A stretch of DNA of 64,000 nucleotides from Bacteroidota bacterium (GTDB lineage Bacteria; Bacteroidota; Bacteroidia; Cytophagales; Cyclobacteriaceae): the NCBI GenBank assembly GCA_016866385.1, contig VGMU01000005.1, positions 1 to 64,000 on the forward strand, read 5' to 3'. The translations under genes were made by a program, and so were the position numbers. Shown one piece after another: positions 1 to 64,000 of this stretch (positions within the stretch are counted from its first letter, which is position 1; each line of letters opens with the position of its first letter). The notes under the pieces are model-generated. The model was not told the origin of the DNA. It searched no databases and saw nothing but the letters and a program-made list of their open reading frames with translations.

Positions 1-521
1 CAGAGGGATTGGCAAGAGGATCTCGTTTTATCCCAATCAATCTTAGCAAAGCGAAAATCAGAATTGGTATGGATCACTTCTCTGGCATCTTTCCAGGTAA
101 GGGAGAGTCCATTAAATTGTAAAAAATGTGATACAATAAGGGAGGAAAATAATTCCCCAAAGGAGATGAGCTGATCGTAATGCTCATCGTAAGAATCCTT
201 ACTTGTAGGTAGAACCAGAATTCCAGAAGCTTTTTCAAAAAATTCTTTAAGACTCAAAAATACGGTATGATCTGCAGGAAAAAGAGAGGTACAAATGTCC
301 CAATGGAATTCCTTTATCTGCTGCCAACCTGGCAAATAATTCTCACCAGCCAACTTTTTTGAAAGCAATTCCTCTAGCGCATTGGTGGTCTTTCCCATGG
401 CAGACACGACTATCACGCAGGGTTGATCCATTCGGGAACGCAGAATTTCAACTAAGTTCTTAACGGCGGGCACATCTTTGACAGAAGCTCCTCCAAATTT
501 GTATACCAGGGTATTCACCAT
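1..521 (-). CDS. lysC: Aspartate kinase, N-terminal part (cut by window edge)
   Basis: Translating the minus strand from an ATG at 521 gives an uninterrupted frame to the window edge (about 173 residues). It opens with MVNTLVYKFGGASVKD, the K-F-G-G-[AS]-S nucleotide-binding signature of aspartokinases, followed by an IVVSAMGKTTNALEELL segment and a YDQLISFGEL segment, both typical of the family. The enzyme phosphorylates aspartate as the first step to lysine, threonine and methionine. No homoserine dehydrogenase domain can be judged because the 3' part is missing. A second aspartokinase, fused to homoserine dehydrogenase, lies at 7609-10059, so this one is probably the monofunctional, lysine-branch isozyme (inference). 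It is transcribed divergently from the sugar dehydrogenase at 661; a near-consensus -7 box (TACCTTCG on the minus strand, 546-553) precedes it. Confidence 0.85.
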   Translation of the reverse strand, partial: MVNTLVYKFGGASVKDVPAVKNLVEILRSRMDQPCVIVVSAMGKTTNALEELLSKKLAGENYLPGWQQIKEFHWDICTSLFPADHTVFLSLKEFFEKASGILVLPTSKDSYDEHYDQLISFGELFSSLIVSHFLQFNGLSLTWKDAREVIHTNSDFRFAKIDWDKTRSSCQSL

Positions 522-660
522 AGCCTTTTAGCTGATCTTACAAAGCGAAGGTACATAAAGAAGTAGTCGCACCCATCATTACTCCATACCATTTGTAACT
601 CAGAGATATTAGATTTGAAAGAAGATCCTTACATTAGGGCAGTAAAAAAAGTTAAATGCT

Positions 661-1803
661 ATGATTACTAGATTCAGTTCCTTATTGCTTTTTCTTGGTA
701 TTACCGCAAGTTTGCTGTCGACTTCCTGTAAGCCAAAAATTGACGAAACTTTTGCAACCCAAACAGAAAAATTATTCATTAAAGTAGATACGCTTCACAC
801 TGGGTTGGAAAATCCTTGGGGCATGACTTGGCTACCCGATGAAACCTTGCTGATCACGGAAAGAAAGGGAGAAATCTTAGTCTTCAAGGAAGACAAATTT
901 ACGGGTGAAAAAATTCAAGGTTTACCTGCTGTACACCAGGTCAACCAAGCTGGGCTTCTGGACATAGCCGTTCATCCCAACTATGAGGAAAATGGATGGA
1001 TTTACATTGCCTATGCCAAGCATTTTGAGGACAGTACGGCAGCGACTACCCTCCTTCGATTTAAATTGGACGGCACTACTGCTGTCAATCAAGAAGAGCT
1101 TATCGTGGCAGGTCCTTCCTGGAAAGGCGGTCGCCATTTTGGAAGCCGTATCGTATTTGATAAGGCAGGCTTTCTTTACTTTTCCAATGGGGATAAGGGA
1201 GATGTACCTATGAATGCTCAGAATCTAAACAATGCTCACGGCAAAATCCACCGGATAAAAGACGATGGTAGCATTCCTGCGGATAACCCCTTCAAGGACT
1301 CCTTGGGAAGGACCAGTTCCATTTGGACTTATGGCAATAGAAACCCTCAAGGATTAATTTACGACAAGGAAAATGATAGAATTTGGGAGGTAGAACACGG
1401 TCCCATGGGAGGAGACGAACTCAACTTGATTGAGAAAGGAAAGAATTATGGGTGGCCTGTGATTACTTACGGCATCAACTACGACGGCACGCCTATTACG
1501 GACATTACAAAAAAAGAAGGCATGGAACAACCCAAGCATTACTGGGTTCCCTCCATTGCTACCTGCGGTCTGGCCGTAGTGACATCAGACAAATATCCCA
1601 CTTGGAAAGGGAATATCTTAGTAGCCGCCTTGGCCAAGCAACATATCGCTAGGGTTGAGATGAATGGAACAAGCTATGTAAAAGAAGAAAAATTGCTTCA
1701 AGACATTGGGAGGGTAAGGCAAGTAGCCCAAAGTCCGGACGGATACCTTTATGCGATTACTGAAGCGACAGGCTTGTTGGTAAAATTAATTCCCATTCGA
1801 TAA
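661..1803 (+). CDS. PQQ-dependent aldose sugar dehydrogenase-like lipoprotein
   Basis: 380 residues with an N-terminal hydrophobic signal ending in a lipobox-like LSTSC (Cys23), so probably anchored in the envelope. The body is a six-bladed beta-propeller of the soluble glucose/sorbosone dehydrogenase family (GSDH): it has the HFGSR segment (His159, equivalent to the catalytic base of the family), TYGNRNPQGL, the EHGP-GGDELN calcium/PQQ region and GKNYGWP. Such enzymes oxidise aldoses at C1 using pyrroloquinoline quinone; substrate and electron acceptor here cannot be told from sequence. A closely similar paralogue follows on the same strand at 1961 after a hairpin with a T-tract, so the two are probably separate transcription units. 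TAGATTTG at 610-617 is a possible -7 promoter box. Confidence 0.85.
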   Translation: MITRFSSLLLFLGITASLLSTSCKPKIDETFATQTEKLFIKVDTLHTGLENPWGMTWLPDETLLITERKGEILVFKEDKFTGEKIQGLPAVHQVNQAGLLDIAVHPNYEENGWIYIAYAKHFEDSTAATTLLRFKLDGTTAVNQEELIVAGPSWKGGRHFGSRIVFDKAGFLYFSNGDKGDVPMNAQNLNNAHGKIHRIKDDGSIPADNPFKDSLGRTSSIWTYGNRNPQGLIYDKENDRIWEVEHGPMGGDELNLIEKGKNYGWPVITYGINYDGTPITDITKKEGMEQPKHYWVPSIATCGLAVVTSDKYPTWKGNILVAALAKQHIARVEMNGTSYVKEEKLLQDIGRVRQVAQSPDGYLYAITEATGLLVKLIPIR

Positions 1804-1825
1804 AGTCCATATATCCTAATTCAAG

Positions 1826-1855
1826 AAGGCCTTTCCCTTGGATAAGGCTTTTTTT
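1826..1855 (+). terminator. Probable intrinsic terminator after first sugar dehydrogenase
   Basis: GGCCTT and AAGGCT arms (one G-T wobble) flank a short loop and are followed by a run of seven T residues, about 25 bases after the stop codon at 1803. The stem is short, so confidence is moderate. Confidence 0.5.
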
Positions 1856-1960
1856 GTACCATTGGTTTAGGAATTCATTTCTCGCATAAAAAACCTTAGT
1901 CGCAAAAAAAGTCTACACGTTAAATTTTATAGATTTACACTAACTTAAATCCATTTAGAG

Positions 1961-3127
1961 ATGAATCTTTACGCTACCTTTATTTTTCTCGCGCTCACCT
2001 GCCTTACTTTTCTTTCTGGCTTCTCTGGTTGCCAAGCTAGGGAAGGTGACATGCTTCCAGGCCCATTGGCCAAGCTTTCTCATACTACACAAACGGATAA
2101 GATGGTAATAAAGGTGGATACCTTACACACAGGACTTCAAAATCCCTGGGGAATCACTTGGATCAGCGAGGGCAAAATGCTAGTGACCGAGAGAAAAGGA
2201 GAAATTTTAATCTTCAAAGACGACAAGTATACTGGCCAAAAGGTGACAGGACTTCCTGCAATGTACGTAACAGGACAAGCAGGATTGATGGACATCTCCA
2301 CCCACCCCAACTATGCTCAAAACGGTTGGATTTACATCGCTTACGCCAAACCTGTGAATAATGGAGGTGCTACTACCATTGCTCGATTTAAGTTGAACGG
2401 AAATGCAGTAAGTTCATTGGAAGAGCTCATCGTGACTACTCCCGAATGGAAGGGGGGCACCCACTATGGAAGCAGAATAGTTTTTGACAATCAAAATCAC
2501 CTCTATTTCAGCAATGGGGAGCGCGGAAGTCAAAATAATGCCCAAGACCTCAGCAATTCTCATGGTAAAATTCATCGCATCCATGACGACGGTAGAATTC
2601 CTGCCGATAATCCTTTTTTATCCACACCGGGAGCCATTACATCCATTTGGACCTATGGCAACCGAAACCCCCAAGGCCTTTTTTTTGATAAGGCAACCAA
2701 TCGCCTCTGGGAGGTAGAACACGGGCCCAAAGGTGGAGATGAACTGAATATATTGGAGAAAGGTAAAAATTACGGTTGGCCCGTGATCACGTATGGCATC
2801 AATTACAACGGCACCCCTATTACCGACATCACCGAGAAGGAAGGGATGGAACAACCCGTCAAGTATTGGGTTCCTTCCATTGCCACTTGTGGTATGACCT
2901 TGATACAAGGGGATCGTTATCCTGCCTGGAAAGGAAATATATTGGTAGCGGCACTGGCAGGCACTCATATTGCTAGGGTGGAGCTAAATGGAGGAAAACC
3001 TGTAGGGGAAGAAAAATTACTCCAAGGTATAGGTAGGGTTAGACAGGTAGCACAAAGTCCAGAGGGATATATTTATGCCATTACCGAAGGGACGGGATTG
3101 CTGGTCAAGTTACTTCCCAGTTCCTAA
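1961..3127 (+). CDS. PQQ-dependent aldose sugar dehydrogenase-like lipoprotein, paralogue
   Basis: 388 residues and clearly a tandem duplicate of the gene at 661: the two share long stretches such as VDTLHTGL-NPWG, TERKGEIL-FK, HRI-DDG-IPADNPF, GNRNPQGL, KNYGWPVITYGIN and the C-terminal ATGLLVKL/GTGLLVKL. The putative catalytic His is kept in GGTHYGSR. The signal peptide ends in GFSGC (Cys24), predicting a lipoprotein. The N-terminal linker after the Cys and several loop residues differ from the first copy, which suggests substrate or acceptor specialisation rather than a very recent duplication (inference). It converges on gpsA, with 19 bases between stop codons and no clear terminator. Confidence 0.85.
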   Translation: MNLYATFIFLALTCLTFLSGFSGCQAREGDMLPGPLAKLSHTTQTDKMVIKVDTLHTGLQNPWGITWISEGKMLVTERKGEILIFKDDKYTGQKVTGLPAMYVTGQAGLMDISTHPNYAQNGWIYIAYAKPVNNGGATTIARFKLNGNAVSSLEELIVTTPEWKGGTHYGSRIVFDNQNHLYFSNGERGSQNNAQDLSNSHGKIHRIHDDGRIPADNPFLSTPGAITSIWTYGNRNPQGLFFDKATNRLWEVEHGPKGGDELNILEKGKNYGWPVITYGINYNGTPITDITEKEGMEQPVKYWVPSIATCGMTLIQGDRYPAWKGNILVAALAGTHIARVELNGGKPVGEEKLLQGIGRVRQVAQSPEGYIYAITEGTGLLVKLLPSS

Positions 3128-3146
3128 GGACCTAGAGAAGTTCCCC

Positions 3147-4211
3147 TTAGACAAAATCCACATCCACACTAAAGGGATATTTCATTAAAAACTGAAGAGA
3201 CTCCTCTATGGAGAGGTCTTCAAAAAGAACCCGGTGGAGGTTTTCTGTGATAGGAGCCCGAATTCCAGCAGTTTTTATAAAGGCATCTACAATCCTTACA
3301 GTATTGACTCCTTCGGCAACTTCATCCATGGTCTGAAGAATTTGTTCCAAAGTTTCTCCTTTGGCAAGTCTATAACCCAAGGTAAAATTTCTTGAGTCTT
3401 GGGAGTTGCAGGTGGTGACCAAATCGCCCACCCCAGCTAGGCCCATCACCGAACTAGCACTACCCCCTAAGGCTTTGCTCAGATGGGCCATTTCTACTAT
3501 TCCCCTAGAAATCAATAATCCTTTTGCATTCTCCCCCAAGCCTAAGCCTGCAAGGGCTCCTGCAGCAATGGCGATGATATTTTTGAGCACCCCGCTAAGT
3601 TCAACTCCGATGATATCAGAATTGCCATAGACTTGAAATCTCTCGGAGCGGAGCAGATGCTGTCCTTGCTGTATGACTTCGTTGTATTTGCTAGCTACCA
3701 CCGTGGCTGCGGGTTGACCTAAACTCAATTCTTTAGAAATATTTGGACCTGCCAAACAGCCTACGCGTACGGCTAGGGTTTCTTGAAGAATCACCTCGCT
3801 CATGGTCAAGATTTGGCTTCTTCGAAGTTTTTTTACCGTGTCCAACGCTTCACCAGGGTCAAGCTGAACAGCCAAGCCCTTGGTTCCATGGATGACCAAA
3901 TGGTAGGGATGTAAATGGGGGGCAAATAATCGAGTCACTTCTAGGAATGCTGCAGAAGGAACCATGAAAAAGAGGACGGCACAGGACTCACACAATTCCT
4001 CTGGTGAAAAAGTAGCGCGAATGGAGGGGTCCAGACTTCTCCCTGAGGCAGTATGCTGCGCATTGATTTCATCCACTACCTCTTGCTTTCGGGCATAGAC
4101 CATGACCTCGCTTTTTTCTGCCAACATATTGGCAACTGCTGTTCCAAAACTACCTACTCCAATGACCCCTACAGGATTGGTTTTAGAAGAGTTTTTCAAA
4201 GTCATAGCCAT
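3147..4211 (-). CDS. gpsA: Glycerol-3-phosphate dehydrogenase [NAD(P)+]
   Basis: 354 residues. The N-terminal GVIGVGSFGTAVA is the GxGxxG dinucleotide-binding loop; GPNISKELSLGQPAATVVA and ELSGVLKNIIAIAAG (with the catalytic Lys) are diagnostic of GpsA. The enzyme makes sn-glycerol 3-phosphate from dihydroxyacetone phosphate for phospholipid synthesis. Its start (4211, or the second Met at 4205) lies inside the 3' end of the upstream acyltransferase gene, overlapping it by about 29 bases, so the two are probably translationally coupled. That pairing makes sense: one enzyme makes glycerol 3-phosphate and the neighbour acylates it. Confidence 0.93.
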   Translation of the reverse strand: MAMTLKNSSKTNPVGVIGVGSFGTAVANMLAEKSEVMVYARKQEVVDEINAQHTASGRSLDPSIRATFSPEELCESCAVLFFMVPSAAFLEVTRLFAPHLHPYHLVIHGTKGLAVQLDPGEALDTVKKLRRSQILTMSEVILQETLAVRVGCLAGPNISKELSLGQPAATVVASKYNEVIQQGQHLLRSERFQVYGNSDIIGVELSGVLKNIIAIAAGALAGLGLGENAKGLLISRGIVEMAHLSKALGGSASSVMGLAGVGDLVTTCNSQDSRNFTLGYRLAKGETLEQILQTMDEVAEGVNTVRIVDAFIKTAGIRAPITENLHRVLFEDLSIEESLQFLMKYPFSVDVDFV

Positions 4212-5880
4212 GTAGTCTATTGTGGTAAAAATAAAGCAAACTAAGGTCTTCGGTCGTTAGATTTCCCGCCTCATCTCTGATTAAAGGCCGCTTGGCGTGA
4301 TACATGCCCACATTTTCTAGTCCATGGGCAATGATATCGTCCATAGGCTTGAAGAGGTGGGGAGCAGCATCAATTTTGCCCTTAGTCTTCAAAGCAAAAA
4401 TTTCATCCAGCACCCGTTGACACCCTGTTTTGAATTCTTGATAATCTACTACTATGTCTTCCTGAGGCAATCGAATCAAATCAAATACATCCATCTTTTG
4501 GTTTTTCGCCTTGATCAATTCGAAGGCGACAAATGCGACCAGATGCGAACTAAATACACGATTGATTTTATGAAATTCTTCCACAATTCGCTTCCCTAGC
4601 ATTTGGGTATATTCCTCTTCTCTTTGAGAATCTACGGTTACTTTCCCTTCGGAAACGAAATATTCTCGGGTATCAACTAGTCTTCCCCATTTGTCTCTGC
4701 TATTTCCTTCTTGGTCCACGTAATTACCCATGACATCCATGGCCTTTCCTATGGAGACAGAGATATCCGAGCCTTTGGTGAAAAATTTTAGCAAAAATTT
4801 GAAAATTTTGTAAGAGGTTGAAAATTCATCATTCTCCTTGTAGTACCGCTCCTGTCCTGTCATGCTTAAGTAATCCCGTATGAGTACGGGAGCCTCCAGT
4901 ACAAAATGGTAATTGATGGTCACGGGCACGATGAAGATTTTTCCTAATCCTTCCCCATTTCCCTTCTGAAAATTGGCCCGCTGGGCTTCTATGGCGGTGC
5001 CCAACAATCCTAGTTTTAGTTTGGACTCGATAATGCCACTTCTGGACCTCGTACCTCCTGGAAAAAATAAACTGTGGCAGCCAAATTGGATGGCCTCCTT
5101 GGAATAGGTCTTCAAGGTCTCAATGTACATGAGGTTTTTTTTCCTTCTATCTACTTTATATGCTCCTAAGGCATTCATAAAATAGGCAAAAATGGAAATG
5201 TTAAAGAGGTTAAGTCCGGCACCGTAGATGAAAGGGGGCATGCCAAGGACCGATAGGATCCATCCAATCAGGATACTATCCAGGTTAGAAAAATGAGTTG
5301 GCACCAGGACGATAGTCCCCTTTGTTGCCAAGTCTCGAATTTGGTCGGTTTGGCCAGTAATCTGGATTTTATCCTGTAGGGTATACTGGTTGCTAAAAAA
5401 AGAGGTAAATCCTTTTACCCTTGCGGCATTGAGTAACCTGGAAAATCCATAGGTGACCACCCTTCGAGTAAACTTGTAATGAGAAGCCTTAAAATTGGAG
5501 GAAATTTCTTCGGCATACCTAGAGGTTATTTTTTTCAATACCGCTTGGTAGGCATCCAATCTTTTGGTTTTGCTAAGAGCAACTTCTGCATGGAGCTGTA
5601 AAAGATTCGATTTGATTTCTTTCCAAAAATCAACTTCATCGTCTGGATCTACGTCCCATGGATTTTGTTTGATGCGAAGCTTCTCTCGGTAGAGGGTAGT
5701 TTCAAGCTCTTCTTTGAGAACGTCGGGATTTTTTCCCAATAAGCCAATGATTCGCTCTTCTGATAACTCCGCTACTTTCAAGATAAACTCCTTGCGCTCT
5801 CGGGCAAGTTTTACCACCGGCCATTCGTCCTTTTTAGGCAGAATGGGCGCATATTGGTGTTTGATGTAGTTCTCCTCCAA
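4183..5880 (-). CDS. Glycerol-3-phosphate / 1-acylglycerol-3-phosphate acyltransferase
   Basis: 565 residues with a PlsC/PlsB-type acyltransferase core: THFSNLDS gives the H-x4-D catalytic motif and LFFPGGTRSRSG gives the substrate-binding motif (canonical FPEGTRS, here with Gly for Glu). The protein is much longer than a PlsC (about 240 residues) and has a long N-terminal helical region and a C-terminal extension, as in PlsB-type enzymes. It lacks a clear signal peptide but has hydrophobic stretches around the active site, suggesting membrane association. It is the first gene of a two-gene unit with gpsA. The exact acyl acceptor (glycerol 3-phosphate or lysophosphatidate) is inferred from the gpsA linkage only. 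Confidence 0.8.
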   Translation of the reverse strand: MEENYIKHQYAPILPKKDEWPVVKLARERKEFILKVAELSEERIIGLLGKNPDVLKEELETTLYREKLRIKQNPWDVDPDDEVDFWKEIKSNLLQLHAEVALSKTKRLDAYQAVLKKITSRYAEEISSNFKASHYKFTRRVVTYGFSRLLNAARVKGFTSFFSNQYTLQDKIQITGQTDQIRDLATKGTIVLVPTHFSNLDSILIGWILSVLGMPPFIYGAGLNLFNISIFAYFMNALGAYKVDRRKKNLMYIETLKTYSKEAIQFGCHSLFFPGGTRSRSGIIESKLKLGLLGTAIEAQRANFQKGNGEGLGKIFIVPVTINYHFVLEAPVLIRDYLSMTGQERYYKENDEFSTSYKIFKFLLKFFTKGSDISVSIGKAMDVMGNYVDQEGNSRDKWGRLVDTREYFVSEGKVTVDSQREEEYTQMLGKRIVEEFHKINRVFSSHLVAFVAFELIKAKNQKMDVFDLIRLPQEDIVVDYQEFKTGCQRVLDEIFALKTKGKIDAAPHLFKPMDDIIAHGLENVGMYHAKRPLIRDEAGNLTTEDLSLLYFYHNRLHGYDFEKLF

Positions 5881-5962
5881 GTGAGATTACCGTTATTTTG
5901 AGGACACAAATATAGGCAATACCAAGCTATGTAGTTTGCCTTTAAATCAACCGATAGGGTAT

Positions 5963-6464
5963 TCAGGTTTTGGATCTAAGAAACAAGGCTACTACCGCTG
6001 AAGTCATCACTCCCATGGCAGCCGCAAAGAGCAGGTTTGGGGTGATGTAATTTTTTAAGGAAAATACTCTTGGGCTTCTGCCAAGGTCATCCATTTTTTT
6101 CAATTGATAAGTCAATAACGTTTGAAAAATACGCAGGAGAAATGAGCTCGTGGGTAATGTATTGGCTCACTGGGGTCAAAAGCACAACGATCAGGGTCAC
6201 GACTAGGCCCGATACAAAACCTTGGAGGTAATTCATAGCTCCGAAATAGGAGTTCTTCCTTTTGTCCCGTAAGGCCAAAACATAAATCAGGATAGCGATG
6301 GGAGCATAAAAAAGAGTATAGGTGGCATGCTGCTCCAACAGGCGATCGTGCCAGCCTAGGGATTTCTCCAAACTGACCCAAAGAAGCCCAGAAAGGAAAA
6401 ATCCAACTCCCCATTTTAATTCGATTAGAAAATTTCTTATGGCGAAAAAGTCTTTAAAACCCAA
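5963..6464 (-). pseudogene. DUF4199 membrane protein, two frameshifts near the 3' end
   Basis: The intact part (6087-6464) gives 125 residues with three hydrophobic segments and stops after FSNVIDLSIEKNG. The conserved C-terminus continues in other frames: MTLAEAQEYF is read in a second frame just past the stop, and SLKNYITPNLLFAAAM followed by a last membrane helix and RSKT-stop (5963) is read in the third. Two single-base losses, at or near the A7 run around 6091-6097 and the T4 run around 6058-6064, would restore one frame of about 167 residues, a usual DUF4199 length. DUF4199 proteins are small Bacteroidota membrane proteins of unknown function. Either the gene is decaying or the assembly has homopolymer errors; both breaks lie at homopolymers. 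Confidence 0.7.
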
Positions 6465-6575
6465 TCAAGTTACAAAAAAAGAAGGGTTTATTTGTCAAAA
6501 GCTTAGCAAGAAAAGGATTGATTAAAATGCTTGTTCTAGCCAAAAAGCGTGGTATTTTTACGTCAATCTTCCCCA

Positions 6576-7550
6576 ATGAAAGCAGACCTCAAGCAGATAC
6601 AAGTCCCCATTGAGAGCGAAATGGCTCAATTTGAGCAGAAGTTTAGGGACTTTATGAAAAGCAAGGTCAAATTGCTGGATCACATCACCCATTATATCGT
6701 CAAGAGGAAAGGCAAGCAAATGCGTCCCATGTTTGTTTTTCTCACTGCAGGAGTATGTGGCCAAATCAATGAATCTACCCATCGTGGTGCAGCCCTCATC
6801 GAATTGTTGCATACGGCCTCCTTAGTGCATGACGATGTGGTGGACGACGCCAACTACAGGCGAGGTTTTTTTTCCATCAATGCACTCTGGAAAAATAAGA
6901 TTGCTGTATTGGTTGGTGACTACCTCCTCTCTCGCGGCTTGCTCCTGAGTGTAGAGCACAACGATTTTCACCTCCTGCGTATCGTTTCCAATGCCGTCAG
7001 AGAAATGTCTGAAGGGGAACTTTTGCAAAGCTACAAGGCCAGAAAGCTAGATGTAGATGAGGAAGTTTATTATGAAATTATACGCCAAAAAACAGCCAGC
7101 CTCATTGCCTCCTGTTGTGCAGTGGGTGCTTCCAGCGTAAGTACCGATGAAACCAAAATTCAAAAGATGCTCCTCTTCGGAGAGAAGGTAGGAATGGCTT
7201 TCCAAATCAAAGATGACCTTTTTGACTACGGAGAAGATCTCATTGGCAAGCCTGTTGGAATAGACATTAAGGAAAAGAAAATGACTCTTCCACTCATCTA
7301 TGCCTTAAGAAACGCAGATTGGTTAGAAAAGAAGAGAATCATTTACTTGATTCGAAATAAATCTGAGGACAAAAAATCAGTCAATGAAGTCATTGATTTT
7401 GTGAAGAAAAGTGGGGGTCTTGACTATGCCAAAGGTAAAATGACTGATTTTTATAAGGATGCGCTTTCAATTTTAGAAGATTTTCCGGCTTCTCCCTACA
7501 AGGAATCCCTCCAAGATTTGGTGATGTATTCTATAGAACGGCAGAAATAA
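6576..7550 (+). CDS. Polyprenyl diphosphate synthase
   Basis: 324 residues from ATG 6576 (an in-frame GTG at 6549 is possible but the family usually begins close to this ATG). The first aspartate-rich motif is HDDVVDD (Asp86/87/90/91) followed by NYRRG; the second is FQIKDDLFDYG; KGKQMRP is the isopentenyl diphosphate-binding region. All-trans prenyltransferases of this type build the octaprenyl or similar side chain of menaquinone. The product length cannot be deduced. The gene is transcribed alone, divergent from the broken DUF4199 gene and convergent with the aspartokinase/homoserine dehydrogenase, with a terminator between. Confidence 0.9.
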   Translation: MKADLKQIQVPIESEMAQFEQKFRDFMKSKVKLLDHITHYIVKRKGKQMRPMFVFLTAGVCGQINESTHRGAALIELLHTASLVHDDVVDDANYRRGFFSINALWKNKIAVLVGDYLLSRGLLLSVEHNDFHLLRIVSNAVREMSEGELLQSYKARKLDVDEEVYYEIIRQKTASLIASCCAVGASSVSTDETKIQKMLLFGEKVGMAFQIKDDLFDYGEDLIGKPVGIDIKEKKMTLPLIYALRNADWLEKKRIIYLIRNKSEDKKSVNEVIDFVKKSGGLDYAKGKMTDFYKDALSILEDFPASPYKESLQDLVMYSIERQK

Positions 7551-7556
7551 TCACTG

Positions 7557-7585
7557 CCTCCAATTTTGTATTGGGGGAAATTTTT
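7557..7585. terminator. Intrinsic terminator between convergent genes
   Basis: CCTCCAAT (7557-7564) pairs with ATTGGGGG (7570-7577) with one wobble around a five-base loop, followed by AAATTTTT. It sits directly after the stop codon of the polyprenyl synthase gene and before the 3' end of the opposing gene. Confidence 0.65.
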
Positions 7586-7608
7586 GTCATTTAAAAAGTG
7601 ACTGCCCT

Positions 7609-10059
7609 TCACTCTCGCATGTAATTTCCTATTCGAATCACATCGGCAAAAACTCCCGCTGCAGTCACAGCTGCCCCTGCCCCAGGTCCACGAATGATCA
7701 TGGGTCTGTCGTGGTAGCGCTCGGTGGTGAGTAAAATCATATTATCTGCACCTTGCAAACTTGAGAAGGGATGGGTGGTAGGAATAGGCTTGAGCCCAAC
7801 TTCTGCCCTTCCTTCTTCTAGGACAGCCATAAAGCGAAGCTTTTCCCCTCCCGTATTTGCCTTTTCAAGGAGTTGTGCATAGTAACTGTCCTGCTGGCTT
7901 ATCCCTTTTAAAAAATCTTCTATCGATACTGGGGATTGTAGCTCTTGAGGAACAAGGCTTTCGACTTTTATATCTTCTACCTCAAGGCTCATTTCTGCTT
8001 CTCTTCCCAAAATAACAACTTTCCTTGCCACATCCATGCCACTTAAATCTTCCCTAGGGTCGGGTTCCGTGTATCCTTTCTCCTTAGCCAAGGCCACCAC
8101 TTCGGAAAATGGAAGACCCTTCTCCAACTCAGAAAAAATGAAATTCATCGATCCACTCAGCACAGCTTCTATCCGAATGATGGTATCCCCAGAAAGCATC
8201 AGGTCTTGCAGGGTATTGATCACAGGTAAGCCAGCGGCCACATTGGTTTCGTAAAGAAACTTAACTCCCTGTCGTTTGGCGATCTTCCTTAAGGTAAGAT
8301 ACCGGCTTAATGCGCCAGAGTTCGCTTTTTTATTGGGAGTCACTATGGCCACCCTGGCTTCGAGAATCCTAGGATAGACTTTAGCCAGCTCTTGACTTGC
8401 CGTACAATCCACAAATACCGCATTGGAAAAATTCATTTCTTCCATGGTAGCTAAAAATTTCTCCAAGCCCATCGCTTGATCCTTGGGCCCAAGCAGGTAG
8501 GGTGTTTGAAGATCAAAACCATCTTCATGAAAAGCCATGAATCGACTGTTAGCCAATCCATGCACTTGTATATCGAGTTGGTTTTCCCTTCTAAGTTTTT
8601 CTTGTTGCTGGGCCATCATGTGAAGCAGCGCTTGTCCAATCAAGCCTGTACCCACCAGAAAGAGGTGCAAAACTTTTAGCTCCGAGAGAAAAAATGCCTC
8701 ATGTAGTGCATTGACTGCCTTTTGTAAATCTGCAAGGGCGATTACCGCTGAAATATTCAATTCGGAACTTCCTTGCGCAATTGCAGCAACATTGATGTTA
8801 TTTTGACCCAATGCACGGAACATCCTGCCGGAAGCTCCTGGATCATGTTTCATGTTTTCCCCCACTACTGCTACAATAGCCAGGTCGTAAAGGAGGCTTA
8901 TAGCTTCCATTTCTCCTGAGATGAGCTCGAAATTAAATTCTCTTTCAAGAGTATTTTTTGCCACTAAAGCTTCCTCGGAGGGGATCGCTAGGCAGATACT
9001 ATGTTGGGAAGAGGATTGTGAAATCAAAAATATGTTTACTTGAGCTTCAGCTAGCGAATCAAAAATTCTACCGAGTATTTTTCCCGAAGTGGCCAATCCC
9101 GTACCCTGCAAGGTGAGCATGGCGATTTGGTCACGAGAACTCACCCCCTTAATCAATCCTTCGTAGCGTACCTCTCCGTTGATTAAAGTGCCTGGATGCT
9201 GAGGTTCAAAGGTGTTTTTTATATAAATAGGGATGTTCTTTTTCATTGCTGGCCGCATGGTAGCAGGAAAAATCACCTTTGCACCAAAATGAGAAAGCTC
9301 CATGGCCTCCGCATAACTCAATTGGGGGATAGAGAAAGTAGTATATACCAATTTGGGATTGGCCGTCAAAACCCCCGATACATCTGTCCAAATCTCCAAG
9401 GCCTCTGCTTCTAAGGCCCCGGCGAGTAGGGCTGCAGTGTAATCGGATCCCGAACGTCCCAAGGTGGTCGTCTCTCCCTTGGCGGTGCTTGCGATAAATC
9501 CAGTGACCACATTGAGCCCCTTATGGGAGGAAAAAAAGGATTTGATTTGAGTATAGGTAACTTTCTCCTCCACTCGAGCCTGCCCAAATCTGTCGTCCGT
9601 TCGAATCAATTCCCTAGCATCCACATACCTTGCCTGCAATCCTACCGCTTTTAATCCTTCACTAAGAATATAGGTGCTCAATCGCTCCCCAAAACTTGCC
9701 ACATAATCAAGCGTCCTGAACGACTGCTCTTTGATCAAAAATATGCCGTGGTATAGGTCCTCCAACTCTTTGAATCGCTCCACAATAAAGGCTTGCACCT
9801 CCGCTCTTTTTTCAAAAGGCAGAAGTTGGTCTACGAGGGTAAAATGCCTTTTTTCTAATTCTTGGAGGCTATTTTGGTAGTTTAGCTCCCCAAGCTGGGC
9901 TTTTTTTGCAAGTGCTAAAAGTTCTTCAGTCACTCCCCCAAATGCAGAAAATACAACAGCCAAGTCCCCTTGAACTATTTTCTCTTGGATGATGCGAAAT
10001 ACCTGAGAGATGTTTTTAGGGGTTTCAACCGAAGAACCACCAAACTTGATAATTTTCAT
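7609..10059 (-). CDS. thrA: Bifunctional aspartokinase / homoserine dehydrogenase
   Basis: 816 residues, the usual length for ThrA/MetL. Residues 1 to about 290 are the kinase (IKFGGSSVETP at the N-terminus, TTLGRSGSDYTAALLA), about 310-450 hold paired ACT domains (including GENMKHDPGASGRMF and NINVAAIAQGSSELNISAVI), and from about 460 comes homoserine dehydrogenase (VGTGLIGQALL nucleotide loop, TPNKKANSG, KEKGYTEPDPREDLSGMD with active-site residues). It catalyses two steps towards threonine and methionine and is probably feedback-regulated through the ACT domains (family knowledge). No thrB or thrC is adjacent. No leader peptide or attenuator is evident in the 190 bases upstream. Confidence 0.95.
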   Translation of the reverse strand: MKIIKFGGSSVETPKNISQVFRIIQEKIVQGDLAVVFSAFGGVTEELLALAKKAQLGELNYQNSLQELEKRHFTLVDQLLPFEKRAEVQAFIVERFKELEDLYHGIFLIKEQSFRTLDYVASFGERLSTYILSEGLKAVGLQARYVDARELIRTDDRFGQARVEEKVTYTQIKSFFSSHKGLNVVTGFIASTAKGETTTLGRSGSDYTAALLAGALEAEALEIWTDVSGVLTANPKLVYTTFSIPQLSYAEAMELSHFGAKVIFPATMRPAMKKNIPIYIKNTFEPQHPGTLINGEVRYEGLIKGVSSRDQIAMLTLQGTGLATSGKILGRIFDSLAEAQVNIFLISQSSSQHSICLAIPSEEALVAKNTLEREFNFELISGEMEAISLLYDLAIVAVVGENMKHDPGASGRMFRALGQNNINVAAIAQGSSELNISAVIALADLQKAVNALHEAFFLSELKVLHLFLVGTGLIGQALLHMMAQQQEKLRRENQLDIQVHGLANSRFMAFHEDGFDLQTPYLLGPKDQAMGLEKFLATMEEMNFSNAVFVDCTASQELAKVYPRILEARVAIVTPNKKANSGALSRYLTLRKIAKRQGVKFLYETNVAAGLPVINTLQDLMLSGDTIIRIEAVLSGSMNFIFSELEKGLPFSEVVALAKEKGYTEPDPREDLSGMDVARKVVILGREAEMSLEVEDIKVESLVPQELQSPVSIEDFLKGISQQDSYYAQLLEKANTGGEKLRFMAVLEEGRAEVGLKPIPTTHPFSSLQGADNMILLTTERYHDRPMIIRGPGAGAAVTAAGVFADVIRIGNYMRE

Positions 10060-10251
10060 AACTCAATTCGAAGTAATGGGAGTAGGTATAGTTTATATTG
10101 GAACATGAGCAGATGACCCAATTCTATCCCTTTCTCAAAACTAAAATCAAACGTAAAGCCTATTTTTTTATAATAAAAATAAAAGAATGGAGATTATTTT
10201 GAAAAATTTTAAATTTTAAGTCCAGAATAGGACGGTGATTACTAGTTGAGG

Positions 10252-10707
10252 TCAATAAAATTCTTCTATGCTTTGAGGCTTACCTCTAAAAATTACAGAT
10301 GCCTTCATTTTTTTCCCTACCAACAATTCCCCTAAGGGAGAATTCTTGCTAAGTAAAAATACCGGTTGTCCTTCTACCTTGAGTTGACCCATGCTGATAG
10401 CAAGTAACAACCAATCCGATCCCAGCTTTACAAGAGTACCTTCTTGCACCGTGGGAGGGGTATCCTTTATCGTATGCAGTCTATATAGCTCTTCCAAATC
10501 CAACTTATTTTGCTTGAGTTGTTTTTCAATGGAATTGAGGTCCTGTGTCATGTTCTCACGACTGGTTTCGTATTTATCTCCAGCACTATTTTTTTCCTCT
10601 TCTAAAATACTTTCAATAATATTTTTTCGCTCCTCCGTGAGCAGCGCTTCCTTTTGCTTGAGTTGAGCGATGGCACTCTGGTAAATTTTATCTTTAAAGG
10701 GATTCAT
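10252..10707 (-). CDS. GreA/GreB-like C-terminal domain protein (transcription factor-like)
   Basis: 151 residues. The first 75 or so form a charged, coiled-coil-like region rich in Lys and Glu, and the rest (GTLVKLGSDWLLLAISMG, then ISKNSPLG-like VFLLSKNSPLGELLVGKK) resembles the FKBP-like C-terminal domain of GreA/GreB, where SPLGxALLGK is the hallmark. Such small proteins are widespread in Bacteroidota and sometimes mislabelled 3-oxoacyl-ACP synthase. The N-terminus lacks the clear acidic tip sequence of GreA, so antibacktracking activity is not assured. It lies six bases downstream of the NTF2-like gene in an apparent three-gene unit. Confidence 0.65.
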   Translation of the reverse strand: MNPFKDKIYQSAIAQLKQKEALLTEERKNIIESILEEEKNSAGDKYETSRENMTQDLNSIEKQLKQNKLDLEELYRLHTIKDTPPTVQEGTLVKLGSDWLLLAISMGQLKVEGQPVFLLSKNSPLGELLVGKKMKASVIFRGKPQSIEEFY

Positions 10708-10713
10708 AAGTAA

Positions 10714-11196
10714 TTAATATTCACAAGGTTCTTTCCTTCGGGTATCTATGATATAGACGATTTTCCAACCTTCGGCCATTTTCACGAGCTGAAAGGAATT
10801 GACACCGCAATGGGAGAATACACCATTTCGGTAAAAACGATAGGGAGTCCAAGCAGCGGCCATGGGCCCATCCACCTGAATATGATAGGACAAGATTTGC
10901 TCATCTAAAACCACATCTGCGGGAGTACTTGCAATTCTATTCACAAAATCAGCGACGGTATTGCTACCTACTGTAGTTCCTTCCACTTTTTGAATGACCG
11001 TCTGCATCAATCCCTCTGCATAAAATGCCTGGGACACTTGATTTGGATTTTTAAGTTTCATTCCTTCAAATAGACTTCGAATGACCTGCTCTACCTCTTG
11101 GGCTTCATGTTGAGCCAGTAAAGAAGTAGGGGCTAGCCCCAGAAAAAGCATGGTTAGGAGAAGGATAGTTGAAATTCGTTTTTTAAATGCCTCCAT
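10714..11196 (-). CDS. Exported NTF2-like (SnoaL/DUF4440-type) protein
   Basis: 160 residues. Residues 1-28 form a signal peptide ending in LLAQ. The mature part (EQVIRSLFEGMKLKNPNQVSQAFY at the start, ending AEGWKIVYIIDTRR) has the cone-shaped NTF2/SnoaL-like fold signature seen in many small secreted proteins of Bacteroidota. No catalytic residues can be assigned. Its start overlaps the end of the SDR gene upstream by 14 bases, so translation is probably coupled. The biochemical role is unknown. Confidence 0.7.
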   Translation of the reverse strand: MEAFKKRISTILLLTMLFLGLAPTSLLAQHEAQEVEQVIRSLFEGMKLKNPNQVSQAFYAEGLMQTVIQKVEGTTVGSNTVADFVNRIASTPADVVLDEQILSYHIQVDGPMAAAWTPYRFYRNGVFSHCGVNSFQLVKMAEGWKIVYIIDTRRKEPCEY

Positions 11197-11860
11197 ATAA
11201 ATTAAAATTCATGTTTCGTAAAGCAGCTGTATTGACCGCATAATGCATGGCTTCTGCCACGTCTCTAGGAGAGACCCATTTGGAGAAATCTGCCTGAGGC
11301 ATGGCGGCCCGATTGATAGGAGTATCCAAAATACTAGGCACAAATACATGGGATCGAATATCTGTATCCTTGATCTCCTCTGCCAAAATCTCAGAAAAGG
11401 CACCAATCAGGCGTTTGCTCAACGCATAAGCCACCGCGTGCTTTCCTTCTTCGGGTAAAAGTGCTGCTCTTGCTCCCACAAATAAAAAAGTACCCCTAAG
11501 CTGCTTTTTCATAAGCGGAAGAAAAGCATTGGCAACAGAAAAAGCACTGAAAAAATTGAGTCTAAGCATAGATAACAAGTCGCTCTGTGTAGTTGATTCC
11601 AATGTTCCAGGGGCATAGCCTCCCACAATCATGGCTATAGCTTCTAAATCCCCAAATTGAGTCTCGTATTCTTTGACAAATTCGACTACTGAAATTTCGT
11701 CACTAACATCCACCTCATAGCAGACATCCGCTTCTTTCACATGCTCCTGTGCACCTGGCAATACCAAGGCGATGATATGATAGCCTTCTCGTTTGAATTT
11801 TTCTACTACAGCAGTACCCAAAGCACCTGCGGCTCCTGTAATTACTATATTTCTGCTCAT
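11183..11860 (-). CDS. Short-chain dehydrogenase/reductase (SDR)
   Basis: 225 residues of a classical SDR. NIVITGAAGALGTAVV gives the TGxxxGxG cofactor loop (residues 8-15), VGGYAPG resembles the NNAG region in place, and VAYALSKRLIGAFSE gives the YxxxK catalytic pair with an upstream GARAALL strand. Substrate is unknown. It heads a three-gene unit with the NTF2-like and GreA-like genes, and is divergent from the MscS gene with 57 bases between starts. Confidence 0.85.
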   Translation of the reverse strand: MSRNIVITGAAGALGTAVVEKFKREGYHIIALVLPGAQEHVKEADVCYEVDVSDEISVVEFVKEYETQFGDLEAIAMIVGGYAPGTLESTTQSDLLSMLRLNFFSAFSVANAFLPLMKKQLRGTFLFVGARAALLPEEGKHAVAYALSKRLIGAFSEILAEEIKDTDIRSHVFVPSILDTPINRAAMPQADFSKWVSPRDVAEAMHYAVNTAALRNMNFNLYGGI

Positions 11861-11879
11861 CAGTCCATCAAATCATTCC

Positions 11880-11887
11880 TATATTTG
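11880..11887 (+). promoter_or_regulatory. -7 promoter box of the mscS gene
   Basis: TATATTTG matches the Bacteroidota -7 consensus TAnnTTTG and ends 30 bases before the ATG at 11918. A convincing -33 box is not visible. Confidence 0.45.
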
Positions 11888-11917
11888 CTAAAATAGGGTT
11901 AATTTTTCGATTGAACC

Positions 11918-12811
11918 ATGAATCATCTCAAAAGCAGTATCCGCGTTAAAGAAAATGTGCGCAAAACCTACTTTGCCTTCAAGCTTATCCTACTGGTAGT
12001 GCTGCAGGTATTGTATGCGGGAGATACACTAGTTCGGCCTTTTCTTGAGAGTTATGAGTTTTTAAATCACTTCGTCAGAGCCATTATCTTTCTTCTCAGT
12101 GCCAACCTAATTTTTTCATTGGTTAGAATCATTGCTCTTAGAATTTACCTTAAGCAGAGAGAGGAGACCAAAGTTCAACCCAATTTTGTGGTGGGAATAG
12201 ATCGTATTGAGTTTTTACTCAATCTCATTGCCGTATTGATTGCCTTGATGCTGGCTTTTGGAATTAGGCCCCTTGAGTTTCTTACTAGCATTACCATCGT
12301 AGCGGCAGCCATCGCCCTATTGACCAAAGATTACATCACCAGTATAGTGAATGGGCTGATCATGATGTTTTCGGACCAACTTGAGATAGGAGATAAAATT
12401 CAAATTGGAAGGCATATCGGCTTCATTCGGGATATCACCCTGTTCAACTTGGTGCTGAAAAGTGATTCTGGTGAAATTATTTTGATTCCCAATACCATGG
12501 CCTTATCGGCGGATGTTGTCAATTTTTCAAAAAACAATACCCACCAGGTTATCTTTGATGCAGAAATCACCTCTAAAAATGAAATTCACCTCAACCTTCT
12601 AGAAGAGCTTCTTCTCAAAATATTGGCAAAGTATCCAGAAGTAGTGGTGAAAGAAGGAGCACAGCTCAATATCATCGAAAGAAAAGCAGAGAATCTTGTC
12701 ATTCGGTACCAGTTTCCCATCAAATCTGGGGAGAAGCAAACTGAAATTCAGGTGAAAAAGTCCATCAATCAAGCCTTCATTGACTGGAACTATGAGCATA
12801 GAAAAGCCTAA
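11918..12811 (+). CDS. Small-conductance mechanosensitive channel, MscS family
   Basis: 297 residues with three to four N-terminal membrane helices (about 20-42, 48-72, 95-118), then the pore-lining helix with AAAIALLTKDYITSIVNGLIMMF and the conserved beta-domain start FSDQLEIGDKIQIGRHIGFIRDI, and NTMALSADVVNFSK, all typical of MscS. It releases osmolytes on hypo-osmotic shock. The 3' end overlaps the downstream alkyltransferase-like gene by 20 bases. Confidence 0.88.
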   Translation: MNHLKSSIRVKENVRKTYFAFKLILLVVLQVLYAGDTLVRPFLESYEFLNHFVRAIIFLLSANLIFSLVRIIALRIYLKQREETKVQPNFVVGIDRIEFLLNLIAVLIALMLAFGIRPLEFLTSITIVAAAIALLTKDYITSIVNGLIMMFSDQLEIGDKIQIGRHIGFIRDITLFNLVLKSDSGEIILIPNTMALSADVVNFSKNNTHQVIFDAEITSKNEIHLNLLEELLLKILAKYPEVVVKEGAQLNIIERKAENLVIRYQFPIKSGEKQTEIQVKKSINQAFIDWNYEHRKA

Positions 12812-13130
12812 TTACTTTGATTGGGTATACCAGGTCGTTCGAGAAATCCCATCAGGTAGGGTAAGTAGCTATGGGGCTATCGCCCATTATTTAGGCCTGA
12901 AATCAGGAGCAAGAATGGTAGGTTATGCCATGAATGCATCGCATACAGTAAATGACGTTCCAGCGCATCGCGTAGTAAATCGAAAAGGTTTACTTACCGG
13001 GAAGCATCACTTTGCCACACCCACACAAATGGAAGAATTATTAAAATCAGAAGGGATAAAAGTAAAAAATGACCAAGTTATCGATTTTGAATCCCTTTTT
13101 TGGAACCCCGCCACTGAGTTAGGGAATTAA
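12792..13130 (+). CDS. Alkyltransferase-like protein (MGMT family, Cys replaced by Ala)
   Basis: 112 residues from ATG 12792; an earlier in-frame TTG at 12780 would add four residues. It matches the DNA-binding domain of O6-alkylguanine-DNA alkyltransferase (VREIPSGRVSSYGAIA, and RMVGYAMN with the Arg finger), but the acceptor motif PCHRV is PAHRV, with Ala58 coded by GCG. Proteins of this sort (ATLs) bind O6-alkylguanine without repairing it and hand the lesion to nucleotide excision repair. The start lies 20 bases inside the mscS gene, suggesting co-expression, though no functional link is known. It converges on the symporter gene four bases downstream. Confidence 0.88.
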   Translation: MSIEKPNYFDWVYQVVREIPSGRVSSYGAIAHYLGLKSGARMVGYAMNASHTVNDVPAHRVVNRKGLLTGKHHFATPTQMEELLKSEGIKVKNDQVIDFESLFWNPATELGN

Positions 13131-13134
13131 TTAA

Positions 13135-14577
13135 TTATTTTTTCCTTAGCAGGTACAGGCCTAAAAACATCAATCCTCCATTGAGAATCAAGGCTTCAAA
13201 TCCGAAGGTATATCCCCACAGCCATTCTTTGGAATTGGAAGCAATCAAAAAGGTTAGTGCAGGAGCCAAAATGGCCATCCAAGGGACCCACCTATCTTTT
13301 ACTTGGTAACGGGTAAAAAGACCGAAAGAGTACAGACCCAAAAGCGGCCCATAGGTATAGCCTGCCAAAATAAATACCGAATTGATAACACTTTGATCAT
13401 TGAGCCAATAAAAGGCAAGAATCAATAGGAACATCAAGCCTGTAAACCCAATATGGACTTTGGTCCGGATAGATAGGCGATCCTCCGGCTTGTATTTTTG
13501 ATCAATTTGAAGAAAGTCATAGCAAAAAGAGGTGGTCAGTGCCGTTAGTGTAGAATCTGCACTAGAATAAGCAGCAGCAATAATTCCTAACACGAAGACT
13601 ATCCCTGCAAAGGGAGAAAAATACTCCGTTGCCAACAAGGGAAAAAGCGCATCTGATTTTTCAGGTAGGGTGATGCCCTTAGAGGAAGCATAGAGGTAGA
13701 GCATGACCCCTAGGGATAGAAACAGCAGGTTGACCACAACCAAAATACCTGTAAACCAAAACATATTTTTTTGGGCATCTTTTAGCGTTCTGCAGGTCAG
13801 GTTTTTCTGCATCATGTCTTGATCCAAACCCGTCATCACTATGGTAATGAATGCTCCCGAAATAAATTGCTTGAAAAAATTAGTACCTGCTCTCCAATCC
13901 CAATTGAAGACCGTTGATCTCTGGTCTTGAACAATGAGTTTCATATACTCTCCTAAGCTCTTGATTTGTAAATCCTGTCCAATTAAAAAAATGGTGATCA
14001 GTACCGAGGACAGCATGAAGGCAGTTTGTAGGGTGTCGGTCCAGACCACCGTTTTTATCCCTCCTCGATAGGTATACAACCAAATAAGTCCTACGGTGAT
14101 CAAAACAGAAACCCAAAAGGGTATCCCTAGCGCATCAAATAAAATCAGTTGCAAAACACTAGCTACCAAATACAAGCGTAGAGAGGATCCTAGGGATCGG
14201 GATAAGATAAAGAAAAATGCACCCGTTTTGTAGGACCAAAATCCAAATCTCTCCTCCAAGTAGGTATAGATGGAAACCAAATTCATTCGGTAATAAAGTG
14301 GCAAAAGGAGTTTGGCAATGGTGAAATATCCCAAGGTATAGCCTAGGACAACCTGGAAATAATAAAAATTGGAATTGCCTACCTCCCCAGGAACAGAAAT
14401 AAACGTGACCCCAGAAAGGGATGCTCCAATCATGCCAAAGGATACCAAAAACCAATGGGAATTTCGATCTCCAGTAAAAAAAGTATGGGATGTGACCTTA
14501 CGGGTAGTGAGTAATGAAATCAAAAAAAGCAAGCTGAAATAGGCTAAAATAACTACTAAAACAAGTTGTGGATTCAT
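13135..14577 (-). CDS. Sodium:solute symporter (SSS family)
   Basis: 480 residues with about thirteen predicted membrane helices. The N-terminus (PQLVLVVILAYFSLLFLIS), GMIGASLSGVTFISVPGEVG, YTYRGGIKTVVWTDTLQT and AAAYSSADSTLTALTTSF are hallmark segments of the family that includes PutP, PanF and SglT. Transported solute cannot be told. It is monocistronic, divergent from clpS. Confidence 0.9.
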   Translation of the reverse strand: MNPQLVLVVILAYFSLLFLISLLTTRKVTSHTFFTGDRNSHWFLVSFGMIGASLSGVTFISVPGEVGNSNFYYFQVVLGYTLGYFTIAKLLLPLYYRMNLVSIYTYLEERFGFWSYKTGAFFFILSRSLGSSLRLYLVASVLQLILFDALGIPFWVSVLITVGLIWLYTYRGGIKTVVWTDTLQTAFMLSSVLITIFLIGQDLQIKSLGEYMKLIVQDQRSTVFNWDWRAGTNFFKQFISGAFITIVMTGLDQDMMQKNLTCRTLKDAQKNMFWFTGILVVVNLLFLSLGVMLYLYASSKGITLPEKSDALFPLLATEYFSPFAGIVFVLGIIAAAYSSADSTLTALTTSFCYDFLQIDQKYKPEDRLSIRTKVHIGFTGLMFLLILAFYWLNDQSVINSVFILAGYTYGPLLGLYSFGLFTRYQVKDRWVPWMAILAPALTFLIASNSKEWLWGYTFGFEALILNGGLMFLGLYLLRKK

Positions 14578-14592
14578 AATTTGGGCGAGATC

Positions 14593-14626
14593 TTGCGCAC
14601 TAAGTTGTCCATTATTCTTAAGTTTG
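14593..14626 (+). promoter_or_regulatory. Promoter of clpS (-33 and -7 boxes)
   Basis: TTG at 14593-14595 and TAAGTTTG at 14619-14626, spaced by 23 bases, fit the Bacteroidota promoter. The -7 box ends only four bases before the clpS ATG at 14631, so the transcript may start at or next to the start codon. Confidence 0.55.
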
Positions 14627-14630
14627 CAAA

Positions 14631-14924
14631 ATGAACTCTTTCAGCTTTGCCCTTCCCCAAATTGAGGTACAGGAACTTCTTATCGAAGAACTTGTGGATC
14701 AGGAAGCCCATGACTTGATCGTATTCAATGATGATTTTAATACTTTTGGACATGTCATTCAGGTACTGATAGAGGTATGTAAGCACAGCTACGAACAGGC
14801 CGAACAATGTACCCTGATCATACATTACAAAGGAAAATGTTCGGTAAAAAAAGGAACCCAACAGGAATTAGAACCCCTATGTGAGGCCATCCTAGACGCT
14901 GGAATCCAGGCCACCATCGTATAA
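14631..14924 (+). CDS. clpS: ATP-dependent Clp protease adaptor ClpS
   Basis: 97 residues. DLIVFNDDFNTFGHVI is the ClpS signature (VxLhNDDxxT), followed by VCKHSYEQAEQCTLIIHYKGKCSVKKG, which matches the VHxxGxxxV region and carries the residues for binding ClpA/ClpC and N-degron substrates. ClpS delivers proteins with destabilising N-termini to the Clp protease. The start codon is four bases after a -7 promoter box, leaving essentially no leader. recR begins 12 bases downstream, so the two are likely co-transcribed. Confidence 0.9.
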   Translation: MNSFSFALPQIEVQELLIEELVDQEAHDLIVFNDDFNTFGHVIQVLIEVCKHSYEQAEQCTLIIHYKGKCSVKKGTQQELEPLCEAILDAGIQATIV

Positions 14925-14936
14925 ACCTAGCTCGAC

Positions 14937-15545
14937 TTGAACTTCCCCTCCAAGTTAATTGAAGATGCAGTAAATGAAATTTCAAGGCTTCCAGGCATTG
15001 GAAAAAAAACTGCTTTGCGTCTAGCCCTCCATTTACTCAAACAGCATGAGGCAATTACTTCTGCGCTTGCTTTGTCCTTGACGCGCATGAGGGAGGAAGT
15101 AAAGTATTGCTCCCAATGCCACTCCCTCTCGGACGAGGACACCTGTAGCATTTGCCAAAATCAAAAAAGAGATCGAAGCGTGGTATGTGTGGTCGAGGAT
15201 AGTGGAGACGTATTGGCCATAGAAAATACCAACCAATACCAAGGACTTTACCACGTGCTTGGAGGCGTTATTTCCCCCATCCAAGGAATTGGTCCTGAGC
15301 AGTTGCATTGCGAAAGACTAGTAGAACGAATTTCCAAAGGGGAGATTAAAGAAGTCATTCTAGCACTTTCCGCGACCATGGAAGGAGACACCACTTCCTT
15401 TTATGTTGGCAAAATTCTAAAGCCTACTGGAGTTAAGGTAAGTAGTATAGCTAGAGGAATTCCTGTGGGAGGAGAACTTGAGTTTACCGATGAGGTTACT
15501 TTGGGAAGAAGCATCCTTACCCGAATAAATTATGCTCAGGAATAA
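14937..15545 (+). CDS. recR: Recombination mediator protein RecR
   Basis: 202 residues. The start is a TTG, chosen because the product then begins MNFPSKLIEDAVNEIS as family members do. It has the helix-hairpin-helix RLPGIGKKTALRLALHLL, a C4 zinc finger (Cys58, 61, 70, 73), and a Toprim domain starting CVVEDSGDVLAIENT. RecR acts with RecO/RecF in loading RecA at gaps. It follows clpS by 12 bases, and tRNA-Ala with its own promoter lies downstream. Confidence 0.95.
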   Translation: MNFPSKLIEDAVNEISRLPGIGKKTALRLALHLLKQHEAITSALALSLTRMREEVKYCSQCHSLSDEDTCSICQNQKRDRSVVCVVEDSGDVLAIENTNQYQGLYHVLGGVISPIQGIGPEQLHCERLVERISKGEIKEVILALSATMEGDTTSFYVGKILKPTGVKVSSIARGIPVGGELEFTDEVTLGRSILTRINYAQE

Positions 15546-15553
15546 ATAAATGC

Positions 15554-15584
15554 TTTGCAGGGTAAGCCAGAGCATCTATATTTG
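15554..15584 (+). promoter_or_regulatory. Promoter of tRNA-Ala
   Basis: TTTG at 15554-15557, a 19-base spacer, and TATATTTG at 15577-15584, ten bases before the tRNA. This is an exact match to the Bacteroidota TTTG-N19-TAnnTTTG promoter and has the same geometry as the tRNA-Phe promoter in this window. Confidence 0.8.
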
Positions 15585-15594
15585 CAACTCATTT

Positions 15595-15668
15595 GGGGGA
15601 TTAGCTCAGTTGGCTAGAGCACTACGCTGGCAGTGTAGGGGTCATCGGTTCGAATCCGTTATCCTCCA
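15595..15668 (+). tRNA. tRNA-Ala (GGC anticodon)
   Basis: Cloverleaf readable by eye: acceptor GGGGGAT with ATCCTCC (one G-T pair), D-arm GCTC-AGTTGGCTA-GAGC, anticodon arm CTACG-CTGGCAG-TGTAG giving anticodon GGC, T-arm with GGTTCGAATCC, discriminator A. The CCA end is not encoded. Confidence 0.95.
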
Positions 15669-16015
15669 CTTTTAATTGTATTAGATTTTCCTAGTTCTAA
15701 GACGAGGACTAGAGGAGCGTCCCGCAAGCCTGCGGGAAATTATATCACTCACTCCAAAGATTCTGGCATTCTCCAACAGGATCTTTTCGGAAAAATTTGT
15801 GCAAAAGCTATAGATTTTTTTGTTCAACTAAGAATCATCTCTTGATTCTTACCTAACAAACATGATTTTTTCAGATTTATTCCTTGTTATTTTTTAGATT
15901 GTAATCAATCCATGGCACATTCACCTCGGGCCTTTCACCTAAACCTAATTTTTAAACTCAACTTATTTTAATTAAAATAGTAACACACAAGAGAGAGAAA
16001 GACTCCCCTCATTCT
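15669..16015. other. Intergenic region with three hairpins, no gene
   Basis: No credible reading frame. It holds an eight-pair hairpin CTAGTTCT/AGGACTAG (15691-15712) just after tRNA-Ala that may aid its termination, a GC-rich palindrome TCCCGCA-AGCC-TGCGGGA (15719-15736), and a perfect nine-pair inverted repeat TAAGAATCA/TGATTCTTA with five-base loop (15829-15851). The remainder is AT-rich. Confidence 0.6.
15829..15851. repeat. Perfect 9-bp inverted repeat upstream of membrane protein gene
   Basis: TAAGAATCA and TGATTCTTA separated by TCTCT. It lies about 165 bases before the gene at 16016. It has no T-tract, so it could be an operator or an RNA stem rather than a terminator. Confidence 0.5.
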
Positions 16016-17377
16016 ATGCCCAGGAAATTATCTTTTATTTTTCTACTCCTATTTATAGTATCACTTTTCCCATTCGAGGGAAAGGCCCAGGAATTCTATG
16101 GGCTAAAAGTGACTACCTCCAAGTGGGCCTACAGTGATAGAGACACTTTCTTAAATGGCTTGGTCACTAAAGAGCTCCTAGAAGAGTTGGATAGTATCTA
16201 TAAAAAAACTCCTAGTACCTATGAATTTGTCTATTCAAAAGAAGAAAATAAGCTAAAGGTCTTTATCCATTGTTCCCTAGATTTTTACTCCATCATCGAT
16301 GGGAAATTAATCAAAGAGTACCGCTACATGAATAGAGGGTATACCTGTGGACCAAGTGTATTTTTTAGAGACGAGGCGTATCATATCCTAGGCGGTCAAG
16401 GCTTTTGGCTTCATCATGTGGATTTGTTGAAGTTTGATAGCCTCTTGGGTTCATGGGAACTGATGCAAATCAAAAATCAACCCCTCGACTATTTTCCCAT
16501 AGGGTCCTTTCATAGCAAAAAAGGAGTGACCTCTATTTTTGGAGTTTACAATAATCTACGCATTCCCATACAAGAAAAAGAAGACCATGGATATTTTTTG
16601 GATTGGGAACAAAAATCCTGGTATCCTATAAAATTTGAGACCAAAGGAATTGACCTTGCTGAAATTGTTAATTCAAATATTTCCTATTTATATGAAACCC
16701 AGGACTATGGTTTTCTTATATCCAATTCAGAATTGCCCTCCTTGGGTTGGAGATTGTGGGTGATTATAGAAAAAGAAAGAGGGAAATTATTTCTCCACCA
16801 TGGAGTCAATACCTTTGACATGTCAGAGTCTTCCTATTTTGAAACTATAGGAAATAAAATTTCTTATTTCGATTATGAAATGGGGAGTGCTACGGAGGGT
16901 AAAAATGTAGTGCTCGATTTGGATAGTTTGCTAAAAAACTCAGAGGAAATCGGGCAAATAACCTATTTAAAAGAACCGAAAAGCAGCACATATCCCCAAG
17001 GCATTTATGTCATCCTTTTGGTCCTTGTCCTACTCACCCTTGGGGGATGGTGGATGGTAAAAAGAAAAAATAAGAAAGTCTCAAACACTTCCCAAAGCCC
17101 CTTGGATGAACCAAAACTTTCAGCTGCGGGGGATGAAGTGATACAAGGCCTAATTCATTGCTTAGTTCACTTTGATGGAGAAAGATTAACTACAGAGACC
17201 TTTGATGGACTACTAGGAATAGATCAAATCCTCAACTTTGATTCGAAAAGAATAAAACGCTCCAGGCTAATAAAAGCAATGAATGCGAATTACAAAGAGA
17301 AAAAAGGTATAGAATTGATTACTAGAATTAAAAATCCTGAGGACAAGCGCTTCGTTTATTACAAAATCAAGTTTTAG
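16016..17377 (+). CDS. Single-pass membrane protein, unknown function, winged-helix-like C-terminus
   Basis: 453 residues, not assigned to a named family. Residues 1-24 are a signal peptide (ending GKAQ). About 25-325 is a beta-rich extracytoplasmic region with many Trp/Tyr, possibly propeller-like. One membrane helix lies at about 329-347, followed by a basic stop-transfer KRKNKK. About 370-453 is a cytoplasmic tail ending with repeated SKRIKRSRLIKAMN and RIKNPEDKRFVYYKIKF. The DKR-x(3)-Y ending recalls the wing of winged-helix regulators (resemblance only). The layout, outside sensor plus inside possible DNA- or protein-binding domain, would fit a one-component membrane receptor; this is inference. 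A small lipoprotein gene follows after 101 bases. Confidence 0.6.
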   Translation: MPRKLSFIFLLLFIVSLFPFEGKAQEFYGLKVTTSKWAYSDRDTFLNGLVTKELLEELDSIYKKTPSTYEFVYSKEENKLKVFIHCSLDFYSIIDGKLIKEYRYMNRGYTCGPSVFFRDEAYHILGGQGFWLHHVDLLKFDSLLGSWELMQIKNQPLDYFPIGSFHSKKGVTSIFGVYNNLRIPIQEKEDHGYFLDWEQKSWYPIKFETKGIDLAEIVNSNISYLYETQDYGFLISNSELPSLGWRLWVIIEKERGKLFLHHGVNTFDMSESSYFETIGNKISYFDYEMGSATEGKNVVLDLDSLLKNSEEIGQITYLKEPKSSTYPQGIYVILLVLVLLTLGGWWMVKRKNKKVSNTSQSPLDEPKLSAAGDEVIQGLIHCLVHFDGERLTTETFDGLLGIDQILNFDSKRIKRSRLIKAMNANYKEKKGIELITRIKNPEDKRFVYYKIKF

Positions 17378-17478
17378 GTTGCCCAGGTTTAAAAGGAAGG
17401 CTATTCGCAATTTTTTATCTTTACTTAACATGATGAGGGTAATTCACAAAGGGAGAGTTTAAAAAACTATTCTAGGAA

Positions 17479-17901
17479 ATGAAAAAAATAAAGTACTTCC
17501 TACCCCTTCTTTTCTTTTGCCTAAGTAGCTGCAGTTGTGCTCCAGAAGAGCTCGCCCGATTTGCATTTGGCGGGATGGAGTCCTTACTCGGGGGAGGATT
17601 TATGCCATCAGAACAACTCCGAGCTTTGGGAGGCTTCACCTCTACCAGCGTCAGCCTTTCTAAATCTTCCGAAAATGGAGTAGAGGAATCCGTTATTTTT
17701 TTGATTCTTGAAAATGGTGATCCTAAAATCTTGGCAGAAAACAGAGAAATTCTTGCCCGTGAGTGTGCTGAACTTTATTTAAAAGAATTTGAAGATGCAG
17801 AAGAATACGATAAAATAACCGTACAATTGGTTCAAAGCGATCCGTTCAATCCAGAAAATGTATCCTTAGAAGAGTATACCTTCCAGGTACAGGATTTTTA
17901 A
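17479..17901 (+). CDS. Small hypothetical lipoprotein
   Basis: 140 residues with a clear lipoprotein signal (MKKIKYFLPLLFFCLSSCSCAPE; several Cys at the cleavage region). The mature part begins with a Gly-rich stretch (FGGMESLLGGGFM) and then an acidic alpha/beta region ending in LEEYTFQVQDF. No family recognised. It follows the membrane protein at 16016 on the same strand and converges on ccmF with six bases between. Confidence 0.65.
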   Translation: MKKIKYFLPLLFFCLSSCSCAPEELARFAFGGMESLLGGGFMPSEQLRALGGFTSTSVSLSKSSENGVEESVIFLILENGDPKILAENREILARECAELYLKEFEDAEEYDKITVQLVQSDPFNPENVSLEEYTFQVQDF

Positions 17902-17907
17902 GGGAAT

Positions 17908-20427
17908 TTATTCTACCCCCTTGTCTCGCATCTTCACAAACTCATCAAATCTTCGGTAAATGGCCACCGAAAATCCTAGAAGCAAGAGCAAAGTACCTAT
18001 CCATAGGACATTAATGTAGGGCTTTACAATGGCCTTCATGACCACATAATCCTTTTGGTATTGATTTACCTTAAAAACAAATTTGTTTTGTTCAGGTAAA
18101 ATATTTTCAAAGCTAATTTTCAGCCCTAAATCCGCGTCTTCTACAGGTAATTTACCTACTTGATTATTGCTAACGATAAACGTAGGCTCAAGAATTTTTT
18201 CCACATCGTAATCCAAAATCCTAATTTTTGCCTTTACTGCAATATCTCCCTCTTTCAAGGTGTATCCTTCTAATTCTTTCAATACCTCTACCCCATCAAA
18301 ATAGGTGACAAAGTCGGCGACATGAAATTGCTCACCTGGGGATACCTCATAGATTTCATCTTCCTTCCAATCTGGATCGGAAAAATCATTCATAGCCGCC
18401 ACGTAAGTGTAAAGGTCCCGATTTAAGTAAATTTTTGAATCAGGAGAAGAAATCAAGCCTCCCATTCCTTCATTAAATTGAGACATGGGGGAAAGTGAAA
18501 ATTGAAGCGTCTCGTTTTTGAGATAGTCAATTTTAAAGTAATCGTTTTCTTCCAGAACAAGTTTTAGGAGATCCCCCTTTTTGAAATAGGTTTTATAATC
18601 CTTCAATGCAATCGCTTCATTCACCTTCCCGGTAGAAGCCAACAAATCTGCAGGAACGTACTCCGGCACTCCTTCTACTTTTTTCTGGCGCCCACGATAA
18701 ATAACCGTGTAATCCTTCATCTGCGTAGGTTTATTGATCCAAAGCAAGACATGCTCCTTATTCATCTCATCTTCCCAACTGTTGCTGTAGGTAAGTCCAG
18801 ACATGTTGATGGAGATGACCTCAGAATACCCAGAGCTAAACATGATGCCGATCAAGATCATTCCTAATCCTATGTGAGCCAAAGATCCACCGGCTAATTT
18901 AAAGGTGGATTTTTTTAAAAGTTTCACTAAAATTACCGAATTGGCCACTATGGTAAATACACCCGACAGGACTATCAAAATATACTTCCATTCGTAAACT
19001 TTCGTCATTACAATGATTGCAGCAGCCAAAACCATAGCTACGAGATAGGGCATTAACAATGCGTCCTTCAATGCTTTTTTGTCCATCTTTTGCCACCAAA
19101 AAAACTGCCCCACTGCCGTGAGCAAGGCAATGACGATGGCAAACCAGAGTTGGAATTTGGTATAAAACTGCACCTGGTCTGCTGGAGGTGCCATGTTGGA
19201 AATCCCCCCAAAGCTCTCCACCAAAGCATTCCATGCAGGTATAGAAGTAGGTAAAATCACCTGAAAAGCCATCAAGCTCAAGGTAATTGCCCCCAAGAAA
19301 ATCCAGAATTCTCTAGAATATATAGAGGCTTCCTTAGGTGAACTTGGAATATGCTTCCATGCCCTAACTGCAAGAAATATGGCAACAGCCATGAAAAAAA
19401 ACATGTAAATCAGCAATTGTCCAGACAGTCCAAGATCCGTAAAGGAATGGACTGAAGCGTCGCCCAAGACTCCAGAGCGCACTAGGAAAGTAGCATACAG
19501 CACCAAAATAAAACTAAGTATTACCAATACAATAGAGGTCTTCAAGGCCGTGGCGCTCTTTTTAAAGGTAATCATGGTATGTATACTTGCTACCAGAATA
19601 AGCCAAGGGACATATACCGCATTTTCTACAGGATCCCAATTCCAATAGCCCCCAAAGTTGAGCGTGACGTACGCCCAATAGGCACCCATGATAATGCCCA
19701 TCCCCAAAATCATGGCAGAAAAAATCGCCCAAGGCAATGCGGGTCGAATCCATTCCGCATATCTCTTGGTAACTAATCCAGCTATCAAAAATGCAAAGGG
19801 AACCAAGGTGGAGGCATACCCTAAAAATAAGGTAGGAGGATGGATGACCATCCAAATATTTTGGAGCAAGGGGTTTAAACCAGTCCCGTCTTCAGGAATA
19901 AAGTCTGGATTTACTTCAAAAATTGGGGCCTGAGTAGCGTCTCTCAAGAGAATAAAGGGTGAACTTCCAATCTTTAAGTCTCCCACCACTACCCCTAAAA
20001 TCATGGAAATTAAAAAAGCCTGGACTAAGGCAAATACCACCATGACTGGGGCTTCCCAAAATTTATTGGAGTGAACCAAAAATAATCCCAAAACTACATT
20101 CCAAAATGCCCAAAGGATAAATGCTCCTTCCTGACCTTCCCAAAAACTGGAGATCATGTAATGTACGGGAAGAGCCTTAGAGCTATGGGAGAAGGCATAA
20201 AAATACTCGTACCGCTGATGGTAAATGATTTCAAAAAGAGACCCTGCTATCAGGAGCGTAGCCACCGCATGAACATAAAAACTGACTCGGCTAAATCTTC
20301 TCCAGCTAGGCTTGTCTAGTTCGTTAGCCTTAAAATATTGACTGTAGGCAAAGGCTGTCACCACTGCGCTTACAAAGGCGATCAAGGTAGACAGGTGTCC
20401 AAAATTACCTACAAAGGTATTGATCAT
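17908..20427 (-). CDS. ccmF: Cytochrome c maturation protein CcmF (haem lyase subunit)
   Basis: 839 residues with about fifteen membrane helices. The WWD haem-binding domain is GGYWNWDPVENA (near residue 263), flanked by putative haem-ligand histidines in WMVIHPPTLFLGY (near 195) and ASVHSFTDLG. Family members attach haem to the CxxCH of apocytochrome c together with CcmH/G. The protein is longer than the E. coli one (about 650), with a large periplasmic insertion before the last helix. It is the last gene of the ccmC-D-E-F cluster. No ccmA, ccmB, ccmG or ccmH is adjacent. Confidence 0.93.
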   Translation of the reverse strand: MINTFVGNFGHLSTLIAFVSAVVTAFAYSQYFKANELDKPSWRRFSRVSFYVHAVATLLIAGSLFEIIYHQRYEYFYAFSHSSKALPVHYMISSFWEGQEGAFILWAFWNVVLGLFLVHSNKFWEAPVMVVFALVQAFLISMILGVVVGDLKIGSSPFILLRDATQAPIFEVNPDFIPEDGTGLNPLLQNIWMVIHPPTLFLGYASTLVPFAFLIAGLVTKRYAEWIRPALPWAIFSAMILGMGIIMGAYWAYVTLNFGGYWNWDPVENAVYVPWLILVASIHTMITFKKSATALKTSIVLVILSFILVLYATFLVRSGVLGDASVHSFTDLGLSGQLLIYMFFFMAVAIFLAVRAWKHIPSSPKEASIYSREFWIFLGAITLSLMAFQVILPTSIPAWNALVESFGGISNMAPPADQVQFYTKFQLWFAIVIALLTAVGQFFWWQKMDKKALKDALLMPYLVAMVLAAAIIVMTKVYEWKYILIVLSGVFTIVANSVILVKLLKKSTFKLAGGSLAHIGLGMILIGIMFSSGYSEVISINMSGLTYSNSWEDEMNKEHVLLWINKPTQMKDYTVIYRGRQKKVEGVPEYVPADLLASTGKVNEAIALKDYKTYFKKGDLLKLVLEENDYFKIDYLKNETLQFSLSPMSQFNEGMGGLISSPDSKIYLNRDLYTYVAAMNDFSDPDWKEDEIYEVSPGEQFHVADFVTYFDGVEVLKELEGYTLKEGDIAVKAKIRILDYDVEKILEPTFIVSNNQVGKLPVEDADLGLKISFENILPEQNKFVFKVNQYQKDYVVMKAIVKPYINVLWIGTLLLLLGFSVAIYRRFDEFVKMRDKGVE

Positions 20428-20454
20428 GTTACTGTGCTTAGAAATGGATTGCCA

Positions 20455-20871
20455 TTACAAATTACCCGCAGTCACCGTAGTCTCTTGGTACTTGGATGGG
20501 CACTTCATTAGGATTTTATCGGCAACAAAAATTTCATTGTCTCTGTATGAGCCGATGACTACCACTTGCTCGGAACGCTGAAAATCAGCCGGAACCGGTT
20601 GGTTGTAAAATACTTTTTGTTCTGTCCCTTCTGTATCTACCAATAGAAATGTAAATGATGTTTTATCTTCTCGAACCTCAATTCCTTGAACTTCTCCTGA
20701 AATATCTTTTTTTAACTTCCCTACGACATGTATGGCCTTATCTTCCCCATTCTGCTTCATTTCTAGGGCTGTGGCAAAGTTTTCATAACTACTTGCATCC
20801 CCTATGGAACTCATGATGATCACTATTGCTATGGCAATCACCCCCAACCCAATCACATGTCTTTTTTTCAT
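20455..20871 (-). CDS. ccmE: Haem chaperone CcmE, CxxxY type
   Basis: About 138 residues from the Met at 20871 (MKKRHVIG); an ORF start four codons earlier at 20883 would abut ccmD. It has an N-terminal membrane anchor and an OB-fold periplasmic domain. In place of the usual haem-binding H-x3-Y (HDENY), the C-terminus has ADKILMKCPSKYQ, giving C-x3-Y. Such Cys variants of CcmE are known from some archaea and sulfate reducers and are common in Bacteroidota to my knowledge. It ferries haem from CcmC to CcmF, both encoded alongside. Confidence 0.9.
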   Translation of the reverse strand: MKKRHVIGLGVIAIAIVIIMSSIGDASSYENFATALEMKQNGEDKAIHVVGKLKKDISGEVQGIEVREDKTSFTFLLVDTEGTEQKVFYNQPVPADFQRSEQVVVIGSYRDNEIFVADKILMKCPSKYQETTVTAGNL

Positions 20872-20883
20872 GATATCATCCAA

Positions 20884-21129
20884 TTAACTTCTCCTAATCT
20901 CTTTTTCTAAACGGGCTAGCTTTCTATCGGTGAAAACCATATATCCCAGCAATCCTAAAAAAAGCAGCACTATAATACCCACTAGCACGTATATTTTTCC
21001 TTCTGAACGCATCAGATCAGCCATTTCTACAGAAGTATTGGAATAATCTGCCGCAGTGACCTCGATTTTATTTTGAGCTTTACCCACTAAAGAAAGTAAC
21101 ATCAGCAGGACAAAAAGTGTTTTCTTCAT
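20884..21129 (-). CDS. CcmD-like small membrane protein
   Basis: 81 residues: a signal-like N-terminus ending in GKAQ, a short periplasmic stretch, one membrane helix (KIYVLVGIIVLLFLGLLGYMVF) and a basic cytoplasmic tail RKLARLEKEIRRS. Position between ccmC and ccmE and the tail resembling CcmD (which helps release of holo-CcmE) support the call. It is four bases downstream of ccmC. Confidence 0.75.
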   Translation of the reverse strand: MKKTLFVLLMLLSLVGKAQNKIEVTAADYSNTSVEMADLMRSEGKIYVLVGIIVLLFLGLLGYMVFTDRKLARLEKEIRRS

Positions 21130-21133
21130 TTCT

Positions 21134-21808
21134 CTAGGAATTTAATAGTTTCTCTTCTATTTCTCGGCTTATCCTACGCAGACGAATACGCTGTGTTGCC
21201 ATCCACGTACCCAAGAGTGTCCAAGCAAGTATGGCTGGATAAAAAACCAATCTCAACTTAGAATCTAGGTCATAGGCATTAAATCCGGGATTTCCACCAT
21301 TTCCTGGATGGAGGCTGTCGGTCAACCTTGGCAAGACAAAGATCAAAGGGATGAAAGCAGCAAATGCAAATAAATTGTAAACGGCCGAAACCCTTCCACG
21401 CTGCTGAGCATCTGTCATACTCCCTCTCAACACCACATAGGCCATGTACATCAACAAGCCTATGGCTGAAGCGTTTTGCTTGGGGTCTCCACTCCAATAT
21501 TCTCCCCAAGTAAATTTTGCCCAAAGCATCCCCGTAGCAATGCCCAATATTCCAAATAGGATAGCTGCATGGGTAAATTCTACCGCCACATCATCGTCCT
21601 GAATACGGTTGCTTCTAAGGTACCTGATACTATAAAATGAGGCCACCCCTAGCATCAGAATCATACCAAACCACATGGTTACATGAAAATGTAAGGCACG
21701 TATGGTTTCATTCAGAATAGGGAGCCGAGGAACCTCCAACATCAATCCTGCCACCAAGGTATAGACCAAGAGCAGTACGGTTAGAATTTTCCACCAAGAT
21801 TGGCGCAT
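21134..21808 (-). CDS. ccmC: Haem exporter/handling protein CcmC
   Basis: About 224 residues if started at Met 21808 (MRQSWWKILTVLLLVY); an upstream in-frame ATG at 21862 would add 18 polar residues not typical of the family. Six membrane helices, with the WWD-type motif WGEYWSGDPKQNASAIG and flanking His residues in HFHVTMWFGM and DSLHPGNG. CcmC loads haem on to CcmE. It is the first gene of the ccm cluster, divergent from rlmN. Confidence 0.9.
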   Translation of the reverse strand: MRQSWWKILTVLLLVYTLVAGLMLEVPRLPILNETIRALHFHVTMWFGMILMLGVASFYSIRYLRSNRIQDDDVAVEFTHAAILFGILGIATGMLWAKFTWGEYWSGDPKQNASAIGLLMYMAYVVLRGSMTDAQQRGRVSAVYNLFAFAAFIPLIFVLPRLTDSLHPGNGGNPGFNAYDLDSKLRLVFYPAILAWTLLGTWMATQRIRLRRISREIEEKLLNS

Positions 21809-21970
21809 AGCTAGGCGTGATAGATTTTGCTGCAAAAATAAGGCATAAGTTCCTGAATCCACTTCTTTTTCTTAGAAAAGGCGGGGAGAATGGAGGAAAA
21901 AATTCAATAGAAAAAAAATTCGTCATCAAATCATACCGATGATCACCTGGGGCTCTTACTTAAGAGGTTT

Positions 21971-22003
21971 TTTCTGCAATCCCACTAGGAATACCTACCT
22001 TTG
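21971..22003 (+). promoter_or_regulatory. Probable rlmN promoter
   Basis: TTTC at 21971-21974, 21-base spacer, and TACCTTTG at 21996-22003, a full match to TAnnTTTG. It lies four bases before the GTG at 22008, which argues against the earlier ATG at 21939 being the start of translation. Confidence 0.5.
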
Positions 22004-22007
22004 TGTA

Positions 22008-23081
22008 GTGGAAATCTATAAAAAAGACATCCGAAAATTAAGCTTATCGGAATTAGAAGAATTTTTTGTTCTTCAAGGGGAAAAAAAATTTAGAGCCAAA
22101 CAGGTCTACGAATGGCTTTGGAATAAATCCTTGAAAAATTTTGATGACATGAGCAACCTCTCCTTACCTACCCGAGAATTGCTAAAAATCCATTTTTCCA
22201 TCAACCACGTTCGGGTAGATCTCATGCAGCATAGCCAAGACGGGACCATCAAAAATGCCGTAAAATTATTCGATGATAAAATCGTAGAATCGGTCCTCAT
22301 CCCAACTACAAAGCGAATCACGGCCTGCATTTCTTCGCAAGTAGGATGTAGTTTGGATTGTAATTTTTGTGCTACTGCACGATTAAAGCGGATGAGAAAT
22401 CTAAATCCGGATGAAATCTACGATCAGGTGGTGGCCATCAAAGAAGAAGCGGAAACCTACTTCCAAAGACCCCTAACCAATATCGTATTTATGGGTATGG
22501 GAGAGCCTCTACTCAATTATGCCAATGTCTTGGATGCCATTGAAAAAATTACCTCTCCGGATGGATTGGGCATGGCCCCAAAAAGAATTACCCTTTCCAC
22601 GGTAGGCATACCCAAAATGATTCGAAAAATGGCAGATGATCAGGTAAAATTTAACTTAGCCATTTCCCTTCATGCGGCGATTAACGAAACGCGTACACTA
22701 CTGATGCCCATCAATGCTGTAAATCCTCTAGAGGAACTTGAAGATGCGCTTCGGTATTGGTACCTGCATACCAAAAGAAAAGTGACTTACGAATACGTGG
22801 TTTGGGAGGGCATCAACGATGACGAGCGCCACGCCAAAGCCCTAGCAAAATTTTGTAAAATCATCCCTTCTAAAGTTAACCTTATACAATACAACCCTAT
22901 CGATGCAGGGGAATTTAGGCAAGCTTCCCAGGAGGCCATAGACCTCTATGTTAAGATTTTGGAGGGTCAAGGGATTGTAGCGAAAATTAGAAAATCAAGA
23001 GGTCAAGATATCGATGCTGCCTGTGGTCAATTGGCCAATAAAAATGAGGTCGCTCAACTACATCCTCAAAACAACCCTTAA
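22008..23081 (+). CDS. rlmN: 23S rRNA (adenine2503-C2)-methyltransferase RlmN
   Basis: About 357 residues from GTG 22008 (VEIYKKDIRKLS, matching family N-termini); the frame is open back to ATG 21939 but that extension contains a promoter-like box and family-atypical sequence. Radical SAM cluster motif CSLDCNFCATA, GMGEPLLN (SAM contact), and RKSRGQDIDAACGQL with the catalytic C-terminal Cys. It methylates A2503 of 23S rRNA and some tRNAs. The leader is effectively absent if the promoter is right. Confidence 0.93.
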   Translation: MEIYKKDIRKLSLSELEEFFVLQGEKKFRAKQVYEWLWNKSLKNFDDMSNLSLPTRELLKIHFSINHVRVDLMQHSQDGTIKNAVKLFDDKIVESVLIPTTKRITACISSQVGCSLDCNFCATARLKRMRNLNPDEIYDQVVAIKEEAETYFQRPLTNIVFMGMGEPLLNYANVLDAIEKITSPDGLGMAPKRITLSTVGIPKMIRKMADDQVKFNLAISLHAAINETRTLLMPINAVNPLEELEDALRYWYLHTKRKVTYEYVVWEGINDDERHAKALAKFCKIIPSKVNLIQYNPIDAGEFRQASQEAIDLYVKILEGQGIVAKIRKSRGQDIDAACGQLANKNEVAQLHPQNNP

Positions 23082-23150
23082 ATTTTTCCCACTAAAACCT
23101 TGGACGGAAAAATTAGGTATACATCCTTAACTACTCCAACTGCCTTTTTT

Positions 23151-25829
23151 ATGAATTTCATTTACATCCGGTTATTTTTTTTTAGTAATCTCCTTGCAGC
23201 CCTTCCAGCTCTAGGGCAAGATTCTCTACCTCAGCAAATTCAAACCTACTTCACCAAGTACCAAGAAGATTTTCCTGTAGAAAAAGCCTACCTACATCTC
23301 GATAAGTTTACCTATACCTTAGGGGAGGACCTTTGGTTTTCTGCCTACCTTGTGGCAGGAGGAACACAGGTACCCTCTCCCATGAGCAAGACCCTTTACG
23401 TTGATTTATTTGACGGGGATGGCCTTCTGATTGCTCAAAAAATTGTCTCCTTAGATCAAGGTAGAGGGGCTGGGGATTTTAAAATTCCAAATTTTGGAAA
23501 AACAGGCACCTACCAACTCAAAGCCTACACAGCATGGATGAAAAATTTTGGAGAAGCCTATTTTTTTTTCCAAAAAGTCAGCATCGTGGATGCCTTTGGA
23601 GGGTCTTTTCTCCCAAAAGTAGAAGTGAATTCCATAACTGCAGCCGAAGGAAAAATACTGTACCAAGTATCCATCCTAGCGGTATCTTCCTCGGGAGAAG
23701 CCTTGAGCAATGCCAAAGTAGACCTTCAAGCTATTGCCGGTGAAGAGATTCTTCATTCCCAAAGCCTTCAACTCAATGCATTAGGAGAAACCTCTATTTC
23801 ATTCGCCATTCCAGACCGACCGCATCCCTCCCAGCACCTTGCTTTATCTTTTGAAGAGCAACCGGGATACGTGCTCACCCACAACATCAAGCTCCCCTAT
23901 GCCTTGCATACGGCAGACATTCAGTTCTTACCCGAGGGAGGCAATTGGATCATAGGAAAAAAATCAAAACTTGCCATTCGAGCGATTTACCCCGATGGAA
24001 GCCCTGTAGTATTGACTGGAAATTTAGAAGGAGAACCTTCCGCCACTTTTAGCACGAATAAGGCAGGATTAGGGAAAATCGAATTCATTCCTCAACGGGA
24101 AGCGTATACTGCTCTAGTTGTTGAACCCAATTTTGGTGAAAAGCGAAGTATTTCTATACAAAAAGCCATGTCCTCCGGTATAACGATACAGGTACAGCAG
24201 GGGGAAGATAGCAACTATATTGCTGCGATGGTCCAAGGAATAGATGTAGAGGGAAATTTGCTATTGGTGTCTCATACCCGAGGATTAATTAATTACATGA
24301 TCCAAGGCAAACTTTTTAATGGGATATGGGGCGTTCGAATACCGAAAAAAAACTTGCCTAGCGGAATCAATACCCTAAGTGTTTTGGACGAGTCTGGAAG
24401 AACGCTCTTGGAGCGACTGGTATTTGTCCAGGGTAATGACCAACTCCAACTCACCTTAACTGCCTTGTCAGAGTCCTTATCTCCTAGATCTAAAGTATCC
24501 TTTACTCTGGCAAGCAAATTCCAAGATAGCACTTCACTTGCCAGTCTATCCCTTTCGGTAGTAGACGCTGCTCAGGTGCAAGATGAAAGCGAGATCTATG
24601 GAACTATACACTCTCATTTGTTGCTAAGTTCTGACCTTAAAGGCACTGTATATCGTCCAGGATATTATTTTCAAAATCAAAGTCCTATCATCAAAGAGGA
24701 ACTTGATTGGGTCATGCTCACCCACGGTTGGACCCGATTTACTTGGAAGGATGTTTTCAACGAAGTATATCCCGATCAAGGATATTACATAGAACAAGGA
24801 ATTACTGTGCAAGGAACAATCACTGAAAAATACCCCACCAAAAAAGGCTTGGGGGGTGGAAAAATTACGGCCCTTGTGGGTGAAGGCATAGAATTGCTTT
24901 CTACCGAGTATGGACCAGATGGCTCATTTTTATTGACCGACCTCAACTACCAAGACTCCACTTCCTTGACCCTCACCGCAGAAGACAGTAGGGCTAAAAA
25001 TTTTATTGACCTTTCCCTGCTAGTGAAAAAGCCCCATTTCCAGATGCTTGAGGGCAGCTATCCCAAAGACGTCTTTTGGCCTAAAGAATTGATCGCCTCT
25101 GTAGAGGCAAGAAGACTTATGCAGCAATTAAGTTCTGGAGAAGAAGTTACCGATCTAGAAGGAATAACCATTGAAGCGAATACCCTACAGGAAGAACAAA
25201 CCCAATCTCGAAAATTATACGGGTCAGGTGATGCCACCTTGAAGCCAGAAGAAATACCAGGAGGAGAAGGCTACAGCAACATTTTTCAAATGATACAAGG
25301 CAGAGTTGCAGGAGTGCGGGTCAATTTCAATGGGGTGTCGGCAAGCGTGCAAATTCGTGGCGTTGGGTCCATACAAGCAGGCACAGAACCCTTGTACCTC
25401 CTGGACAATGTGCCCGTGGATGCCAGTACCATCTCCCTAATCAGTCCAAGGAGTGTGGAGTCCATTGAAGTATTTAAGGACCCCTCTCGTACGGCTATTT
25501 TCGGATCTCAGGGGGGAAATGGCGTCATCGCCGTCTACACCAAAACAGGCGCAGGTCTTTCCTACACCTCTGCTGGCGGGACTTTGGTGACAAGGTATAG
25601 TGGCTATGCAATTCCCAAAGTTTTTTACTCTCCAAAATATGACATAAAAAGCCCCTCCACCACAGATAGAAGAGCTACCCTATTTTGGAGCCCCTTGGTC
25701 CAGACGGATGCTGCCGGCAAAGCGAGCATAGAATATTTCAACTCAGATACGGCCACCCAGCATGTAGTGGTGGTAGAAGGAATCGACAAGCAAGGCAGGT
25801 TGGGTCGCCTAGTCACCCGCTTGCAATAA
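23151..25829 (+). CDS. Macroglobulin-like exported protein with TonB plug domain, no barrel
   Basis: 892 residues from ATG 23151, which gives a good signal peptide (ends ALGQ); an upstream frame from 23100 adds 17 polar residues. The N-terminal 600 or so residues look like tandem MG/Ig-like beta domains (VEKAYLHLDKFTYTLGEDLWF, GTYQLKAYTAWMKN). At about 710-820 there is a TonB-receptor plug: IFQMIQGRVAGV, VQIRGVGSIQAGTEPLYLLDNVPV, SIEVFKDPSRTAIFGSQGGNGVI. The C-terminus (TLFWSPLVQTDAAGKASIEYFNSD) again resembles macroglobulin sequence. No 22-strand barrel follows the plug. Function unknown; a beta-barrel-like gene lies just downstream. Confidence 0.75.
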   Translation: MNFIYIRLFFFSNLLAALPALGQDSLPQQIQTYFTKYQEDFPVEKAYLHLDKFTYTLGEDLWFSAYLVAGGTQVPSPMSKTLYVDLFDGDGLLIAQKIVSLDQGRGAGDFKIPNFGKTGTYQLKAYTAWMKNFGEAYFFFQKVSIVDAFGGSFLPKVEVNSITAAEGKILYQVSILAVSSSGEALSNAKVDLQAIAGEEILHSQSLQLNALGETSISFAIPDRPHPSQHLALSFEEQPGYVLTHNIKLPYALHTADIQFLPEGGNWIIGKKSKLAIRAIYPDGSPVVLTGNLEGEPSATFSTNKAGLGKIEFIPQREAYTALVVEPNFGEKRSISIQKAMSSGITIQVQQGEDSNYIAAMVQGIDVEGNLLLVSHTRGLINYMIQGKLFNGIWGVRIPKKNLPSGINTLSVLDESGRTLLERLVFVQGNDQLQLTLTALSESLSPRSKVSFTLASKFQDSTSLASLSLSVVDAAQVQDESEIYGTIHSHLLLSSDLKGTVYRPGYYFQNQSPIIKEELDWVMLTHGWTRFTWKDVFNEVYPDQGYYIEQGITVQGTITEKYPTKKGLGGGKITALVGEGIELLSTEYGPDGSFLLTDLNYQDSTSLTLTAEDSRAKNFIDLSLLVKKPHFQMLEGSYPKDVFWPKELIASVEARRLMQQLSSGEEVTDLEGITIEANTLQEEQTQSRKLYGSGDATLKPEEIPGGEGYSNIFQMIQGRVAGVRVNFNGVSASVQIRGVGSIQAGTEPLYLLDNVPVDASTISLISPRSVESIEVFKDPSRTAIFGSQGGNGVIAVYTKTGAGLSYTSAGGTLVTRYSGYAIPKVFYSPKYDIKSPSTTDRRATLFWSPLVQTDAAGKASIEYFNSDTATQHVVVVEGIDKQGRLGRLVTRLQ

Positions 25830-25848
25830 AGGTTTTACAAAAGATTTC

Positions 25849-25856
25849 TATTTTTG
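25849..25856 (+). promoter_or_regulatory. -7 box before small outer-membrane protein gene
   Basis: TATTTTTG fits TAnnTTTG and lies 15 bases before ATG 25872. It overlaps the earlier in-frame ATG at 25854, favouring 25872 as the start. No clear -33 box. Confidence 0.4.
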
Positions 25857-25871
25857 ACTGTAGTAATCACC

Positions 25872-26348
25872 ATGAAAAAATTCCTACTTATAAGTTTAGG
25901 TTTTATCCTATGCTGTCTCCCCTTACTTGGTCAAGAACAGGGAGATTCTAGAATACATGTCTTGGGGCAATACGGCCTGAGAATGCAAGAACCTGGCATA
26001 GGTGCAGGATGGGAGTATTTCTTCTCTCCTCAATTTGGCTTTATGCCCAACTATACCCAGCTCTTTCCCGCTGTAGGAAAAGCAGGAAATTTTAGTGCTG
26101 ATCTCCGGTATTACCTCTCCCAAGGAAAATCTCAAGTTTATGTACTCACGGGCTACAGTCTAACTACTGAAAATACCCAACCTAATGCTGCAGGCACTAG
26201 AAGATCAACTAGTGAGGCCAATGTGGGGGTAGGAGCCGTAGTACCTCTGACTTCTTGGCTTGGTTTGAGTTCAGAATTTAAATTCCAAAGCCAAGGGATT
26301 CGACAAACCTATGCTCGATTTGGATTGGTATTACCGATAAATAAGTAA
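25872..26348 (+). CDS. Small outer-membrane beta-barrel-like protein
   Basis: 158 residues from ATG 25872 (MKKFLLISLGFILCC, signal peptide ending LLGQ). The mature part alternates hydrophobic and polar residues (GAGWEYFFSPQFGFMPNY, NFSADLRYYLSQGKSQVYVLTGYSL, TYARFGLVLPINK), as in small OmpX/OmpW-like eight-stranded barrels of Bacteroidota. Specific function unknown. It lies 42 bases after the plug-domain protein gene and could serve with it. Confidence 0.65.
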   Translation: MKKFLLISLGFILCCLPLLGQEQGDSRIHVLGQYGLRMQEPGIGAGWEYFFSPQFGFMPNYTQLFPAVGKAGNFSADLRYYLSQGKSQVYVLTGYSLTTENTQPNAAGTRRSTSEANVGVGAVVPLTSWLGLSSEFKFQSQGIRQTYARFGLVLPINK

Positions 26349-26405
26349 GGAATTGGGTACTAGTAATCCCGTATTTTAGAGGAATTCGGATTAATTCAAG
26401 CCCAT

Positions 26406-27308
26406 TTATTTTTTACTAAATTCAAAAAGCTTTCTTTTTTCTTCCTTGCTTAATCCATCGTAGCCTTTTTGAGCGATTTTATCTAAAATCCTATCCACTT
26501 CCTCCTGTAGGATTGTTTCCCTTTTTGAATCGGCTGCTGAAGTACTTTCTCCCCCTGCTTTTCGGTAACTTACTTTTACTTTAGGTAGGCGTCTGGTAAA
26601 AAGATTTTCAAAAAAGCTCCCCACCTTTTGTATAGGAGTTCCTAAATCCTTTCCTTTTCTCAACAATACCACGTAAAAAAACCCAAAAAGGGCTCCTCCC
26701 AAATGCGCGATTTCTCCCCCAGCATTGGATCCTACGGAGTTGGCAAAGGATAAAATGACATAGAAGGCAGCAATGTACACGATCCTTACAGGCCCCAAAA
26801 AGAGCAAGAAAAAAGTAGTATGAGGGGCTACAGTAGCAGCACCTACCACCACTGCAAATACCCCAGCGCTGGCACCTAGCATCATGGAGTCATTTACCGA
26901 GTCTCGAAAGTAAGGGGCCAAATTATAAATAAGCATATAAAAACCAGCACCTAACAATCCCCCCAATAGGTACAAGTTTGCAAGCCTTCTACTGCCTAAA
27001 TATTGATGAACCACGAGTCCAAACCAATACAAAAAAAGAAGGTTAAAAAGGATATGAAAAACTCCTTCATGCAAAAACATATAGGTCAACATGGACCAAG
27101 GTTGTGTAATAAAGCTGGACAGTGAGGCAGGCATCATCAGGAATCGCAAACCTGATTGATAAAGCTCTCCGAATCCCGATAGGGTCAAAAATACCCGAGC
27201 CAACAAAAACACAAAAAAAACAATCAAATTGATGGCGATAATCTTATACAAGCTATTGTCCCTGTACTTGAATGCATTCTTTAAGTTGTCCCAAAAACCC
27301 CCGTACAT
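26406..27308 (-). CDS. Rhomboid family intramembrane serine protease, with C-terminal tail
   Basis: 300 residues with six to seven membrane helices. Active-site motifs: LGASAGVFAVVVG (GxSxG, nucleophile Ser) and GEIAHLGGALFGF (catalytic His). The last 80 or so residues are cytoplasmic and end DRILDKIAQKGYDGLSKEEKRKLFEFS, a tail common in Bacteroidota rhomboids (DUF6576-like). It is one base downstream of a second rhomboid gene, in a four-gene unit with mutL. Substrates unknown. Confidence 0.88.
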   Translation of the reverse strand: MYGGFWDNLKNAFKYRDNSLYKIIAINLIVFFVFLLARVFLTLSGFGELYQSGLRFLMMPASLSSFITQPWSMLTYMFLHEGVFHILFNLLFLYWFGLVVHQYLGSRRLANLYLLGGLLGAGFYMLIYNLAPYFRDSVNDSMMLGASAGVFAVVVGAATVAPHTTFFLLFLGPVRIVYIAAFYVILSFANSVGSNAGGEIAHLGGALFGFFYVVLLRKGKDLGTPIQKVGSFFENLFTRRLPKVKVSYRKAGGESTSAADSKRETILQEEVDRILDKIAQKGYDGLSKEEKRKLFEFSKK

Positions 27309-27309
27309 G

Positions 27310-28113
27310 TTAGTAAAAATTAGTTCTATTTTTTTTCCAAACGTAAACTAGGATGGCACCAATCACCAATCCGCTCAGGTGGGCAAAATGAGCTACATTA
27401 TCGCTAGGATTGGTAATTAATACGTTATAAATGGTGTAAGCCCCGTAAAAAAACACCAAATACTTGGCCTTGATAGGCATGGGAGGAAAGAGTAAGAAAA
27501 GTTGGGTATTGGGAAACAACATGGCAAAGGCAACCAAGATGCCGAATAAGGCTCCCGAAGCTCCCACCATAGGCTGATTGACTTGCAGTCTAAGGATATT
27601 TTGCAAGGTTTGTTCGGCTTGTTGGATATGTGCCGGATCCTGCGGGTTTCTGCTGTATTGATCCACAAAATCAAATACCTCTTGGGTAAAATATCCTTTA
27701 TTTTCGATGACAAGCCTATTGAAATACTCTGGATCGGGGTTGGATTCAAAAGCCAAGACCTTGTCTTCCAAATTCCTGTACTGCACCAAGGTATATCCCG
27801 AATACAAGACTCCGGCTCCCATCCCGCAGACCATCCACAAGATGAATAACTTCTTGGGTCCTAAAAATTGCTCCAAGATCGGTCCAAAAATCATTAATCC
27901 AAACATATTGCTAAACAAATGCCAAAAATCTGCATGCATAAACATGTAGGTGAGGAATTGGAAAGGCTTGAATAGGGGGCTATTTATGTTGTAAAGTGCA
28001 AACCAATCGTCGAGTACAGGAATAAAAAAATTACCTGCCAAAAAGATGGCAATGTTAATGAGTAGGAGTCGCTGTACAACGGGCGTTATATTTCTAAACA
28101 TATTATTTGGCAA
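27310..28113 (-). CDS. Rhomboid family intramembrane serine protease
   Basis: 267 residues. Membrane helices with HADFWHLFSNMFGLMIFG (the H-x4-NM region of rhomboids), VGASGALFGILVAFAM (catalytic Ser) and VAHFAHLSGLVIGAI (catalytic His). A hydrophilic insert of about 60 residues (about 110-170) lies between helices. Its start overlaps the end of mutL by 11 bases and the next rhomboid gene follows after one base, so all are probably co-translated. Confidence 0.88.
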   Translation of the reverse strand: MPNNMFRNITPVVQRLLLINIAIFLAGNFFIPVLDDWFALYNINSPLFKPFQFLTYMFMHADFWHLFSNMFGLMIFGPILEQFLGPKKLFILWMVCGMGAGVLYSGYTLVQYRNLEDKVLAFESNPDPEYFNRLVIENKGYFTQEVFDFVDQYSRNPQDPAHIQQAEQTLQNILRLQVNQPMVGASGALFGILVAFAMLFPNTQLFLLFPPMPIKAKYLVFFYGAYTIYNVLITNPSDNVAHFAHLSGLVIGAILVYVWKKNRTNFY

Positions 28114-29950
28114 AGAATGCGTGTATGCTAGGTAAATCCAATTTTACAAAGGTTTTGTTCCCCGAAGGCGAATAATTTGGATTTTGACAGGCAAATAATT
28201 GTCCAACCAAGGTTTCCATCTCTCGTGCATCCAGGCGTTGGCCCTTTTTTAGAGAAGACCTTTTGGCCAATGAACGAGCCAAATTTTCTTTTTTGTCCAA
28301 AGAAAGCTCACTTTTAAAGTTTTTGTACTGCTCGATCAACCCCTCAAAGAGCTCTTTTTCGTTCTTTACCTGGGTATCTGCAGGTACTCCTTGGATGACA
28401 ATAGTATCCTTTCCAAATTCCTCCACTTGAAATCCAAGGCTATAAAGTTCGGGTAACATATCCATGACCAGAGAGAAATCTCCTGGATTAAGGGTGAGGG
28501 TGGATGGAAAAAGGCATTGTTGGGAGCTGCCCTGAGAGGCCTGCAACTGTTTGAGGTAGCGTTCGTAAAGAATACGTTCGTGGGCGAGTTGCTGGTCTAC
28601 AATCAGTACCCCCGTTGACATTTGGGCTACGATATAGCTAAGCTCTACCTGAAATGTAGTACCCGTCCCTTCCTGCACTTCTACGGCTGAAGGGGGCAAT
28701 ACCTCCTCTGCAGAAGCTCTACTTGGAAAAGTAAGAATTTCCTGATCCTCCTTTGAAACTTGGGTATTGGGCCAGGTCGTTGCTTTAGGGACATCCCCAT
28801 CAAACAGGCGCTCCCAGCCTGCTACAGCTGCTTTTTGAAATTCAGGAGTATTGTAGGTTTTATAACTATATTCTCTATCCAATTCCAAAGCAGTGGAAGG
28901 ATTCTTGGTCCAATTTTCCTGAAAATTGACATCCATACTAAAATCCAAGGCGGGCATGACATGATGGGCTCCCAAAGCTTGCTTAACCGCAGCACGAAGC
29001 ACGGCATAGACGGTCCGCTCGTCCTCAAACTTGATTTCTGTTTTGGTAGGGTGCACATTGATGTCAATATGCGCTGGATCAATCTCCAAAAACAAAACAT
29101 AGAAGGGATGCTGATCTGCCTGGATCAAGCCTTCGAAGGCTGTGCTCACTGCATGATGTAGGTAGCTACTTTTGATATACCTGTTATTGACGAAGAAAAA
29201 CTGTTCTCCCTTGGTCTTCTTCGCATATTCGGGTTTACCTACATATCCTTTGATCTTAAGATGAGGAGTATCCTCTTCGCAAGGGACCAATTGATTTTGT
29301 GAGGATTTGCCAAAAATGCCAACAATTCGATGGCTAAGCTTGCTTGGCAAAAGGTGATACGTTTCTAAATCTTGTTGAACTAAGGAAAACCCAATTTCGG
29401 GGTGGGAGAGAGCTACCCGCTGAAATTCGTCGACGATATGTCTCATTTCCACGGGATTGGACTTCAAAAAATTTCTCCTTGCAGGCACATTAAAGAATAA
29501 ATTTTTCATGGCCACGGAGGTACCCACCGCAGTGGCTATGGGTTCTTGCTTTTTTACTTCAGATCCTTCGATTTGGAGTAAAGTACCCAACTCTGCATTT
29601 TCTTGACGTGTTTTGAGTTCTACTTGTGCCACGGCTGCAATAGAAGCGAGGGCTTCACCTCTAAATCCAAGGGTACGGATGGCAAATAAATCCTGCGCAC
29701 TCCGAATCTTGGAAGTGGCATGGCGTTCAAAACTCATCCTGGCATCGGTGGCAGACATTCCCCTACCGTTGTCAATGACATGGATCAACTGTTTTCCTGC
29801 ATCCTTTATCCAAACCTGAATTTGAGTGGCTTTGGCATCTACTGCATTTTCCAACAATTCCTTAAGCGCAGACGCAGGTCGTTGAACAACCTCCCCCGCA
29901 GCAATTTGGTTGGCAATGGCATCAGGAAGGAGCTGAATAATATCAGACAT
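28103..29950 (-). CDS. mutL: DNA mismatch repair protein MutL
   Basis: 615 residues. GHKL ATPase motifs are intact: ELLENAVDAKATQIQV, IDNGRGM, TLGFRGEALASIAAVAQ, and NVHPTKTEIKF. The C-terminal domain has DQQLAHERILYERYL in the place of the endonuclease motif DQHA(x)2E(x)4E, so the metal-binding His is Gln here while Asp and both Glu remain; the last motif is FACQNPNYSPSGNKTF. It couples MutS mismatch recognition to strand removal. It overlaps the genes on either side (8 and 11 bases). Confidence 0.95.
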   Translation of the reverse strand: MSDIIQLLPDAIANQIAAGEVVQRPASALKELLENAVDAKATQIQVWIKDAGKQLIHVIDNGRGMSATDARMSFERHATSKIRSAQDLFAIRTLGFRGEALASIAAVAQVELKTRQENAELGTLLQIEGSEVKKQEPIATAVGTSVAMKNLFFNVPARRNFLKSNPVEMRHIVDEFQRVALSHPEIGFSLVQQDLETYHLLPSKLSHRIVGIFGKSSQNQLVPCEEDTPHLKIKGYVGKPEYAKKTKGEQFFFVNNRYIKSSYLHHAVSTAFEGLIQADQHPFYVLFLEIDPAHIDINVHPTKTEIKFEDERTVYAVLRAAVKQALGAHHVMPALDFSMDVNFQENWTKNPSTALELDREYSYKTYNTPEFQKAAVAGWERLFDGDVPKATTWPNTQVSKEDQEILTFPSRASAEEVLPPSAVEVQEGTGTTFQVELSYIVAQMSTGVLIVDQQLAHERILYERYLKQLQASQGSSQQCLFPSTLTLNPGDFSLVMDMLPELYSLGFQVEEFGKDTIVIQGVPADTQVKNEKELFEGLIEQYKNFKSELSLDKKENLARSLAKRSSLKKGQRLDAREMETLVGQLFACQNPNYSPSGNKTFVKLDLPSIHAFFAK

Positions 29951-30347
29951 TGGTACGCTTCCTTTTAAACTTGAAAAAGAAGTAAACCCCTCCCAATACT
30001 AATGCGCCATAGCCCATGTAGGTAAAGATCACTGGTCCCAAGTAAATGTACCCAAAGGCTGCGGTCACCATGCTTAAAAATAGAAAGGTTCGGATCAAGG
30101 TAGAGGCATTGAAGACATGGGTATTCTTATGCTTCATTCCCCTATGGGAGGAAAAAGAGCCCTTCAGGGAACTTGACCTACGAGCCGACTCCTCTTCTGA
30201 GGAAGATGCGATGGCCCCCTCCTCTTCCAATTCCTTTTTAATTCTTGAGGTACGCTCCTCTAGCTCCTCCTTGATGGGATCGTAATACCTTGTTTTAATG
30301 GCAAATCTTTGGTGCGAGGCGGTTTTAAAAATGGAAGGAAGTTTCAT
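29943..30347 (-). CDS. Hypothetical membrane protein, first gene of mutL-rhomboid unit
   Basis: 134 residues, conserved-looking but not assigned to a named family. N-terminal half is hydrophilic (FAIKTRYYDPIKEELEERTSRIKKEL, then a Ser/Glu-rich linker), and the C-terminal half has two membrane helices (about 83-104 and 107-126) ending in KFKRKRTNV. The N-terminal YYDP-KEE motif recurs in small Bacteroidota proteins encoded next to mutL. It overlaps the mutL start by eight bases, implying coupling. Confidence 0.65.
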   Translation of the reverse strand: MKLPSIFKTASHQRFAIKTRYYDPIKEELEERTSRIKKELEEEGAIASSSEEESARRSSSLKGSFSSHRGMKHKNTHVFNASTLIRTFLFLSMVTAAFGYIYLGPVIFTYMGYGALVLGGVYFFFKFKRKRTNV

Positions 30348-30595
30348 GACTTGCTATGTATATGGCCTTTGGGGTGATGTTCAGGTCCAGGCTGAGAAGA
30401 CCCTCCTGCCTTACCATTTCCCATATAGAGTTATCCTTTTACTCCATGGAGATATTTGGTAAACTTCATTAATTTGGTACATTAGGATTCGTTTGCTTTT
30501 CTGTGCCAAGAACTCTTGGAGAATGAAAAACAAAAATTAGCTCCATTTACCCTTCAAAGTTAGCTAAAAATACAGAATTTATTCCAATCTCTTCC

Positions 30596-33544
30596 ATGAG
30601 CCCACGCATAAGAACCCTATTTTCTTGGATTCTTACCTTAGGACTGATGACCTATGGAGAGTCGGCACCTTTTTGGAAGAATGAAGATCCTTTGAAGAGC
30701 AGGGAGCTTGAATTGCAAATGCATTGGGTAGATAGTGTATTTCAAGCCATGACCTTTGAGGAGCGCTTGGGACAGTTGTTTATGGTGGCGGCATATTCTA
30801 ACAAGGACCAAGCTCATGTAAAAGAAATTAGCCAACTCATTCAAGAGGAACACATCGGTGGTCTTCTTTTTTTTCAAGGAGGACCCAACAGACAAGCGAG
30901 GCTAACCAACTTTTATCAAGCCCAATCCAAAACCCCCTTATTGATTGGTATGGATGCCGAATGGGGCATAGGCATGCGTCTTGATTCGGTTGACAATTTT
31001 CCTAAAGCCATGACCCTGGGTGCCATTCAAGACCCCAAGCAAATCCATGCCATGGGTGCTGAAATTGCTAGACAATTTAAAATCTTGGGGATGCATGTAA
31101 ATTTTGCTCCCGTCGTGGATGTGAATTCTAACCCTAATAATCCAGTGATAGGATTTCGGGCCTTTGGAGCAGAAAGAGAACAAGTTACTTCTCGAGCAAT
31201 CGCCTACATGAAAGGGCTTCAAGAAAATGGAATTATGGCAAATGCAAAGCATTTTCCAGGACATGGTGACACAGAATTGGATAGCCACTTTGAATTGCCC
31301 AGTATACTGCATCCAGAAAAACGGATTTGGGAAGTAGACCTCTATCCTTATCAAGAGCTGTTTAAGGAAAACCTAATGTCCGTGATGGTAGCCCACCTCC
31401 ACGTTCCTAGCTTGGACCAAGAAGCCAAATTACCCACCAGCCTATCGAAAGCTGTAGTTACAGACTTACTTCAACAACGAATGAATTTTGAAGGGCTAAT
31501 TTTTACTGATGCCCTAAATATGGAAGGTGTGGCCAATCTTGGTAAACCTGGAGAAGTAGAGCTAAAAGCCCTTCTGGCTGGTAACGATGTGCTCCTTCAC
31601 TCCAGAAATGTAAAAGAAGCTAAAGCCCTTATCCTAGAAGCAGTAGCGCAAGGAATTATTAGCGCTGAGGAAATAGATCGCCGAGTAAAAAAAGTACTCA
31701 AAGCGAAATATTGGGCTGGATTGCATAGGTATTCCCCAATAGATACCTACCAAATTGCAGAACGTCTTTCTACGGAAAAAACTAGAGTGCTAGCCGAAAA
31801 TTTGTATGCTAGTGCCATTACCGTAGCTTCCAATGCCCGAGGGGTCTTGCCCCTACATCACCTAGAGTTTACAAGAATAGCAAGCCTAAGCATTGGGGAT
31901 GAGGGAAAAGTTTTTAGTCAATTTCTCAACAATTACGCTCCAGTAGATCATTTTTCTATTCCTAAGGCATTGGGAGAATCAGCACATTACCAGATCATGA
32001 AGCAACTGGAGGACTACGATGTGCTGGTGGTTGGACTTATGGGCTTAAGTAATAGTCCTCAAAGAAAATTTGGGATTGCCCCAGGTGATATGGAATTGAT
32101 TCGTCAGCTTGCTGCTAGGCAAAAGGTAGTTACGGTGCTCTTTGGAAATGCCTATGCTGCTTCTTTGGTAGAAGGAGTTTCACCTGTAGTCCTAGCTTAT
32201 GAAAATACCTCTTATACTCAAAAACTGGTGCCAGAAATTTTATTTGGGGCAAGGCCCAGCCAAGGAAGTATTCCCAGTTCCTTGAGTCCTACGATGACCC
32301 AAGGAACTGGGTTAGCTCTTCCTAAGGCAGACCGTTTAATTTACGGAAGCCCTGAGCAAGTGGGGATGGATAGTCCTACTCTCAATAAGATCGATGATCT
32401 GATGGATCACATGATTCGAATCCAAGCAGCCCCAGGCGGTCGTGTATTGGTAGCAAAGGAAAATACCATCGTTTTTGATCGATCCTATGGACATGTAGAT
32501 TACGAAAAAACTGCCCCAGTAACTTCCTCTACGGTGTATGACTTGGCTTCAATTACTAAGGTAGCAGCTACAACTCTGGTGGCCATGTTTCTTCATAGCA
32601 GGGGAGAGCTTGACATGAATAAAACCCTAGGGGATTACCTGCCAGAGCTCAAAGCGACCAACAAGGGCCCACTGGTTTTAAAGGATGTCATGGCGCACGA
32701 GTCAGGACTCAAAGCATTTATTCCCCATTATTCTAAAACCGTCAAAACGGGAAATTGGGATCCTAGGTATTATCAAGATTCGAGCAGTTATGATTATTCC
32801 CTACCTGTTTCCAATGACATGTACGCTATACCTAGCCTTAGGGATAGCGTTTGGAAATGGACCGTAGAATCTGAATTATTGCCCAAACCGCATACTTATG
32901 TGTATTCAGATTTAACGATGTATTTCATGCAGGCCGTATTAGAAAGAATCATCAACCAACCCTTGGATGAGTTTTTAGATCAACAGTTTTACGCTCCATT
33001 AGGCTTGCATAGCCTGACTTTCACCCCTTTCAAAAAAATACCCATTTCCACCATTGCTCCTACAGAACACGACATCACGTTTAGAAAAAGGAATATACAG
33101 GGTTATGTTCACGATCCTGGAGCAGCCATGTACGGAGGAGTGGCAGGGCACGCAGGTCTTTTTGGTACGGCCAATGACTTGGCCGTTATCATGCAGGTGC
33201 TTCTCAATAAAGGAACCTATGGGGGAATAACATTTTTTTCACCCCAAACCATTGAAGCATTTACCAAACGCCAATCTACTATAAGTAGAAGAGGTTGGGG
33301 ATGGGACAAACCAGAACCTGAAAAAGGAAAAGGGGGGTCGGCAGGAAAGTTAGCTCCAAAAAGTACCTTTGGCCACACCGGATTTACCGGCACTTCCGTT
33401 TGGGCAGATCCAGAAAATCAACTCACCTATGTCTTTCTCTCCAATAGGGTACATCCCAACGCGAACAATAATAAATTACTAGAGGAAGGAATTCGAACTC
33501 AAATCCACGACTTGATTTATGAGGCTTTGAAATCAAAAAATTAA
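30596..33544 (+). CDS. NagZ-type glycoside hydrolase family 3 fused to a beta-lactamase-fold serine hydrolase
   Basis: 982 residues. Residues 1-24 form a signal peptide. About 45-580 is a GH3 beta-N-acetylglucosaminidase: NAKHFPGHGDTELDSH (His219/223 region) is the NagZ signature and FTDALNMEGV contains the likely nucleophile Asp. About 600-975 is a class C beta-lactamase/penicillin-binding-like domain: SITK (Ser652, Lys655), YSDLT as the YxN-equivalent, and FGHTGFTGT in the KTG position. The two halves together would act on exported muropeptides or cell-wall material, one on the sugar, one as a peptidase or esterase (inference). This fusion is recurrent in Bacteroidota. Monocistronic. Confidence 0.9.
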   Translation: MSPRIRTLFSWILTLGLMTYGESAPFWKNEDPLKSRELELQMHWVDSVFQAMTFEERLGQLFMVAAYSNKDQAHVKEISQLIQEEHIGGLLFFQGGPNRQARLTNFYQAQSKTPLLIGMDAEWGIGMRLDSVDNFPKAMTLGAIQDPKQIHAMGAEIARQFKILGMHVNFAPVVDVNSNPNNPVIGFRAFGAEREQVTSRAIAYMKGLQENGIMANAKHFPGHGDTELDSHFELPSILHPEKRIWEVDLYPYQELFKENLMSVMVAHLHVPSLDQEAKLPTSLSKAVVTDLLQQRMNFEGLIFTDALNMEGVANLGKPGEVELKALLAGNDVLLHSRNVKEAKALILEAVAQGIISAEEIDRRVKKVLKAKYWAGLHRYSPIDTYQIAERLSTEKTRVLAENLYASAITVASNARGVLPLHHLEFTRIASLSIGDEGKVFSQFLNNYAPVDHFSIPKALGESAHYQIMKQLEDYDVLVVGLMGLSNSPQRKFGIAPGDMELIRQLAARQKVVTVLFGNAYAASLVEGVSPVVLAYENTSYTQKLVPEILFGARPSQGSIPSSLSPTMTQGTGLALPKADRLIYGSPEQVGMDSPTLNKIDDLMDHMIRIQAAPGGRVLVAKENTIVFDRSYGHVDYEKTAPVTSSTVYDLASITKVAATTLVAMFLHSRGELDMNKTLGDYLPELKATNKGPLVLKDVMAHESGLKAFIPHYSKTVKTGNWDPRYYQDSSSYDYSLPVSNDMYAIPSLRDSVWKWTVESELLPKPHTYVYSDLTMYFMQAVLERIINQPLDEFLDQQFYAPLGLHSLTFTPFKKIPISTIAPTEHDITFRKRNIQGYVHDPGAAMYGGVAGHAGLFGTANDLAVIMQVLLNKGTYGGITFFSPQTIEAFTKRQSTISRRGWGWDKPEPEKGKGGSAGKLAPKSTFGHTGFTGTSVWADPENQLTYVFLSNRVHPNANNNKLLEEGIRTQIHDLIYEALKSKN

Positions 33545-33560
33545 GTGAAGCCATCAAGCT

Positions 33561-35495
33561 TTAATTTTCCTTAATTTCAATCACCTTAAATTCAGTTCTT
33601 CGATTGGTCTGATGCTCTTCTTCCGTTTTGGCCTCCTTGATAAGAAGCTGCGTCTCACCATAGCCTTTGGCTACTAACCTACCTGCAGCTATCCCTTGAG
33701 AAACTATATAATCAACTGCAGACTGAGCTCTTCTTTGAGAAAGATTCAGGTTATACGCATCGTTTGATCTGGAATCCGTATGTGAGCTTAATTCGATTCG
33801 AATGCTGGGATTATCCTTTAGAATTTTTACCAACTTATCTAGCTCCAATGCTGCATCTGGACGTATCTCAGCCTTATCCAAATCATAATAAATATTGTCC
33901 AAGACTATGGACTTTTCCAAGATCAGTTGATCCAAAATGATGGTAGTATCCAAGGTAACATTGGTGACTTCCTGAATTAGGGTAGCGGGATCAGGAGTTT
34001 TGCCTCGAGTAGAGTAGGTAATAGATTTTGAAAAATACCCATTTTTAGAGGCAATGATGCTATAATCACTTTCTGGAGACAAGGTAAAGCGCACCCTTCC
34101 CTGAGAATTAGAAAAATCACCTCCCATTTGCTTTTTATCTGAGCCATACAATACCACCCTAGTCTGAGGCAAAATTACTAAGTCTGCTTCCGTCTTCGCC
34201 ACTTTGGTGTACACGTTCAACAATACATTAATGATTTTTGGCTTGGGTGTCTTGTCTTCGAAAAAATAAATATCATCGTCACCCACTCCTCCTTCCCGAT
34301 TAGATGAAATGTATCCCGCCTTTGGATAGTCGGTAAAGAAAATACCAAAATCATCTCCCTTACTATTAAAACTAGGGCCCAAGTTGCGAATGACTTGAAT
34401 ACCATTTTCATTTTTCTCCGCCACTAAAAGATCTAGCTTACCAAAACCTGGATGTCCATCCGAGGCAAAGAAAAACTTTCCGTCTTTGGATGGTCGAGGG
34501 AAGAGTTCGTTGTCCGGAGTATTGATGGTAGGCCCTAAATTCACCGCATTTCCAAAATCTCCATTGGCTAGCTTGGTAGCTTTGTACAAATCTATCCCAC
34601 CATATCCTCCTGGTCTATTGGAAGCAAAATAAAGTTCAGATCCATCCGTACTAAAGGCGGGGGTAGAATTCCACCAAGTCTCGTCTTTGTTGACAGGCAT
34701 CCAAATGGGCTGCGTGAATCCTGCACCTCTAAAATAGGATACATACAAGGTAGTTTCTGGGTAATCTTTCGGGGATGTAGAATTTCCACGAGCATAAACC
34801 AGGGTGTTCCCATCCGGACTTATCGCTAGCGCAGCCTGATTTAAGCCCAATTCATTTTCGAATTCAGGTAAGGCTTCAATACCCACCACATCTACCTTCA
34901 GGCCATCCGCTTGGGTACGAAAAAGCTGGTGATAGGGCGTTCCTGTGGCTGGATAAATTCCTGAAAAAGATCTGCCCGAAGTGAAGTAAAGAAAATTTTC
35001 ACTCAATATGGGGGCATAATCAGCGCCAGGAGAATTCAACTCCCTGTAATTGACCAATTGGTAATTGGAATAATAATCGGAGATCTTTTCTGAGACAGGA
35101 AGTGATTCTATTTCCTTTTTGACTCGTGCAAGAAGCCGATCGTCGGAGGTATAGGTAGTTGCTGCTTCGTAAGCCGCTTTCGCTTCTTCCATCCTTTGAT
35201 TGGCTTTTAGGCCTTGTCCCAAATAAAAATACCCATCAAAACTTGGTTCCTTAGCAACAAGGAGTTGGTAATGGGGCACAGAAGCTTCTATACGATTGGA
35301 AAGCCTGTAGCTTTCTGCAATTACCTGATGAGCGCGAAGGTTGGTAGAATCCTGGGCGAGCACTTGCCGAAATGAACCTATGGCATACTGGTACTGACCG
35401 GATAAAAATTGCTCATTGCCTTTTTCGACCAAGCTCTTACACGCTCCCAAAAGGAAGATCAGAAAGAGTGCTGGTATCAAAAAATATGGTCTCAT
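33561..35495 (-). CDS. PorE-like lipoprotein: TPR, PD40 propeller, CRD and OmpA domains
   Basis: 644 residues. Lipoprotein signal ends LLGACKS. Order of domains: TPR repeats (about 25-130), a PD40/WD40-like propeller (about 160-420; DGNTLVYAR, STDGSELYFASNRPGGYGGIDLY, SKDGKFFFASDGHPGFGKLDL), a carboxypeptidase-regulatory-like domain (about 430-510) and a C-terminal OmpA peptidoglycan-binding domain (about 535-640; NPSIRIELSSHTDSRSNDAYNLNLSQRRAQSAV). This order matches PorE of the type IX secretion system, which binds peptidoglycan at the outer membrane; other OmpA/PD40 lipoproteins share it, so a T9SS role is inference. It is the last gene of a four-gene minus-strand run. Confidence 0.8.
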   Translation of the reverse strand: MRPYFLIPALFLIFLLGACKSLVEKGNEQFLSGQYQYAIGSFRQVLAQDSTNLRAHQVIAESYRLSNRIEASVPHYQLLVAKEPSFDGYFYLGQGLKANQRMEEAKAAYEAATTYTSDDRLLARVKKEIESLPVSEKISDYYSNYQLVNYRELNSPGADYAPILSENFLYFTSGRSFSGIYPATGTPYHQLFRTQADGLKVDVVGIEALPEFENELGLNQAALAISPDGNTLVYARGNSTSPKDYPETTLYVSYFRGAGFTQPIWMPVNKDETWWNSTPAFSTDGSELYFASNRPGGYGGIDLYKATKLANGDFGNAVNLGPTINTPDNELFPRPSKDGKFFFASDGHPGFGKLDLLVAEKNENGIQVIRNLGPSFNSKGDDFGIFFTDYPKAGYISSNREGGVGDDDIYFFEDKTPKPKIINVLLNVYTKVAKTEADLVILPQTRVVLYGSDKKQMGGDFSNSQGRVRFTLSPESDYSIIASKNGYFSKSITYSTRGKTPDPATLIQEVTNVTLDTTIILDQLILEKSIVLDNIYYDLDKAEIRPDAALELDKLVKILKDNPSIRIELSSHTDSRSNDAYNLNLSQRRAQSAVDYIVSQGIAAGRLVAKGYGETQLLIKEAKTEEEHQTNRRTEFKVIEIKEN

Positions 35496-35533
35496 CTTCT
35501 CCTAAAGTCAAGTTTAGCGACGAATATGCGCAA

Positions 35534-36022
35534 TTAATTTGGAAAATATTTGTTCATCCAACTATTTAACACCGGCTCCCAAAGTTGCTGAAGATCTGCT
35601 TTGGTGTGTAGAGATGCCCGGACCACTTCTAGCTCTGCAGTAATCTCCCCCTCATTTATTTTGGATTTGATTCCTAAAGCCGAAACTACCCTTACCTTTC
35701 CTTCTTTATTTCTTATCGTAATCTTCCCTTGGTCAACCAAATTGGTGTTCAAACGAATCTCTAGCTCTCGCAAAGCACGAACCGAACTGTCTATAGAACA
35801 CCCAGAAGCCCCCAGCTCGCTCTGATCTACCGCAAAAACGAGAAGCTGATGATGCAAAATTTCGAATGAAGTAGGCATGCTTTTGCCGTGGGAATTCCAA
35901 ACATTACAAAAATCAACCAAGACCTTCCTAATAAGTTCTTCTTCCTCTGTGGTAAAATTTCTAGAGGAAGCATACAGCCAAATGCGGGAGGAATCAGGCA
36001 ATTGTTCAAAAGGGATAAACAT
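35534..36022 (-). CDS. Conserved Bacteroidota protein, unknown function
   Basis: 162 residues, cytoplasmic, no signal or membrane helix. Start FIPFEQLPDSSRIWLYASSRNFTTEEEELI; Trp- and Glu-rich alpha/beta sequence. Homologues in Bacteroidota are often labelled ABC transporter ATPase, but there is no Walker A or signature motif here, so that label is unsupported. It lies between the Fe-S oxidoreductase genes and the PorE-like gene (38 bases before it) on the same strand. Confidence 0.7.
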   Translation of the reverse strand: MFIPFEQLPDSSRIWLYASSRNFTTEEEELIRKVLVDFCNVWNSHGKSMPTSFEILHHQLLVFAVDQSELGASGCSIDSSVRALRELEIRLNTNLVDQGKITIRNKEGKVRVVSALGIKSKINEGEITAELEVVRASLHTKADLQQLWEPVLNSWMNKYFPN

Positions 36023-36094
36023 GTACAGCGAGGTTTATCGAAACTCCAATTTATTCTAACGACAAATAAACAAAATAAGATGCAGAGGATAAGG

Positions 36095-36886
36095 TTAAAT
36101 TCCCATCCTCTTAGCGACCAGCTCGGCCAAGTCAACTACCTGTACGTCGGATTCCCGCTCTTTGTTTTTAATTCCATCCGTCATCATCGTAAGGCAAAAA
36201 GGACAGCCTACGGCAATGGCTTGCGCCCCAGTTGCTAGCGCTTCTTCGGTGCGTTCAATATTGATGTCTTTCGCTCCAGGCTCAGGTTCTTTAAACATTT
36301 GTGCCCCCCCTGCCCCACAGCAAAGCCCTTTGCTCTTGCATCGCTTCATTTCCACCAACTCCACATCTAAGGCTTGGATTACTTCTCGAGGAGCCTCATA
36401 TACCTCATTGGCTCTGCCTAGGTAGCAAGAATCATGAAAAGTGATTTTCTTTCCTTTAAATTCCCCACCCCCTTGAAGCACCACTTTGCCTTCGTGGATA
36501 AGCTGCTGTAAAAATTGAGAATGGTGTATCACCTCATAGTTTCCTCCCAAGGCAGGGTATTCATTTTTGATGGTATTGAAACAGTGCGGACAAGCTGTCA
36601 CTACTTTTTTTACCTCGTAGGCATTCATGACTTGAATATTGGCTACCGCCTGCATCTGAAATAAAAATTCATTTCCAGCTCTACGCGCTGGATCGCCGGT
36701 ACAGGCTTCTTCGGGACCAAGCACGGCAAAACTGACGCCAACCTTATTGAGGATTTTTACAAAAGCCTGGGTCACTATCTTGTATCGTTCATCGAAAGAT
36801 CCTGCACAACCTACCCAAAATAAGATCTCTGGGGTTTTTGATGCAGCAGCCATTTCGGCTAGGGTGGGTACTTGATAAGTAGACAT
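36095..36886 (-). CDS. Fe-S oxidoreductase subunit, CCG-domain protein
   Basis: 263 residues with cysteine-rich CCG-type motifs of the heterodisulfide reductase HdrB/HdrD and GlcF/LutA families: VGCAGSFDERY near the start, VTACPHCFNTIKNEYP in the middle, CCGAGGAQMF and GCPFCLTMM near the end. These bind an unusual 4Fe-4S cluster for disulfide or 2-hydroxyacid redox chemistry. It follows the membrane Fe-S protein by 59 bases, and together they resemble a split HdrDE-type quinone-linked oxidoreductase. The true substrate is unknown. Confidence 0.85.
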   Translation of the reverse strand: MSTYQVPTLAEMAAASKTPEILFWVGCAGSFDERYKIVTQAFVKILNKVGVSFAVLGPEEACTGDPARRAGNEFLFQMQAVANIQVMNAYEVKKVVTACPHCFNTIKNEYPALGGNYEVIHHSQFLQQLIHEGKVVLQGGGEFKGKKITFHDSCYLGRANEVYEAPREVIQALDVELVEMKRCKSKGLCCGAGGAQMFKEPEPGAKDINIERTEEALATGAQAIAVGCPFCLTMMTDGIKNKERESDVQVVDLAELVAKRMGI

Positions 36887-36890
36887 ATTG

Positions 36891-36914
36891 TAGATACTAG
36901 ACGTTAGATACTAG
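36891..36914. repeat. Short direct repeat between Fe-S genes
   Basis: TAGATACTAG occurs twice (36891-36900 and 36905-36914) separated by ACGT, in the 59-base gap between the two Fe-S oxidoreductase genes. Confidence 0.7.
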
Positions 36915-36945
36915 AGGTGAGACCATATCGGATTCAAGGCCTCCC

Positions 36946-38277
36946 TTACTTCATTTCTTCTTCTTTTACTTTTTCGGCCCAATTGAAGCGATCGGAAGGA
37001 CTAAATTTCCAAGGAGAAAAGCTAGTCTCCATGTTTTGAAACATGGTATTCCATTGCGCAGGAGTACCCGATTCTTCCATAGCTACATATCTCCTCATTT
37101 GAAGAATAACCGATAGGGGATCTAGAGAAATTGGGCAGGCTTGCACACAAGCATTGCAACTGGTGCAGGCGTTGAGTTCTTCTTTGGAAATGTAATCCCC
37201 CAAAAGAGATTTTCCATCTTCCAGTCCCTTACCCCCAGCATCTATGCTTTTGCCAACTTCTTCTACACGATCTCGTACATCCATCATAATTTTTCTTGGG
37301 GAAAGCTTTTTTCCAGTCAAGTTTGCTGGACATTCAGAAGTACATCTACCACATTCCGTACAGGCATAGGCTTGTAAGAGATTCACCCAACTCAAATCAT
37401 TGATGTCTTTCGCTCCAAATCGACCCATCTCCGAAGGAGCAGGTTCAGAAGTAGTAGCTATTCCCAACATCAGCTGCACCTCTTTGGTCACTTCGGGCAT
37501 ACTTTCCATTTCGCCTTTGGCTCGCAAGTTGGAGTACCACGTGGCAGGAAATGCGAGAAAAATATGGAGGTGCTTGGAAAAGGTAACATATACTGCAAAG
37601 CCTAGAATACCTAGAATATGAAACCACCATGCCCCCCGTTCTAGAATTAAAACTTCCTCAGTACTCCATCCTTGAAGGAGGGGCTGGATTTGACTGCTCA
37701 AAAAGAGCGTTTGCAAAGGAAGGTAGGGGCTTACTGCTTGGTTTGCCAATACCTGGTCGGCGGCATTCATGGTCAAAATCGCACACATCAACACCATTTC
37801 GATCACAAGAATGAGGGTGGCATCAAGTCTTGGCCATCCCTTGAGCTCAGGCTTGGTAAAACGTGCTAGCCGGAGCACATACCTTCGAAAAAGAAGAATC
37901 ACACAGGAGATCAACACCCCAAAAGCTAAAAATTCAAAGCCATTGATGGCAAAAACATAAGCCTTGCCCAAGGTAGGGGCCAACACCCTATGTGTTCCCA
38001 AAAGCCCATCCAATACAAATTCGAAAACTTCTAAATTGATGACCAAAAATCCCACATAGAGCAGGGCATGTAGCAGGGCGGGAATGGGTCTTGCAAACAT
38101 TTTCTGCTGCCCAAAAGCTACCAAAGCCATGGTTTTCCATCGCTTTGATGCTTGATCCTTCCTTGTTTCCGCCTTGCCAAGTAAAATATTTCTACGGAGA
38201 AAGCGTATCCTCTTCCACAAGATAAATCCTGATACTACCAAAACTAAAGCGAAAACAACCTGGGGTATACTGCTCAT
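36946..38277 (-). CDS. Membrane-bound 4Fe-4S oxidoreductase subunit (HdrE/HdrC-like fusion)
   Basis: 443 residues. Five or so membrane helices (within about 1-260) with His residues suited to b-haem ligation, then two 4Fe-4S ferredoxin motifs CTECGRCTSECP and CTSCNACVQACP (about 310-400). This is a NarI-like cytochrome b joined to a dicluster ferredoxin, which passes electrons between the quinone pool and the neighbouring CCG-domain subunit. It is the first gene of the minus-strand run ending with the PorE-like gene. Confidence 0.83.
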   Translation of the reverse strand: MSSIPQVVFALVLVVSGFILWKRIRFLRRNILLGKAETRKDQASKRWKTMALVAFGQQKMFARPIPALLHALLYVGFLVINLEVFEFVLDGLLGTHRVLAPTLGKAYVFAINGFEFLAFGVLISCVILLFRRYVLRLARFTKPELKGWPRLDATLILVIEMVLMCAILTMNAADQVLANQAVSPYLPLQTLFLSSQIQPLLQGWSTEEVLILERGAWWFHILGILGFAVYVTFSKHLHIFLAFPATWYSNLRAKGEMESMPEVTKEVQLMLGIATTSEPAPSEMGRFGAKDINDLSWVNLLQAYACTECGRCTSECPANLTGKKLSPRKIMMDVRDRVEEVGKSIDAGGKGLEDGKSLLGDYISKEELNACTSCNACVQACPISLDPLSVILQMRRYVAMEESGTPAQWNTMFQNMETSFSPWKFSPSDRFNWAEKVKEEEMK

Positions 38278-38334
38278 AAGGTCTCTAGTAACTCCTCACC
38301 GGGAGGGATGGGTCTATATTTTTTCTGAAAAGGG

Positions 38335-38365
38335 TTTGTAGGGAAAACTCAAATTTCTACCTTTG
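38335..38365 (+). promoter_or_regulatory. Promoter of tRNA-Phe
   Basis: TTTG at 38335-38338, 19-base spacer, TACCTTTG at 38358-38365, sixteen bases before the tRNA. Same geometry as the tRNA-Ala promoter. Confidence 0.8.
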
Positions 38366-38381
38366 CAACACTTAAAAGGAT

Positions 38382-38454
38382 GGTGATATAGCTCAGTTGG
38401 TAGAGCATCGGACTGAAAATCCGTGAGTCGGTGGTTCGAGTCCACTTATCACCA
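38382..38454 (+). tRNA. tRNA-Phe (GAA anticodon)
   Basis: Acceptor GGTGATA pairs perfectly with TATCACC, D-arm GCTC-AGTTGGTA-GAGC, anticodon loop CTGAAAA giving GAA, T-arm with GGTTCGAGTCC, discriminator A. The CCA end is not encoded. Confidence 0.96.
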
Positions 38455-38456
38455 CG

Positions 38457-38487
38457 ATCCCGATCTTGACAGATCGGGATTTTTTTT
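38457..38487 (+). terminator. Intrinsic terminator of tRNA-Phe
   Basis: ATCCCGATCT and AGATCGGGAT form a ten-pair stem with loop TGAC, followed by a T-run, starting three bases after the tRNA. Confidence 0.9.
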
Positions 38488-38752
38488 GTCCATTTGCCAA
38501 AGCCAAACCTGATTTTTTCCTCTTCCCATCCTCCGTACTAAAATAGAAAATAGTCTGCATGCATACTATTTTTTACTGAAATTTATCATTTAAAATTTAA
38601 CAGAAAAGAGCATAAGCTCTCTTTAACCAAGAAGCATATAGCCTACAAGCAGACCTAGAATTTATTCTTTACAGCAAAACGAAGTAGGCTAGTAATTTGT
38701 TGGGAAGAAAATTAAACTGCCTTTCTGAAAAAATTTATAGGGAAAATTAAGC
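38488..38752. other. Intergenic region, no gene seen
   Basis: AT-rich and without a credible reading frame. It contains an AAAATAGT/ACTATTTT hairpin followed by T residues (38547-38574). No duplicate of the tRNA-Phe 3' end was noticed that would suggest an integrated element. Confidence 0.5.
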
Positions 38753-39325
38753 TTAAGACTTACTAGCTTTCAAGTAGACTGCTACTCGCTTGCCCAAGCC
38801 ATGGGCTTTCTTTAGAAAGAGTTCCTCTAATTTGCCCGTATCAAACGGAGCCTCTCCAGTAATGGCTGATGCCCCAAAAGCGGCTTCTGGTTCTTCTCCA
38901 CCAAGAACTACAAGACCATGAATAAGTAGGGAGTGGATCAAATTTAGCATGACTAATTCTTCCCCTATGGAAATTCCTCCCCCACTTACGAAAACAGCTC
39001 CCAGCTTATCCTTTAAAGGGCGTCCTTCAAAAGGCCAGGTATTGATAAATTCTTGCATCCTAGGGTCCACATTGGCATTGTACACGGGCGAACCGAGTAC
39101 AATGGCATCAGCCTGAAGCAAATCCTTTGTACTGATTTCCACAAGGGAGCCAAGCTTTACCGCTACTCCCCCCTCAGCCAAAGCCCCTTCAGCCACCGCC
39201 TTAGCCATTTGAGCGGTATTTCCAGTGGAAGAGGAATACACTATGACTAGGGAAGGGACATGCTGCGCGAGCAAAAGCCCTTGTAGCCCAATCCAGAAAA
39301 AAGAAAAAAATATAAACGATCTCAT
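38753..39325 (-). CDS. Exported flavodoxin-like protein
   Basis: 190 residues. The mature part is a flavodoxin/WrbA-like fold: LVIVYSSSTGNTAQMAKAV is the FMN phosphate-binding loop (SxTGNT), ADAIVLGSPVYNANVDPRM and FVSGGGISIGEE line the isoalloxazine site. Unusually, it starts with a signal peptide (MRSFIFFSFFWIGLQGLLLAQ) and no in-frame ATG removes it. It has neither a twin-Arg motif nor a lipobox. A periplasmic FMN protein of this fold is uncommon; partner and function are unknown. It is downstream of no gene on its strand apart from the M14 gene beyond a terminator. Confidence 0.8.
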   Translation of the reverse strand: MRSFIFFSFFWIGLQGLLLAQHVPSLVIVYSSSTGNTAQMAKAVAEGALAEGGVAVKLGSLVEISTKDLLQADAIVLGSPVYNANVDPRMQEFINTWPFEGRPLKDKLGAVFVSGGGISIGEELVMLNLIHSLLIHGLVVLGGEEPEAAFGASAITGEAPFDTGKLEELFLKKAHGLGKRVAVYLKASKS

Positions 39326-39345
39326 AGCAGGACTGCATTATAGGA

Positions 39346-39378
39346 AAATTCCCATTACCTAAAGGGCAATGGGAATTT
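39346..39378 (-). terminator. Intrinsic terminator after M14 carboxypeptidase gene
   Basis: AAATTCCCATT and AATGGGAATTT form an eleven-pair perfect stem with an eleven-base loop. It lies about 15 bases downstream of the M14 stop codon (minus strand) and is T-rich on its 3' side. Confidence 0.7.
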
Positions 39379-39392
39379 AATTTCCAAAGTGA

Positions 39393-41138
39393 TTACTTTT
39401 TCCAGCTTGCCTTTCCCCCCTTGGCAGAATCTACCTCCACCTTTAGGTTTTGGATGGAGGACACAATCCACCTTACTTTTACCGCGCTCATTCCTGGAAT
39501 ATTCTCCACTGCTATTTTTTGAGGGGAAGCCACTTGCTCTTTATAAAGTTTTCGGTCCTCGTCTTGAACCTCAAATCCTGCTACCACCTGAGCACCCGTC
39601 AAGGTTACATAATCCGGTCTTTCAATTTTGTACTTTAGATCTTGGCTTGCATGGGTAGGCATCATGCGCTCGTTGACCACCGTGGCCGTTACCTCTTTTA
39701 ACCCACCTCCAAGATCTTCAACCTTTACTTCGGAGATGGTCAATTTGGGGGTATGGTAGGCATGATAAATAGTAAATGCCGCATTTCTGTGAGCATCTTG
39801 CTCTAGAAGGAATCCCGGATGGGCTCGCCCAAAGGTTTTTTTGAAGCCTCCTATTTCGACCGCACCAAATTGGGGGTGGTTGAAGGAATGCCAATTGACA
39901 AAGGCATCTCCAAAAGTAAGAAGATCATCCACTTTCAGCTGCTCTTCCTGATTGCCTCTTCCTGCATCCTTGTTGAAGTACAAGTAAGAAACCATGAGTT
40001 CATTGGAATAGGTAAAAATTCCTCTAGTACCATAAAACCAGTCCAACTCCCCTCCAAATACGGAATAAAGATCCTTGTAGACGGTCAGGTACCTGTAGCC
40101 AGGAATCATCTCTTCTCCTTTTTTTCCTATGGCGTCGTAGATGCGAATATCCTCTCGATTGTAGGTGTTGACGTCTTCCTCTGCTCCAGGCCCACGAAGA
40201 ATCATCCCTCCTGAATTATGAAAACTTTGTCCCCCTGCAATATTGGGGTGCTTCATCACAAACTCCATCACGGCTCTGTTTTCAGGTAAGGTGAAGGGGT
40301 ACCTCATGGCTCCGCGTTGGATGTAATCGGGTTGCCAATTCCAACCCCAGTCTCTATTGGGATCATAATATCCTATCCCGTCTTCATTGACTTCTCCATC
40401 TCCGTCGTTGTCCACTCCCTCTTGGCCAAGCATTTCGTATTCACCCATTTGATCCGGACCCACTTGTACCAGTCGCCTAGAATCCAAGGGATCCTTGATA
40501 AATCTTCCCGTAGGCGATTTACGAATCATCATCGTAATGTGTCCATCCCCATCCAAATCATCCATTCGATCTTCCCCTGCAGCACCGTCTCCGTCATTGT
40601 CCAGCACGAGCATTCCCGAACGTGGGGAGCTAGCCGTATTGGGCTCTTTAAAGAAATTGTTTCGCGCATCCGGGTTGATCGTAGGGGTGATGTAAAAAGT
40701 TTTGTCCTTGAGGAGCTGCTTTACAAAGGCATTGTCTGCATGCATTTCAGTCAAATACCAGGCCACATAGAGCGAAAATTCTCCGCCTTGCACCTCATTG
40801 GAGTGAATGTTGCCATCGATCCACATGGCGGGCTTGTCGGTGTCCATACCTGCAGAAAAATCCGTGATTGTAAGCGTGAGAATGTCCCTTCCTTCTACAG
40901 ATTTGCCAATGGATTCAATTTTGGCCAGGTTGGGATTAGCTTGAGCGATTTTTTTCATCCAAGACCATAGCCCTTCCGAGCTATAGTACCGGTTCCAAGC
41001 AATTTCCACTTTGGGTTTGTGCGGGGTACCTATGGCTCTAAAGTAATTTTCCTCTTGTGCAGTAGCCTCCAAGGCCAAGGTACTCCAGGCTCCCAAAGCC
41101 CATGCGGCAATCCAAATTTTTAAGTTAATGTTTTTCAT
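39393..41138 (-). CDS. Zinc carboxypeptidase, M14 family, exported
   Basis: 581 residues with a signal peptide ending EATAQ. Zinc-binding H-x2-E is DGNIHSNEVQGGE (His112, Glu115), the third ligand is GQSFHNSGG (His307), and the catalytic Glu is in FTYSNELMV (Glu380). Two Asp/Gly-rich loops (DNDGDGAAGED and DLDGDGHITM, also DNDGDGEVNEDG) look like calcium-binding insertions. A C-terminal beta domain of about 130 residues follows. It lies three bases downstream of a paralogue without the catalytic residues, so the two are co-expressed. Likely periplasmic or secreted peptide degradation. Confidence 0.9.
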   Translation of the reverse strand: MKNINLKIWIAAWALGAWSTLALEATAQEENYFRAIGTPHKPKVEIAWNRYYSSEGLWSWMKKIAQANPNLAKIESIGKSVEGRDILTLTITDFSAGMDTDKPAMWIDGNIHSNEVQGGEFSLYVAWYLTEMHADNAFVKQLLKDKTFYITPTINPDARNNFFKEPNTASSPRSGMLVLDNDGDGAAGEDRMDDLDGDGHITMMIRKSPTGRFIKDPLDSRRLVQVGPDQMGEYEMLGQEGVDNDGDGEVNEDGIGYYDPNRDWGWNWQPDYIQRGAMRYPFTLPENRAVMEFVMKHPNIAGGQSFHNSGGMILRGPGAEEDVNTYNREDIRIYDAIGKKGEEMIPGYRYLTVYKDLYSVFGGELDWFYGTRGIFTYSNELMVSYLYFNKDAGRGNQEEQLKVDDLLTFGDAFVNWHSFNHPQFGAVEIGGFKKTFGRAHPGFLLEQDAHRNAAFTIYHAYHTPKLTISEVKVEDLGGGLKEVTATVVNERMMPTHASQDLKYKIERPDYVTLTGAQVVAGFEVQDEDRKLYKEQVASPQKIAVENIPGMSAVKVRWIVSSIQNLKVEVDSAKGGKASWKK

Positions 41139-41141
41139 GGC

Positions 41142-42728
41142 TTAGAAGGTTAGCGTTTGAGATACAAAGCCGGCATGTGGGGCTCCAGCCTTCAGTTCTA
41201 GGGTAGATTTACCCTTTACTATCCAGCTCAAACTGGCTTTTTCAAATGCGCCTAAAGCGGGGAGCAATTGTACTGCTTCCCCTGCTACCAACTGCTCTAC
41301 TGGCACCTTTAGGTCGATCCTCAGTTTTTTTAGCCATCGGGATCGTGTACCCATTTCCGAATGAGTAGGCAGGGGGGAATTGTTAAACAAATCCACAGAG
41401 ATGCGGGTGAGGCCATTGCCCAGTTTTTCCGCTTTGAGGTGATGAAACTCGAGCTTGGGTTGCATTGCTGCCAGCTTCAGGATAAAATCCGTGTGTTGCT
41501 TGGCAATTTCTCCCACTTTTTCAAAAGGAGGATTGACCATTACAAAGGGCTTGATGCCCCCAACTTCTACCTGTTGGTTTGGAAAATCTGGATGCTGTAC
41601 GGGAGTCCAAGGCACGAAGACCTCTTGTTTTAGGGAATCGGCCCAAGCCAGAAAATTGGCCTCCGCATTGGTTTTTCCTTTGAATTCTGGCGTCCAATAC
41701 CCTGGAGTAGAAAAGCTGAATCGGGCAAAATGGAAATAAGCCCATTGGAAAAAATCTCCATCCGTACCCTGGTTGGTTTGTTGAAAAGCTTTGGCCGGAT
41801 TGCTTTTGGAGTAAAGATCAGCTACCATAGCTTGACTTACCTGATCTTTTTCTAAGATAGAAGTTACTACCCTTTTCCGTGCTTCGCTGGCAGAATACTT
41901 CAAAGGATTGCTCAGGTTATTGGCAGGAGAAAAGGTGACAAAAGCAAAGATGTTCCACTGTTCAAAGAGGTAGTCTAGCAAGGCTCTGCTTTCGAGTTGT
42001 GACACGGCTATGTCTCCTGCTAGCGGTTCAAATACGGGAAATTTATAGCTTAAAGATTTATTGAAGGCAATGCCTTCCGTAAGGTCTTCAGCAAACTTTC
42101 CATCCTTGTCACTATCCACACTTTCCTTGAAGACCAAATACTTTCCCGCTTCTCCCTTGGATCGATCGGCTTTGACCATCACTCTAGGGTCTTCTTTGGA
42201 CGTGGTCCACTCTCCCATAGGATCTGCTACCCTCATCCAGGTAATCTGTCCATCCTCATTCAAATCACTGTAGCCGTTGTCTCCAGGTGTTCCATCACGG
42301 TCATGATCCATCGCCACGGCATTGCCACGACGCTCGTACTTCAAGGCAGCATGGTACTGCGCATAAGCATCTGGAGAAAGGTTGGGAAATACATAAAAGG
42401 TGGTGGATTCGAGTGCCTTGGCATTTTCCCCAACGAGCTTTTCAGCAAACTGAAGGGCCAATTCTACGCTGAGGACATGGAATCCTTCTACACCGCCGAC
42501 TACTGCAATCGCGGGTTTTTGGTCCTTGGCTCCGGTACCGATCTCCAGGGCATAAATTTCCTTGCCGCCAGCAGTCTTGGTCAGCGTCTTTAACTCTACT
42601 GCTGGATTAGCACTGAGTTTTTGGATGCGTTGTGTGGTTTGACTGAGCGTAGGATAGTCGCTTTGGGCAAAGGCCTTGCCACAAAACGTCGTTGCCAGCA
42701 ACAGTCCAAAAAAGAGGTGTTTTCTCAT
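41142..42728 (-). CDS. M14 carboxypeptidase-like protein without catalytic residues
   Basis: 528 residues, signal peptide ending GKAFAQ. Clearly homologous to the gene downstream (DHDRDGTPGDNGYSDLNEDG matches its Asp/Gly loops, and the C-terminal beta domain aligns), but the zinc motif HSNE is replaced by EGFH (Glu81, His84), and the segments that should carry the third His and the catalytic Glu read VTFSPANN and FSFSTPGYW. It is therefore probably inactive as a peptidase, or uses another chemistry. The frame is open and the fold motifs are kept, so this is a stable pseudoenzyme, not a decaying gene. It may bind substrate or the active partner (inference). Confidence 0.8.
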   Translation of the reverse strand: MRKHLFFGLLLATTFCGKAFAQSDYPTLSQTTQRIQKLSANPAVELKTLTKTAGGKEIYALEIGTGAKDQKPAIAVVGGVEGFHVLSVELALQFAEKLVGENAKALESTTFYVFPNLSPDAYAQYHAALKYERRGNAVAMDHDRDGTPGDNGYSDLNEDGQITWMRVADPMGEWTTSKEDPRVMVKADRSKGEAGKYLVFKESVDSDKDGKFAEDLTEGIAFNKSLSYKFPVFEPLAGDIAVSQLESRALLDYLFEQWNIFAFVTFSPANNLSNPLKYSASEARKRVVTSILEKDQVSQAMVADLYSKSNPAKAFQQTNQGTDGDFFQWAYFHFARFSFSTPGYWTPEFKGKTNAEANFLAWADSLKQEVFVPWTPVQHPDFPNQQVEVGGIKPFVMVNPPFEKVGEIAKQHTDFILKLAAMQPKLEFHHLKAEKLGNGLTRISVDLFNNSPLPTHSEMGTRSRWLKKLRIDLKVPVEQLVAGEAVQLLPALGAFEKASLSWIVKGKSTLELKAGAPHAGFVSQTLTF

Positions 42729-42926
42729 ATTGGGTCGTGTTTTTGGAAATATTCAAAGAGTAAATGAAGGGAAAGTTTAGGAAAAAAATGGGAATTTGAG
42801 TGGAGAGTTTTTCTGATTCTCTAAAATGGAGGTAGAAGGAAGGGGTAGAGGATGAATGGTGACGGAGAAAAAGGGAATTGCTCCTTTGACAAAAAATGAC
42901 GTATTTCAAGCATTATTCTTGTTGCT

Positions 42927-43754
42927 ATGTATCAAAAACTTGCCCTTGCCATTGCCTTTTCTCCACGTATGGAGGCCTTAATTGCTGAAGCCCGAAAATT
43001 GATCAGCATATTTGAAGGTGAGCTTGTTTTGATCCACGTAGGTACCAAGACTCCCGAATTGGAAGCGCAATTGGCAGAAGTCCTTTCTCGTCATTGTGGA
43101 GATCTCCACCGCATCAAGACCATTTGGAAAGAAGGCAAGCCGGCGAAGACCATCCTGAAAACCTGCGCGGAAGAAGGGGTTGATCTTTTGGTCTTAGGAG
43201 CCTTGAAAAAAGAAGGGCTACTTACTTATTACCTCGGGTCTGTGGCTCGAAAAGTAATTCGAAAAGCAACCTGTTCGGTTCTCACGTTGATAGATCCAAA
43301 AATTACAACCACGCATTTTTCAAAAGTAGTGATCAATGGAACCGAACTAGAGATCACCCCTCGTGTGATTGCTAGAGGGCTCAAGTTCTGCCAAGCCGAA
43401 CAATCTAGCCAAGTGCATATTTTGAATGAAATCAAATTGTATGGGTTTCAGATGGCTACTGCAGGGGAAGGAACGGAAACAGAAGTGGCCAATACCCGAC
43501 GCAAATTGGTCCAGGATGAAATCCAGTATGTTCAGGATATCTTGGACAAACTCGACCAAACAGGCTTGAAGATCAACATCAAGGTGACTGCAGGGAAATG
43601 GGCGGTAGAATTGGTCCGGTACTCCGAATCCATTGAAGCGGACTTATTGATTATGGGCGACGAGCAAGGTCTTAGCTTTATCGATCGCCTTTTCCCACAT
43701 GATTTGGAGGGTATTTTAGAGGAACTTCCGTGCAACTTGTTAATTGTGAAGTAG
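42927..43754 (+). CDS. Universal stress protein, two Usp domains
   Basis: 275 residues made of two Usp domains (1-145, 148-275). The first ends LLVLGALKKEGLLTYYLGSVARKVIRKATCSVLTL, resembling the G-x2-G-x9-G-S nucleotide-binding motif; the second ends LLIMGDEQGLSFIDRLFPHDLEGILEELPCNLLIV. It precedes the antiporter gene by three bases, and Usp domains often regulate cation/proton antiporters, so it may control its neighbour (inference). Confidence 0.85.
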   Translation: MYQKLALAIAFSPRMEALIAEARKLISIFEGELVLIHVGTKTPELEAQLAEVLSRHCGDLHRIKTIWKEGKPAKTILKTCAEEGVDLLVLGALKKEGLLTYYLGSVARKVIRKATCSVLTLIDPKITTTHFSKVVINGTELEITPRVIARGLKFCQAEQSSQVHILNEIKLYGFQMATAGEGTETEVANTRRKLVQDEIQYVQDILDKLDQTGLKINIKVTAGKWAVELVRYSESIEADLLIMGDEQGLSFIDRLFPHDLEGILEELPCNLLIVK

Positions 43755-43757
43755 GAT

Positions 43758-45002
43758 ATGGAAAGTTTAGCACATCAGGATGTAATCAACTTACTGCTTA
43801 AGTTAGCAACCATGTTGCTGTTGGCTCGCATTTTTGCAGAGGTAGCACAAAAACTAAAGCAACCGGCGGTAGTAGGAGAAATCTTGGCAGGGATAATTTT
43901 AGGCCCAACAGTCCTTGGAATGGTTGGCCCAGAGTTTTTCGAATTTTTATTTAAAAGCAGCCCTTCCGCTAATCTTGCTTTGGATGGAATTGTCCAAATG
44001 GCAGTCATCCTACTTTTGTTTATTGCAGGCCTAGAAGTGGAACTCCACCTCGTTTGGTCTCAAGGGAAATCAGCCGTCAGCATCAGTATTTTAGGCTTAG
44101 TGGTTCCCTTTATTTTTGGATTCCTAGCCCCCTATTATTTCCCAGAATTCTTTGGGATCACAGAAGACAAAAAATTACTCTTTTCCTTATTCATGGGAAC
44201 AGCCATGTCAATTACCGCCCTTCCAGTCGTCGCGCGGATTTTAATGGACATGAATTTGTTTAAAACCAAAATGGGTATGGTCATTGTCGCTGGAGCCATG
44301 GTCAATGACTTGATTGGTTGGTTGATCTTTTCTGTGATCCTTTCTTTCATGGGGAAGGCAGGAAATTTCTCTTTGGTCAATACATTCGGGATTACCCTCC
44401 TCTTTACCGTATTCATGCTCACTCTTGGAAAGGGATTGTTGAATAAGGTCCTCCCTTGGACTAACAAGAAATTGGCTTGGCCAGGTGGCGTTCTTTCCTT
44501 GTCCATGGCTTTTTGTTTTTTGGCAGCGGCCTTTACCGAATGGCTTGGGATTCATGCCATCTTTGGAGCCTTCCTTTTTGGCGTAGCCCTTGGCGACTCA
44601 GATCACCTGTCTGAGAAGGCGAAAGAAATTATTCATCAGTTCATCAACAACATATTCGCTCCTTTATTCTTTGTTTCTATTGGTCTAAAGATCAACTTCT
44701 TTACCAACTTTGACCTCGGATTAGTTTTGATCATTCTTGTCATTTCCTTTGCCGGGAAAATTATTGGAAGCGGCTATGGAGCCCTCCGCTCAGGATATAG
44801 TCCCAAGGATGCCTTAGCGGTGGGTTTTGGAATGAATGCACGTGGGGCAATGGAAATTATCTTGGGCCTAATCGCTTTGGAAAATGGGCTCATCGATGAA
44901 AAATTATTCGTTGCCCTAGTGGTAATGGCACTTGTTACCTCGATGTCTGCAGCCCCTTTAATGAAATGGGCCCTCAAAAAGAAACCTGGAGAAGCCGATT
45001 GA
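43758..45002 (+). CDS. Cation/proton antiporter, CPA2 (KefB/NapA-like) family
   Basis: 414 residues with twelve or so membrane helices. QPAVVGEILAGIILGPTVLG, FIAGLEVELHLV, the discontinuous helix region and a NDLIGW motif (Asp-containing, ion-binding) identify the CPA2 family. No regulatory RCK domain is fused; the upstream Usp gene may fill that role. Ion specificity (Na+ or K+) cannot be told. Two genes form the operon. Confidence 0.88.
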   Translation: MESLAHQDVINLLLKLATMLLLARIFAEVAQKLKQPAVVGEILAGIILGPTVLGMVGPEFFEFLFKSSPSANLALDGIVQMAVILLLFIAGLEVELHLVWSQGKSAVSISILGLVVPFIFGFLAPYYFPEFFGITEDKKLLFSLFMGTAMSITALPVVARILMDMNLFKTKMGMVIVAGAMVNDLIGWLIFSVILSFMGKAGNFSLVNTFGITLLFTVFMLTLGKGLLNKVLPWTNKKLAWPGGVLSLSMAFCFLAAAFTEWLGIHAIFGAFLFGVALGDSDHLSEKAKEIIHQFINNIFAPLFFVSIGLKINFFTNFDLGLVLIILVISFAGKIIGSGYGALRSGYSPKDALAVGFGMNARGAMEIILGLIALENGLIDEKLFVALVVMALVTSMSAAPLMKWALKKKPGEAD

Positions 45003-45051
45003 TTCTTGGTTAAATCACTTTCAGCCACTTAAACCCTTGTTTTAAACTTAG

Positions 45052-45084
45052 TTTCAAAAAAGTAAAACAAAGGGCCTATTTTTG
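45052..45084 (+). promoter_or_regulatory. Probable promoter of ferrochelatase gene
   Basis: TTTC at 45052-45055, 21-base spacer, TATTTTTG at 45077-45084. It lies across the earlier in-frame start (45082), favouring ATG 45112 as the true start. Confidence 0.5.
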
Positions 45085-45111
45085 GGCTTTTCTAGGGAAA
45101 TACATCGCTTT

Positions 45112-46143
45112 ATGTCTACGAGTCAAGCAAAAATAGGAGTCCTTCTGGTAAATTTAGGAACCCCAGACAGTACCAAAACAGGAGATGTTCGCAAGTACCT
45201 GAGAGAATTCTTGATGGATGGAAGGGTGATAGACTTTCCATTTATATTCAGGTGGATGTTGGTCAATTTGATTATCGCACCCTTTCGAGCTCCTAAATCG
45301 GCAAAAGAGTACCGCAAGCTATGGACAGAAAGAGGATCTCCCCTACTTTTTCATACCCAAGACCTCAAAGATAAACTTGAAAAAAAACTGGATCCTCAAT
45401 CCTATCACGTAGTTTTTGCCATGCGCTACCAAAATCCTAGCATAGAAAAAGGGTTGGAAGAGCTTCGTAAAGAAAAGGTAAAGAAAATCATTGTGCTTCC
45501 CCTCTTTCCTCAGTATGCATCGGCAACCAACGGTTCGGTCATAGATCGGGTCATGGAGTTGGTCCGCACCTGGCAGATCATTCCCGAAATGAGCTTTATT
45601 AGCAACTACCTGGAGCATCCCCTGTTTCTTGAAGCCTGGGCGGAACTCGGCCGGGAAGCTATGCAGGACCATGCCTACGATAGGTACTTGTTTTCTTACC
45701 ATGGACTTCCAGAAAGACAAATAAAAAAGGGAAGTGTAGAGGGGCATTGCCAACTTGGGTCTTGTTGTGCTGGCTATGGTATTAAAAATCAATTTTGCTA
45801 CCGAGCCCAATGCTTTCAGACCACTCGATTGATTGCAGAAAAATTGGGACTACCTGAAGAAAAGGTGCTCACCTGCTTCCAATCTCGCTTGGGCAAAGAT
45901 CCCTGGATCAAACCCTACACAGAGGATACCATCAAAGCATTAGCAAAAGAAAGAGTAAAAAAAGTACTCGTTTTTTCTCCTGCCTTTGTAGCGGACTGCC
46001 TAGAAACTACCGTGGAGGTAGGGGAAGAGTACAAGGAGCAGTTTGAAGAACTTGGAGGGGAACATTGGGAATTGGTACCCAGCCTCAACTCCAACGATAC
46101 CTGGGTGAGGTGTGTGGAGGAGTTGATTGTGTCAAGATCCTAG
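45112..46143 (+). CDS. hemH: Ferrochelatase
   Basis: 343 residues from ATG 45112 (MSTSQAKIGVLLVNLGTPDS); ten further residues are open upstream but overlap the promoter. LFQYASATNGS-like PLFPQYASATNGS, the catalytic His in FSYHGLPERQ, and AFVADCLETTVEVGEEY with the essential Glu are typical. Five Cys cluster around GHCQLGSCCAGYG and FCYRAQC (about 210-240), suggesting a metal or Fe-S site as in some ferrochelatases. It inserts iron into the porphyrin to complete haem synthesis. Confidence 0.93.
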   Translation: MSTSQAKIGVLLVNLGTPDSTKTGDVRKYLREFLMDGRVIDFPFIFRWMLVNLIIAPFRAPKSAKEYRKLWTERGSPLLFHTQDLKDKLEKKLDPQSYHVVFAMRYQNPSIEKGLEELRKEKVKKIIVLPLFPQYASATNGSVIDRVMELVRTWQIIPEMSFISNYLEHPLFLEAWAELGREAMQDHAYDRYLFSYHGLPERQIKKGSVEGHCQLGSCCAGYGIKNQFCYRAQCFQTTRLIAEKLGLPEEKVLTCFQSRLGKDPWIKPYTEDTIKALAKERVKKVLVFSPAFVADCLETTVEVGEEYKEQFEELGGEHWELVPSLNSNDTWVRCVEELIVSRS

Positions 46144-46145
46144 TT

Positions 46146-46359
46146 TTGTACAAAGTACGAAGTACCCCCCGCCTGCGGCAGGCAAGAGTATTATCGAATT
46201 AGAATTTCATTTTTAATTCGAATTCCTGCTTAGTACTTCGTACTTGGTACCTTGTACAACTCAATTCCGTATTTCGTATTTCGTACCTAACACTGACTTG
46301 TACTTGGTACCTGGTACTTTGTACAATTTATTTCCGTATTTCGTACTTCCACAGTCCCT
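46146..46359. repeat. GTAC-rich imperfect repeat region
   Basis: Several imperfect copies of TACTTCGTACTTGGTACC and of its reverse complement (TTGTACAAAGTACGAAGTACC at the left end), plus TTTCCGTATTTCGTA motifs. The blocks 46242-46288 and 46301-46350 are about 59 bases out of phase and look like a partial tandem duplication. A GC-rich palindrome GCCTGC-G-GCAGGC (46171-46183) sits in the left part. Probably a small interspersed non-coding repeat of this lineage. Confidence 0.65.
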
Positions 46360-46369
46360 CCTACCTCCC

Positions 46370-47533
46370 TTGTCCAAGTCCTCCTCCCAAGCCTTACTTT
46401 TTCTCGGTGTGATCCTCATCTCGATCAACCTGCGCACCACTATTGCTTCTGTAGGGCCGCTTATACCCTTCATTCGAGAGGATTTGGGTATTTCCAATAC
46501 TGCTGCGGGATTTTTGACTACCCTAAGTCTACTCACCTTTGCCCTTTTTTCTCTGCTGGCTCCTCGCCTAGGAAGGTGGCTTGGTCCAGCTAGGGCAATT
46601 TTTGCTGGAATTTTGGTGCTTGCCTTGGGAGCTAGCCTTCGGGTACTTGGGGACGTATCCCTGCTGTACCTGGGGACAGCGCTTATGGGGATAGGCATTG
46701 TCACGGCCAACGTACTGCTCATCCCCTTCTTTAAAGTCCGAATTCCTGAAAAGCTGGGCTTGATGACGGCCATCCTTTCCACGGGCATGTCTCTATTTGC
46801 TGCCCTTGCTTCAGGAATCAGTGTCCCCTTAGCAGAGGGGCTGGGCTGGGGATGGAGGGGAGCTTTGGCTTTCTGGGTAGGAGGCATGGTCCTCGCTTTG
46901 ATCGCCTGGGTCCCACAACTTAGCTCTTCCCAAAAAAAACCTTCTCATGTACAGGTACCGAGCAAAAATGTTTGGAAATCTACCCTAGCCTGGCAAGTTA
47001 CTGGATTTATGGCCTCACAATCGGTGATGTACTTTACCCTGATTACCTGGCTTCCTGATCTTTTGGTGGCACGAGGCATGTCTCCTACTACTGCAGGCTG
47101 GTCTCTATTTTACATGCAATTGATATCGCTTATCGGCACCTTTTTTATTCCTAACCTTTTACTCAGATTGCCCCAGCAATCCGGTGTGGTGCTAGGAGTT
47201 GGATTGGGTTATCTTTTGGGCTATGGAGCCCTATTTATTCATCAAGAATGGGTAACCTACCTCGCCTTGACGGTCATTGGAATTGGAAGTGGGGCAAGTC
47301 TGAGTATTGCATATACGCTGATCTCGATGAGGGCAGCAGAAGAACTCACTACTTCCAAACTTTCCGGCATGGTGCAATCCGCCGGTTACGTTTTTGCTGC
47401 CTTGGGCCCACTTTTCTTCGGGATTTCTTTGGATTGGTTGGCAAATTGGGAGGTGATGATCTGGCTGCTCCTAGGTATGACTATCCTTTTTTTGACCTTC
47501 GGCATTCCTGCTGGAAAGGATAAAAAAATCTAA
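46370..47533 (+). CDS. MFS transporter, CynX/NimT-like
   Basis: About 387 residues from TTG 46370 (LSKSSSQALLFLGVILISINLR). The frame is open back to 46244, but that part is the GTAC-rich repeat and would encode an implausible N-terminus, so the later start is preferred. Twelve membrane helices; INLRTTIASVGPLIPFIREDLGISNTAAGFLTTL and the R-x-GRR-like loop place it in the cyanate/nitroimidazole branch. Substrate unknown. The 5' region is built of repeat sequence, so its promoter may be derived from the repeat. Confidence 0.8.
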   Translation: MSKSSSQALLFLGVILISINLRTTIASVGPLIPFIREDLGISNTAAGFLTTLSLLTFALFSLLAPRLGRWLGPARAIFAGILVLALGASLRVLGDVSLLYLGTALMGIGIVTANVLLIPFFKVRIPEKLGLMTAILSTGMSLFAALASGISVPLAEGLGWGWRGALAFWVGGMVLALIAWVPQLSSSQKKPSHVQVPSKNVWKSTLAWQVTGFMASQSVMYFTLITWLPDLLVARGMSPTTAGWSLFYMQLISLIGTFFIPNLLLRLPQQSGVVLGVGLGYLLGYGALFIHQEWVTYLALTVIGIGSGASLSIAYTLISMRAAEELTTSKLSGMVQSAGYVFAALGPLFFGISLDWLANWEVMIWLLLGMTILFLTFGIPAGKDKKI

Positions 47534-47598
47534 TTCCCCATCCTTTTATAAAGGAAGCGAAGAAAGCGGTAATTTTATGAAATTCTTTCTTCATTGGT

Positions 47599-48201
47599 AT
47601 GCAAGATGTACTCCATTCCCTTGGCATTTCAGATTCTGTAATGAATTACGTATTGATGCCTCTTTTGATCTTCGTTGCCAGGGTAGCGGACGTTTCCATC
47701 AATACCCTACGCATCATGTTTATGATGAATGGAAAGAAAAATATCGTCCCCATTTTGGGATTTTTTGAGGCCTTGATCTGGTTGTTGGCCATAGGGCAAA
47801 TTTTTCAAAATGTGGACAATCCTCTATCCTATCTGGCTTATGCAGGAGGATTTGCTACGGGCACCTATGTGGGCATGACCTTGGACGAAAAATTGGCTTT
47901 GGGAAGGGTATTGGTCCGGGTGATTACTCCCAAGCCGCTACCGACTTTACTGGAGTTTATGAAGGAAAAAAATTACCGCTTCACCAATGTTGGGGCGGAA
48001 GGTCGTTATGGAAAAGTAAACTTATTGTTTACCGTAATGAAAAGAGATCAACTTCAAGAATTCATTTCCATGGTGAAGGCCACCGACCAAAAAGCATTTT
48101 ACACCATAGAAAGTGTAAAAAGGGTGTCTGAGGAGGATTTGAATATCATGGAGGATAAATCCCGTTTCCGCTCCAAACTATGGAGTCGTGCCCGCACCTG
48201 A
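47599..48201 (+). CDS. UPF0316 / DUF2179-type membrane protein
   Basis: 200 residues. Three N-terminal membrane helices (about 18-38, 48-70, 75-95) with FVARVADVSINTLRIMFMMNGKKNIVPILGFFEALIWLLAIGQIFQN, the UPF0316 signature, then a cytoplasmic domain about 100-200 (DUF2179-like). Function unknown; may sense a ligand or ion. Its TGA stop overlaps the ATG of the next gene (TGATG). Confidence 0.85.
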   Translation: MQDVLHSLGISDSVMNYVLMPLLIFVARVADVSINTLRIMFMMNGKKNIVPILGFFEALIWLLAIGQIFQNVDNPLSYLAYAGGFATGTYVGMTLDEKLALGRVLVRVITPKPLPTLLEFMKEKNYRFTNVGAEGRYGKVNLLFTVMKRDQLQEFISMVKATDQKAFYTIESVKRVSEEDLNIMEDKSRFRSKLWSRART

Positions 48202-48914
48202 TGGGAAATTCATGGTTTCAGTTTCAACAATTTCGGGTGCATCAAGACCGCTGTGCCATGAAGATCAGTACCGACGCCGTACTTCTCGGCGCCCTAGCTG
48301 GTCACGATTCCCCCAAACACATCTTAGACGTAGGCACAGGGACCGGCGTTTTGGCATTGATGCTGGCGCAACGCTTTCCTACAGCAAGGCTCACTGCTTT
48401 GGAAATCGACCCCGATGCTGCGGATCAGGCTGAGGAAAATTGTAAAGCAAGCTCTTTTGGCAATAGAATAACAATAAAGGCAAGTAGGTTTCAAGATTTT
48501 TTTGAACCGCAGGCCTTTGACTTGATCGTGAGTAACCCTCCCTATTTCCCCAATCATCTCAAATCTTCAGATACCAAAAGAAATCGAGCTCTTCATGCCG
48601 ATGAACTCCCTTTTGAAGAATTACTCTTAAAAACGAAAGCTTTACTGCTTCCCGAAGGACGATTTTGGGTAATTCTTCCATCAGGGCAAATCCCTACCTT
48701 CTTATCTTTGGCCGAAGGCCAAGGCCTTTATCCTATCCAAAGAATTCAGGTGAAAGATGCTCCTGCAAAAAACGTCTTTAGAGAAGTTCTTGAGTTGGCA
48801 CACACACCTCTTTCCTTAGCCCCCTTTCCTCAAGAAATTTGTTTGAAAGAAGAGGACGGAACCTTTACTGCGGCATACGCTTCTTTACTTTCTGGATTTT
48901 TACTTGGTTTTTAG
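48201..48914 (+). CDS. tRNA1(Val) (adenine37-N6)-methyltransferase-like
   Basis: 237 residues from ATG 48201, which overlaps the preceding stop as TGATG; seven codons of open frame upstream are not needed. SAM-binding ILDVGTGTGVLALMLAQRFP, and catalytic SNPPYFPNHL (NPPY motif for exocyclic-amine methylation), as in TrmN6/YfiC. Probably modifies A37 of tRNA1(Val). Co-transcribed with the UPF0316 gene. Confidence 0.85.
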   Translation: MGNSWFQFQQFRVHQDRCAMKISTDAVLLGALAGHDSPKHILDVGTGTGVLALMLAQRFPTARLTALEIDPDAADQAEENCKASSFGNRITIKASRFQDFFEPQAFDLIVSNPPYFPNHLKSSDTKRNRALHADELPFEELLLKTKALLLPEGRFWVILPSGQIPTFLSLAEGQGLYPIQRIQVKDAPAKNVFREVLELAHTPLSLAPFPQEICLKEEDGTFTAAYASLLSGFLLGF

Positions 48915-49010
48915 CTAAAGCGACTCCAATTTGCTTAAGTTGATAACAAAATCCAGCTTAATATCTGGAGTTAATTTTTATTTTTACAAACCAATTTCTA
49001 TTGCTCCCAC

Positions 49011-50468
49011 ATGCATAAACTAGGTTTTACCTTTGTTTTTCTACTCCTCATTTTCTGGTCCTGTACGTTGGAAGAGAACGCTCCCGTATTTGTTTCCACC
49101 GAAGAGGTGTTGTTTGTTGGGGGAGATAAAATTCGACTTTCAGGAAGACTGCTGACCAACCGTGAGGTAGTTGCCAAAGACCACGGTTTTATTTTTTCCA
49201 CCACTTCTTCTTTTGCGAGTCCAATCACCCTGTCTTTGGGAGAAAAAAATGGTCCTGGACGATTCATTGGTGAAAAAGGAGGCTTTACAATAGGCCAAAC
49301 GTATTTTGTAAAAGCCTTTGCAGAGGTAGATGGGCAGAGACTTGAAGGAGAAGTGGTGGAATTAAAAACTCTTTCTCCGGCAGTAAACAGCTTTTCCCCT
49401 AGTTATGGAATAGCTGGAGGTGAAGTTGTGATTCAAGGAAAAAACTTCCCTCAAGGCACCAAGGTGTTTTTTGGAACACAAGAAGCCCAGGTACTTCAAA
49501 ACCTATTTGAATCGAAGTTGACCGCAAAAATCCCTGCCCCCTCTGGGCAAGTAGTGGTGCCGATCAAATTGATAGTACAAAATAAAGAGATTGTTCTTCC
49601 TACCCCTTTTGAGTATCAGGCAGGAAAGTTTACCAAAGTGTCAGAATTTCCTGGAGGTCTAAGGATTTATGACAATACTTTTTTCTTCCATCAAACAGGA
49701 TTTTACGTTGGCTTGGGAAAAATTAAGTTAGGGGATAATTATCCTAATTTTCAACGCTTTCAGCCCAGCACGGGTACATGGTCGGAGGTTTCTTTTCCTG
49801 GAGCAGTACGGAGATTTGCCTTTGCCTCCCCCAATTTCTTGGGAGGAGGGGCCCTAGAGACATCCAGAGACGTCTATCAATTTGATCGAAGCTTCTGGAA
49901 AATCAATGGCAGTAGTTTTGAACGACTTGCTGATCTTCCCTTTACCTCCCGAGAAGCCTTGGCGGTAGAGGTAGAAGGAAAGTTATTTTTATTGGGGGGT
50001 CTCGATGGTGCTGGCCAAGTGGTGAGATCCTATGACCCCCTCCTTCGCACCTGGACCAGCAAGGGCAATGCTCCTGTCGCTTTGGGTAAAACAGGGGCTG
50101 CCTTAGTATATAAGGGACGCATCCTGGTGCTGGCAAGCAACGGGCAGCTCTGGGAATACAGCCCCTCTCCTGACAGCTGGAAATTGCTGACTACCTATCC
50201 TGGAAATAAAGGGCAAGGCTACCCTATGGCAGAAGTGATTGGCAATAAAGCTTATCTTGGGCTATATAGAGCTACCCAAGAGCTTTGGGAACTCAACTTG
50301 GAAACCATGGTTTGGAAAACGAAAAACCAGATCATCGGGCTCCCTCAAAGTATCCATGTGGGCTATTTTTCCTACAACGGTTCCATCTACTTCCTGCGTG
50401 CACCAGAAGAATCAGTGAGCGCAGTCCTCCCTATGGAATTATTCAAATTTGACCCTGACGCCATTTAA
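49011..50468 (+). CDS. IPT/TIG and kelch-repeat lipoprotein
   Basis: 485 residues. Lipoprotein signal (FLLLIFWSCTLEEN). A fibronectin-like region (about 25-115), an IPT/TIG domain (about 120-200; VNSFSPSYGIAGGEVVIQG and TKVFFGTQEAQVL), then a kelch-type six-bladed propeller (about 205-480; EGKLFLLGGLDGAGQVVRSYDP, KTGAALVYKGRILVLA). It precedes the TonB receptor gene by nine bases and probably serves as a surface lipoprotein for substrate or partner binding. Confidence 0.85.
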   Translation: MHKLGFTFVFLLLIFWSCTLEENAPVFVSTEEVLFVGGDKIRLSGRLLTNREVVAKDHGFIFSTTSSFASPITLSLGEKNGPGRFIGEKGGFTIGQTYFVKAFAEVDGQRLEGEVVELKTLSPAVNSFSPSYGIAGGEVVIQGKNFPQGTKVFFGTQEAQVLQNLFESKLTAKIPAPSGQVVVPIKLIVQNKEIVLPTPFEYQAGKFTKVSEFPGGLRIYDNTFFFHQTGFYVGLGKIKLGDNYPNFQRFQPSTGTWSEVSFPGAVRRFAFASPNFLGGGALETSRDVYQFDRSFWKINGSSFERLADLPFTSREALAVEVEGKLFLLGGLDGAGQVVRSYDPLLRTWTSKGNAPVALGKTGAALVYKGRILVLASNGQLWEYSPSPDSWKLLTTYPGNKGQGYPMAEVIGNKAYLGLYRATQELWELNLETMVWKTKNQIIGLPQSIHVGYFSYNGSIYFLRAPEESVSAVLPMELFKFDPDAI

Positions 50469-50477
50469 CCAACCCCC

Positions 50478-52880
50478 ATGAAAAAATTAATCCTTGTTGT
50501 GTATTTCTTATTGGGGTGGGGAACGGCATGGGCTCAAACGCCGACGGTCACTAGAGAAGTAATTGGAAGAGATATAGGACAACTCAAAGGAATCAAGCTC
50601 TCGGGAAGAATTACAGACGAAATCACGGGAGAAGCCTTGGTGGGCGCCACAGTGGCCATTCCTGAACTTAATCTCACCCGAATTACGGATGCCAATGGAA
50701 GTTTCGAATTGGAATTGTCTCGGGCAGAATACACGCTGGAGTTTAGGTACGTGGGATACGAAACCAAAATATACCCCATCACTGCCGTAGGAGATGGGCG
50801 GATCACCATCAAAATGCTTCAAGAAGACTTTAATTTGGACGACGTAGTGATCTATGGAAGTGATCCAGAAAAAAACATACGATCCACCAACATGGGAGCC
50901 GTTACCTTAAGCATGAATACCATGAAAGAGTTGCCTCCTTTTATGGGTGAAATAGATATCGTACGCTCCTTGGCCACACTTCCCGGAGTAAGTCAAGTAG
51001 GGGAAGCTTCTTCAGGCCTCAATGTTCGAGGGGGAGGGGTAGATCAAAACCTCATCCAATTTGCTGGAGCACCCATCTATAATCCTTCCCATATGTTTGG
51101 CTTGTTTACCGCCTTCAATCCAGACATGGTCAACGATGTCACACTCTACAAAGCGGTAGTCCCTTCTCGATTTGGTGGGAGGAGCTCTGCTATTTTAGAT
51201 ATCCTTCCTAAGGCAGGAAGTGTGGATAAATTTGGAGGAGATGTGATGCTCAGCAATTTTTCAGGTAAAATCTCTTTAAATGGTCCATTGGTCAAAAATA
51301 AGGTTTCACTTTTAGGAGGATTTAGAATTTCCTACATCAATTGGCTTTTGCAATCCTTACAGAACACCACACTCAATAGCTCAGATGCCAATTTCTACGA
51401 TGGAAATCTAGTAATTAGTGCTCCCCTCTCCGAAAAAAACGAATTTACTTACAGCTACTATACCAGCTACGATGACTTTGCTTTTGCCTCCGATACCACC
51501 ATTTCTTGGCAAAACAATGCGCATTCCTTGCAGTGGAAAAGTAAGTGGAGCGACAAACTGAGCATGGAGACCAGTGGATTTTATTCCCTCTATACCTATG
51601 GAATATTTAATCAGTCCGGAATCAACAACTTTGAAATCAACTCCCATATCGCCGATATGGGTGGAAAAACGTTCTTTACCTATTCTTTAGGCACAGGACA
51701 AAACCTTACCCTAGGTGCAGATTACAAGCAAGTGAGCATTCAACCGGGGGAATTGGTACCTACGGGAACAGAGGCAGAGCTGCTTCCCAAAAAAGTCCAA
51801 GATGAAACCGGGAGAGAACTTGCTGCCCACTTCCAACATGAACTAGAAATCGGAGAAAAAATTGGACTTACCTATGGCTTGAGGTACGATTATTACCAGT
51901 ATCTAGGGGCAAGAACGGTACGAAATTACCAAGAAAACAAACCCATCTCAGACGGTAGTGCCGTAGGAGAAACTAGGTATGCAAATAATGAAGTCATCCA
52001 AAATTACGATGGACTAGCACCTAGGGCCTCCCTGAGGTATTCCTTCTCCAAGGCAAGTTCGGTCAAGCTGGGGTACAATAAAATGTATCAATTTATTCAC
52101 TTGATTTCAAATACTGCCACCATTGCTCCCTCCGATGTATGGAAATTGAGTGATGGATTTTTGAAACCTCAAATTGCCGATCAATTCTCCCTTGGATACT
52201 ACAACAACTTCAAAGGAAACATCTTTGAAACTTCAGTTGAGGTGTACTACAAAGACCTTCAAAACGTCGTAGAATACAAAGATGGAGCAAACCTCATTCT
52301 ACAAAATCACATAGAAACCGAGCTTATCCCTGCACAAGGAAAGTCCTATGGGGCAGAACTTTACATAAAGAAAAACTTAGGTACCTTGACCGGTTGGATT
52401 TCCTATACCTATTCCAGGGCCTTTAGAAGAGTCATTACCCCCTTTGAAGAGGAAAATATCAACAGTGGATCTTGGTATCCTTCCAACTTTGACAAACCGC
52501 ATGACCTCACCTTGATTGGCAATTACAAGGTAAGTACCAACACTTCCATTTCTGCTACTTTTGCCTACAGCACCGGAAGACCCATTACCTTTCCGGATGC
52601 GAAATTTGATTATTCTGGAAATAACTTGGCCTATTTTAAAGATAGAAACCAGCAGCGCCTACCAGACTTCCACCGACTTGATTTTTCCGTTAACTTTAAA
52701 TTGAATGGTCAAGGAAAGTTTTTTGAAGGAGACTGGACTTTTTCAGTACTCAATGTATATGGGCGAAAAAATCCGTTTTCGATTTTCTTTGACGATGCCC
52801 CACAGCAACCTCCACAAGCCTTTCGGTTGGCCCTGTTGGGAATTCCCCTTCCAAGTTTAAGTTATGCCATTAGCTTCTAA
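50478..52880 (+). CDS. TonB-dependent outer-membrane receptor with N-terminal carboxypeptidase-like domain
   Basis: 800 residues. Signal peptide ending AWAQ. Residues about 40-115 form a CarboxypepD_reg-like domain (KLSGRITDEITGEALVGATVAI with downstream GYETKIYPI), about 125-235 the plug (LNVRGGGVDQNLIQFAGAPIYNP), and the rest a 22-stranded barrel. There is no STN domain, so no anti-sigma signalling partner is expected. Flanked by a kelch lipoprotein and a DUF4249 lipoprotein, it probably takes up an uncharacterised ligand across the outer membrane. Confidence 0.93.
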   Translation: MKKLILVVYFLLGWGTAWAQTPTVTREVIGRDIGQLKGIKLSGRITDEITGEALVGATVAIPELNLTRITDANGSFELELSRAEYTLEFRYVGYETKIYPITAVGDGRITIKMLQEDFNLDDVVIYGSDPEKNIRSTNMGAVTLSMNTMKELPPFMGEIDIVRSLATLPGVSQVGEASSGLNVRGGGVDQNLIQFAGAPIYNPSHMFGLFTAFNPDMVNDVTLYKAVVPSRFGGRSSAILDILPKAGSVDKFGGDVMLSNFSGKISLNGPLVKNKVSLLGGFRISYINWLLQSLQNTTLNSSDANFYDGNLVISAPLSEKNEFTYSYYTSYDDFAFASDTTISWQNNAHSLQWKSKWSDKLSMETSGFYSLYTYGIFNQSGINNFEINSHIADMGGKTFFTYSLGTGQNLTLGADYKQVSIQPGELVPTGTEAELLPKKVQDETGRELAAHFQHELEIGEKIGLTYGLRYDYYQYLGARTVRNYQENKPISDGSAVGETRYANNEVIQNYDGLAPRASLRYSFSKASSVKLGYNKMYQFIHLISNTATIAPSDVWKLSDGFLKPQIADQFSLGYYNNFKGNIFETSVEVYYKDLQNVVEYKDGANLILQNHIETELIPAQGKSYGAELYIKKNLGTLTGWISYTYSRAFRRVITPFEEENINSGSWYPSNFDKPHDLTLIGNYKVSTNTSISATFAYSTGRPITFPDAKFDYSGNNLAYFKDRNQQRLPDFHRLDFSVNFKLNGQGKFFEGDWTFSVLNVYGRKNPFSIFFDDAPQQPPQAFRLALLGIPLPSLSYAISF

Positions 52881-52883
52881 GCC

Positions 52884-53945
52884 ATGTTGAAAAGACTACT
52901 ATACCTACTCCTAGTAATGCCAATGGCCTGTGTAGACCCTTACGAGGTAAAAGTACCTGAGGGAGAGCAGCTTTTGACTGTAGAAGGTATTATTTCTACC
53001 GGGCCTGGCCCCCATGCCATCACCCTTACCCGAAGTGCAACCTACGGAAGTATTTTTGAAGGATTAATTCGCCCAGTCAGCCTGGCTACGGTAGTGGTTA
53101 GAGACAACGAAGGCAATGTCACTTTCCTCACCGAAGGTACCGAGGCTAAAGGAACTTACTTTACCCCTGCAAATTTTAGAGCAGAAGTTGGTAAATCTTA
53201 CACCCTACAAATCCTAACTGCCGAAGGAAATGTATATACTTCTACTCCTGAGCGAGTGGCTGCAGCTCCAAACATTCAGTCTTTGGAAGTACGTACGGTG
53301 ACTATTCAAGTAGAAGGCAGTACTTTTCCCAAATCGGGGGTACAATTGATTGTGGAGCTTAAAGATCCTGCAGATCAAAATAATTTTTATTACTGGAGAA
53401 ACGGTCCAGCAGTCTATATTTTGGAAACAAGCCCAGAATTATATACTCCTAGGCCTTCCCCACAAAATCCTAACCGAACCCCACAGCCTAAGGATTGCTG
53501 TTCTATCTGCTTTCGGTATGAAGCGGGCAACAACCAGAGTCTTTTTGTGGTAAATGACGACAACTTCAACGGACTTAGCACCCGAATTCCTGCTTCTTTC
53601 ATTCAAGACGATGGATTCAGATTTGTCAATAAGTTTAGAATGGACCTCAAGCAGTACAGCATATCCCAAGAGGCCTACCGATTTCTTCGCTTGGTCAAGC
53701 AACAAGCTGAAATCAGTGGATCCATTTTTGACCCGCCTCCTGCTACCATCAGAGGAAATATGATTAGCCTAAACAATCCAGATGAGGTGGTATTGGGCTA
53801 TTTTATGGCTGGAGGAGAAACCTCAAAAAGAATTTATATCGATAAAAACGACCTCACATTCAGGCAGGTTAAGGCCATAGTACCGGATGATTGTAGGGTA
53901 GTTTCAGGGGCATTTATCGATCCTCCAGCAGATTGGAGGCCCTAA
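52884..53945 (+). CDS. DUF4249 lipoprotein, TonB receptor partner
   Basis: 353 residues. Lipoprotein signal MLKRLLYLLLVMPMACVDPYEV. ITLTRSATYGSIFEGLIRPVSLATVVVRDNEG is the DUF4249 start; the C-terminal part has a Cys pair (DCCSICFRYEA and DDCRVVSG). DUF4249 proteins are nearly always encoded just after a carboxypeptidase-like TonB receptor, as here (three bases gap), and by that association act as its surface partner. Function unproven. Confidence 0.87.
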   Translation: MLKRLLYLLLVMPMACVDPYEVKVPEGEQLLTVEGIISTGPGPHAITLTRSATYGSIFEGLIRPVSLATVVVRDNEGNVTFLTEGTEAKGTYFTPANFRAEVGKSYTLQILTAEGNVYTSTPERVAAAPNIQSLEVRTVTIQVEGSTFPKSGVQLIVELKDPADQNNFYYWRNGPAVYILETSPELYTPRPSPQNPNRTPQPKDCCSICFRYEAGNNQSLFVVNDDNFNGLSTRIPASFIQDDGFRFVNKFRMDLKQYSISQEAYRFLRLVKQQAEISGSIFDPPPATIRGNMISLNNPDEVVLGYFMAGGETSKRIYIDKNDLTFRQVKAIVPDDCRVVSGAFIDPPADWRP

Positions 53946-53957
53946 ATCACGTATAAA

Positions 53958-55310
53958 TCAACTTTTAAAAGGGGCAGCTGTTGAAGCTATGCATTGCTCT
54001 TGAAAAGATATTCCTACATCTTGTAACTTCTTCAGAATAGGAAGGTAGAGTTCAGGGACTACAGGGAGTTGAAGCCCTCTGCAAAGAATTTTGCCTTCCA
54101 AAAAAAGGTCTACTGCTATGGCCAATGGTAAGCCTACCGTTTTGGCCATGGCCGTATACAAAGCATCCTCCCCTTCCTGCACCAAACTAGCATAAATGGT
54201 TTTGACACCTTCTTCCGTCTCTACCTGCAGTTGATGCTGCATCACGATCATGTCCCTGTCCTCTGCCTGTAAAGACCAATGCTTCTCTAATATCGCTTGA
54301 AGTAGTTGGGCTGGACTACCCTGAGTGATGGGTAAGGGAAGGGATTCAAAGAGTCCCATCCATTGAATTTTTTCGAAGGTATCAAAGTCCATATCGGGAA
54401 TCGCTTTCCCGAGTTTTTCCTCAACCCGCAAGGTATCAGACCAAGGTAAGAAGGTATTTAAAAATTGCCTATAGTTACTTCCTTGAGGCAAATTGAGTTG
54501 CAATCCATCCTCTGTCATTCCCAATTGAACAAATACATCCCAAGCTTTGCAAAATCCTGGTCTCCTCAGTGTTCCTCGAAGTAAGGTGGGTACTCCCTCT
54601 AAACCATAGACCTGTTGATAACTTAAGGAATCTCTATTGGGGTAGCCCTCAAAATCTCCCCAGCCAGGGATACTGATTTTTTCAATTCTCTTGAACAATT
54701 GCTGGTAAGGAACAAGCTTGAGTTCCCCAGCATCTAGATAAGTAGAGGTCCCTTGACCTGCCAAAACCACGTTTCGTGGATTCCAAGTAAACTTATATTT
54801 CCATGGATTGTCTTCGCTTGCAGGTGCCAAAAGACCTCCGCAATAGGATTTAAAAGAAAGAATTTTTTCTCCTCTAGATCGGACTTCTTCAAATAACTTC
54901 ATGGCCGACATGTGGTCTATCCCAGGATCAAGACCACATTCGTTTAGAAAAAGTAGGCCCTTGGAAGCTACTTCTGCTCGCTTGCTGCGCAAGAACTCGC
55001 TTTCGTAAGAAGCTGTAAAAAAATGTTTCTCGAGTACCAAGCAATCTTCAGCCAGGAGGGGATGAAGGGAGGCTGGAAGCATGGATAGGACCACATCTGC
55101 CTGCGCAATAAGTTCCCGCCTTGCCACTTGATTTCCCAGATCCAGTTCAACAGCCAGCGTATGCTTACGCTGCTTGAGTTTGGAAGCAGCCAATCGAAAA
55201 TCCATATCCGCAACGGTCAGGAATCGGGTTCCTTGTTGACAGGAATCCGCCAAGTAATCAATCAAATATGTAGAAGATTTTCCTGCCCCAAAGAGCAAAA
55301 TATGGTTCAT
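53958..55310 (-). CDS. Saccharopine dehydrogenase family protein
   Basis: 450 residues. N-terminal ILLFGAGKSSTYLIDYLAD is a dinucleotide-binding loop; LNECGLDPGIDHMSAMKLFEE and YCGGLLAPASEDNPWKYKFTWNPRNVVLAG are diagnostic of saccharopine dehydrogenase/lysine ketoglutarate reductase C-terminal homologues. It may act in lysine breakdown or a related imino-acid reduction. No partner gene is adjacent. It converges on the DUF4249 gene with 12 bases between. Confidence 0.82.
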   Translation of the reverse strand: MNHILLFGAGKSSTYLIDYLADSCQQGTRFLTVADMDFRLAASKLKQRKHTLAVELDLGNQVARRELIAQADVVLSMLPASLHPLLAEDCLVLEKHFFTASYESEFLRSKRAEVASKGLLFLNECGLDPGIDHMSAMKLFEEVRSRGEKILSFKSYCGGLLAPASEDNPWKYKFTWNPRNVVLAGQGTSTYLDAGELKLVPYQQLFKRIEKISIPGWGDFEGYPNRDSLSYQQVYGLEGVPTLLRGTLRRPGFCKAWDVFVQLGMTEDGLQLNLPQGSNYRQFLNTFLPWSDTLRVEEKLGKAIPDMDFDTFEKIQWMGLFESLPLPITQGSPAQLLQAILEKHWSLQAEDRDMIVMQHQLQVETEEGVKTIYASLVQEGEDALYTAMAKTVGLPLAIAVDLFLEGKILCRGLQLPVVPELYLPILKKLQDVGISFQEQCIASTAAPFKS

Positions 55311-55431
55311 GATTCAAGCATTGGATGGATAAAAATGCCTAATTTTTTTTCGTGGAAAAAGCCTTGATTAAAGAATTACACAACAATTATGTACCTTTTC
55401 CGTAGGCTAGTATCCAAACCTTACCTTACTT

Positions 55432-55911
55432 GTGAAAAAAGTCACTGAAACAGTAGAAATGGAAGAGTTGCTACTCCAAGAATTGAGCGCGGCAGAGCTG
55501 CACTTGATTCAAAGAGCACAGGAAATTTCAAAACGAGCCTATGCCCCCTATTCCAATTTCCATGTGGGTGCTGCCTTGGTTTTAGAGAATGGAGAAGTAT
55601 TCCAATCTTCTAACCAAGAAAATGTAAGCTTCCCTACCGGCGTTTGCGCAGAGCGCTTACTTTTGGGCTATGTAGGAGCCAATAATCCTGATCTGGCTCC
55701 CTTGACGCTTGCAATTGTAGCCCAAAGAGCAGGCGAAGAAGATTGGGCTGAGGTTTCTCCTTGTGGAGTTTGCAGGCAAACCATCAATGAAGTAGAAAAC
55801 AGATTTAATAGACCAATTACCCTCCTCTTGCTTCGCAATAAAAACCAAGTACTTAGAATCCGAGGGATAAAAGAATTGCTTCCGCTCAAATTTGACAACT
55901 TGAATAAATAG
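55432..55911 (+). CDS. cdd: Cytidine deaminase
   Basis: 159 residues starting at GTG (family-typical position). AYAPYSNFHVGAAL, the zinc motif GVCAER (Cys-Ala-Glu) and SPCGVCRQ (PCxxC) are all intact. It deaminates cytidine and deoxycytidine in pyrimidine salvage. The next gene (esterase) starts four bases after the stop, implying co-transcription. Confidence 0.93.
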   Translation: MKKVTETVEMEELLLQELSAAELHLIQRAQEISKRAYAPYSNFHVGAALVLENGEVFQSSNQENVSFPTGVCAERLLLGYVGANNPDLAPLTLAIVAQRAGEEDWAEVSPCGVCRQTINEVENRFNRPITLLLLRNKNQVLRIRGIKELLPLKFDNLNK

Positions 55912-55915
55912 GACT

Positions 55916-56563
55916 GTGAAATCCACTGTAAATTTTTCCTACGAAGCCCTTTATTACCTGTCCCATTCCCCCACGGGAAAAGAAAAAGAGATTTGGGTAG
56001 TGCTTCATGGCTATAAACAACTCGCCGAATTTTTTCTGAGAAAATTTGCCCCTTTTTCCAATGAGGATAGACTAATTCTTGCACCAGAAGGAACCAATTA
56101 TTCTTACCTGAAAGAATTTCATGGGAGAATTGGTGCCAATTGGATGACGAGTTATGAACGGGAATTAGCCATAGCCAATAACCATAGGTTTCTTGATCAA
56201 GTAATGAAAAATCTATTGGAACATTATTTTATCCCTCCCAAGATCCATGTGCTAGGCTTTTCCCAGGGAGCTGCTACTGCTACGCGTTGGATCAGCCATT
56301 GGCCAGGACAAGTTTCCACCTTGATCCTTTGGGCAGGTGGCTTTGCCCATGACCTGGATCTAGACCTTGCTAGAGAGAAATTTGCAAAGGCCAGGTTAAT
56401 CTTGGTAACAGGTGAACAAGACGAATTGATCACTGAGGATCAAGTCTCCAAGCAAGAGACATTAATTCAGCAACTCGAAGTCCCAATTACCCGACTTACT
56501 TTTCAAGGTGGCCATGAAATTGAAGGCAGTTTGCTTGAAAAGATACTGAAACAAGAAATTTAA
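55916..56563 (+). CDS. Alpha/beta-hydrolase, phospholipase/carboxylesterase family
   Basis: 215 residues starting at GTG. Nucleophile elbow GFSQGAATATRW (GxSxG), and a C-terminal His in GGHEIEG. Similar to small cytoplasmic esterases (YpfH-type). Substrate unknown. Follows cdd by four bases. Confidence 0.8.
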   Translation: MKSTVNFSYEALYYLSHSPTGKEKEIWVVLHGYKQLAEFFLRKFAPFSNEDRLILAPEGTNYSYLKEFHGRIGANWMTSYERELAIANNHRFLDQVMKNLLEHYFIPPKIHVLGFSQGAATATRWISHWPGQVSTLILWAGGFAHDLDLDLAREKFAKARLILVTGEQDELITEDQVSKQETLIQQLEVPITRLTFQGGHEIEGSLLEKILKQEI

Positions 56564-56654
56564 GGTTATTTTTTTACCCTAGAGCTTGCTAAGTTTGTAA
56601 CAAAATGTAGAAATTTCGACAAATACAATCCAAATAAATTTTAGGACACCATCC

Positions 56655-57089
56655 ATGCTTTCCCTTACTGAAAAAGAGATTGAGCTCATTGCAACCCAAC
56701 TCCTAAAAGGCAACGTGTGCTTCTACCAACTCGATAAGAAAAAAATTCATTACATGCCTGATGACGAAGATTATTTCAACTACGATCTGACAGAAGAGGA
56801 AGAAGATATTTTGGATGAGATAGAAGAGCAACCAGAAAATTTTGCGGAGTTTACCAAACTAGAACCCAGTCAAGAGCATCAAATCATGCAGGATTTTGTG
56901 GACCAGCGAATCAAAGAGCGGAATCTTGCCGAAGAATTGGTCGATGCACTTAGCAAACCGAAGGCAGCTACTGGTTTTAAGTTTTTACTCGATGGATCTG
57001 CCTACCAAGAAGAATGGACAGACTATATACGAGGCAAGTACCAGGATTGGATCAAGGAGCAAGTGGATTCCTTTAATTACTCTGAATAA
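56655..57089 (+). CDS. UPF0158 family protein
   Basis: 144 residues, acidic, cytoplasmic. Resembles UPF0158 (MEAFA-like segments, FRDALY-type region here NLAEELVDALSKPKAATGFKFLLDG, and ending QEEWTDYIRGKYQDWIKEQ). Function unknown. Converges on metK with a bidirectional terminator in between. Confidence 0.65.
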   Translation: MLSLTEKEIELIATQLLKGNVCFYQLDKKKIHYMPDDEDYFNYDLTEEEEDILDEIEEQPENFAEFTKLEPSQEHQIMQDFVDQRIKERNLAEELVDALSKPKAATGFKFLLDGSAYQEEWTDYIRGKYQDWIKEQVDSFNYSE

Positions 57090-57173
57090 GGGATTTTGGT
57101 CATCAGCTGACTCTCCCCTACTTCTTAGAATATTTCAATCAGGACTACTAGGGGTAGCAGTATTCATTTAAAT

Positions 57174-57211
57174 AAAAAAGCAGCTAAGCCTTTCGACTTT
57201 AGCCGCTTTTT
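57174..57211. terminator. Bidirectional terminator between UPF0158 gene and metK
   Basis: AAAAAGCAGCTAAG pairs imperfectly with CTTTAGCCGCTTTTT; the A-run on one side and T-run on the other let it act for both strands. Confidence 0.7.
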
Positions 57212-57264
57212 GGTTTTGTAAAGTTAAATTTACTTTAGAGCAGGAGTTAATAACCTTTAACCTG

Positions 57265-57288
57265 CCTGCCTTCTGCAGGCTTTTAACG
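57265..57288 (+). repeat. Small palindromic repeat, copy A
   Basis: CCTGC-CTTCT-GCAGG followed by CTTTTAACG. A related unit with a compensatory stem change lies at 58696 on the same strand; the two flank metK. Confidence 0.5.
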
Positions 57289-57307
57289 CTTAACGCTCAC
57301 AAAGCCC

Positions 57308-58561
57308 TTAAATGCCGAATTCCTTCTTCACTCGCTCTACATAATCCAACTTCTCCCAGGTAAATAGCTCTACCTTTTGGGTGATCGCTGGGCGATACGG
57401 GGAAGTGAAGGTTTTCTCTACCACCACGCTCTCTCTACCCATGTGGCCGTAAGCGGCTGTTTCTAGGTAGATCGGGGTACGCAACTTCAAGCGCTGCTCG
57501 ATGGCATAGGGACGCATGTCGAAGATGCCTTCTACCTTCTTCGCAATCTCTCCATCGCTCAAGTTTACCTTGGCTGTACCGTAGGTATTGATATAAATAC
57601 CCATCGGCTTGGCAACGCCAATTGCATAAGATACCTGCACCAAGATCTCGTCAGCCACGCCTGCTGCCACCATGTTTTTGGCAATGTGACGGGTCGCGTA
57701 TGCCGCGGAGCGGTCTACTTTCGAAGGATCTTTGCCCGAGAAGGCTCCTCCTCCGTGAGCGCCCTTGCCCCCGTAGGTATCTACGATGATTTTTCTTCCG
57801 GTCAAGCCGGTATCACCGTGAGGTCCACCAATCACAAACTTGCCCGTTGGGTTGATGTGGTAGGTAATCTGATCCGTAAATAGTTTTTGTAGGGAAGGCT
57901 TCAACTTGGCCTTCACGCGTGGAATCAAGATGTGGATGATATCGGATTTGATTTTGGCAAGCATCGCTTCTTCTTGGTCGAAGTCATCGTGCTGGGTAGA
58001 GACCACAATCGCATCGATGCGCTGAGGCACGTTGTCATCGGAGTATTCGATCGTCACCTGGGACTTGGAGTCAGGACGTAGGTACCGCATGTCCTTATTC
58101 TCTCTACGCAATTCCGCTAGTTCCAAAAGGATGCGGTGTGAGAGGTCCAATGCCAAAGGCATGTAGTTCTCTGTTTCGTTGGTGGCATAGCCAAACATCA
58201 TGCCTTGGTCGCCTGCACCCTGTTCTTCTGGGTTCTTGCGCTCTACCCCTTGGTTGATGTCCGCAGACTGCTCGTGGATGGCAGAAAGCACTCCGCAGGA
58301 GTTGCCTTCAAACATGTATTCACTCTTGGTATAACCAATCTTGTTGATCACCTCGCGAGCGATCTTTTGCACGTCTAGGTACACTTCCGATTTTACCTCT
58401 CCAGCAAGGACTACCTGACCGGTAGTAACGAGCGTTTCGCAGGCTACCTTGGAGTTGGGATCAAAAGCCAAAAAGTTGTCAATCAATGCGTCCGAAATCT
58501 GGTCCGAAATTTTATCTGGGTGACCCTCAGATACAGATTCTGAGGTAAATAGGTAAGGCAT
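57308..58561 (-). CDS. metK: S-adenosylmethionine synthase
   Basis: 417 residues from Met 58561 ([21 protein letters not shown]); an upstream in-frame ATG at 58594 overlaps the -7 box and is rejected. Methionine/ATP-binding [18 protein letters not shown], and the phosphate-binding [19 protein letters not shown] are intact. Makes S-adenosylmethionine from methionine and ATP. No known SAM riboswitch was recognised upstream. Confidence 0.95.
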
Positions 58562-58591
58562 ACTGTTTTTTATTTTTCGTGAATGGTGCCT

Positions 58592-58599
58592 CAAAATTA
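58592..58599 (-). promoter_or_regulatory. -7 promoter box of metK
   Basis: TAATTTTG on the minus strand fits TAnnTTTG and ends 30 bases before ATG 58561. A T-rich stretch about 20 bases upstream could be the -33 element. Confidence 0.45.
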
Positions 58600-58695
58600 C
58601 AGGAAGTAGGGGAAATAAAAAACTGGAGAATGGGGCTACTTACGGAGCAGCTTCGATACCTTATTTTTGCTCGCAAAGAAGCGAAGGCCTAACCA

Positions 58696-58719
58696 CCTAC
58701 GTTAGGTAGGCTTTTAATG
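58696..58719 (+). repeat. Small palindromic repeat, copy B
   Basis: CCTAC-GTTAG-GTAGG followed by CTTTTAATG. Compared with copy A the stem has changed on both sides (G to A and C to T), keeping pairing. Confidence 0.5.
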
Positions 58720-58768
58720 AGTACTTTGTTTACTCACAATTGGACTAAGAAAAAATTTAGGCATACCT

Positions 58769-59013
58769 TCAGATGCCATCTTTAAAAAGAAAAAATGCAA
58801 TTAAAAGTAGCCCACCAATTACCGCCCCAGCTTTCTTTTTGAGATACTCCTGTACCAAATTGTTCTTTTTGTAGAGATAAAAAATATAGCCCTGTACAAG
58901 GAGTCCGAAAGAAATAACAAAGCAGTTGGAATAGATTTAAGAAATGATCCTGCTGCAATAATTCCAAGTGCTAAGAATAGGGAGAAGTATTCTAATTTTT
59001 TGATGCTTTCCAT
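58769..59013 (-). pseudogene. Small two-to-three-helix membrane protein, frameshifted
   Basis: ATG at 59013 opens MESIKKLEYFSLFLALGIIAAGSFLK, a first membrane helix. The same frame then loses membrane character and stops after about 64 codons. In the next frame, from about 58933, the sequence reads YSNCFVISFGLLVQGYIFYLY, then LKKKAGAVIGGLLLIAFFLFKDGI and a stop at 58769. One lost base near 58930-58940 would join these into one protein of about 81 residues with three hydrophobic segments. It begins five bases after the degraded lipoprotein gene upstream. Function unknown. Confidence 0.65.
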
Positions 59014-59018
59014 AGAAT

Positions 59019-59660
59019 TTAATTTTCATATTTTTTGCAAATTTTAAAGGATCGACCAGCACTATCAATGCAAACCAGTTCTGCTAAATATACAATACCT
59101 CCACGAGTTAGGGCTAGTAAAATTGTCGGACTTAAAAGTCCGCATCCTGCCGCTTCTACAAGTGCTGCGTCCTGACAATTTTGAAGAGAAGATTTTAATT
59201 CTTCTTCACATTCCCCTTGAATTCTGAAGTTCAAAGATGAATTATACCCTTTTGACTCCTTTCCCAATTCCGTACCGTTATTGACTAAACTCTCAAGATC
59301 AGTTTTTGAAAAATTGGAAACATCCGGATACTTTTCTCTGATCTCCTGACCGATTTCAGCCAACTCATACAGGGTATTGAAAACATAATCTGGATTTTTG
59401 AAATTGTCTGAGATGAAAATTTTAAAGTCAGCAATTGAAGCAAATTCTTGTTGGCGAGAAAATTCAATGTTTGATTGATCTCCAATAAAAAGAGAGTTGA
59501 GCTCCTTCGTTTTGTTTAATGCCAGACTAAATTATTGAGACAACGGGTCCCTTAGAACTTTAGTTAGGGTAGGTTCCTCAACCAATTTAGGTGACTCGTT
59601 GAAATCGCAGGACGTGGAGAAAAAAATCAACACTGCGAAAACTAAGTAAGTACGTTTCAT
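59019..59660 (-). pseudogene. Lipoprotein with C-terminal regular Cys pattern, in-frame stop
   Basis: ATG at 59660 opens MKRTYLVFAVLIFFSTSCDF, a lipoprotein signal peptide. The frame meets a TAA at 59532-59534 (codon 43), and then continues without another stop to 59019, about 213 codons in all; no in-frame ATG lies downstream to restart it. The last 66 residues have cysteines spaced C-x10-C-x10-C-x23-C-x10-C around a hydrophobic stretch (LLSPTILLALTRGGIVYLAEL). The family is not recognised. The layout recalls precursors of secreted Cys-rich helical peptides, but this is speculation. A frameshifted membrane protein gene follows five bases downstream. Confidence 0.65.
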
Positions 59661-59993
59661 CTTTCTAAAAATTTAAGTTTAAAAATCCAGTTAAAGCTCG
59701 AATTGAACTTGAACTAAATCTAACTGTCTAGCAGCATATTAGCAAATAAAAAATAATAAAATATTTTTATAAAACCATAACTAATAAAATTTAAATTGAT
59801 TTGATTACATTTTTTATTAAAATATAACAATTAATAGTTAGTTCTTTAATTTTTAACCAAATAGTACCAAAAAGCCCTCCTGAATTCAACTATTCAAAGA
59901 ACAAACAAAAAATCCCCTACAATTTGTTGGGGATGGAGTGTAATTTTGGATTGGTAAGCAAGACCTTCGGGGTTTGAGAAACCCCAAAGGTCT
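59661..59993. other. AT-rich intergenic region, no gene seen
   Basis: Very AT-rich (59720-59880 especially) with no credible frame. It contains two hairpins: ATCCCC/GGGGAT at about 59911-59932, and the strong htpG terminator at 59961-59993. It could hold the promoter of the degraded lipoprotein gene on the minus strand, but no clean TAnnTTTG box was seen. Confidence 0.5.
59961..59993 (-). terminator. Terminator of htpG
   Basis: AGACCTTTGGGGTTT and AAACCCCGAAGGTCT (minus strand) form a stem of about fourteen pairs with one mismatch and a CTC loop, beginning directly after the htpG stop codon. Confidence 0.75.
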
Positions 59994-61880
59994 TTAAATC
60001 ATTTCCACACTGCGCTTTACAAAGGCAGTCAAATCCTTACCAGTCAGCAAGCCCTGAGAAAGTAAAGCCAGATCAAAAGCCTGCTTGGCCAACTTCACTT
60101 GCTCTTCTTCTCCTTCTGCTTTCAAAATCTTATCCACCAAGGGGTGATTGGCATTGATAGCTACCTTATAACTATCCGGTAAGCTACCGTAGAAACTCAT
60201 CGGCCCCCCACCCGTTTGCGCCATTTCCTTCATTCGACGCATCCATTCTTCCATGGTGATTGTCACTGGGAATTCCTCTGGGTTAAGGCCCTCGATTTCC
60301 ACGGTATAGGTCTTATTTTGAATAGCTTTTTCAAAAAGCTCTTTCACCGATTTGCTTTGATCTTCTGTCAATAAATTGGCGTAAGCTGCTTCTTTTTGAA
60401 TCAATTTTTCAATGACATCGGCATCTACCCGCTTGAGTTGGGTTTTTTCCAACTTCGTTTCTACATGTTGGATGAAATGGTTGTCTATGGGGGAATCCAT
60501 GACCAAGACATCGTATTCTTTTTTCAAAGCGGAATCGATAAAGCTGTCTTGTTTTTTGACATCGTTGGCATAGAGGTAAATCACTTGCTCGTTTTTATCC
60601 GTTTGCGTAGCAGCTACCTTTTCTCGGTATTCGTCTAAGGTGTAAAATTCGTCCTTAGTGTTTTTGAGAAGGGTAAACTCTTTTCCCTTTTCATAAAACT
60701 TTTCCTCGGAGATCATGCCATACTTCACGAATAGGCCAATGTCATTCCACTTTTCTTCGTAGACTTTACGGTCTTTCTTGAAGAGCTCTGAAAGTTTGTC
60801 AGCAACTTTCTTCGTGATATAATTATTGATTTTCTTCACGTTGCCATCCGCCTGCAAGAAACTTCTAGACACGTTCAGTGGAATATCTGGAGAGTCAATC
60901 ACCCCGTGTAGGAGCATTAAAAACTCAGGCACAATGTCCTTCACCTCATCGGTAATGAATACCTGGCGGCTGAAGAGTTTGATTTTGTTGCGCTGCAACT
61001 CAAAGTCATTCTTGAGTTTGGGAAAGTACAAGACCCCTGTCAAATTGAAAGGATAATCTACATTGAGGTGAATCCAAAACAAGGGATCTTCTCCCATGGG
61101 ATATAGACCCTTATAAAAGGCCAAATAGTCTTCGTCTTGAAGGTCATTTGGAGATTTGGTCCAAATGGGTGAAGTGGTATTGATGATGTTGTCCACCTCA
61201 ATGGATTTCCATTTTTTCTCCCCTTTATCGTCTACTCCATCCTCTACAGACTGGGATTTTGTTCCAAATTTGATAGGGACGGGCAAAAACTTACAGTATT
61301 TATCCAAGATCCCTTGCAGCTTCCATTTGTCTAAAAATTCTTCGGAGTCCTCGTTGATGTAAAGGATGATTTCTGTCCCGCGACTTTTTCTCTTGCCTTT
61401 TTTAATTTCAAATTCTGTACTGCCGTCACATGTCCAAATGGCTGGCTCAGCCCCTTCTTGGTAGGATAGCGTATGGATCTCCACATTCTTGGCCACCATA
61501 AAGGCAGAGTAGAATCCTAAACCGAATTTTCCAATGATTTCATTGGCATCCTTGGCATCCTTAAATTTTTCAACAAATTCGGTTGCCCCAGAAAATGCAA
61601 TTTGGTTGATGTACTTTTTGATTTCCTCAGCAGTCATACCAAGGCCCTTGTCCGAAATGGAAATGGTTTTCTTCTTCTCATCAAAGGCAACCTCCACGGT
61701 AAGGTCTCCAAGCTCTCCAGCATACTGACCTAATGTCGCTAGCCTCTTAATTTTTTGGGTAGCATCTACCGCATTGGAAACGAGCTCTCTGAGGAAAATC
61801 TCATGATCGGAATAGAGAAATTTTTTAATTATTGGGAAAATGTTCTCGGTATGAATCGAGATGGTGCCTTTTTCCTGCAT
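59994..61880 (-). CDS. htpG: Molecular chaperone HtpG (Hsp90 family)
   Basis: 628 residues, usual bacterial length. GHKL ATPase domain: FLRELVSNAVDATQK (Glu and Asn for ATP/Mg), SDKGLGMT, and GKFGLGFYSAFMVA. Middle domain with NVSRSFLQAD (catalytic Arg loop) and a C-terminal dimerisation domain ending VKRSVEMI. It assists folding and activation of client proteins under stress. It is monocistronic with a strong terminator. Confidence 0.95.
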   Translation of the reverse strand: MQEKGTISIHTENIFPIIKKFLYSDHEIFLRELVSNAVDATQKIKRLATLGQYAGELGDLTVEVAFDEKKKTISISDKGLGMTAEEIKKYINQIAFSGATEFVEKFKDAKDANEIIGKFGLGFYSAFMVAKNVEIHTLSYQEGAEPAIWTCDGSTEFEIKKGKRKSRGTEIILYINEDSEEFLDKWKLQGILDKYCKFLPVPIKFGTKSQSVEDGVDDKGEKKWKSIEVDNIINTTSPIWTKSPNDLQDEDYLAFYKGLYPMGEDPLFWIHLNVDYPFNLTGVLYFPKLKNDFELQRNKIKLFSRQVFITDEVKDIVPEFLMLLHGVIDSPDIPLNVSRSFLQADGNVKKINNYITKKVADKLSELFKKDRKVYEEKWNDIGLFVKYGMISEEKFYEKGKEFTLLKNTKDEFYTLDEYREKVAATQTDKNEQVIYLYANDVKKQDSFIDSALKKEYDVLVMDSPIDNHFIQHVETKLEKTQLKRVDADVIEKLIQKEAAYANLLTEDQSKSVKELFEKAIQNKTYTVEIEGLNPEEFPVTITMEEWMRRMKEMAQTGGGPMSFYGSLPDSYKVAINANHPLVDKILKAEGEEEQVKLAKQAFDLALLSQGLLTGKDLTAFVKRSVEMI

Positions 61881-62038
61881 GGACGTATATAGGTTTAGTT
61901 AAACACAGATGATTTTGCCTATCAAGTAACAAGGGGCATTCCAAGAATAAAAAAGTGACAAGATGACAGAGTGCTTTTTTGAACTCGTTCTACCCAAAAG
62001 GGGTGTTCAAGTACGTTCAATCACCTTACCAAGGAAGC

Positions 62039-62860
62039 TTAGTAGTACTCGAAATGCAGGGGATCTGGAAAAGCAAATTGAAATCCCGTTTCTAAAATTT
62101 TCCTAGAATCTATGACCCTATCTACCCCTTTTTGGAATTGGGCATAGCTTCTTGGGGGGGATATGCCAAAACTGGCCACATTTTGTTCGTAAATTTCTTT
62201 CCTACGAGGATGGTAGGGAGCTACCCCATTGAAAGTTTGATCCCATAATCCCTTTTGAATTATCCACGCTATCATCCGAACCGCATCAAATTGGTGAATG
62301 TAATTGACGCGCGCATGGCCCACAACTTCAGGTTTTCCGGAAACATAGTTCCCCGGAATTCTACCCGGTCCCATCAATCCTCCCAATCGAAGGCAGGTGA
62401 AAGCGTAGGTCCTCTCCTCCTCCATGAAACGTTCGGCTTGTAAAAGGATGGGATTTCCAGGGCTTATTCCCTCCTGCAAACTTTCTTCCGTGTACCTCTC
62501 TTCCATAGGATGCTCAGGATAGATGCCGGTACTGGAAATCATTAATACTTTTTCTATTGATGAACCTTCAATCAGCTTCTTTAAGGACTGGAGTTGAGCT
62601 AGGTAAAATTCCCCCTCCCCCGATCGCGTGAGCGCTGGAAGGGTAATGACGAGTACTTCCGAGGCAAAAAGACGATGTTTTTCTTCTCTCTGAGCTTGGG
62701 GGGTAAGGGAAAATACCACCGTATCTAATTCCAATTCCATCAATTTGGATTGCTTTTCTTTGCTGGTAGTAGATCCAATTACCTGCATACCCTCCTTTTT
62801 CAAATGGATCCCAAGGGCTAAACCCAGCCAACCGTATCCCAGAATGGACACGCTATGCAT
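62039..62860 (-). CDS. NAD(P)-binding epimerase/reductase-like protein (YeeZ type)
   Basis: 273 residues. SILGYGWLGLALGIHLKKEGMQVIGSTTS is a Rossmann GxGxxG loop near the N-terminus, followed by LMISSTGIYP and a YVSGKPEVVGHARVNYIHQFDAVRMIAWIIQ region typical of extended SDR epimerase-like proteins such as YeeZ. A strict YxxxK active site is not clear. Substrate unknown. It is downstream of the fatty-acid hydroxylase-like gene on the same strand. Confidence 0.75.
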   Translation of the reverse strand: MHSVSILGYGWLGLALGIHLKKEGMQVIGSTTSKEKQSKLMELELDTVVFSLTPQAQREEKHRLFASEVLVITLPALTRSGEGEFYLAQLQSLKKLIEGSSIEKVLMISSTGIYPEHPMEERYTEESLQEGISPGNPILLQAERFMEEERTYAFTCLRLGGLMGPGRIPGNYVSGKPEVVGHARVNYIHQFDAVRMIAWIIQKGLWDQTFNGVAPYHPRRKEIYEQNVASFGISPPRSYAQFQKGVDRVIDSRKILETGFQFAFPDPLHFEYY

Positions 62861-62975
62861 CGTGATTTTGGTTTAAGGTTATTCCCAAGAATAAATCCAA
62901 TTGCATCATGGTCGTTTTTCCTACCCCCAAAGGTAAGGACACTAATCCTAAAAAAAGCCTCTAAGAAGGAGGTGT

Positions 62976-63599
62976 TTATTCTTTCTTGGGTAGGGTCCCA
63001 AAAACATAATCCCAAAGAGGAGAACTTACTCCGTAAGAAGTAGTAGGATCTTTGTAATGGTGAATGGCATGATTGACCCAAAGGACTTTGAAAAAATTCT
63101 TGGGAGGCTGGTAGGCGTGAACGACGTAATGAACACCCAAATAAAGGGAATAGCCTAGCAAAAATCCTGGCAGAAAATAAAGCGCGAACTCCCCCATCAC
63201 TAAATGAAACACCAAGTAGAAAATTGCCGCATAGGCAGCACTAACAAAGGGAGGCATGGCCAATCTATCTTTATCCTTGGGATAATCGTGATGTACTCCA
63301 TGCATGCTGTACTGCACCTTGTCTTTGAGGGGCGTATCTGGCTCCATATGAAACAAGTGCTTGTGCATCAAGTATTCCACAAAAGTAAAGGCAAAAAGGC
63401 CTAAAAAAACGAAGAAAACCCCCAGCCCAAGCGGGATACTGGTAGTGAGGGCATAATAAAACGAAACGGAGGAAATCCCTAAAAATAAGGTAATAGGAAC
63501 TAAAATATGGGTTCTAGAAATTCGCTCCAAAAGAGGGTTAGAAAACATCTTGGCAGAACCGAAATTGTCAGGCCGGTCTAATCTCCCAATCTTCTTCAT
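62976..63599 (-). CDS. Sterol desaturase / fatty-acid hydroxylase superfamily protein
   Basis: 207 residues with four membrane helices. The di-iron His clusters are present: VEYLMHKHLFHM (HxHxxH), MHGVHHDYPKD (HxxHH), HYVVHAYQ and NHAIHHYKD (HxxHH). The closest recognised activity is 2-hydroxylation of fatty acids, which suits sphingolipid or other envelope lipids in this phylum (inference). It lies between the epimerase-like gene and bshA on the same strand. Confidence 0.82.
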   Translation of the reverse strand: MKKIGRLDRPDNFGSAKMFSNPLLERISRTHILVPITLFLGISSVSFYYALTTSIPLGLGVFFVFLGLFAFTFVEYLMHKHLFHMEPDTPLKDKVQYSMHGVHHDYPKDKDRLAMPPFVSAAYAAIFYLVFHLVMGEFALYFLPGFLLGYSLYLGVHYVVHAYQPPKNFFKVLWVNHAIHHYKDPTTSYGVSSPLWDYVFGTLPKKE

Positions 63600-63716
63600 G
63601 ACGACAATAAATTAGGCTTGAAGTTAAAGGTGCTGTTTTTGAATTTAAACTAGACTACAAAAATAAGGGTTTCAATTTCAGCTCAATTTTTTTGTTCCTG
63701 ATTGAAATCATGTTTT

Positions 63717-64000
63717 TTATTGAATTCTCAACATTTTTTCAAGAGTTCTTTCGTAATAGCTCACGTACTTGGGCAGGACCTGATCGATATCAAATTCCTT
63801 TGCTCTTTCAAGAGCTCTCTCTTTGAATCCGGGCAAGCGGGATTCGTCTAAGATGGTTAAGGCTTTTTCGGTCATGTCCTCCACATCGCCAACCTCACAC
63901 ACAAACCCCGTGACCCCATGGAGGTTGAGTTCTGGAATACCTCCTGCATTGGAGGATAACACAGGAACTTCACAGGCCATAGCCTCCAAGGCAGCCAGTC
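63717..64000 (-). CDS. bshA: N-acetyl-alpha-D-glucosaminyl L-malate synthase BshA, C-terminal part
   Basis: The minus-strand frame runs off the window edge; about 94 codons are present. LAALEAMACEVPVLSSNAGGIPELNLHG is the GT4 glycosyltransferase C-terminal sugar-nucleotide motif in the form typical of BshA, and the sequence ends VSYYERTLEKMLRIQ. BshA makes the first intermediate of bacillithiol, the low-molecular-weight thiol of many Bacteroidota. Other GT4 enzymes share this motif, so the name rests on the detailed match of this segment. Confidence 0.75.
   Translation of the reverse strand, partial: LAALEAMACEVPVLSSNAGGIPELNLHGVTGFVCEVGDVEDMTEKALTILDESRLPGFKERALERAKEFDIDQVLPKYVSYYERTLEKMLRIQ

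Follow-up and report, generated by a model that had tools for sequence, protein, structure and literature searches.

A conserved gene pair for an M14 carboxypeptidase and its catalytically dead paralogue in Bacteroidota

In a genome of the Cyclobacteriaceae, a gene for a catalytically dead M14 homologue lies immediately upstream of a gene for an intact M14 carboxypeptidase. The two proteins are homologous over nearly their full length and fall into separate ancient clades, their genes are kept adjacent in one order and occur together, and purifying selection acts on the dead gene. The substrate and the part played by the dead chain are inferred. We suggest, with a probability of roughly 0.6, that the pair forms a secreted enzyme/pseudoenzyme heteromer in which the dead chain supplies substrate binding, gating or stability.

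Under this proposal, the downstream gene would make a zinc carboxypeptidase that trims the C-termini of peptides, and the upstream gene would make an ancient dead paralogue translated just before the live chain. The dead chain would bind the live chain as a heteromer. Its contribution would most likely be substrate binding or admission, gating or stability, provided through a pocket that is still shaped, with the Asn and Lys/Arg positions for a carboxylate kept and the zinc and Glu gone. Such a role may be likened to that of the non-catalytic halves of M16B heterodimers.

The gene pair and its distribution

The window, that is, the whole stretch analysed, comprises the first 64,000 nucleotides of contig VGMU01000005.1 (assembly GCA_016866385.1, a 2.65-Mb draft in 136 contigs). 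The features of the pair are as follows, with the basis of each in brackets.

41142-42728, minus strand: dead M14 homologue, 528 aa, first gene of the pair (ORF; PF00246, 6.2e-14)
39393-41138, minus strand: intact M14 carboxypeptidase partner, 581 aa, second gene (ORF; PF00246, 1.8e-37; tetrad HEHE)
41139-41141, minus strand: 3-nt spacer from stop TAA to start ATG (sequence)
42663-42728, minus strand: probable Sec signal peptide, dead protein residues 1-22, ending in AFAQ (by inspection)
42477-42488, minus strand: E81-G-F-H84, replacing the HxxE zinc motif (alignments)
41928-41930, minus strand: S267, replacing the third zinc ligand, CPA His196 (alignments)
41703-41705, minus strand: P342 of the TPG[WY] motif, replacing the general base, CPA Glu270 (alignments)
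42057-42062, minus strand: N223-K224, equivalents of CPA Asn144-Arg145, which bind the substrate carboxylate (homologue columns)
42249-42308, minus strand: first Asp-rich segment of the dead protein, D141-G160, resembling a Ca loop (conserved columns; putative Ca binding)
42087-42116, minus strand: second Asp-rich segment of the dead protein, D205-E214, resembling a Ca loop (conserved columns; putative Ca binding)
40794-40805, minus strand: H112-S-N-E115 zinc motif of the active partner (alignments)
40218-40220, minus strand: H307, third zinc ligand of the active partner (alignments)
39999-40001, minus strand: E380, general base of the active partner (alignments)

The junction reads TAA-GCC-ATG, and both genes share one frame. 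The preliminary description had recognised two M14 genes three bases apart, the upstream one keeping the Asp/Gly loops and the C-terminal domain. All of this agrees with what we found: the loops are conserved in both proteins, and a profile-profile alignment of the two covers 499 columns, C-terminal domain included (E 8.6e-68), so that the homology extends over about the full length. By BLASTP, the identity is 24% (E 9e-26). PF00246 was matched in all 20 dead and all 20 partner sequences scanned, both protein profiles match carboxypeptidase T by sequence, and a search of NCBIfam gave no match for either protein of the pair. Membership of M16 was checked as well; the only Pfam match is to M14, and HXXEH is absent from the zinc site of both chains. 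By inspection, both proteins begin with apparent signal peptides, and they are probably secreted, probably to the periplasm. The Asp-rich segments of the dead protein may form calcium loops.

In the alignment of the two proteins, HSNE of the partner (H112-E115) becomes EGFH (E81-H84), H307 becomes S267 and E380 becomes P342, which bears out the earlier reading that the zinc motif was exchanged and that the third His and the catalytic Glu were missing. In a separate profile alignment to carboxypeptidase T, with the columns read by eye, E81 and H84 occupy the first two zinc-ligand positions and the third is Gly or Ser. The pocket itself was examined in 55 non-redundant dead sequences (at most 80% identical). 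The Asn144 equivalent is N or D in 52 of these and the Arg145 equivalent K or R in 52, the window protein having N and K. Neighbouring positions are also nearly fixed, namely H333 (52 of 55), S338 (52), P342 (50) and W/Y344 (55). Residue numbering of CPA follows a review table (PMC11266112), apart from N144 and Y248. It is these kept carboxylate-binding positions that suggest substrate binding by the dead chain.

The pair is spread patchily yet widely over the phylum. Within the genus of the window, all 36 genomes have the dead gene, and in 34 its contig also carries a matched partner; in the other two (G006 and G034), a contig end comes within about 0.2-0.5 kb of the dead gene. Counts for the order and the phylum were read from tables. 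In the order sample of 291 genomes, the dead family was counted in 47, a figure that leaves out four weak paralogue matches. In the phylum sample of 395 genomes, the dead gene was found in 36 (in one of them merely a fragment where a contig begins) and the live gene, at a cut of about 525 bits, in 37. As judged by profile score, the dead gene accompanies the live gene in 36 of these 37, G358, G417 and G478 being counted as pair-bearing from the score alone; in the one remaining genome (G451), the live gene stands at the very start of a contig. Most genomes of both samples show neither gene, and the pair has therefore been lost or gained as a unit.

Both genes were found together at 91 loci. 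The dead gene precedes the live one at every locus, with a median gap of 7 nt and a gap of -10 to +30 nt in 74. Outside this count are loci where the genes are apart or the partner is unmatched (L084-L087, L110, L229, L230), contig ends (L093, L237 and a fragment in L236) and L242, a weakly matching, unrelated M14 protein that was dropped. Both genes are present and not adjacent in G060, G117 and G504, while in G145 (92% complete) the dead gene was matched and the partner was not. We searched the flanks (within 4 kb, some stretches being shorter) for a third conserved partner or a larger operon and found none, since no flanking cluster reaches more than 30 of 88 loci. The largest clusters are a universal stress protein (30), an Na/H exchanger (30) and a gene presumably related to ferrochelatase (25). 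No natural fusion of the pair was found either: the longest open frames among hits assigned to the two families are 781 and 734 aa, and longer frames are weak M14 hits outside the pair. Among the best 80 of 475 matches, nearly all come from Algoriphagus and close relatives. The closest named contigs share 83-90% protein identity; most of them are metagenome bins that carry the label Algoriphagus or Cyclobacteriaceae, and three carry the label Spirosoma fluviale. Named Algoriphagus strains reach at most 79%.

Some further observations concern the loci and genomes themselves. Twelve genomes of the genus (G000, G002, G004-G007, G010-G012, G019, G026, G035) are 2.2-2.8 Mb in size and all keep the dead gene; the other 24 are 3.3-6.3 Mb, and the small size of the twelve is due in part to their being incomplete drafts (67-92%). 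Locus L233 (G432) is a three-gene array of a split-frame dead gene followed by two tandem live copies; its dead gene, being in two frames, was too short for the 55-sequence column set. In L236 (G634), a dead gene cut by the contig start is likewise followed by two tandem live copies, one of which is without the third zinc histidine. G409 carries, besides an ordinary pair (L224), a second, divergent dead/live pair (L241; 681 and 581 aa), the dead gene of which has Asp at the general-base position.

Two other units are found near the pair in the window. The gene at 38753-39325 (minus strand) encodes a protein that resembles flavodoxin or FMN reductase (PF12724, 2.7e-11) and, by inspection, seems to start with a signal peptide, that is, a flavodoxin fold that is possibly exported; in 13 of 88 loci, a relative of this gene follows the pair in the same orientation. 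A two-gene iron-sulphur module at 36095-38277 (minus strand) consists of a 4Fe-4S protein, membrane-bound in appearance by inspection, followed by a CCG-domain protein (PF02754).

Predicted contact between the chains and decay of the live partner

The catalytic tetrad (H69, E72, H196, E270) is complete in the window partner and in 89 of 98 partners examined. Outside genus g106 of family f13, it is intact in 81 of 82, the exception being one of the two tandem copies in G634. In g106, the pair is present in 16/16 genomes; the tetrad is intact in eight partners and damaged in the other eight (IEHE, RQHE, HQHE, ADCE, LPYH, LTYH, SGKE, HVSE). The damaged partners (loci L082, L083, L257, L261, L264, L265, L266 and L269) are of full length and adjacent to the dead gene, and a search of their genomes for a second copy of the live gene gave no match at E 1e-10. 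Three changes of state are needed on either gene tree and four on the rpoB tree, with weakly supported forks; bootstrapping the rpoB tree gives 4-5 changes, and its well-supported branches alone force two. Damaged partners evolve faster. The dN/dS was 0.057 for damaged against intact partners and 0.105 for damaged against damaged ones, both with saturated dS, and for the pair L083/L264 it was not computable.

Because live partners have been damaged while the pair was kept, the role of the pair is probably not hydrolysis alone, and a dead chain that merely serves catalysis fails to explain all cases. A pair that outlives its chemistry points to a binding role common to both chains. A tentative extension, which we consider somewhat less probable than its opposite, is that what has been conserved is an M14 scaffold of two chains, which exists to hold a ligand and for which hydrolysis is optional, one half having been dead since a distant ancestor and the other having died repeatedly in one genus, with both halves remaining under selection.

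Physical contact was addressed by modelling the in-frame pair as one chain of 1,111 residues, with the stop read as glycine. The first fused model (36 paired rows; pLDDT 77) had a pTM of 0.54, and therefore shows no confident contact. The second (38 paired and 35 partner-only rows), which differs from the first in its alignment alone, reached a pLDDT of 84.8 and a pTM of 0.80, with residues 529-561 between the halves below pLDDT 50. By our own estimate, which uses assumed error values, untouching halves would give a pTM of about 0.5, and 0.80 needs an inter-half error of about 5 angstrom. A further alignment, A4, was discarded because, to judge from the identities, its dead-only rows had been placed on the active half of the reference chain. 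Among solved structures, M14 carboxypeptidases are nearest to the fused models, and the active half matches carboxypeptidase T with Z 35.8 and rmsd 2.6 over 303 aligned residues. For the second model, the structural matches are confined to the active half, so the fold of the dead half is taken from sequence profiles and its part of the fused model. It should be noted that tandem homologous domains can be falsely packed in structure prediction. The heterodimer proposed in the preliminary description thus receives moderate support that depends on the alignment: the predicted contact appears with the second and not with the first.

The first of these models would suit another explanation, in which the proteins do not bind and the dead paralogue is an independent secreted binder of peptides or of the cell surface, co-expressed with the carboxypeptidase merely because both act on the same material. 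The three genomes in which both genes are present and unlinked (G060, G117, G504) would fit it too, as would the kept pocket positions for a C-terminal carboxylate, and conserved adjacency could reflect shared regulation alone. We nevertheless regard independent action as unlikely in view of the pTM of 0.80 with the second alignment, the tight spacing with the dead gene first in all 91 loci, and the linked rates of change within one genus, where dead and live divergence correlate with rho 0.87 (uncorrected for relatedness) as against 0.54 and 0.48 for each with rpoB, the control being mean identity within the genus and not identity to outgroups.

The same predicted contact and the position of the dead gene immediately upstream would also be expected if the dead chain were a chaperone or inhibitor, made first, that keeps the carboxypeptidase folded or silent until export and has no place in the working enzyme. 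Many cognate inhibitors and immunity proteins are encoded immediately upstream. This appears improbable, as each protein apparently has its own signal peptide (by inspection), and the dead gene was kept in 8/8 of the g106 genomes whose damaged partner needs no inhibitor. The heteromer in which the dead chain assists the working enzyme is the explanation that we consider most likely.

Loss of the metal site, age and selection

The loss of catalytic residues is general among the homologues of the upstream protein. A total of 95 dead homologues were read, 82 in a first set (one false match having been set aside, and one of the 82 being truncated) plus 13 in a second set. No sequence retains two or more of the catalytic tetrad; three retain a single residue, and the general-base Glu is absent from all 95. 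In the 55 non-redundant sequences, the first ligand position is E in 36, D in 9, K in 6, Q in 2, H in 1 and A in 1; the second is H in 35, Q in 12 and other residues in the rest; the third is G in 36, S in 17, E in 1 and T in 1, with no His; and Glu is again absent at the general-base position. Since the zinc positions are gone and the pocket positions are nearly fixed, the dead protein has lost its metal chemistry and kept a shaped pocket. The catalytic death of the upstream protein is well supported by these comparisons of sequence.

A replacement zinc site built on E81 and H84, which had been named beforehand as the case that would overturn this conclusion, was rejected, as the residues at both positions vary across homologues (E/D/K/Q and others at the first; H/Q/D/I and others at the second). 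Within the window's own clade, position 81 is commonly E or D and position 84 commonly H. An active metalloenzyme with a rearranged site made of E81, H84 and another ligand is nonetheless highly improbable, given that 10/55 sequences have K, Q, H or A at position 81 and 20/55 have a residue other than H at position 84, and that neither a His at the third ligand nor a Glu at the general base occurs in the non-redundant set.

In a quick tree of 84 proteins and one outgroup, a branch with an SH-aLRT of 98 separates the 40 dead from the 44 live sequences. Many subgroups recur on both sides, members from outside the window's class included. The tree is rooted with a single outgroup on a branch of 2.22, which leaves the older state uncertain. 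Selection was estimated from 19 compared pairs: in the five with dS below 0.7, dN/dS was 0.008-0.074 for the dead gene and 0.015-0.031 for the live gene, and in most of the others dS was saturated or not computable. These values indicate that the dead gene is under purifying selection. In most comparisons, the dead copy has evolved faster than the live one. Two genomes have a broken dead frame, namely G432 and G143 (the latter at a contig end); the frame is open in the other complete copies read.

The faster evolution and the two broken frames are what a decaying remnant of a recent tandem duplication would show, a reading that we rule out, its chance being negligible beside a split that is ancient and found inside and outside the window's class, the low dN/dS of close pairs and the open frames elsewhere. 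Given the long joint inheritance, the live gene probably needs the dead one as its partner. The survey of Bacteroidota proposed in the preliminary description thus found the pair conserved, and the functional pairing is well supported by the invariant order (91/91), the near-perfect co-occurrence (36/37) and the purifying selection.

Relation to known systems

The nearest parallel in principle is found in the M16B peptidases. In the heterodimers SPH2681/SPH2682, TTHA1264/TTHA1265 and AlbF/AlbE, and in the mitochondrial processing peptidase, a zinc-binding and a zinc-less homologous subunit together make the active enzyme, and the prokaryotic heterodimers come from two-gene operons (PMC11266112, PMC12731061). 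The M14 pair likewise consists of neighbouring homologous genes, one catalytic and one not, that are conserved together. The M16 fold is unrelated, however, and its chemistry is that of an endopeptidase, while the M14 complex is a prediction. The likeness is thus one of working principle only.

Within M14, carboxypeptidase D has two active domains and an inactive domain III, which may bind proteins or present substrate (PMC11266112). There, too, active and inactive M14 domains stand side by side, but in one membrane-anchored eukaryotic polypeptide, whereas the pair consists of two separate bacterial proteins that look secreted and have Asp-rich loops. Substituted catalytic residues are also described for AEBP1/ACLP, CPXM1, CPXM2 and yeast Ecm14, which are linked to extracellular protein binding and all keep H69 and E72 in the review table (PMC11266112). 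In contrast, all three zinc positions are replaced in the dead protein of the window. Those four are eukaryotic proteins with a discoidin domain or a prodomain. To our knowledge, none of them forms a gene pair with an active paralogue.

The closest solved structures are those of carboxypeptidase T from Thermoactinomyces, whose catalytic-domain fold is common to the active half of the model. Carboxypeptidase T is a single active enzyme and is not known to have an Asp-rich insert, a C-terminal domain or a dead partner.

In the open-access literature searched, no paper on a bacterial M14 enzyme/pseudoenzyme pair was found, and the M14 pseudopeptidases named in one review are eukaryotic (PMC11266112). 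Enzyme/pseudoenzyme pairing is known from bacterial M16; the M14 case extends it to a family and a domain of life for which the literature searched reports no such pair. Automatic annotation would probably label both genes as zinc carboxypeptidase, judging from their common Pfam match. Consisting of two genes, a phylum-wide bacterial M14 pair is a tractable system in which to study the contribution of a dead paralogue to a live enzyme, and genus g106, in which the enzyme has died repeatedly and the pair was kept, allows a natural test of whether the pair serves catalysis at all. If the conserved thing is indeed a ligand-holding scaffold, these genomes would hold a natural series from enzyme through half-enzyme to pure binding complex.
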